Shown here in pieces: positions 1 to 32,380 of a DNA stretch of 32,380 bases. Numbering within the stretch: the stretch's first letter is position 1; each line of letters opens with the position of its first letter. Under the pieces are notes generated by a model. The model searched no databases. It saw only the letters and a list, made by a program, of their open reading frames with translations, and was not told the origin of the DNA. Origin of the DNA: a bacterium (GTDB taxonomy: Bacteria > Joyebacterota > Joyebacteria > Joyebacterales > Joyebacteraceae); assembly GCA_025774645.1 (NCBI GenBank), contig JALGVN010000002.1, positions 1-32,380 on the forward strand, read 5' to 3'. The position numbers were made by a program, and so were the translations under genes.

Positions 1-350
1 ACCGGGTAGTAGGCGGGGTACATCGAGCCCGACGAGTAGCCACCGAGGACGTCCTCGGTGCCGTCGAACCACACGTGCGGCGTTCCCGCCGCGCCGTACC
101 AGCCGTTTCGCTGGGTCGACTCGGGAATCCCGTATGGCGCGGTGGTGTACCAGCTGATCGGGGCGAACTGCTCGGATCCGAATTCCGTGAGGATGTCTCT
201 CATTCCGCTAACTGCGGAAGGGCAGTACGCTCAGCCAGCCGCCGTGAAGAGCTCACCGAGGACCACGCGGTCCGTGGCGACCGCGCTTCCCGCCACTCCG
301 ATCAGCACGAGAGAGACGAGGAGGATAGCGAAGTAACGAAGGCGCATCAT
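1..350 (-). CDS. Candidate selenoprotein: secreted thioredoxin-fold protein (Omp28/thioredoxin-like), partial at the window edge, with in-frame TGA (Sec40) at 231-233
   Basis: Minus-strand start ATG at 350 with AGGAG upstream. Translation: MMRLRYFAILLVSLVLIGVAGSAVATDRVVLGELFTAAG-[TGA]-AYCPSAVSGMRDILTEFGSEQFAPISWYTTAPYGIPESTQRNGWYGAAGTPHVWFDGTEDVLGGYSSGSMYPAYYP. The signal peptide is followed by a CxxC-type redox site in which TGA replaces the first Cys. The frame stays open for about 77 codons to the window edge and includes a cis-Pro-like GTPHVWFDG. Confidence 0.85.
203..219 (-). promoter_or_regulatory. Candidate bacterial SECIS apical stem-loop
   Basis: Minus strand 5'-TTCCGC AGTTA GCGGAA-3': perfect 6-bp stem, 5-nt loop with G as second loop base. 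The loop starts 18 nt after the TGA. Confidence 0.7.
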
Positions 351-452
351 CGACGCTCCTTTCCATTCAACACCGTCCAGAGTCAAGAGCGCGCCTGAAC
401 ACACGGGTCCGCACGCGCCGTCTCCACACAAGGTCAATCTGTCCAGCACACA

Positions 453-481
453 ACTATACCACATTTGACCAGGATGTTCAA
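453..481 (-). promoter_or_regulatory. Sigma70-type promoter for the candidate selenoprotein gene
   Basis: Minus strand TTGAAC-(17 nt)-TATAGT, about 100 nt upstream of the ATG at 350. Confidence 0.6.
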
Positions 482-561
482 GAGCGGGGAGGAGGGCGCC
501 GGCGGCTCAGCCAGCCGCCGTGGGCCGGGAGGGGCAGGGCGCGGGCTCCCGGAACGACGAC

Positions 562-585
562 GGGCCCGCCATGCCGGCGGGGCCC
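562..585 (-). terminator. Hairpin downstream of the TonB-C-like gene
   Basis: GGGCCCCGCC/GGCGGGCCC inverted repeat with one bulge, about 28 nt past the stop codon at 613. No clear U-tract. Confidence 0.45.
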
Positions 586-612
586 TTGCCGAATCGAATC
601 CTCGTGTCTGTG

Positions 613-1215
613 CTAGTCCGTGTCCGGAGGATCGGGCGGGGCCGGGGGAGCGGTCTCCGCCGAGTCCTCGGAGACGGCCGGCGCTGCCGGCGGCTCCGGT
701 TCGGCATCCTCGTCCGGCTTCCGGGAGTCCGGGGGCTTCGATGAAGGCTCGGCGTCATCGGCGGGACTCGCATCCGGGACCGTCACCGTCATCCGCATCG
801 TCTTCTCGCCCTCCATCCTGAACTCGACCGGGACCGTGACCGAGACGTTCTCGTCCACGTCGCCTTCTACCGTGAACGTCCACTGACTCGCGGCGTCCAC
901 TGCGGCTTCGTCAAAGGACGGGAAGATCTCCGATCCCTCGATGACCTCGATGCTCCAGACCTCTCCGTCGGGCGTGACGGTGAGCTCCAGGACGACCTCT
1001 CCGCCCGCGTTGGCCTCCCTCGCATCCTCCGGGTACTCGGGACCGGCCATGCTCGTGAGCGTGAGGGTGTAGGTCTTCTCCTCCGTCACTTCCGGCTCCT
1101 CGGTCGCCTCTTCCTTCTGCTCTTCGTCGGCGGTCGCGAGTGTGGTCAGGGGTGAGACGGAGACAGCGACCACACAGACCGCTGCCAGCGCCAGACAGAA
1201 CCAGTGCTTCCTCAT
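613..1215 (-). CDS. Periplasmic TonB C-terminal domain-like protein
   Basis: MRKHWFCLALAAVCVVAVSVSPLTTLATA signal peptide, then a TonB-C-like segment (AGPEYPEDAREANAGGEVVLELTVTPDGEVWSIEVIEGSEIFPSFDEAAVDAASQWTF) and a Pro/Glu-rich tail. Confidence 0.75.
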   Translation of the reverse strand: MRKHWFCLALAAVCVVAVSVSPLTTLATADEEQKEEATEEPEVTEEKTYTLTLTSMAGPEYPEDAREANAGGEVVLELTVTPDGEVWSIEVIEGSEIFPSFDEAAVDAASQWTFTVEGDVDENVSVTVPVEFRMEGEKTMRMTVTVPDASPADDAEPSSKPPDSRKPDEDAEPEPPAAPAVSEDSAETAPPAPPDPPDTD

Positions 1216-1322
1216 GGGCACGAACCTCCCTTCCTGTCTCAGTCGATCGAACCTCTGCCGGGTGAGCGACCGGCCGCCGTGGGCGAAGGCCGGCGCGAAA
1301 CCGAGTGGCTCGAGTCCGATGC

Positions 1323-1463
1323 TCATCGTATGAGCGAGCGCGCGGGCGCTCGGCGCATGGCGAGAGCCAGCACCGTGAGAACGGCGAGCAAGAGCGTCGT
1401 CTGCCAGAGGTGGGAGACGCCACCGAGCCAGAGTCCATCGGGTAGTTCGAACGCTGCGAGCAC
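1323..1463 (-). pseudogene. Truncated BlaR1/M56 N-terminal fragment (single TM)
   Basis: GTG start with CGGAGGACCG upstream. VLAAFELPDGLWLGGVSHLWQTTLLLAVLTVLALAMRRAPARSLIR* matches the first TM region of M56/BlaR1 proteins (HLWQSTL...ALRRAPAR). It lies between blaI and the TonB-like gene. Confidence 0.55.
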
Positions 1464-1484
1464 TGCCGGTCCTCCGGGCTGAGA

Positions 1485-1889
1485 CTACTTCTTCGAGTCG
1501 TCCTTCGTCTGCCGCTTCTCGTCGTGCTTCTCCGCGAGCGCCTGCTCGATCTCGCGCAGGTCCTCGATCGAGACCTCGTCCATCCGGGCGAGCTGGGCGA
1601 CCAGCGGGGCCGCCGCTCCGTCGAACGCGGTGTCGAGGAACCGCCGGATCTCCTTCCGGAGCATGGCCGACGGCGAGACAACCGAGCGGTAGACCCAGGC
1701 CTTCCCGTCCTTGCGAAGGCGCTCGATGGCGCCCTTCTCCTCGAGCCGCTCCACGATCTTCCTGACCGTCGAGTAGCTGGGCGGGTCTGCGAGGTCCCCG
1801 TGTATCTCTCTGACCGTCGCCTCGCGGCGGTTCCAGAGCTTCCTGAGGCACTGGAGCTCGAAGCGAGAGAGGTTGGGGAGCGTTCCCAT
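1485..1889 (-). CDS. BlaI/MecI/CopY family transcriptional regulator
   Basis: [72 protein letters not shown]: typical Penicillinase_R winged helix. Confidence 0.88.
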
Positions 1890-1926
1890 GGCTGCTCCTT
1901 GGGGGCGAAGAGGTCCGGTGACATCG

Positions 1927-1962
1927 GTGACAACTGTCACACATAGTGTGCGACGAATGTCG
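1927..1962 (-). promoter_or_regulatory. Putative BlaI operator: three consecutive dyads
   Basis: GTGACA-AC-TGTCAC (1927-1940), CACAC-ATA-GTGTG (1938-1950) and CGAC-GAAT-GTCG (1951-1962), located 38 bp upstream of the blaI ATG. The first contains the ACA-N2-TGT core typical of BlaI/CopY operators. Confidence 0.6.
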
Positions 1963-2205
1963 CGGGAAGTCAAGCGCTCTCTCCGACGGGCGGATGGGGA
2001 CGCCGGGGGCCCGCAGGAGGCCGGAGGGCGCCCGGGGCGTCAACCCGGGGGTCCGGGGAAACCCGGCGCGGGGGGCGGCAGCTTGCTGTATACTACCCCC
2101 GAATCGGCGCCCCGACGGCCGCATCTGAACGGGAGTCGATGCCGCGAAACCTCTCTCCATGAGACCCGGCCCGCCAGTGGAGGCCTTCCACACGGAGGCG
2201 CGACG

Positions 2206-3984
2206 ATGGCACGTTTCCGCTGCACCGTCTGCAACTGGATCTACGACGAGGCCGTCGAGGGGAGACCCTTTGCGGACGTCCCCGACGACTGGACCTGCCC
2301 CCAGTGCGGCGCGCCCAAGTCGGCCTTCGTCCCGGAGGGGCTGGTCCAGGGCGACGCCGACATCGAGACCAACGTCGCCGACAAGATCGTCGAGCAGCTC
2401 GTCGAGCTCGGCGTCGAGTGCGCCTTCGGCATCCCCGGCGACTCGAACCTCCCGCTCGTCGACGCGATCCGTCGGAACGGCCGGATCCGATTCGTCCTCA
2501 CACGTCACGAGGAGACGGCCGCCTTCATGGCGTCGGCCTACGGGAAGATCACCGACCGGATGGGCGTCTGCATCTCTATCGCCGGGCCCGGCGCCACGAA
2601 CCTCGTGACCGGCCTCATGGACGCGGAGGCCGACCGGGCTCCCGTCCTGGCGCTCGTCGGCCAGGTCGCGGAAGTCTACCTCGGGAGCGAGGCGTTTCAG
2701 GAGATCGACCAGCTCGAGCTCTTCCATCCGTTCACCGAGTACTCCGAGGCCGTTGCGCGGCCCAACCAGGCGCTCCGCCTCGTGCTGAACGCGGCGAAGT
2801 ACGCGTACCGGCTGCCCGGCGTGGCGGTTCTCTCGACGCCGACCGACGTCCTCGTCGACAAGCTGGACGAGAAGGTGCGCGATCCGCGGAAGAGGCTCTT
2901 CCGCGCCGTCGCGTGTCCGAGCGACGCGTCGCTCGACGCCGCCGCGCGGCTCATCGACGAGCACGCGAAGATCGCGATCCTCGCCGGCTGGGGCACGAGA
3001 CATCACGGCGATCTCCTGGTCGCGCTCGCCGAGAAGCTCAAGTGTCCGATCGCGACGACGTCGCGGGCGAAGGGCACCGTGCACGAATCCCACCGCCGCG
3101 CCGTCGGCGTCCTGGGCTCGATCGGCTCGAGGCACGCCGCGCTGGCGCTTCAGGACTGCGAGCTCGTCATCGTGATCGGGACAGGCTTCCGTCACGCGAA
3201 CCTCATTCCCTCCGGTACGAAGATCCTCCAGATCGACGTCGACCCGACGAGGATCGGGCGGACGTTCAGCATCGACGTCGGTGTCGTCGGGGACGCGGGC
3301 GCGGCGCTCGAGGGCGTTCTCGAGCGCGTCGGCGAGAAGGAAGAGGACGCGTCGACCTGGAAGAGGATCGGCGAGCTCAGGGCCGAGGAGCGCGCGGAGT
3401 TCAAGGCGGAGGGGACCGACCTCTCGCGCCCGGTCCACCCGGGCTTCGTCATCCAGGCCATGAAGCGGAACGTCGCGACGGACGCCATCATCACGGTCGA
3501 CGTCGGCGACCACACGTACTGGTTCTACAAGAAGTTCGTCTGCGAGGGGCAGCGGACGTTCCTCTCGGCGAACATCGCGAGCATGGGGTTCGGGCTCCCG
3601 GCCGCGCTCGCCGCCCAGATGGCCTACCCCGACCGGCAGGTCGTCTGCCTCGCGGGCGACGGGGGGTTCGGGATGCTCATGGCCGACTTCACGACGGCCG
3701 TGCGCGAGGAGCTTCCGATCACCATCATCGTGATGAACGACGAGCGCCTGAAGAACATCAAGAAGGAGATGAACCGGGACGGCTACCCCGAGTTCGGCAT
3801 CAGTTTCCCGAACCCGGACTTCGCCGAGTTTGCGAGGAGCGCGGGAGGAGAGGGGTTCCGCGTCGAGGATCCCGCCGAGCTCGACGCGGCGCTCGCGAAG
3901 GCGCTGGCATCGAAGAAGCCCGCGCTCCTGGACGTCATCGTCGACCGGGAGAAGATGGCCGCGTCGGCGAAGCGGATCGACTGA
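2206..3984 (+). CDS. Rubredoxin domain fused to ThDP-dependent enzyme (pyruvate oxidase/acetolactate synthase-like)
   Basis: N-terminal rubredoxin [38 protein letters not shown], then ThDP enzyme motifs [36 protein letters not shown], and the ThDP-binding [46 protein letters not shown] upstream. Confidence 0.9.
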
Positions 3985-4041
3985 GGCGCAGACTGAGGCC
4001 GCGCCGGAGGTCGACGCGCCGCCGGCCGGCAGAGGAATCAG

Positions 4042-5751
4042 ATGACCGAGATCTCACGTCACGACGTGCTCATCGCAGGAGGGGGCCTTGCCGGCCTCCG
4101 TGCCGCCGTGCAGGTCCACGACGCCGGGGGCACGGTCGCGGTGATCTCGAAGGTCTATCCGATCCGCTCCCACTCGGGAGCCGCGCAGGGCGGCGTCAAC
4201 GCATCGCTCGGGAACCACCCCGAGGGCGGGGACGACTCGTGGAAGGGACACGCGTTCGACACGATCAAGGGCTCCGACTATCTTGCCGACCAGCCGCGCG
4301 CCGAGATCCTCGCGCAGGACGCTCCCGAGCGCGTCTTCGAGATGGAGCACTGGGGCGCGTACTTCAGCAGGTTCCCCGACGGACGCATCGCGCAGCGCCC
4401 GTTCGGCGGCGCCGGGTTTCCGCGCACGTGCTACGCCGCCGATCGCACCGGCCACCAGCTCCTTCACACGCTGTGGGAGCAGTGCCTGAAGCGCGGCATC
4501 ACGTTCCTGAACGAGTGGTTCGTGACGAGGATCGTGACGCACGATGGGCGCGCGGGCGGGGTCGTGGCGCTCCACGTTCCGAGCGGCAGGATCCGGACCT
4601 TCGCCGCGGACGTGGTCATCGTCGCCGGCGGCGGGTACGGCCGCGTCTTCGCGAAGACGACCAACGCGTACATCAACACCGGGAGCCTGACGGCGGCAGC
4701 CTACCGCGCCGGCGCCCGGCTCGAAGACATGGAGTTCATCCAGTTTCACCCGACCACGCTCTACGGAACGAACATCCTCATGACGGAAGGCGTGCGGGGC
4801 GAGGGTGGGTACCTCTTGAACGCGGAAGGCAAGCGGTTCATGGACAGGTACGCTCCCTCGGTGCTCGAGCTCGCCCCGCGCGACATCGTTGCGCGAGCGA
4901 TCCAGACGGAGATCGACGAGGGGCGGGGGCTGGAGGACGAGTACGTCCACCTCGACATCCGTCACCTCGGCGCGGACGTCATCAAGGAGAAGCTCCCCGG
5001 CATCCGGCAGATCGCGATGGACTTCGCGGGCGTCGACCCGATCGAGGAACCGATCCCGGTCCAGCCCGGCCAGCACTACTCGATGGGCGGAATCTCGTGC
5101 GACGAGAACGGGGAGACCGACGTGCCAGGGCTCCTCGCCGCGGGCGAGTGCTCGTGCGTGAGCGTCCACGGCGCGAACCGTCTCGGCGGGAACTCGCTCC
5201 TCGAGACCCTCGTGTTCGGGAAGCGGGCCGGCGACCGCGCGGTCGAGATCGCGGGCGGGGTTTCGGAAGAGGCGATGACCGGCGCGCTTGCTGACGCGCT
5301 CCTCGAGGAGCGCGACGTCGTCGGGAAGCTCCGGGGAAGGACCGACGGCGAGCGCCAGATCGAGATCCGGCGCGACATGCAGCGGACGATGACCGACAGG
5401 GTCGGTCTCTTCAGGGACCAGGGGAGGCTCGCCGACGCCGTGCGGGAACTCGCGAGGCTGAGAACGCGCTACAGGAGAGTCGCGGTCGGGAGCGGGCACG
5501 CCGCTTTCAACTACGACCTCATCGACACGTTCGAGCTCGGCGGGATGCTCGAGCTGGCCGAGGTGACGGCCCTCGGCGCCCTCGTCCGCGAGGAGAGCCG
5601 CGGCGGGCACTGGCGGACCGACCACCCGAAGCGCGACGACAGGAACTGGCTCAAACACACGATGGCGACGCGCGGGCGGGCCGGGCAGCCGGTGATCGAC
5701 TACGAAGACGTCCTCATGGCCGGGTACGAGCCGATGGAGAGGAAGTACTGA
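4042..5751 (+). CDS. sdhA: Fumarate reductase/succinate dehydrogenase flavoprotein subunit
   Basis: [17 protein letters not shown] covalent-FAD region, [50 protein letters not shown]. Confidence 0.93.
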
Positions 5752-6458
5752 TGCCGACGAAGCGATTCACCCTGAGCGTGAAGCGGCACGATCCTCCCTC
5801 GGGCGAACCCCCACGGTTCCAGGAGTACGAGCTCGAGGTCGAAGAGGGCGTGACGGTCCTCGAGGCGCTCCTCCGGATCCAGGCGGAGCAGGACGGGACG
5901 CTCGCGTTCCGCTACTCGTGCCGCGGAGCGGTCTGCGGCTCGTGCGCGATGGTGGCGAACGGAGAGGTGTCACTCGCGTGCCGGACGCAGCTGCACGGTC
6001 TCGGCACCGACGAGATCACCGTCGAGCCGCTGCCGCACCTCGAGGTCGTACGCGACCTCGTCGTCGACATGGACCTCTTCCTCGAGAAGAACATCGAGGT
6101 CCGTCCGTGGCTCGATCCGCCGGGCCCCGATCCTCCACGCGAGCGGCTCGTGGATCCCTCCGATTGGACGGAGGCCGAGCCCTACACGAACTGCATCCTC
6201 TGTGCGAGCTGCCACGCCGTGTGCCCGGTCACCGGGCGCGACCCCGCGTACCTCGGGCCGGCCGCGCTCGCGAAGCACTACCGCTTCCTCACGGACGCGC
6301 GGGACGGCGCGGCGGAGGAGCGGCTCGCACTCGTCGACAGCGAGGTCGGCGTGTGGGGCTGCGACGTCGTCTGGAACTGCTCGAAGATCTGCCCGAAGGG
6401 CGTGAGACCCACGCAGGGCATCCTCACGACGCGCGAACGGGTCAAGCCGAAGGACTGA
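5751..6458 (+). CDS. sdhB: Fumarate reductase/succinate dehydrogenase iron-sulfur subunit
   Basis: CRGAVCGSCAMVANGEVSLAC 2Fe-2S loop, CILCASCHAVCPV and CSKICPKGVRPTQGI cluster motifs. ATG overlaps the sdhA stop. Confidence 0.93.
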   Translation: MPTKRFTLSVKRHDPPSGEPPRFQEYELEVEEGVTVLEALLRIQAEQDGTLAFRYSCRGAVCGSCAMVANGEVSLACRTQLHGLGTDEITVEPLPHLEVVRDLVVDMDLFLEKNIEVRPWLDPPGPDPPRERLVDPSDWTEAEPYTNCILCASCHAVCPVTGRDPAYLGPAALAKHYRFLTDARDGAAEERLALVDSEVGVWGCDVVWNCSKICPKGVRPTQGILTTRERVKPKD

Positions 6459-6510
6459 CGGGGCGCCGCCCGCGGGCACCGCCCACGGGCGCCGAGACCA
6501 GGACGGGACC

Positions 6511-7914
6511 ATGAGAACCGAAAAGGACTCGATGGGCGAGGTGGAGATTCCGGAGGACGCGCTGTGGGGAGCGCAGACCCAGCGTGCCGTCACGAACTTC
6601 CCGATCTCGGGGCTCAGGTTCGGGCGTCGGTTCATCGAGGCACTCGGCCTCGTCAAGCGCGCGTGCGCGCAGGCGAACGTCGAGCTCGGGATCCTCGACG
6701 AGGAGGCAGGCGGAGCGATCGTCCGCGCGTGCGAGGAGGTCATCGCGGGCTCGTGGGACGACCAGTTCCCGGTCGACGTCTTCCAGACGGGCTCCGGCAC
6801 TTCGACGAACATGAACGCGAACGAGGTCATCGCGAACCGAGCGATTCAGATCCTCGGTGGAGAGGTCGGCTCGCGGTCTCCCGTCCACCCGAACGACCAC
6901 GTCAACCGCGGGCAGTCGAGCAACGACGTCATCCCGACCGCGGTCCACGTCGCGGCGGTGACTGCGATCCGCGACGACCTCATCCCGTCGCTCTGGCACC
7001 TGCGGGACGCTCTCTCGGCGAAAGCGGCTGCGTTCGACGGCGTCGTCAAGATCGGGAGGACCCACCTCCAGGACGCGACGCCTGTGCGGCTGGGGCAGGA
7101 GTTCGGGGGCTACGCGTCCCAGGTCGAGAAGGGCATCGAGCGCGCGGAGCGGGCAGCTTCGGCTCTCCGCGAGCTCCCGCTCGGGGGGACCGCCGTCGGG
7201 ACCGGCGTGAACGCGCCTCGGGGGTTTGCGGCCAAGGCCATCGCCCGCCTGAACGAGGCGCACGGAACCGACTTCGTCGAGGCCGCGAACCACTTCGAGG
7301 CGAACGCGGCGCGTGACGGGATCGTGGAGACGTCGGGCCTCCTTCGCACAATCGCCGTCGGACTCTCGAAGATCGCGGACGACGTCCGGTGGCTCGGGTC
7401 GGGGCCGCGGAGCGGTCTCGGCGAGCTCAGGCTCCCGGCCGTCCAGCCGGGGTCCTCGATCATGCCGGGCAAGGTCAACCCCGTCATGGCCGAGGCGCTC
7501 ATCATGGTGGCGGCCCAGGTCTGTGGGCACGACACGACGATCGCGATGGCAGGAGCGGGCGGACATTTCGAGCTCAACACGATGGTGCCGGTCATGGCCC
7601 ACGATCTTCTGAACTCGATCGCGTGGCTCTCGGGAGCCGTGAGGGCGTTCACGGACCGCTGCATCGCGGGGCTCGAGGTCGACGAGGCGTGCTGCCGCCG
7701 CGAGGTGGAGGAGAGCCTCGCCCTCGCGACGACGCTCGCGCCGGTTATCGGCTACGACGCGGCGGCCGAGATCAGCGAGGAGGCGTACCGCTCCGGGCGG
7801 ACGGTGCGCGAGGTCGCGCTCGAGCGGAAGGTCCTCCCGGCCGACGAGCTCGAACGCGTCCTCGACGCGAGACGGATGACTGAACCCGAAGACGACGAAC
7901 CGGAGGGAACCTGA
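6511..7914 (+). CDS. fumC: Class II fumarate hydratase
   Basis: GSGTSTNMNANEVIANRA, SSNDVIPTA, GRTHLQDATPVRLGQEFGGYASQ, and signature PGSSIMPGKVNPV. Confidence 0.95.
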   Translation: MRTEKDSMGEVEIPEDALWGAQTQRAVTNFPISGLRFGRRFIEALGLVKRACAQANVELGILDEEAGGAIVRACEEVIAGSWDDQFPVDVFQTGSGTSTNMNANEVIANRAIQILGGEVGSRSPVHPNDHVNRGQSSNDVIPTAVHVAAVTAIRDDLIPSLWHLRDALSAKAAAFDGVVKIGRTHLQDATPVRLGQEFGGYASQVEKGIERAERAASALRELPLGGTAVGTGVNAPRGFAAKAIARLNEAHGTDFVEAANHFEANAARDGIVETSGLLRTIAVGLSKIADDVRWLGSGPRSGLGELRLPAVQPGSSIMPGKVNPVMAEALIMVAAQVCGHDTTIAMAGAGGHFELNTMVPVMAHDLLNSIAWLSGAVRAFTDRCIAGLEVDEACCRREVEESLALATTLAPVIGYDAAAEISEEAYRSGRTVREVALERKVLPADELERVLDARRMTEPEDDEPEGT

Positions 7915-7944
7915 GAACCCGGCTCCGTCCGAGGGAGCGCGGAA

Positions 7945-7965
7945 CGGCCGGCACGGAACCGGCCG
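7945..7965 (+). other. Intra-operon hairpin
   Basis: CGGCCGG-cacggaa-CCGGCCG perfect 7-bp stem between fumC and the rubredoxin-FMN gene. Confidence 0.4.
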
Positions 7966-7987
7966 ACACGACAGGAGGACGGCAGGG

Positions 7988-9207
7988 ATGGCCAGCTGGC
8001 GCTGCACGATCTGCAAGTACATCCACAAGGGAGACTCGCCTCCCGACCGGTGTCCGGTCTGCGGGGCCGGACCCGACAAGTTCGAGCGGGTAGACGACGG
8101 CGAGAAGAAGGACGACGAGGCGACCGGGGAGGATGCGACCGGCGCGGAAGATGAGCGTCCCGGCGAGCCCAAGACGCTCGAGGAGGCGAGGGACCGGGCG
8201 CGCGACAGGCTCAAGGGAATCTGCGCCGTCTACCCTCGGTGCGACGGCGACAGGAACAGCATCTGCCAGCGCGAGGCCTACGGGAAGCCGATCGGTCTGG
8301 GCGGTGTGGGGTCGGGACTGAGTTTCCAGGCGAACGTGGAAGCGTTGGCGAAGGTGCGTCTCAGGACCCGGGTCGTGGGCGAGCACGTCGACCCCGACAC
8401 GCGGCTTACGTTCCTCTTGGGCGGGAGCTCTCCATGCCGATCCTGGGCGCATCGACGAGCGGCGTCTCGAAGTACAACGACGCGATCTCCGAGGACGACT
8501 TCTGCGTCGCCTGCGTCGAGGGGTGCAGGGCCGCGGGCACCATGACGCTCCGCGGCGACACGTTCTTCTACACGGTCGGCGACAACCCGGCGCTCCGCTC
8601 GATCGAGAAGGCAGGCGGTTGGGGGATCCCGATCTTCAAACCCCGCGCTCAGGATTCGCTCAAAGCTCTCATCGAGCGCGCCGAGAAGGTCGGATGCCCC
8701 GCGGTCGGCGTCGATCTCGACGGGTGCGGATCGTCGAACTTCGCCCGCGCCGGCAAGCCCGTCTACAAGAAGACGATCGCCGACATGCGCGAGCTCGTGG
8801 GGTTCACCGATCTCCCGTTCATCTTCAAGGGCATCATGGACGCCGACGACGCTGAGGCCTGCGTGGAGGCCGGAGCGGCGGTCGTGGCGGTCTCGAACCA
8901 CGGCGGGAGGGTGCTCGACGGGACCCCCGGGGTGGCCGAGACGTTGCCTTCCATCGTTGAGCGGCTCGGGGGCCGCGCGGCCATCACGGCCGACGGCGGC
9001 GTCCGGACGGGCTACGACGTGCTCAAGCTGCTCGCGCTCGGGGCGACCGCGGTCCTGATCGGCCGGGACGTCATCCGGGCCGCGATCGGGGGAGGACCGA
9101 AGGGTGTCGAGCTCCAGATGGCGCGCCTCGGGAGCGTCCTCAAGAAGGGGATGCTCATGACGGGCTGCCCGGACCTGGCCTCGATCGATCGGGACATCCT
9201 CGCCTAG
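7988..9207 (+). CDS. Rubredoxin-like domain fused to FMN-dependent alpha-hydroxy-acid dehydrogenase (lactate oxidase/dehydrogenase family), reading frame broken near 8411-8421
   Basis: Frame 1: WRCTICKYIHKGDSPPDRCPVCGAGPDKF ... GLGGVGSGLSFQANVEALAKVRLRTRVVGEHVDPDTRLTF. It continues in the -1 frame as GRELSMPILGASTSG...FIFKGIMDADDAEACVEAGAAVVAVSNHGGRVLDGTPG...TADGGVRTGYDVLKLLALGATAVLIGR. One missing G in the run at 8419-8421 would rejoin the frames. Confidence 0.85.
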
Positions 9208-9211
9208 ACCT

Positions 9212-9230
9212 CCTCAGGGGCGGCCTGAGG
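9212..9230 (+). terminator. Hairpin immediately after the rubredoxin-FMN gene
   Basis: CCTCAGG-ggcgg-CCTGAGG, perfect 7-bp stem starting 5 nt after the stop. Confidence 0.45.
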
Positions 9231-9305
9231 GGGCTCCGGACGCTCCGGAACCTCCGGGGCCTCGGGCGCCCCCCATGAAACCGTCATCAGAGACCCCGTG
9301 TCCAA

Positions 9306-9334
9306 GGGGGTGGATGCCGAAGGCGTCCGCCCCC
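9306..9334. other. Strong non-coding hairpin (UUCG tetraloop when read on the minus strand)
   Basis: GGGGGTGGATGCC-gaa-GGCGTCCGCCCCC: 13-bp stem including G-T pairs. The minus strand reads ...GGACGCC TTC GGCATCC..., i.e. a C(UUCG)G tip. Confidence 0.55.
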
Positions 9335-9530
9335 TCATTCATACGGGGGAGCCCCGGCCGGGTCACTGGCGTGAGGTTTCCGGGGGCCGCGTGAATAAAG
9401 CTCACGGCCGTGACGTCAACCCCGTGGGCGCGAGTTCCGGCCCTTTCCCACAAGACAGAACGAGAGACACAACTGAGGTGTTGTAGCGGGAACGCCCATC
9501 ATTGCCTGAGTCGGGAGTGCGGCACCCGCC

Positions 9531-9567
9531 GAAGAGGGCCGTCCGGCGCGAGTCGACGGCCCTCTTC
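9531..9567 (+). terminator. Strong inverted repeat, probable terminator upstream of the Mo-hydroxylase promoter
   Basis: GAAGAGGGCCGTC-(11 nt)-GACGGCCCTCTTC: perfect 13-bp stem. Confidence 0.6.
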
Positions 9568-9571
9568 ACGC

Positions 9572-9600
9572 TTGAACGTCCCCAGTCCCTCCTGTATTCT
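9572..9600 (+). promoter_or_regulatory. Sigma70-type promoter for the molybdenum-hydroxylase operon
   Basis: TTGAAC-(17 nt)-TATTCT, 70 nt upstream of the ATG at 9670 and right after the 9531-9567 hairpin. Confidence 0.5.
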
Positions 9601-9669
9601 GCGGAGCGTGACGCCACCGCAGAGCGTGGCGCGGCCGCCAACGGAAGCCGTACTTCCACCCCGGTTCCC

Positions 9670-10566
9670 ATGAATCTCGAGCACCCACCCATGCTGGATC
9701 TTTCGGCCCTCCTTCGCCCGACGAGTCCCGAAGAAGCCGTCAGGCTCTTCGCCGAGACCCGGGGGAACGGCCTGTACGTCTCCGGCGGCACGGTCATCGT
9801 GCCATCGGGCTCGTCCAGGCTCGATTTCCTGGTCGATCTGTCGGCGGCCGGTCTGGACTACGTCCGGCCCGCGGCCGGTGGCTCGGGGGAAGAGGGCTCC
9901 GGCGCCGGGCCGGGCCTCGCGCTGGGCGCCGGGACGTGCATCTGCGACCTGGCCCGCTCGCAGCAGGTCGCAGACGTCGCGGGCGGAGTCCTCCACGAGG
10001 CCGCGGCGGCAGTGGCGACCCACACGGTCAGAAACCGGGCGAGCCTGGGCGGCAACGTCATCGCTTCCCACTACCCGACCGACCTTCCTCCCGCGCTCCT
10101 CGTTCTTGATGCCGAGCTCATCGCGATGAACCTCGAGGGGACGCACGAGATTTCCCTCGAGGAGTTCTACGCGAACCGGCGCGCGCTCCACCGGAAAGGA
10201 GACCTCGTCGTCGAGGTCCGCGTCCCCCCGGTGAGCCGTGGCCTGACGGCGGCCTTCGAGAAGCTCGGGAGGATCAAGCTCGACATCGCCATCGTGAACG
10301 CGGCCGCCGCGCTGCGCGTGGAAGAAGGCGGGATCGCGGACGCGCGCGTCGCCGTCAACGGAACGGGTCGGCCGCCGTCCAGGCTCCGCGAGGTCGAGGC
10401 GTTCCTCAGCGGGAAGCCGACCGTGCGGGAGACCTTCGAGGAGGCGGGGAGGGTGGCCTCGGCGTCGGTCGACCCGCGGTCGAACCACAGGGCGAGCGGC
10501 GCGTATCGGAAGAAGATGATCGGGGTCCTCGTGAGGCGGGCGCTCGCGCGTGCCGCGGAGAAGTGA
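9670..10566 (+). CDS. Xanthine dehydrogenase family FAD-binding subunit (YgfM/CoxM-like)
   Basis: LYVSGGTVIVPSG, ALGAGTCICDL, THTVRNRASLGGNVIASHYPTDLPPALLVLDAEL: FAD_binding_5/CO_deh_flav_C architecture. Confidence 0.9.
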   Translation: MNLEHPPMLDLSALLRPTSPEEAVRLFAETRGNGLYVSGGTVIVPSGSSRLDFLVDLSAAGLDYVRPAAGGSGEEGSGAGPGLALGAGTCICDLARSQQVADVAGGVLHEAAAAVATHTVRNRASLGGNVIASHYPTDLPPALLVLDAELIAMNLEGTHEISLEEFYANRRALHRKGDLVVEVRVPPVSRGLTAAFEKLGRIKLDIAIVNAAAALRVEEGGIADARVAVNGTGRPPSRLREVEAFLSGKPTVRETFEEAGRVASASVDPRSNHRASGAYRKKMIGVLVRRALARAAEK

Positions 10567-13451
10567 TGGAACTTCGATTCGTCGTGAACGGAAGGGACGT
10601 CGCGGTCGAGGTCGAGCCCGCGGAGGTCCTTCTCGACACCCTCCGCCGTCTGGGGTCCCGCGGGGTCAAGTCCGGGTGCCGCACCGGAAGCTGCGGGACG
10701 TGCACCGTCCTCCTGGACGGGCGCCCCGTGCCTTCATGCACGGTGCTCGCGGCACAGGTCGAGGGGCGCGAGGTCACGACCATCGAGGGGATCGGCGATC
10801 CCGACTCCCCGCACCCCCTTCAGTCAGCGTTCCTGGGGCACGGCGCGGCCCAGTGCGCCTTCTGCATGCAGGGCATGATCGTCTCGGCGAAGGCGCTCCT
10901 GGATGCGAACCCTTGCCCGAGCGACGATGAGATTCGCGAGGGGATCTCCGGGAACCTCTGCCGGTGCACCGGCTACGTCAAGGCGATCGAGGCGATCAAG
11001 GACGTGGCGGGCGCCGACCGCACGCCGGACCTGGACCACGTCGTCCCGATGCGACGTCTCGCGGAGGACGACCGCTACGCCACGGTCGGCTGGAGCGTCG
11101 AGAAGACCGAGGGCATCGGTCTCGTGTCCGGGAGGGCGAAGTACACCGACGACTTCGCGTTCGAGGGGCTCCTCCACGCGCGCATCAAGCGCAGTCCCCA
11201 CGCGCACGCCCGGATCGTCTCCATCGACGCCTCGAAGGCGCGCGCTCTCGAAGGCGTGCACGCCGTTCTCACCCACGAGGACGTCCCGCGCGTGCCCCAC
11301 TCCACGGCCGGTCAGAACTGTCCCGAGCCCTCGCCGTACGACTCGGTGATGCTCGACCGGAAGGTCCGGTTCGTGGGGGACAGGGTGGCGGCCGTGGCCG
11401 CCGAGACGCCGGTGCTCGCGAAGCGGGCGTGCGATCTGATCGAGGTCGAGTACGAGGTGCTCGAGCCGGTGCTCGACTTCGAGCGTGCCATGGACGACGG
11501 CGCCCCGACGATCCACGACGAGGACGACGCGACGGGGATCCTCGACGCTTCGCGCAACCTCGTCGCGCACGTCGACGCAGAGGTCGGCGACGTGGAGGCG
11601 GGGTTCGCCGCCGCCGACCGCGTCTTCGAGCACACCTACCGCGTGCAGTACGTTCAGGCGAACCCGTCCGAACCGCACATCGCCGTCACGTCCCTCGACG
11701 AGAAGGGCCGGCTCGTGATCGTCACGAGCACGCAGGTCCCGTTCCACGTCCGGCGGATCGTCTCGCGGGTGAACGAGGTGCCGCTCCACGACGTCCGCGT
11801 CGTGAAACCCAGGATCGGTGGCGGGTTCGGGGTCAAGCAGGAGGTCGTGGTCGAAGACGTCTGCGCCGCGCTGACCCTCGCGACCCGGAGGCCGGTCAAG
11901 CTCAGCCTCGACAGGAGCGAGGAGCTCGTCGCGTCGCGCACCCGGCACCCGCAGATCCTCAGGCTCAAGACGGGCGTCGCCGCGGACGGGACGATCCTCG
12001 CGCGCGAGCTCACGGTCCTCACGAACACCGGCGCCTACGGGAGCCACGGGCTCACGGTCCCGTCGAACACGGGCTCGAAGTCGCTGCCGCTCTACCGGTC
12101 GCCCGCGATCGCGTTCTCGAACGACACCGTCTACACGAACCTCCCGGTCGGCGGCGCCTGTCGCGGGTACGGCGCGCCGCAGGGCTACTTCGCCCTCGAC
12201 TCGCACACCGACGAGATCGCACACGCGCTTGGAATGGACCCGGCGGAGTTCCGTCTCATGAACGCCATCCGGGAGGGCGACGAGGACCCGATCGCCCCGA
12301 AGCTCGGCGAGGGGAAGGAAGGCTTCCGCAGGGTCATCCGAACGAACGGGCTGGCCGAGTGCTGGAGCCGCGTCAGCGAAGACGCGGACTGGGACGCGTG
12401 GCGCGCGGAGCTCAAGCCCGGCGAGTTCGGAGCGTCCGGGAACGCGCCGCAGTCGCGCGTGGGGAAAGGGATGTCCTTTGCCATGCACGGGAGCGGCATC
12501 CCCGGTGACGACATGGGGGCCGCGAGCATCAAGGCGAACGAGGACGGTTCCTTCAACCTGCTCGTCGGCGCGACCGACCTCGGCACGGGGAGCGACACGA
12601 TCCTCGCGCAGATGGCCGCCGAAGTGCTGGGAGTCACGCCCGAGAAGATCGTCGTCTATTCGTCGGACACCGACCGGACGCCGTTCGACGTCGGCGCGTA
12701 CGCCTCGAGCACGACGTACGTGAGCGGCGGGGCCGTCGTGAAGGCCGCGGAGATGGTGCGCGACCGCCTGCTCGTACACGCGGCGACAATCCTGGGAGAG
12801 GGTCCCGAAGGCCTGACCTGCGCCGACGGGAAGGTGACCGCGCCCTCGGGCCGGAGCGTCCCGTTGCCCGAGGTCGCGAACGCGGCGATGTACGGTGAGG
12901 AGAAGGAGCAGGTCTCGTTCACCGCGTCGAACGTGACGTTAGACTGCCCGCCGCCCTTCGCCGCGGCGTGCTGCACGGTCGAGGTCGACGTCGAGACGGG
13001 CCGTGTCGACGTCACGGACTTCGTCTGCGCGATCGACCTCGGACACGCGATCAACCCCGCGCTCGCCGAGGGGCAGATCGAGGGCGCCGTCCTCATGGGG
13101 CTCGGGTACGCGCTCTCTGAGGAGATGCTCTTCGACGGGAACGGACGGATGGTGAACGACAACCTCCGCGACTACCGTGTCTTCTCGTCGGTCGACGCGC
13201 CGCCGATCCGCTCGATCCTGGTGGAGACCGACGAGCCGACAGGGCCGTTCGGCGCCAAGAGCGTCTCGGAGGTCCCGGTCAACGTCGTGGCTCCCGCGGT
13301 CGCGAACGCGATCTACGCCGCGACGGGCGCGAGGCTCCGCGACCTCCCGTTCACCCCGGAGAAGGTGCTCGCCGGAATCGCGGCGCTCGCCGCGGCCGAC
13401 GGAACGGGTGAGCGGGACGAGACGGGAGTGCGTGACGGAGGCCGAACGTGA
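10566..13451 (+). CDS. Fused [2Fe-2S]/molybdopterin-binding subunit, xanthine dehydrogenase family (XdhD-like)
   Basis: CRTGSCGTCTVLLDG and CAFCMQGMIVSAKALL ... GNLCRCTGY 2Fe-2S motifs, then Mo-hydroxylase motifs (GGGFGVKQE, GGACRGYGAPQGYFA, GPFGAKSVSEVPVN). 961 aa in one chain. ATG overlaps the preceding stop. Confidence 0.9.
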   Translation: MELRFVVNGRDVAVEVEPAEVLLDTLRRLGSRGVKSGCRTGSCGTCTVLLDGRPVPSCTVLAAQVEGREVTTIEGIGDPDSPHPLQSAFLGHGAAQCAFCMQGMIVSAKALLDANPCPSDDEIREGISGNLCRCTGYVKAIEAIKDVAGADRTPDLDHVVPMRRLAEDDRYATVGWSVEKTEGIGLVSGRAKYTDDFAFEGLLHARIKRSPHAHARIVSIDASKARALEGVHAVLTHEDVPRVPHSTAGQNCPEPSPYDSVMLDRKVRFVGDRVAAVAAETPVLAKRACDLIEVEYEVLEPVLDFERAMDDGAPTIHDEDDATGILDASRNLVAHVDAEVGDVEAGFAAADRVFEHTYRVQYVQANPSEPHIAVTSLDEKGRLVIVTSTQVPFHVRRIVSRVNEVPLHDVRVVKPRIGGGFGVKQEVVVEDVCAALTLATRRPVKLSLDRSEELVASRTRHPQILRLKTGVAADGTILARELTVLTNTGAYGSHGLTVPSNTGSKSLPLYRSPAIAFSNDTVYTNLPVGGACRGYGAPQGYFALDSHTDEIAHALGMDPAEFRLMNAIREGDEDPIAPKLGEGKEGFRRVIRTNGLAECWSRVSEDADWDAWRAELKPGEFGASGNAPQSRVGKGMSFAMHGSGIPGDDMGAASIKANEDGSFNLLVGATDLGTGSDTILAQMAAEVLGVTPEKIVVYSSDTDRTPFDVGAYASSTTYVSGGAVVKAAEMVRDRLLVHAATILGEGPEGLTCADGKVTAPSGRSVPLPEVANAAMYGEEKEQVSFTASNVTLDCPPPFAAACCTVEVDVETGRVDVTDFVCAIDLGHAINPALAEGQIEGAVLMGLGYALSEEMLFDGNGRMVNDNLRDYRVFSSVDAPPIRSILVETDEPTGPFGAKSVSEVPVNVVAPAVANAIYAATGARLRDLPFTPEKVLAGIAALAAADGTGERDETGVRDGGRT

Positions 13452-14845
13452 TCCTGCTCAGGAACGTCTTCCAGCTGGCCACGATGAACGACGCCGGCGA
13501 CGTCCTCACCGGGGTCGACGTTCTCATCGACGGCCCGACGGTGGCGAGGATCGAGGAGTCGATCGAACCCCCGGACGGCGCCCGCGTGATCGACTGCTCC
13601 TCGATGCTCGTCCTCCCGGGGTTCGTCAACCTGCACCACCACTTCTATCAGACGCTGCAGCGGAACGTCCCCGAGGCCCAGAACCAGAAGCTCTTCGACT
13701 GGCTCGCAACGCTCTACGAAGTCTGGGCCACGCTCGACGCCGAGGCGATCCGGGCGAGCACGCGGCTGGCGTGTGCGGAGCTCCTGCTCACCGGGTGCAC
13801 GATGGCGAGCGACCAGATGTACGTCTTCCCTGAAGGGGTCGACGAGGACCTGATCGGGATCGAGGTCGAGGCCGCGCTCGAGCTGGGGATCAGGTTCCAC
13901 CCGACGCGCGGCAGCATGTCGCGCGGGAGGTCCGACGGCGGTCTTCCGCCGGACGCGGTCGTCCAGCGTGAGGAAGAGGTCCTCAGGGATTCGGAGCGGC
14001 TCGTCGAGCACTTCCACGACCCGAAGCCGTTCGCGATGACCCGCATCGCGCTCGCGCCGTGCTCGCCGTTCTCGGTGACCGACCGCCTGATGACCGAGAC
14101 CGCCGCGCTTGCGCGTGAGAAGAGCGTGCTCCTTCACACGCACCTCGCCGAGACCGCCGACGAGACCGACTACTGCCTCGAGCGCTACGGGCTCCGGCCG
14201 CTCGCGCTCATGGAGAAGCACGGGTGGGTGGGTGGTGACGTCTGGTTCGCGCACGGCGTCCACTTCGAGCCGGGGGAACTCGATCTCCTCGCCGCGACGG
14301 GAACGGGCGTCGCGCACTGTCCGACCTCGAACATGCGCCTCTCCTCCGGGGTGGCGCCCGTGCCCGAGATGCTCCGGAAGGGCGTCCGCGTCGGGCTCGC
14401 AGTCGACGGGAGCGCGAGCAACGACACGTCGGACATGCTCGGCGAGCTCCGGAGCTGCCTCCTCGTCCAGCTTCTCGCGGGCGGCCCCGATGCGATCACC
14501 GCCGAGGAGGTCGTGCGCCTCGCGACGCGCGGCGGCGCGGCTATCCTCGGGCGTGACGAATGCGGGTCGGTCGAGGTGGGGAAGGCGGCCGATCTCGTGA
14601 CGATCGACATGCGCAGGCTCGGCTACGCGGGAGCGCTCTCCGACCCGCTCGCGGCGATCGTCTACGCCGGATTCAATCACACGGTCGACCACACGATCGT
14701 GAACGGCCGCGTCGTCGTCGACGAGGGGAAGCTCGCGACCGCGGATGCCGCCGAGATCGTCGCGAAGGCCAACGAGGCCTCCTTCAGAATGCTGAAGGCC
14801 GCCGGGATCTCCTCCCGACGGCCTCCGTGGATGTCGCACTCCTGA
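13448..14845 (+). CDS. Amidohydrolase, SsnA/8-oxoguanine deaminase-like
   Basis: LPGFVNLHHHFYQTLQRNVPEAQNQKLFDWLATLYEVWATLDAEAI, LHTHLAET, AHGVHF, HCPTSNMRLSSG, VGLAVDGSASND. GTGA overlap with the upstream gene. Confidence 0.87.
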   Translation: MILLRNVFQLATMNDAGDVLTGVDVLIDGPTVARIEESIEPPDGARVIDCSSMLVLPGFVNLHHHFYQTLQRNVPEAQNQKLFDWLATLYEVWATLDAEAIRASTRLACAELLLTGCTMASDQMYVFPEGVDEDLIGIEVEAALELGIRFHPTRGSMSRGRSDGGLPPDAVVQREEEVLRDSERLVEHFHDPKPFAMTRIALAPCSPFSVTDRLMTETAALAREKSVLLHTHLAETADETDYCLERYGLRPLALMEKHGWVGGDVWFAHGVHFEPGELDLLAATGTGVAHCPTSNMRLSSGVAPVPEMLRKGVRVGLAVDGSASNDTSDMLGELRSCLLVQLLAGGPDAITAEEVVRLATRGGAAILGRDECGSVEVGKAADLVTIDMRRLGYAGALSDPLAAIVYAGFNHTVDHTIVNGRVVVDEGKLATADAAEIVAKANEASFRMLKAAGISSRRPPWMSHS

Positions 14846-14907
14846 TCGCGGACGCTGCGCCTGCAGCGGCGGCTCGGCCGCACCGGCCGTTCCGACGTCC
14901 GCTCACA

Positions 14908-17541
14908 CTACTTGACGAGATTCATCTTCCCGACCGAGACGCGCCCTCCCGCGTCCATGCGGAGGAAGTACGTCCCGCTCGCGACCGGTCTTCCGTCCGA
15001 GGACGTCCCGTTCCACACCGTCTCGTGTCGTCCGGCCGACCTGCTGCCCGACTCGAGCGTCCGCACGCGGCGGCCGGCGAGGTCGTAGACCGCGAGGTCG
15101 ACGTTCGCTGCCTCCACGAGCGCGTAGCTCACGGTCGTGACCGGGTTGAACGGGTTGGGGTAGTTCGAGATCTCCGCGACGAGCGAGGGAATCTCTGTGT
15201 CGTCGGGCACGCCCGCCACCGCGTCGAGATCGATCGAGAGCATCGATCGTCCGTACGTTCCCGCGACGAGCGTCCGCGTCGGCTGGTGGATCTTGATGTC
15301 GTAGACCGGTACCGCCGGGAGCCCGTCCCCGAGCACGTTCCACGAGGCCCCGAGGTTGGTCGTGTAGAAGCAACCGACGTCCATGCCGACGTAGAGCGTC
15401 GTCGGAATCTCCGGGTCGACGGCGATCACGTTGACCGGGCCGTCGGGGAGGTTGCCGTCGATGGCGTCCCAGGTCGCACCGGCGTCGTCGGAGCGGTAGA
15501 CGTGCGAGATGTTCTCGTCCCAGCGCAGGCCCGAAAACGTGACGTAGACGATCGACGAGTTCGTCGGGTCGACCGCCACCCTCGTCACCCACCGGTCGGG
15601 GAGGTCGCCGGAGATGTTGACCCAGTCTCCGCCGAACGCCTGCCTCTTCCACACGTTCGAGTCGTCCGTCCCGGCGTAGACGACGACAGGGCTCGAGGGT
15701 GCGACCGCCATCGTCGTGATCGTCCCGAAGTTCGCTCCCTGGTCACCGTTCGTGAGGTCCGGGCTGATGGCCGTCCAGCTGTCCGTCGCGTTCGTCGTCT
15801 TCCAGACGCGGTACGTGCCGAAGTAGAGGGTCTCGTTGTCGGTGGGGTCCATCACGATCGGGGTGTTCCAGTTCCTGCGGTCCCCGTCGTCGACGCCGTC
15901 GAGCGCCCAGTCCCAGTTGAGCCCGAAGTTCGTCGACTTGTACATGTTGCCCCACTGGTACTCGCAGTAGATCACGTCGGAGTCGGTCGGGTCGACGAGG
16001 ACGTAGAAGCCGTCGCCTCCGAATATCCGCTCCCAGTTGTCGGTGCCGCCGGTCGCCGTCCTGAGCGTCCCGTTGTCCTGCGTTCCGCCGTAGAGACGCT
16101 CGGGATGCAGGTAGTCGATCTCGATCGCGTAGAACTCGTTCGTGTGCTGGTCGTAGAGCTTCGTCCAGCTGTCGCCGGAGTTGTTCGAGACGTAGAGGCC
16201 GCCGTCGTTCCCGTCCCAGACGCGGGAGGGGTTCGACGGGTCGAACGCCAGGGCGTGGTGGTCGACGTGGTTCTCATCGGCGACCTCGTTCCAGAATCCT
16301 CCGCCCAACTCCGTGCGGTACATCGGGACTCCGAGTGTGAAGACGCGGTTGTGGTCGGTGGGGTCGACGCGGATCTGCCCGAAGTACCAGCCGAACGAGC
16401 TGAACAGGTTCGAGAGCGAGGCGGCGTTGACCATCGACCAGCTGTCGCCGTGGTTCGTCGACTTGTAGACGCCGTAGAAGTAGCCCGGATCGTCGGCGTA
16501 GATCGCGTAGACGATGTTCGGGCTCGAGGCGGCCACGGAGAGCCCGATCCTCCCGAGTCCCCAGGGGAGTCCGTCCACGAGCTCCTCCCACGAGTCGCCG
16601 CCGTCTACCGACCGCCAGATGCCGCTCGAGGGGCCGCCGGACGTCCTGTAGGTGCGGCGCCGCATGCGCTCCCACATCGCCGCGTAGACCGTGTCCGGAT
16701 GGTCGGGGTTGATCGCGACGTCGATCGCCGCCGTCGAATCGGTGAGCGCGAACACCTTCTCCCACGTGACCCCCGCGTTCAGGGAGCGGTAGATGCCGCG
16801 GTTCGAGTCCGCGTCGAAGATGGCGCCGGTCGCGGCGATCCAGATGCGGTCGGCGTCCTTGGGATCGACCACGACCCGGGCAATGTACCGGGTCTCCTCG
16901 AGGCCGATGTAGCTCCACGTCTGTCCCGCGTCCTCGGACTTGTACATGCCCTTCCCGAACCAGCTGAAGCTCGAGGCGGTCGCCTCGCCCGTGCCGACGT
17001 AGATGACGTCGGGGTCGTCGGGGCAGAGCGCGATCGCGCCGATCGTGAGGACCGGCTGGTCGTCGAAGATCGGCTCCCAGGTCGTGCCGCCGTCCACCGT
17101 CTTGTGGACGCCCCCGTTGCCCATGGCGGCGTAGACGATGTTCGGGTTCGTCGGGTGAACGACAATGTCGGCGATCCGCGCCCCGATGTTCGTGGGACCG
17201 CGCTCGACCCACTGGACGTTCCTGCTGCGGTTCGCCGCGAGCCGCATGGCCCGGGCGTCCTCGAGGGCCTCGTCGAGCTGCTCGATGTTGAGGCTGTTGT
17301 AGGGGTACGCGCGCTGGACGAACGCCCAGTCGTTCGGAAACGCGCCGGGCTCGTAGAGCTTCCCGTCGGCGGCGATCTCCGCCTTCATGTCGGCCTTGAG
17401 CCGTGCGGCGCGGGCGTCGATCTCCGCGAGCGTGACGGAGCCCTCCGCGGCCGGGTCGGCCGGGCCGGCGATCTGAATCGTCCAGAGAGCGGCCAGAGCG
17501 AGGACCGCGATGAGCCCGGAGAGGGCCAGTCGACGAGTCAT
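14908..17541 (-). CDS. Secreted BNR/Vps10-like beta-propeller protein with C-terminal FlgD-like/T9SS-type sorting domain
   Basis: Signal peptide; repeated D-GG-TW / S-D-G-W propeller motifs (GVHKTVDGGTTWEPIF, MYKSEDAGQTWSYIG, IWRSVDGGDSWEEL, VYRSDDAGATWDAI). C-terminus NYPNPFNPVTTVSYAL...YDLAGRRVRTL...WNGTSSDGRPVASGTYFLRMDA. Confidence 0.9.
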   Translation of the reverse strand: MTRRLALSGLIAVLALAALWTIQIAGPADPAAEGSVTLAEIDARAARLKADMKAEIAADGKLYEPGAFPNDWAFVQRAYPYNSLNIEQLDEALEDARAMRLAANRSRNVQWVERGPTNIGARIADIVVHPTNPNIVYAAMGNGGVHKTVDGGTTWEPIFDDQPVLTIGAIALCPDDPDVIYVGTGEATASSFSWFGKGMYKSEDAGQTWSYIGLEETRYIARVVVDPKDADRIWIAATGAIFDADSNRGIYRSLNAGVTWEKVFALTDSTAAIDVAINPDHPDTVYAAMWERMRRRTYRTSGGPSSGIWRSVDGGDSWEELVDGLPWGLGRIGLSVAASSPNIVYAIYADDPGYFYGVYKSTNHGDSWSMVNAASLSNLFSSFGWYFGQIRVDPTDHNRVFTLGVPMYRTELGGGFWNEVADENHVDHHALAFDPSNPSRVWDGNDGGLYVSNNSGDSWTKLYDQHTNEFYAIEIDYLHPERLYGGTQDNGTLRTATGGTDNWERIFGGDGFYVLVDPTDSDVIYCEYQWGNMYKSTNFGLNWDWALDGVDDGDRRNWNTPIVMDPTDNETLYFGTYRVWKTTNATDSWTAISPDLTNGDQGANFGTITTMAVAPSSPVVVYAGTDDSNVWKRQAFGGDWVNISGDLPDRWVTRVAVDPTNSSIVYVTFSGLRWDENISHVYRSDDAGATWDAIDGNLPDGPVNVIAVDPEIPTTLYVGMDVGCFYTTNLGASWNVLGDGLPAVPVYDIKIHQPTRTLVAGTYGRSMLSIDLDAVAGVPDDTEIPSLVAEISNYPNPFNPVTTVSYALVEAANVDLAVYDLAGRRVRTLESGSRSAGRHETVWNGTSSDGRPVASGTYFLRMDAGGRVSVGKMNLVK

Positions 17542-17774
17542 TCCTGGTGTCCTTCCTTGTGGAGACCCTCCAGGGGTCGATTCGCAGGGCGCTTCGGGAG
17601 CCCGGTATCTCCGTCTCTTCTATTCTAACCCACTTTGTCAGGAATCGCGAGGGTATAGCCGCGGCGGGGCGTCCGCGCACCCGTCCACCGAGTTGACGCC
17701 TCGCCCGCAACACGCATCCGCAGGTGCCGGAATCGTGCCCGGCAATAGGGCTCCTTCTGTGACGGGCGGGTTCT

Positions 17775-17840
17775 GGTGCGGTCCCTGCTCCACGACCTTC
17801 CGCTCCGGCGCCCTTGTGCGGGCGCCACGGACCGTGCGCC
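17775..17840 (+). other. Nested inverted repeats in the leader of the lamin-tail gene
   Basis: Outer GGTGCGGTCC / GGACCGTGCGCC (imperfect) encloses a perfect GGCGCCC-ttgtgc-GGGCGCC. Confidence 0.35.
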
Positions 17841-17861
17841 TTGTGAGGGGAGGGTGTGACG

Positions 17862-18722
17862 ATGGCACGGATGCTCCTTGTAGCGCTCTGGGTGTTCTGC
17901 GTCGCCGGCGCGGCGCGGGGGCTCGAAGTCTGGAACAGCGTCGTTCTGAACGAGATTCACTACTACGTACCGGGCTACGACGCGCACAACGAGTACGTCG
18001 AGCTCGTGAACACCGGGGGAACCGTCGCGTTCCTCGATGGGGCCGTGATGACCGACGAGGGCGACGACGGCATGCCCGAGCCGGTCTTCCGGTTCCCGGG
18101 AGAGCGGGGAGGCTTCGAGCACCCGATCTGGCCCGGCCAGATCGTGCTGATCGCGGTCGACGCCATCGCCGGGGAGATCGAGCCGGATCTCACGCACGCC
18201 GACTGGGAGTTCGTCCACCCGTCGGACGACAACGACAACCCCGATGTCCCGAATCTGCGGCACTGCGCCGGGTCCGACATCGACATCGCGCTCGCGAACG
18301 GCGGGGACGGGATTCTCATCGCCACCGGGGAAGACACGACCGCCGCCATCGACTGCGCCACGGTCGTGGACGGCGTCAACTGGGCCGGTGTCGCCGACCC
18401 GGTTCCCATCACCTGGACGACCTGCGCGGATCCCGCTCACGCCGCCGGCGTCCCTCAGGGGAACTCGCTCGGGAGGTGTCCGGGCGGCATCGACGGGAAC
18501 TCGTCGAGCGCCGAGGACTGGTTCATGACGATCCCCTCGCCGGGAGCGCCGAACATGCCGTCGTGGCCCTCCGACTGCTCGGTGGGGATCGCGGAAGAGC
18601 GAGCGAGCTGGGGGCTCATCAAGGCCCTCTACCGGCTCCGCGGCCCCGTGCCTGCGCCCGCCCCAGCGGGCACGACCGGATCCGGGAGCGGATCCGATGG
18701 GGGCTCCAGCCCTCGCCGTTGA
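17862..18722 (+). CDS. Secreted lamin-tail (LTD) domain protein
   Basis: Signal peptide MARMLLVALWVFCVAGAARG, then VVLNEIHYYVPGYDAHNEYVELVNTGGTVAFLDGAVMTDEG, typical of an LTD domain. Confidence 0.75.
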   Translation: MARMLLVALWVFCVAGAARGLEVWNSVVLNEIHYYVPGYDAHNEYVELVNTGGTVAFLDGAVMTDEGDDGMPEPVFRFPGERGGFEHPIWPGQIVLIAVDAIAGEIEPDLTHADWEFVHPSDDNDNPDVPNLRHCAGSDIDIALANGGDGILIATGEDTTAAIDCATVVDGVNWAGVADPVPITWTTCADPAHAAGVPQGNSLGRCPGGIDGNSSSAEDWFMTIPSPGAPNMPSWPSDCSVGIAEERASWGLIKALYRLRGPVPAPAPAGTTGSGSGSDGGSSPRR

Positions 18723-18748
18723 CCGCGGTGCCCCGGTCGCGGTAGAAT
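18719..18748 (+). promoter_or_regulatory. Sigma70-type promoter of the acpS-ligase-ACP-kbl unit
   Basis: TTGACC-(18 nt)-TAGAAT, overlapping the end of the LTD gene, 43 nt upstream of the acpS start. Confidence 0.65.
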
Positions 18749-18790
18749 ACTCGGACCCGATCGGAGTCAGGCTCTCGGCGGAGGCGCGTC

Positions 18791-19186
18791 TTGATCGTCG
18801 GAGTGGGAATCGACATCGTCGATCTGGAGGACTTCCGCGCGCGGCTGACCGACGACCTCATCCGGGAGCTGTTCCTTCCCGATGAGATCAGCTACTCGTC
18901 GTCGCGGGCGCGGCCGTGGGAGAGCTACGCGGCCAGGTTCGCGGCCAAGGAGGCTGTCATGAAGGCCCTGGGGGCGGGGTTGTCCCAGGGGCTCTCGTGG
19001 AAGGACGTCGAGGTCCGGCGGGAGGAATCGGGCGAACTCGAACTGCGCATGACGGGAACGGCTCTCGCGCGCGCGCGGGAGAGAGGAGTCTCCTCGGCGC
19101 GGCTCTCGGTCGCCCACTCCAGGAGGAGCGCGGTCGCGGTCGTCGTCCTCGAGGCCGAGTCGGGGCCGGCGCGGGAGGCACCGTGA
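18791..19186 (+). CDS. acpS: Holo-[acyl-carrier-protein] synthase
   Basis: IVGVGIDIVDLEDFRARL...ARFAAKEAVMKALGAG...LELRMTGTALARARERG...LSVAHSRRSAVAVVVLE. Confidence 0.9.
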   Translation: MIVGVGIDIVDLEDFRARLTDDLIRELFLPDEISYSSSRARPWESYAARFAAKEAVMKALGAGLSQGLSWKDVEVRREESGELELRMTGTALARARERGVSSARLSVAHSRRSAVAVVVLEAESGPAREAP

Positions 19187-19218
19187 GCTCCACCAGGACC
19201 ACCGGGAAAGGAACGGCA

Positions 19219-20964
19219 TTGAGCAACATCGGTTCTTACGAAGAGAGACTGAAGGACTTCGACTGGGGGATCGCGAAGGAGATCCTCGGTTGGGAGGAAG
19301 GGGAGCTCCTCAACATCGGCGCGATCTGCTCAGATCGCGTCTGCGCACGCGGGATGGCCGACAAGGTCGCGCTCGTCTGGGAGGGGTTCGGCGACAAGAA
19401 GGCGACCTACACGTTCGACGACGTCCGCATCTACTCGAACGGATTCGCGGACTTCCTGGTGCGTCAGGGCATCGAACCGGGGGACAGGGTCTGCGTCTTC
19501 ATGGAGAAGATCCCGAGCCTCTACTTCTCGTTCCTGGGCGTCCTCAAGATGGGAGCGATCGTCCAGCCGCTCTTCTGCGCGTTCGGCGAAGAGTCGCTCG
19601 AGGTCAGGCTCGCGAGCGCCGGCACGCGGGCGATTCTCACCACGCAGAAGCACGCCCGCAAAGTACGGAAGATCCGGGATCGGCTCCCGTCGCTCGAGAA
19701 GGTCATCGTCGTCGCCGGCAACGAGTCGAAGCTCAAGGACGACGAGCTCTTTTTCGACGTCGAGAAGGCAGCCCGGGTCGAGGACTTCGAGTCCTACGCC
19801 GCGGGTCCCGAGACCCGGTCGGTCCTCCACTACACCTCGGGCACGACCGGTCAGCCGAAGGGCGCGCAGCACGCGCACGGCTCGATCTGGGGACAGGTGC
19901 TCACGACGTCGTGGGTCCTCGACCTCCGGGACGACGACGTCTACTGGTGCACGGCGGACCCCGGCTGGGTCACCGGCACGAGCTACGGGATCATCGGACC
20001 GTGGGCCCTCGGCGTCACGCAGTGCGTGCTCGACTCCGGGTTCACCTCGTCGCGCTGGTACCAGTTCATCCAGGACAACCGGGTCACCGTCTGGTATTCC
20101 GCGCCGACCGCCATTCGCTCGCTCATGCGGGACGGGGAGGAGGTCGTTGCGAAGTACGATCTCTCGTCGCTTCGGCATCTCGCGTCGGTCGGTGAGCCAC
20201 TGAACGCCGAGGCCGTCGTCTGGAGCGAGAAGGCGTACGGCCTCCCGTTCCTCGACACCTACTGGCAGACCGAGACCGGTTCGATCATGATCACGAACTT
20301 CCCCGGCATGCAGGTCAGGCCCGGGTCGATGGGCAAGGCGTTCCCGGGGATCACCGCGGCGCTCCTGGACCTCAAGACGCACGAACCGATCGACGAGGTG
20401 GGCAAGGTGGGACTCATCGCGTTCAGCCCCGGGTGGCCCGCGATGTTCCGCGAGTACCGGGGGCAGGACGACGTCTACCGAAGCAAGTTCGTCGGCGCTT
20501 CGGACGGCGCGACCCCGGACGAGCTCCGCACGGACGAGGGACTCTGGTACGTCTCGGGCGACCGGTCGAGCATCGACGCGGACGGTTACTTCTGGTTCGT
20601 GGGGAGGGACGACGACGTCATCAACACCGGTGGGCACCTCGTCGGTCCGTTCGAGATCGAATCGGCGCTCGTCGAGCACGAGGCGATTGCGGAGGCCGCG
20701 GCCATCGGCAAGCCCGACAAGGTGAACATGGAGGTCGTGAAAGCGATAGTGACGCTGAACCCCGGCTTCGAGCCGTCGGGCGACCTCGAGCTCAACGTCA
20801 TGAACTTCATAAGGAAGCGGCTGTCGCCTCTGGCGATGCCGCAGGAGATCGAGTACGTGGACAAGCTCCCGAAGACGCGCTCCGGGAAGATCCTGAGGCG
20901 GTACCTTCGGGCCCTCGAGTGGGGCGAAGAGGTCGGTGACCTCTCGACGCTCGAGGACGACTAG
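19219..20964 (+). CDS. AMP-dependent acyl-CoA/acyl-ACP synthetase, acetyl-CoA synthetase-like
   Basis: HYTSGTTGQPKGAQHAHGSIW, WCTADPGWVTGTSYGI, DTYWQTETGSIMITNFPG, YVSGDRSSIDADGYFWFVGRDDDVINTGGHLVGPFEIES, KTRSGKILRRYLRA. TTG start with GGAAAGGAA upstream; alternative GTG at 19183. Confidence 0.9.
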   Translation: MSNIGSYEERLKDFDWGIAKEILGWEEGELLNIGAICSDRVCARGMADKVALVWEGFGDKKATYTFDDVRIYSNGFADFLVRQGIEPGDRVCVFMEKIPSLYFSFLGVLKMGAIVQPLFCAFGEESLEVRLASAGTRAILTTQKHARKVRKIRDRLPSLEKVIVVAGNESKLKDDELFFDVEKAARVEDFESYAAGPETRSVLHYTSGTTGQPKGAQHAHGSIWGQVLTTSWVLDLRDDDVYWCTADPGWVTGTSYGIIGPWALGVTQCVLDSGFTSSRWYQFIQDNRVTVWYSAPTAIRSLMRDGEEVVAKYDLSSLRHLASVGEPLNAEAVVWSEKAYGLPFLDTYWQTETGSIMITNFPGMQVRPGSMGKAFPGITAALLDLKTHEPIDEVGKVGLIAFSPGWPAMFREYRGQDDVYRSKFVGASDGATPDELRTDEGLWYVSGDRSSIDADGYFWFVGRDDDVINTGGHLVGPFEIESALVEHEAIAEAAAIGKPDKVNMEVVKAIVTLNPGFEPSGDLELNVMNFIRKRLSPLAMPQEIEYVDKLPKTRSGKILRRYLRALEWGEEVGDLSTLEDD

Positions 20965-21019
20965 AGCGGACCGGCCGCGGGCCGGCCGCGAGGCCGGCGC
21001 TGCGCGGAGGAAGGACGAC

Positions 21020-21265
21020 ATGGACGAGATCAGAGACGTGGTTCTCGAGTACGTGATCGACGAGTACGTCGAGGAGGACGAAATGGAGGTGACGTACGAT
21101 ACGCCGCTCATCTCCTCGGGCCTCGTCGACAGCTTCTCGATGGTCTCCCTGAAGGCGTTCCTCGAGAAGAGGTACGGCATCAGCATTCCCGATGCGGACG
21201 CGACCCCCGAGGCGTTCGACACGGTGAACTCGATCGTCGGGATCGTGGAGAAGCACACGGACTAG
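21020..21265 (+). CDS. Acyl carrier protein
   Basis: 81 aa acidic protein with phosphopantetheine site context SGLVDSFSMVSLKAFLEKRYGISIPDAD. RBS GGAGGAAGG. Confidence 0.85.
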   Translation: MDEIRDVVLEYVIDEYVEEDEMEVTYDTPLISSGLVDSFSMVSLKAFLEKRYGISIPDADATPEAFDTVNSIVGIVEKHTD

Positions 21266-21348
21266 CGCGTCGTACCGCGGGCACCGCGCCCGCGGCCGCC
21301 GCCCGAGCCGCATCGCGGACGGGGAACGGAGAGAGGGAGCAGGTTCAC

Positions 21349-22596
21349 ATGGCCTATTCCGACACGAGGCGTCGGATGTTCGCCGAGAGCATCGACGCGA
21401 TCAAGGAGAAGGGGCTGTACAAGGAGAAGCGGTTCATCTGGTCGCCGCAGGACGCGGAGATCGAGGTGGAGTATCCCGAGGGGGCGCCCCACGAGAAGGT
21501 CCTGAACTTCTGCGCGAACAATTACCTCGGCCTCTCGAGCCATCCCGACGTGATCAAGGCCGCGCACGACGGGCTGGAGGAGCGCGGCTACGGGATGAGC
21601 TCCGTGAGGTTCATCTGCGGTACCCAGGACATCCACCGCGAGCTGCAGGATAAGGTGTCGGTGTTCCTCGGGATGGAGGACACGCTGCTCTTCCCGTCGT
21701 GCATGGACGCGAACGCCGGCGTCTTCGAGGCGGTTCTCGAGCCGGAAGACGTCATCATCGCCGACCGGCTCATCCACGCCTCGCTCGTCGACGGCATCCG
21801 ACTCTGCTCGGCCGAGTACGACACGTTCAAGCACATGGACATGAAGCACCTCAGGAAGAAGCTCGAACTTCACCAGGACAAGCGCCACCGTCTCATCGTC
21901 ACCGACGGCGTCTTCTCGATGGACGGCGACCTCTGTCCGCTCGACGAGATGTGCGATCTCGCCGAGGAGTACGACGCGATGGTCCTGGTCGACGAGTCGC
22001 ACGCGTCGGGTTTCATCGGGAAGACGGGACGAGGGACCCACGAGCACTTCGGGCTCATGGACAGGATCGACCTCATCACGACGACGTTCGGGAAGGCCCT
22101 GGGCGGCGCTTCGGGTGGGTGCGTCTCAGGTCGGAAGGAGCTCGTCGAGCTCTGCCGGCAGAAGGCGAGGCCGTACCTCTTCTCGAACTCGCTCTCGCCT
22201 ATGATCGTCGCCGCGACGATCCGCGTGATCGACATCCTCTCGAAGACGACCGAGCGGAGGGACAAGCTCGAGGAGAACACGAAGTACTTCCGGGAGGAGA
22301 TCACGAAGGCCGGGTTGAGCGTGAGGGAGGGCGTGACGCCGATCGTGCCCGTGATGCTCTACAACGCGAAACTCGCGAACGACATGTCGCGCGACATGTA
22401 CGCCGAGGGGATCTACGTGATCGGGTTCTTCTTCCCTGTCGTCCCCGCCGGCGCTGCGAGGATCCGCGTGCAGCTCTCGGCCGCGCACGAGAAGGAGCAC
22501 ATCGACAAGTGCGTCGCCGCCTTCAAGAAGGTGGGGGAGAAGTACGGCATCCTCGGCCTCGACAAGAAGGGGATCGTCGAGAAGTACGGGATGTAG
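21349..22596 (+). CDS. kbl: Glycine C-acetyltransferase / 2-amino-3-ketobutyrate CoA ligase (alpha-oxoamine synthase family)
   Basis: VLNFCANNYLGLSSHPDVI, GMSSVRFICGTQDIHRELQ, TDGVFSMDGDLCPLDEMCDLAEEYDAMVLVDESHASGFIG, TTTFGKALGGASGGCVSGRKELVE, RPYLFSNSLSPMIVAA: very close to known Kbl. Confidence 0.93.
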   Translation: MAYSDTRRRMFAESIDAIKEKGLYKEKRFIWSPQDAEIEVEYPEGAPHEKVLNFCANNYLGLSSHPDVIKAAHDGLEERGYGMSSVRFICGTQDIHRELQDKVSVFLGMEDTLLFPSCMDANAGVFEAVLEPEDVIIADRLIHASLVDGIRLCSAEYDTFKHMDMKHLRKKLELHQDKRHRLIVTDGVFSMDGDLCPLDEMCDLAEEYDAMVLVDESHASGFIGKTGRGTHEHFGLMDRIDLITTTFGKALGGASGGCVSGRKELVELCRQKARPYLFSNSLSPMIVAATIRVIDILSKTTERRDKLEENTKYFREEITKAGLSVREGVTPIVPVMLYNAKLANDMSRDMYAEGIYVIGFFFPVVPAGAARIRVQLSAAHEKEHIDKCVAAFKKVGEKYGILGLDKKGIVEKYGM

Positions 22597-22633
22597 CTCG
22601 CGGGCCGGAGAGTGCCGCGGAGTCAGAAACAGC

Positions 22634-22662
22634 CGAGGGGCCGCGTTCGCCGCGGCCCCTCG
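22634..22662. terminator. Bidirectional terminator between convergent kbl and the epimerase gene
   Basis: CGAGGGGCCGCG-ttcgc-CGCGGCCCCTCG: perfect 12-bp stem. Confidence 0.7.
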
Positions 22663-22689
22663 ATCGTTGATGTGCATGTTCGTCGCGCG

Positions 22690-23685
22690 TCAGGCAGGCT
22701 GCTCCCTGTAGAGCCGCCCCTCGGCGTGTCGCCTCGAAAGCCTGTCGAGCATGTCCTCGGTCATCGCGCCGAGGTCGTACGACGGGTTCCAGCTCCACTC
22801 CTCGCGCGCCGCCGAGTCGTCGATCGACGAGGGCCAGGAGTCGGCGATCGCCTGCCGGTAGTCCGGCTCGTAGACGACGTCGAACTCGGGGATGCGGCGC
22901 CGTATCGACTCAGCGAGCTCACCGGCACTGAAACTCATCGACGCCAGATTGAAGTTGCCGTGATGCACGAGCGAGTCGAAGTCGGCCTCAAGGAGCTGGA
23001 TCGTGCCCTTGATGCAGTCGGGCATGTACATCATGGGAAGCCTCGTGTCCTCGCTGACGAAGCAGCGGAACTGCTTCCCCTCGACGGCCGCGTAGTAGAT
23101 CTCGACCGCGTAGTCGGTCGTGCCGCCGCCGGGGAGCGTCTCCGCCGACACGATGCCGGGATAGCGGAGTCCCCTCGCGTCGACTCCGAAGCGGTCGACG
23201 TAGTAGTCGCACAGGAGCTCGCCCGCGACCTTCGTGATCCCGTACATGGTCGAGGGGAGCAGGACCGTCTCCTGCGGGGTGTTCTCGCTCGGGCACCCGG
23301 CGCCGAAGACGGCGATCGAGCTCGGGCAGAGGACGCGGTTGAGGTCCAGCTCCCGGGCCAGCTCGAGCACGTTGATGAGGCCGGTGACGTTCACGTCCCA
23401 GGCGAGCGCGGGTTCCCTCTCGCCCTTGGCGGAGAGGATCGCGGCCATGTGGACCACTGTGTCGATCCGGTATCGCCGCAGGATGTCCTCGAGCTTCTTC
23501 CTGTCGGTAACGTCGGCGATCTCGAACGGTCCCGCCTGAGCTTCCCCCTCAGCGATCGGCGCCCTCAGGTCGGAAGCGACCACGTTGTCGGCTCCGTACT
23601 GCGTCCGGAGGTCGCCGACGAGTTCCGAGCCGATCTGCCCCTCCGATCCCGTCACCAGGATCCTCTTGATGTTCGTAGTGCCCAC
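22690..23685 (-). CDS. NAD-dependent epimerase-type L-threonine 3-dehydrogenase-like protein
   Basis: RILVTGSEGQIGSELVGDLR Rossmann motif, VVHMAAILSAKGEREPALAWDVNVTGLINVLELAR, PSSIAVFG, TMYGITKVAGELLCDYY, VDARGLRYPGIVS. Neighbouring kbl supports threonine degradation. Confidence 0.85.
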   Translation of the reverse strand: MGTTNIKRILVTGSEGQIGSELVGDLRTQYGADNVVASDLRAPIAEGEAQAGPFEIADVTDRKKLEDILRRYRIDTVVHMAAILSAKGEREPALAWDVNVTGLINVLELARELDLNRVLCPSSIAVFGAGCPSENTPQETVLLPSTMYGITKVAGELLCDYYVDRFGVDARGLRYPGIVSAETLPGGGTTDYAVEIYYAAVEGKQFRCFVSEDTRLPMMYMPDCIKGTIQLLEADFDSLVHHGNFNLASMSFSAGELAESIRRRIPEFDVVYEPDYRQAIADSWPSSIDDSAAREEWSWNPSYDLGAMTEDMLDRLSRRHAEGRLYREQPA

Positions 23686-23851
23686 TCCGCCTGCCTCTCT
23701 GTTGCCGCGCCCGAAGTTGTTCGCCGCGAACGAGCTTACCAGAACTGGCCGCCGAGCGCCACAGATCGATGCTCCGGCAGCCCGGCCCGACCCGGCCGGA
23801 CCGGTCCGGGTGAGCGCCGTTCGGCGCTTCGCGGGAGTGCGCGGCTCCGGT

Positions 23852-23857
23852 ATAATC
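23852..23857 (+). promoter_or_regulatory. Perfect TATAAT -10 element upstream of the 23928 gene
   Basis: CCGGTATAATCCTGG, 71 nt before the ATG. No good -35 (TTCGCG at 17-bp spacing). Confidence 0.45.
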
Positions 23858-23927
23858 CTGGCGGGGAACGCAGCGCGCGCAGGGTTGCGGAGCAGGCGGA
23901 ACGCGCGGGCCCCGGACAGGGGAGCCG

Positions 23928-24254
23928 ATGCATCAGAAGAAGTGGGAAGGTCTGGTCGACCGGATCGAGAAGCTCTTCGGCTTCATCGACCACACGATCG
24001 AGGACTACCCCGAGCGCAGGATGACCGTCGAGACCGTCGTCTTCGACGGAGCGTCGGGGAAGATGAAGCTCGAGAGATCGAAGAAACCGGTCGTCATCGA
24101 CGAGAAGACGTCGTTCTCGAAGAGGGTCGGGAGCGAGGTCTCCGTGGAGTACGTCCTCTCGGACGACGAGTTCGTCGACACGGTGAAGTGCTATCGGTGG
24201 GACCGCATCTCCAGGGAGTGGCGGCAGGTCGACATCGAGGACATCGGGCGGTAG
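23928..24254 (+). CDS. Small uncharacterised protein (108 aa)
   Basis: MHQKKWEGLVDRIEKLFGFIDHTIEDYPERRMTVETVVFDG...VEYVLSDDEFVDTVKCYRWDRISREWRQVDIEDIGR. RBS AGGGGAG; -10 upstream and terminator downstream. Confidence 0.7.
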   Translation: MHQKKWEGLVDRIEKLFGFIDHTIEDYPERRMTVETVVFDGASGKMKLERSKKPVVIDEKTSFSKRVGSEVSVEYVLSDDEFVDTVKCYRWDRISREWRQVDIEDIGR

Positions 24255-24280
24255 CCGTCGCGGGACCGCAGAAGACGTAT

Positions 24281-24309
24281 CGAGGGGCAGGCGTGCAGCC
24301 TGCCCCTCG
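24281..24309 (+). terminator. Terminator of the 23928-24254 gene
   Basis: CGAGGGGCAGGC-gtgca-GCCTGCCCCTCG: perfect 12-bp stem followed by CTCTGTT. Confidence 0.75.
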
Positions 24310-24550
24310 CTCTGTTGCAGAGTGGTTCCCTCTCCGGGATTCGGGGGAGGTCACTCGATCGTGTCCCGCCGCCGGAACGGAACTTGCTTCCTGTGGCACT
24401 GCGGGCGTCCCGAGTGACGCTCTGCGAGAAACGGCTGTGGCGCCGTCCGACCGTCGGGCGGCTGCCGCTTCCCCGTGCGCCCATCGGGTCGCAGCGTGCG
24501 ATCCGCTCCGGGGTGCTGCGTTGTGCGGGCCGGCGACAGGGGGCGAGACG

Positions 24551-25702
24551 ATGTCTCAGGAGTTGAACGAGCCGAAGGGCAGAGTGCTGATCGTCGACGA
24601 CGAGTCCTGCATCCGCGAGATCGTGTGCAGGATCCTCACGGACGAGGGATACCTGTGCGAAGGCGCGGGCGACGCCGACGAGGCTCTCTCACGGCTCTCA
24701 CAGGGCGACTACGAGTGCGTGCTCTCCGACATCCACATGCCGGGGATGGACGGCGTCGACCTCCTGAGACAGATCAGGCTCATGAACGAGGACGTCGGGG
24801 TGATCATGATCACCGGCGCTCCCGACATGGACAACGCGCTCGAAGCCATGAGGCTCGGCGCATACGATCACCTCTCGAAGCCCCTGAACCTCGCGCAGCT
24901 GGCGCTCACCGTCAAGCGCGCCGTCGAGAAGAAGAGGCTCGTCGAGGAGAACCGCGAGTATCAGCGGCTCCTCGAAGAGAAGGTCCAGGAGCGCACGAAA
25001 CAGCTCTACGAGGCCAACCAGGAGCTCCGCAGGCTCTTCCTCTCGAGCATCAAGGCCCTCGCCCAGGCGCTGGAAGCAAAGGACGAGTACACGCAGGGCC
25101 ACTCGACGCGCGTGGCGGAAGAGTCCGTGAGGATCGCGAGGTATCTCAAGCTCTCCGAGCACGAGGTGGAGAACATCTGGCTCGCCGGCTTCCTGCACGA
25201 CATCGGGAAGATCGGCATCAGGGAGAACGTCCTCAACAAGCCCGGCAAGCTCGACGCGGCAGAGTGGGACCTCGTCCAGCAGCACCCGGTCCTCGCCGAG
25301 AAGATCCTCGAACCGATCGAGGAGCTGGCGGAGGTCATCAAGATCGTCCGGCACCACCACGAGCGATTCGACGGAAGCGGGTATCCCGACGGGGTGGCGG
25401 GGAGCGAGATCCCGCTCGGCGCGCGCATCCTCGGCGTGGCCGACGCCTTCGACGCCCTCACGTCGCGCCGTCCCTATCGCGACGCCCTCACGGTCAGCGA
25501 GGCACTCACAGTCCTCGAGGACGCCGCCGGGACCCAGTTCGACAGCGTCCTCGTGCGCGCGTTCGTGAGCGCCAGAAGCGAGGCGAGCGCCTGGCAGGAG
25601 ACACCTGGAACATCCCCGGAACCGGACGTTTTGCAGGATGCGAGAGGCTCCGGGACCAGCTCACCGGGGCCCGTTCCATTTCGGCTGAGTGATCTGAGTT
25701 AA
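24551..25702 (+). CDS. Response regulator with HD-GYP domain (probable c-di-GMP phosphodiesterase)
   Basis: Receiver domain VLIVDDESCIREIVCRIL...CVLSDIHMPGMDGVDLL...SKPL; HD-GYP motifs FLHDIGKIGIRENVL and HHHERFDGSGYPDGVAGSEIPLGARILGVADAFDALTSRRPYR. Confidence 0.93.
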   Translation: MSQELNEPKGRVLIVDDESCIREIVCRILTDEGYLCEGAGDADEALSRLSQGDYECVLSDIHMPGMDGVDLLRQIRLMNEDVGVIMITGAPDMDNALEAMRLGAYDHLSKPLNLAQLALTVKRAVEKKRLVEENREYQRLLEEKVQERTKQLYEANQELRRLFLSSIKALAQALEAKDEYTQGHSTRVAEESVRIARYLKLSEHEVENIWLAGFLHDIGKIGIRENVLNKPGKLDAAEWDLVQQHPVLAEKILEPIEELAEVIKIVRHHHERFDGSGYPDGVAGSEIPLGARILGVADAFDALTSRRPYRDALTVSEALTVLEDAAGTQFDSVLVRAFVSARSEASAWQETPGTSPEPDVLQDARGSGTSSPGPVPFRLSDLS

Positions 25703-25751
25703 CGTGCCTTCCCTCCTGTAGTTATACCCTACACACCCGTTCTGCCCAGAC

Positions 25752-25767
25752 TGGCATGTGCCTTGCA
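25752..25767 (+). promoter_or_regulatory. Sigma54-type promoter upstream of the pil operon
   Basis: TGGCATGTGCCTTGCA: GG and GC dinucleotides separated by exactly 10 nt, located 60 nt upstream of the pilB start. Confidence 0.75.
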
Positions 25768-25778
25768 TCTTAGGACTG

Positions 25779-25795
25779 GGCGGATGTAATCCGCC
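25779..25795 (+). other. 5'-terminal transcript hairpin of the pil operon
   Basis: GGCGGAT-gta-ATCCGCC: perfect 7-bp stem starting about 12 nt after the sigma54 GC element, i.e. near the predicted +1. Confidence 0.55.
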
Positions 25796-25828
25796 GTTTG
25801 AACTCGTCACAGGACAAGGACTTAGCAC

Positions 25829-27361
25829 GTGAGCCACATGGAGCCAGAAGCTGGTGCGAGGCTCGCTCTGTCGGACCTCGACATCGATTGCCACGTCGTC
25901 CGCCTGATCCCCCGGGAGATGGCGAGGCGGTTCTGCCTCGTCGCGGTCGGCAGGGAGGAGGACACCCTCCTCGTTGCGATGAGCGATCCGTACGACGTCA
26001 TCGCGACCGATACCGTGACGGCCAACACGGGCTACGAGATCAAGCCGGCCGCCGCAGACCCCGAGGAGATCGTCGCGATCATCGAGCAGTACTACGGCGA
26101 GGAGATCGACATCGAGGAGAGCATCCAGAGCATCCTCGACGTCGAGGTCGAGGGCGACGGACGCGCCGAGGCGGACACCGAGCAGCTTTCGATCGAGCCG
26201 AACGACGCGCCCGTCATCCGGCTCGTGAACCTCATCATGCTCCAGGCGATCGAGGAAGGCGCGAGCGACATCCACATCGAGCCGCGTGAGAAGGGCCTGG
26301 CCGTGAGGATCAGAGTCGACGGTCGACTCAGGGAGATCCTCCCTCCGCCGAAGCGGATGCAGTGGGCGATCACCTCCAGGATCAAGATCCTCTCCGGCCT
26401 CAACATCGCGGAGCGGCGGCTTCCCCAGGACGGAAGCTGCAGGGTGCGAATCATGTCCAAGGTCGTCGACATCCGCGTCTCGGTCATCCCGACGATCTAC
26501 GGCGAGAAGGTCGTCATGCGTCTTCTCGACAAGACGAACCTCATGACCGAGTTCGCGGACCTCGGTTTCGACGACCGTTCCCTCTCGATCATCCAGGCGG
26601 CGATCACGGAGCCGCACGGCATGGTGCTCCTCACAGGGCCCACGGGGAGCGGGAAAACGACGACGCTCTACTCGGCGCTGACGTTCATCAACACGCCGGA
26701 CAAGAACATCATGACGGTCGAGGATCCCGTGGAGTACGAGCTGGCCGGGATCAACCAGGTGCGCGCGAGGCCGGACATCGGGCTGGACTTCGCGGCTGCG
26801 CTCCGGTCGTTCCTGCGACAGGACCCGGACGTGATCCTCGTCGGCGAGATCCGCGACCTCGAGACCGCGTCGATCGGGATCAAGGCGGCACAGACGGGAC
26901 ACCTCGTCTTCAGCACGCTGCACACGAACGACGCCACGTCGACGATCGACCGGCTCCTGAACATGGGGGTCGAGCCGTACCTTCTCTGCGCCTCTCTCAA
27001 CCTCGCCATCGCGCAGCGCCTCGTTCGGAAGATCTGCGAGAACTGCCGCGAGCCGTACCAGCCGACCCAGGGGCTGATCGACCGGTTCCACGAGTGGCTG
27101 CCCGACGCCGGCGAGGTGACCTTCTACCACGGCAAGGGTTGCTCGGATTGCGGGCAGACAGGCTACCGGGGGAGGATGGCGATCTACGAGATCTTCCCGA
27201 TCACGCGCGCAGTGAAGGACCTGGTGCTCAGCGGCACGGTGGGACCGGGGATCAGGGACCAGGCGATTGCCGACGGCATGAGGCCGCTTGCTCAGAACGG
27301 CATGGAGAAGGTACGTATCGGGCTCACGACGATAGACGAAGTGCTCAGCGTCGCGGCGTAG
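25829..27361 (+). CDS. pilB: Type IV pilus assembly ATPase PilB (GspE family)
   Basis: Walker A GPTGSGKTTTLYSAL; VEDPVEYELAGINQV; LRQDPDVILVGEIRDLETA; tetracysteine CENC...CSDCG. Confidence 0.93.
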   Translation: MSHMEPEAGARLALSDLDIDCHVVRLIPREMARRFCLVAVGREEDTLLVAMSDPYDVIATDTVTANTGYEIKPAAADPEEIVAIIEQYYGEEIDIEESIQSILDVEVEGDGRAEADTEQLSIEPNDAPVIRLVNLIMLQAIEEGASDIHIEPREKGLAVRIRVDGRLREILPPPKRMQWAITSRIKILSGLNIAERRLPQDGSCRVRIMSKVVDIRVSVIPTIYGEKVVMRLLDKTNLMTEFADLGFDDRSLSIIQAAITEPHGMVLLTGPTGSGKTTTLYSALTFINTPDKNIMTVEDPVEYELAGINQVRARPDIGLDFAAALRSFLRQDPDVILVGEIRDLETASIGIKAAQTGHLVFSTLHTNDATSTIDRLLNMGVEPYLLCASLNLAIAQRLVRKICENCREPYQPTQGLIDRFHEWLPDAGEVTFYHGKGCSDCGQTGYRGRMAIYEIFPITRAVKDLVLSGTVGPGIRDQAIADGMRPLAQNGMEKVRIGLTTIDEVLSVAA

Positions 27362-27396
27362 GGTCGCCGGGGCGGGGCGGACGACTGGAGCGAATT

Positions 27397-28491
27397 ATGA
27401 CGCCGGAAATCAAGAAGCTGTTGGACGAGATGGTCGAGCGGAGGGCCTCTGACCTCCACATCACGGCCGGTGTGCCCCCGCAGTACCGGATCGACGGAAC
27501 TTTGGTCGCGACCGACCACCCGCCGCTCGATCCCGTGACGAGCCGCGAGTACTCGTACGCGATCCTCGACGAGCGGCGGATCGCGAAGTTCGAGGCCGAG
27601 AAGGGCCTGGACACGTCATTCAGTGTGGAAGGGTTGGGCCGGTTCAGGGTGAACGTCTTCCTCCAGCGGGGCAGTGTCTCCGCGGCGATCAGACATCTGC
27701 CGTGGGAGATCCCGTCCATGGAGGAGCTCGGGGTGCCGCTCATCATGCGCGACTTCTGCGAGAAGCTCTCCGGTCTCGTCCTCGTCAGCGGGCCCACGGG
27801 CTCCGGGAAGTCGACGACCCTCGCCTCGATGATCGACTACATCAACACGACGCACAACGTGCACATCCTCGCGATCGAGGACCCGATCGAGTACCTCCAC
27901 ACCCACAAATTCTCGCTCGTGAACCAGCGCGAGATCGGCAGGGACGCGACGTCGTTCCCAGACGCCGTCCGCCAGGTTCTCAGGCAGGACCCGGACGTCA
28001 TCTGCATCGGCGAGATCCGCGACCTCGAGAGCGTCCGCACGGCGCTGACGCTCGCGGAGACCGGGCACCTCGTGCTCTCGACCGTCCACACGAACGACGC
28101 GCCCCAGGCGATCAGCCGAATCATCGACATCTTCCCGCCGCACGAGCAGCAGGGCGTGAGGACCCAGTTGTCGATGTGTCTTCAGGGCGTGCTCGTCCAG
28201 AAGCTTCTTCCGGAAGCGTGTGGAGTAGGCCGGTGTCTTGCTACAGAGCTGATGGTGGCGACCTCGGCCGTCCGGAACCTGATCAGGGAGAACAACCTGC
28301 AGCAGCTCCGGTCGTCCATCGAGACCGGTGCAAAGGACGGTATGCACAGCCTGAACGCGTCGCTCCTCACACTCGTCGGCGACAACAGGATCACGGCCGA
28401 GCTGGCCATCGTTGTCACGAACGACGTGAAGGGCATCCTTCGCGAACTCGGGCGGAGCAGGCCCGATCTCGCGGTGGGACTGAGGAACTAG
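27397..28491 (+). CDS. pilT: Type IV pilus retraction ATPase PilT
   Basis: LLDEMVERRASDLHITAGVPPQYRIDG; GPTGSGKSTTLASMIDYIN; AIEDPIEYLH; LRQDPDVICIGEIRDLESV. Confidence 0.93.
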   Translation: MTPEIKKLLDEMVERRASDLHITAGVPPQYRIDGTLVATDHPPLDPVTSREYSYAILDERRIAKFEAEKGLDTSFSVEGLGRFRVNVFLQRGSVSAAIRHLPWEIPSMEELGVPLIMRDFCEKLSGLVLVSGPTGSGKSTTLASMIDYINTTHNVHILAIEDPIEYLHTHKFSLVNQREIGRDATSFPDAVRQVLRQDPDVICIGEIRDLESVRTALTLAETGHLVLSTVHTNDAPQAISRIIDIFPPHEQQGVRTQLSMCLQGVLVQKLLPEACGVGRCLATELMVATSAVRNLIRENNLQQLRSSIETGAKDGMHSLNASLLTLVGDNRITAELAIVVTNDVKGILRELGRSRPDLAVGLRN

Positions 28492-28525
28492 ACGGAACCG
28501 ACCCGACACCAAGAGGACACGGAAC

Positions 28526-29731
28526 ATGCCCGACTTCGTATACACGGCAAAGTCACCCAGCGGCAAGACGGTCAGCGGCGCCCGGTTCGCGGACACCGAG
28601 ATCAGTCTCGTCTCGCTCCTCCGGAAGGAGAACCTGGTCGTCCTGTCCGTGACCCCGGCCGCGGCCGCGGGCAAGCCCTCGCGCGCCTCGCGCGGCAAGG
28701 TCAAGGTCAGGGATCTGGCGATCCTCTGCCGGCAGCTCGCGACGATGCTCGACGCGGGGCTGCCTGTCCTCGAGTCGCTCGACGGCATCGGCGACCAGAT
28801 CGAGAACGAGACCCTGGGCCACGTTCTCACGCAGGTCACTTCCGACATCGAGGCCGGCTCGACGTTCTCGCAGGCCCTCGGGAAGCACGACAGGGTTTTC
28901 TCGATGCTCTTCGTCTCGATGGTGAGGGCGGGCGAGGAGTCCGGCGCTCTGCCGAAGGTCCTCGCGCGGCTGGCCGACTACCTCGAGGCGAGGGACGCCC
29001 TCGCGAGGAAGATCCGGGCGGCGGCCGCCTATCCCCTGTTCATCGCCGGCTTCTTCATCGTCGCCGTTGCGGGGATCATGCTCTTCCTCATCCCGCAGTT
29101 CGAGAGCATCTTCGAGAGCTTCGCGCTCGATCTGCCGACGCTGACCAAGGTCCTGATCATGATCTCGCGGTTCGTCGGAAGGAACCTCGTGTACGAGGTC
29201 ATCCTCATCGCAGGCGGCTCGTACGCGTTCTGGAAGTGGAAGGACACTCCCGGCGGCAGGCGGAAGCTCGACCAGATCCTCCTGAGGCTCCCGCTCTTCG
29301 GCAAGCTCATCCTCAAGGCCGCGGTCGCGCGGTTCTCGAGGACCCTCGGAACGCTCCTTGAGAACGGCGTGACGGTCATCGCGGCTCTCGAGATCGTCGG
29401 AGAGACGTCCGGGAACGACATCATCAAGGAAGAGGTCGAGAAGGTGAGCAACGGTGTGATCAACGGGTCGACGATCTCAGAGAAACTCGCGGAGTCCCCG
29501 GTCTTTCCCAAGATGGTCGTGAGCATGGTCGCGGCCGGAGAGGGATCAGGGAACCTGCCTCAGATGCTCAACAAGGTGTCCGAGTTCTACACGCGTGAGG
29601 TCGACTCCGCAATCAGCGGGCTGACGTCGATGATCGAGCCCGCGCTGATCGTGGGACTCGGCGCCATTGTGACGGTTGTTGTTCTTGCGATCTACCTGCC
29701 CATCTTCCAGATGGCGACAGGGATACAGTAG
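28526..29731 (+). CDS. pilC: Type IV pilus inner-membrane protein PilC (GspF family)
   Basis: LAILCRQLATMLDAGLPVLESL; MVRAGEESGALPKVLARLADYLEARDALARKIRAAAAYPLF; VAAGEGSGNLPQMLNKVSEFY. Confidence 0.92.
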   Translation: MPDFVYTAKSPSGKTVSGARFADTEISLVSLLRKENLVVLSVTPAAAAGKPSRASRGKVKVRDLAILCRQLATMLDAGLPVLESLDGIGDQIENETLGHVLTQVTSDIEAGSTFSQALGKHDRVFSMLFVSMVRAGEESGALPKVLARLADYLEARDALARKIRAAAAYPLFIAGFFIVAVAGIMLFLIPQFESIFESFALDLPTLTKVLIMISRFVGRNLVYEVILIAGGSYAFWKWKDTPGGRRKLDQILLRLPLFGKLILKAAVARFSRTLGTLLENGVTVIAALEIVGETSGNDIIKEEVEKVSNGVINGSTISEKLAESPVFPKMVVSMVAAGEGSGNLPQMLNKVSEFYTREVDSAISGLTSMIEPALIVGLGAIVTVVVLAIYLPIFQMATGIQ

Positions 29732-29778
29732 ATCGCAGGCTAGGGGGAGACATGAGCAAGAGAGGAGGTGGAAAAGAT

Positions 29779-30198
29779 ATGCGCGGGAACAAGGGTTTCA
29801 CGCTCGTCGAGTTGATGATTGTCGTCATCATCGTCGGCATCCTTGCTGCTGTGGCCATTCCGATGTACCAGGGCGCGACTGAGCGTGCCAAGGCGTCGGA
29901 GGCCGTCGCGGCTCTCGGCACGATCCGTGGTGCGATGCGTGTGTACTACGCCGAGCACGGCACGTACGTCAGCGCTAGCTTTACGGACGGAGCCTTGGTC
30001 ACGAACGGCAGTGTTCTGGATGTGAGTGACTTCGATCTGATGGGCCGATACTTCAGCTCTGCATGCTACACGTTCAACGGCGCTCCTACGGCCGCCGCTT
30101 TCAGCATTGAGTGCGACGGTGCAAACAGCGCTGCTCCGAACGCAGGCGAGGTGGCAGGCATCACACGGACGATCAACCAGGACGGCGACATCTCGTAG
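29779..30198 (+). CDS. Type IV pilin 1
   Basis: MRGNKG|FTLVELMIVVIIVGILAAVAIPMYQ prepilin motif; C-terminal disulfide-type loop CYTFNGAPTAAAFSIEC; AGGAGGT RBS. Confidence 0.92.
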   Translation: MRGNKGFTLVELMIVVIIVGILAAVAIPMYQGATERAKASEAVAALGTIRGAMRVYYAEHGTYVSASFTDGALVTNGSVLDVSDFDLMGRYFSSACYTFNGAPTAAAFSIECDGANSAAPNAGEVAGITRTINQDGDIS

Positions 30199-30214
30199 CA
30201 ACGATGACCACACG

Positions 30215-30244
30215 CGGGGGCGGCGCCTCATGGCGCCGTCCCCG
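30215..30244 (+). terminator. Terminator/attenuator between pilin 1 and pilin 2
   Basis: CGGGGGCGGCGCC-tcat-GGCGCCGTCCCCG: 13-bp stem (one G-T), 16 nt after the pilin 1 stop. Confidence 0.6.
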
Positions 30245-30358
30245 ACAGCGCGGAGGCGCGGACCGCAGGACTGCGAAGGTGTTGGTTCGGCTGACCTGAT
30301 GGTGCGCGACTTCACGAAGACGCGCGCAGCCGCGTGAAAGGTGACGGATGGCGCAGGG

Positions 30359-30874
30359 ATGAGGAAGCCTCGAGACATGGACGCGACTCCAGGAGAGAAC
30401 ACCAGGGGCTTCACCGTTGCCGAGCTCATGATTGTACTGGTTGTGATCGGCGTTCTGGCTTCGGTCGCCATTCCTCTCTATCAGGTCGTGCCGGAGAAGT
30501 CGAAGGAGACGGAGGCCATCGCGAAGCTCGTCCTGATTCGCGACGCGATGCTCGCCTACCGTGAGGAGAACGCGACTTTCGGGCACCCGAGCTTCGCGGA
30601 CGGCCGGCCCGTTCCCGCCGAGGGGATCTCGAAGGAGGACGGTCCACGGGCGGAAGGGAGCCTCGGACTCAGCAGCGACGCACTCCTGGGTCGATATTAC
30701 AGCCACGAGTGCTTCTCCTTCGACGGGACGCCGAGCGAGGACGAATTCACGATCGTCTGCGACGGCTCGCGAAGCACGGCGCCGTACGGGAACGAGGTGG
30801 CGAGGCTCGTCTACACGATCGACCGCGAAGGGAGCATCGACGGCGGAGCGCGAGCCGGGCTCGGGAGGCGGTGA
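30359..30874 (+). CDS. Type IV pilin 2 (divergent)
   Basis: ENTRG|FTVAELMIVLVVIGVLASVAIPLYQ; CFSFDGTPSEDEFTIVC loop; longer, variable middle region. Start uncertain (30341 GTG, 30359 or 30377). Confidence 0.85.
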   Translation: MRKPRDMDATPGENTRGFTVAELMIVLVVIGVLASVAIPLYQVVPEKSKETEAIAKLVLIRDAMLAYREENATFGHPSFADGRPVPAEGISKEDGPRAEGSLGLSSDALLGRYYSHECFSFDGTPSEDEFTIVCDGSRSTAPYGNEVARLVYTIDREGSIDGGARAGLGRR

Positions 30875-31064
30875 CTTCAGATGGGAGCGTCGACCGACCC
30901 GGATCGAACGGAGGCCGACCACGAGAGACTGTGAACGCTGTTCTGTGATCGATTGGAAGCAGATCGAAGGGAAGCAGACCGAGAGACCTTCCGCCCGTCG
31001 GGTTCGGCGGGCCGCTCCCGGAGGGGGGAGGAGGAAGGCCGATCGAACACTGGAGGTGGGCGAG

Positions 31065-31499
31065 ATGGGCCTGAAGAACAGGGGAGGCTTCACCCTCGTC
31101 GAGCTCATGATCGTGGTCATCGTCGTCGGCGTGCTCGCCGCCGTCGCGATACCGATGTACCAGGTCATGCCGAAGCGATCGAGGGGGACGGAGGCCGCAG
31201 CAGCGCTCGGGCTCGTTCGAAGCTCGATGCGCATCTACTACGCAGAGCACGGGACCTTCGCCAACGCGAGTTTCACTGACGGGGCTCAGGTGACGACGGG
31301 AGAGATCCTCGGGGTGATCGACTTCGATCTTCTGGGGAAGTACTTCAGCACCGAATGCTACACGTTCGACGGCGCACCAACCGCGAACGGGTACACGATC
31401 GAGTGTGACGGTTCGAACAGCACGTCGGCGGGCGCAGCGGACGTTGCCGACGTCGTGATGACGATCGACGAGATCGGCGAGATCACCAACAACTGGTAG
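31065..31499 (+). CDS. Type IV pilin 3
   Basis: MGLKNRGG|FTLVELMIVVIVVGVLAAVAIPMYQ; CYTFDGAPTANGYTIEC; GGAGGTGG RBS. Confidence 0.92.
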   Translation: MGLKNRGGFTLVELMIVVIVVGVLAAVAIPMYQVMPKRSRGTEAAAALGLVRSSMRIYYAEHGTFANASFTDGAQVTTGEILGVIDFDLLGKYFSTECYTFDGAPTANGYTIECDGSNSTSAGAADVADVVMTIDEIGEITNNW

Positions 31500-31516
31500 G
31501 CGTCGCCGGTCACAAG

Positions 31517-31533
31517 CGCGGGCGCGGCCCGCG
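31517..31533 (+). terminator. Hairpin after pilin 3
   Basis: CGCGGGC-gcg-GCCCGCG: perfect 7-bp stem, 18 nt after the stop. No U-tract. Confidence 0.4.
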
Positions 31534-31642
31534 TGTCGGAGGGTGTGGATTGGGACGACTGCTACAGGGTGCATCCCGAGGGAGTGACGCGAGGCCCGAC
31601 TCCGGGTCCCGTTCCCGCGGGATCAACTGGGGGAACAGCAGC

Positions 31643-32380
31643 TTGCTGAGCTCAGAGTCCAAGAGGCTCGTCGGACTCGATCTCGGATCGCGTTCCGTGA
31701 AGCTCGTGGAGCTTTCGGGGACGCCGCCGGACTTCGAGCTCGAGAGCATCGCGTTTGCGTCCGTCGAGGGAGACGATCCGGTCGCGGGGTACAGCCAGGC
31801 GATTCGTTCCGTCCTGGAGACGGGCGGCGTGTGCGCGAGGCGTGTCGCGACGTCGGTCTGTGGCTCGCACGTCGCGGTGAGGAGCTTCAGGTTCCCGAAG
31901 CTGTCGTCCGCGGAGCTCGAGGGCGCGGTGTTCTACGAGGGCAGCCAGGTCATCGCATTCGACATCGAGGACGCGTACGTGGATCACACGGTCCTTCCTC
32001 CGCCATCGGAAGACGAGGAGATGACCGAGGTCCTCTTCGTCGCCGTCAGGAAGGAGAGCGTCGACGCCAGGACGAGGCTCGTGGAGGAGAGCGGGCTCGA
32101 GCCAAGGGTCGTCGGCATCGACGCCCTGGTTCTCCTGGAGGCCTTGCTTCTCGAGGAGGGACTCCCGGAGACCGTCGCCGTGATCGACATAGGGTCCAGG
32201 AGCAGCAGTATCGGGGTGACGAAGCGAGGGGCGGCTCCGTTCGTGAGAGACATCGAGATCGCGGGCAGCTCGTTCACTGAGGCCATCGCGTCGAGCCTCG
32301 GCATCTCCATGGCCGAGGCGGAGAGTGTCAAGCTGTCGGATTCGCGCCGCCTCCCGGCGATCGTCGGCGCCATCGAGGAC
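31643..32380 (+). CDS. pilM: Type IV pilus assembly protein PilM, partial (runs off the window)
   Basis: KRLVGLDLGSRSVKLVELSG...VRSFRFPKLSSAELEGAVFYEGSQVIAFDIEDAYVDHTVL...VAVIDIGSRSSSIGVTKRGAAPFVRDIEIAGSSFTEAIA. Open frame to the edge; TTG start inferred. Confidence 0.85.
   Translation, partial: MLSSESKRLVGLDLGSRSVKLVELSGTPPDFELESIAFASVEGDDPVAGYSQAIRSVLETGGVCARRVATSVCGSHVAVRSFRFPKLSSAELEGAVFYEGSQVIAFDIEDAYVDHTVLPPPSEDEEMTEVLFVAVRKESVDARTRLVEESGLEPRVVGIDALVLLEALLLEEGLPETVAVIDIGSRSSSIGVTKRGAAPFVRDIEIAGSSFTEAIASSLGISMAEAESVKLSDSRRLPAIVGAIED

Follow-up and report, generated by a model that had tools for sequence, protein, structure and literature searches.

A UGA codon in a gene at the left end of the window is very probably recoded as selenocysteine (Sec), and the product is best explained as a thiol-disulfide oxidoreductase that would be exported via type IX secretion. 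'Window' denotes the whole stretch of DNA analyzed here (32,380 nucleotides), which represents the entire contig C359 of MAG G000, which comprises 2.85 Mb and is 80.6% complete. On the minus strand, a reading frame starts with an ATG at position 350, preceded by the Shine-Dalgarno-like sequence GGAAAGGAG (355-364), reaches a TGA at positions 231-233 and then stays open up to base 3 at the contig end. The TGA and the open frame beyond it had been noted in the original prediction and were confirmed by translation. Read conventionally, the TGA is a stop codon that yields a 39-residue product, and an ordinary ORF caller indeed cuts each Sec copy at its TGA, as had been expected. Translation of TGA as U results in 116 codons (1-350, minus strand) that form the 5' part of a gene termed Sec-Omp28 here, with UGA as codon 40. 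The translation consists of a signal peptide, the segment VVLGELFTAAG-U-AYCPSAVSGM and, further downstream, GTPHVWFDGTEDVLGGYSS. The signal peptide (276-350, minus strand) was identified by eye from the translation and is likely cleaved after Ala-Val-Ala (residue 25). The TGA supplies the first residue of the motif U-A-Y-C, whose resolving Cys is encoded by the TGC at 222-224 (minus strand) and is invariant in the N-terminal alignment. The segment GTPHVWFDG (60-86, minus strand) would provide the cis-Pro loop, and its Pro (codon 78-80) is invariant in alignments A3 and A5. Together, these stretches look like the active site and the cis-Pro segment of a thioredoxin fold, in agreement with the first reading of both motifs, and the Pfam matches of the read-through translation, though weak, were of the same kind. 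Sequence inspection revealed no lipobox and the window protein is therefore not predicted to be a lipoprotein. As the full-length protein of the congener G002 contains approximately 615 residues, the window holds less than one fifth of the protein, and all features past residue 116, where the window copy is cut, were taken from congeners.

Homologs were detected in each of the 20 Ca. Effluviviaceae genomes, a family assigned by NCBI to the phylum Candidatus Effluviviacota. In an alignment of 54 family domains, the position of the window's TGA is occupied by TGA in 27 domains, the window included, by TGC in 19 and by TGT in eight, and nothing else was found in this column. Cys homologs, which had been named as the natural check on a selenoprotein reading, thus account for 27 of the 54 domains. 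The same TGA is kept in two congeners, whose proteins contain 615 and 623 residues. The 615-residue protein (P0003 of G002) is 80% identical to the window over 115 residues. None of the family TGA frames contains a further TGA before its natural end, except for L056, where the extracted frame overran that end. Ka/Ks values against G002 were 0.54 before and 0.41 after the TGA (small numbers), indicating that purifying selection is similar on both sides of the codon. The own genome encodes a second Sec gene (L003, positions 757-1776 of G000:C270), which represents a type of 340 residues that shares the UxxC motif and has a sorting tail. Sec was present in nine out of nine copies of this type.

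These data bear directly on an interpretation in which the TGA is a real stop codon and the locus a pseudogene or an assembly error that gives rise to a 39-residue peptide or to no product at all. The sequence belongs to a MAG contig, the gene is located at the contig end, and one of the window genes upstream of it looks broken, all of which would fit such a reading. Nevertheless, the same TGA is found in two independent congeners, so that it is not an assembly error, and about 60 homologs in all carry a TGA at the same column. The frame lacks a second stop and purifying selection continues past the codon. Decay or mis-assembly was therefore rejected on account of the conserved TGA column and the selection after it, and is considered highly improbable. 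Even less probable is the decoding of the TGA as a different amino acid by an alternative code or by general read-through. The frame would be open under any code that assigns a residue to TGA, but 11 of the 25 checked ORFs of the window end with TGA. As TGA serves as an ordinary stop here, a changed genetic code was rejected. In addition, the column otherwise contains Cys, a tRNA-Sec with a TCA anticodon is present, and TGA copies track the Sec machinery. By sequence, the window gene is a selenoprotein gene, and the selenoprotein reading of the original prediction is supported by the Cys/TGA column, the machinery, the set of hairpins and the continuing selection.

The genes for Sec synthesis and insertion had been suggested as a further check. 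The own genome contains a tRNA-Sec gene (70.4 bits, anticodon TCA) just downstream of selD on contig C42. Its SelD (369 bits) carries a TGA of its own and would itself contain Sec, and SelA (451.6 bits) is encoded on contig C284. Three of the four components, selC, selA and selD, are thus present. No SelB was detected in the window's own MAG, which is 80.6% complete. Both congeners encode a full-length SelB above the cut-off (344-350 bits), and SelB exceeded the cut-off in 12 of the 20 family genomes. At E <= 0.001, the tRNA-Sec model matched 41 of 41 genomes via other tRNAs, and tRNA-Sec was therefore called only at clearly separate scores (E < ~1e-10). Two genomes of family f30 (G195 and G331) have SelB above the cut-off and no tRNA-Sec match; their tRNA-Sec may be missed or divergent. 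In the proposed mechanism, UGA codon 40 would be recoded as Sec by tRNA-Sec, SelA, SelD and SelB, aided by a hairpin downstream of the codon.

A candidate for this hairpin is located at positions 203-219 (minus strand). The SECIS-like sequence TTCCGC-AGTTA-GCGGAA places its loop from 17 nucleotides past the TGA, with G as loop position 2. Its fold z-score is -2.15 and codon-preserving shuffles gave p = 0.086, which is marginal for a single copy. To assess the complete set of homologs, the best stem-loop carrying G as its first or second loop base was scored for each TGA or Cys copy, in comparison to synonymous-codon shuffles. The score of the TGA copies was 14.4 versus 10.3 for their shuffled counterparts, while the Cys copies reached 9.4 versus 9.6. 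The two groups differed with p = 2e-6 (Mann-Whitney test on per-copy p-values) and the contrast was repeated outside the first set (p = 0.003); these hairpin p-values are optimistic because the copies are related. The loops AGTT(A), GGTC and CGTGC recur 17-20 nucleotides past the TGA on differing stems. The same stem-loop scan found no hairpin in the Sec copies L090, L170 and L172, and an Rfam scan of the whole window at gathering scores returned no match. The evidence for a SECIS-like hairpin is strong for the set of TGA copies and suggestive for the window copy by itself.

Beyond the family, the N-terminal profile A3 matched in 74 of 366 sampled genomes; a search of the genome contigs with profile A4 returned the own family only. 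At the Sec/Cys column, 71 further domains (including six of the own family's short type) comprise 35 TGA, 34 Cys, one Ser and one Met. The Ser and Met residues occur in the divergent homologs L147 and L193, which are possibly inactive. In another homolog, L165 (G152:C176), the sequence reads NVGCGUAACLNP, which places the TGA two residues past the aligned Cys and still forms a UxxC motif. TGA copies were found in 21 non-family genomes, of which 20 contain tRNA-Sec and the remaining one (G190) SelB (313.8 bits). For comparison, tRNA-Sec was detected in eight of the 15 genomes with Cys copies only; the difference from the Sec genomes gave p = 0.0008 in a Fisher test, although the genomes are not independent of each other. 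A tree of 119 domains was calculated by a quick method with the Sec/Cys column masked. It requires at least 21 Sec/Cys changes, nine of which are forced by well-supported branches; the count is approximate owing to the quick tree method and many open forks. In the window's clade, all ten rows are Sec (support 99). Judged from these sequences, Sec and Cys have been exchanged repeatedly across many paralogs of this branch.

The full-length relatives indicate where the protein may act. In P0003, an Omp28-like region is followed by BACON_2, a weak choice-of-anchor J match and FlgD_ig/Por_Secre_tail. By analogy, the window's product would start with a signal peptide and an Omp28-like thioredoxin domain with a U-x-x-C active site, continue with an Omp28-like beta domain and Ig/BACON-like domains, and end in a C-terminal FlgD/Por-type sorting tail. 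The sorting-tail model TIGR04183 (cut-off 23) matched P0003, the own-genome paralog L003 and L080 with 37.2, 30.6 and 24.7 bits, respectively. It matched 22 of the 23 family proteins in A2, the exception apparently being the cut window copy. The type IX translocon was judged by SprA, which exceeded the cut-off in each of the first six family genomes examined, among them the own genome G000 (477 bits), where it is found with its neighbors. It is also present in 18 of the 21 distant Sec genomes. No SprA was found in G147 and G283, and the Sec proteins of these two genomes end after the Omp28 domain without a tail. A mismatch is G120, which encodes a tailed Sec protein and in which SprA was not found. 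Because type IX sorting tails and the SprA translocon are present, Sec-Omp28 proteins are probably surface-exposed Sec thioredoxins. The product would cross the inner membrane and then, via the type IX translocon, reach the cell surface or the outside. The original prediction of an exported protein, which stood on the signal peptide, can thus be raised to a probable type IX cargo with the help of the congener tails and SprA.

A structural model was obtained with AlphaFold2 for a full-length, 673-residue type-2 relative (mean pLDDT 75.8). The model shows a thioredoxin fold with the order b-a-b-a-b-b-a, in which U39 and C42 are placed at the start of helix 1; the truncated domain of the window copy gave a poor model (pLDDT 57). 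The best PDB match of the type-2 model was HBP35 of Porphyromonas gingivalis (5y1a), with a modest TM-score of 0.53 by target length, and a sequence-profile match to the same protein was obtained at E = 7e-4. HBP35 is a cell-surface protein whose thioredoxin activity requires two active-site Cys residues (PMC2907840), and its secretion is reported to depend on the Por system (PMC3120885). Both proteins combine a thioredoxin domain with a C-terminal export domain. HBP35, however, contains Cys, has approximately 344 residues and binds hemin, whereas Sec-Omp28 proteins contain a predicted Sec and approximately 615-680 residues. By this analogy, Sec-Omp28 proteins are probably the Sec counterpart of HBP35. 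The Sec-Cys pair would operate as a thiol-disulfide (selenenylsulfide) oxidoreductase in an HBP35-like manner, with Sec replacing the attacking Cys.

A competing view keeps the selenoprotein in the periplasm or at the inner face of the outer membrane and regards the FlgD/Por tail as a structural element instead of a type IX signal. In several paralogs the tail fits FlgD_ig better than Por_Secre_tail, and SprA is the one component of the type IX system on which the comparison is based. Against a periplasmic location, the proteins scored with TIGR04183 lie above its cut-off, SprA is present in all of the first family genomes examined, the Sec versions from the two genomes without SprA have no tail, and the best fold match is itself a type IX cargo. 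A location inside the outer membrane is thus judged unlikely, though it deserves by far the most weight of the alternatives considered. The genes next to Sec-Omp28 raise a different question, namely whether the protein acts as the dedicated reductant of an exported methionine sulfoxide reductase. In G002, the gene immediately upstream of Sec-Omp28 indeed encodes an exported MsrB-MsrA fusion (L052, positions 1080-2003). This is the case in one genome only, as the place is taken by a BlaI/M56 pair in G001 and in the window and by a rubredoxin-ALS-like gene in G012, and a dedicated role in methionine sulfoxide reduction appears quite improbable. For the type IX-exported oxidoreductase, the type-2 paralogs may offer the most promising hint at an electron donor. 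At about 15 loci, a type-2 gene (Sec or Cys; L058-L081) is immediately preceded by a gene for a Cys-type Omp28 lipoprotein. The encoded lipoproteins have a GGC-DWF lipobox and no sorting tail, and we infer that they are candidate donors.

The upstream neighbors in the window are a TonB_C remnant of a BlaR1/M56-type gene (613-1215, minus strand; Pfam PF03544, 61.4 bits) and a BlaI/MecI-type repressor (1485-1886, minus strand; Pfam PF03965, 84.8 bits), for which no action on the Sec gene is claimed. The Sec gene of G001 is likewise preceded by an M56/TonB_C gene and a BlaI-type repressor, and the congener gene that matches the remnant carries M56 and TonB_C. In comparison to G001, the M56 gene of the window, located between the repressor and the TonB_C part, is shorter by approximately 700 bp at a GCCCGCGCGCTCGCTC repeat (1336-1348), which leaves a frameshifted remnant; this loss is either a real deletion or a mis-assembly. 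Two further loci were recognized by eye from translations: a rubredoxin-acetolactate-synthase-like fusion (1873-3984) and a PilB/PilT/PilC-like cluster with, behind it, three pilin-like genes (25829-31499).

The closest described model is NCBIfam NF045500 ('Omp28-related selenoprotein'), which equals GOS_C, a group of 74 Sec sequences with a UxxC motif and a Trx-like fold from a 2008 ocean survey (PMC2398784). NF045500 has the Omp28-like thioredoxin domain and the Sec in UxxC in common with Sec-Omp28, and all A2 members match the model. They differ in score, as the window reached 33.4 bits and the full-length congener 60.8 bits compared to a cut-off of 200 bits, which was passed by none of the 366 sampled genomes, the own family included. 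With scores far below the cut-off, annotation by NF045500 would not name Sec-Omp28 proteins, and because the curated cut-off was not reached, the branch was not filed as a member. A reading as a new family was withdrawn after the NCBIfam scan had revealed the relation to GOS_C/NF045500. The unannotated candidate selenoprotein of the original prediction remains unnamed by the current model and yet belongs next to an already described family. A 2026 selenoprotein catalogue lists 119 families, of which GOS_C is the matching one (PMC13188914, Table 1); other Trx-like selenoproteins of this catalogue share the UxxC redox motif. The Omp28 family (PF11551) and the Omp28 lipoprotein model NF033782 have the N-terminal and beta domains in common with Sec-Omp28. 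The PF11551 gathering score of 34.9 was not reached by P0003 (22.2 bits) or the L003 type (11.5 bits), and the Sec-Omp28 protein differs from Omp28/NF033782 by the missing lipobox and the presence of a sorting tail. A literature text search for selenoproteins together with type IX secretion gave one unrelated paper only, and the genome paper on this seafloor phylum (PMC11323493) is silent on both selenium and type IX secretion.

What is known is thus the general kind of protein, and what is new is the branch, with its many paralogs, its repeated Sec/Cys exchange and its type IX tails in the company of SprA. On the basis of sequence comparison, the branch is distinct from and wider than NF045500/GOS_C and of the same kind. 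This group escapes the current family model, given that 21 non-family sampled genomes contain Sec copies and none scored above the cut-off. Somewhat better than even chances are given to the broader proposal of a large and mostly unannotated family of type IX-placed Sec thioredoxins in many bacterial families, with repeated gain and loss of Sec and, in some members, an adjoining Cys-type lipoprotein partner. Sec is usually viewed as a catalyst within the cell or the periplasm. If the proposal is true, it would represent a Sec-based redox system beyond the outer membrane, and with these proteins sorted to the surface, anaerobic sediment bacteria would have selenium chemistry on the far side of that membrane.
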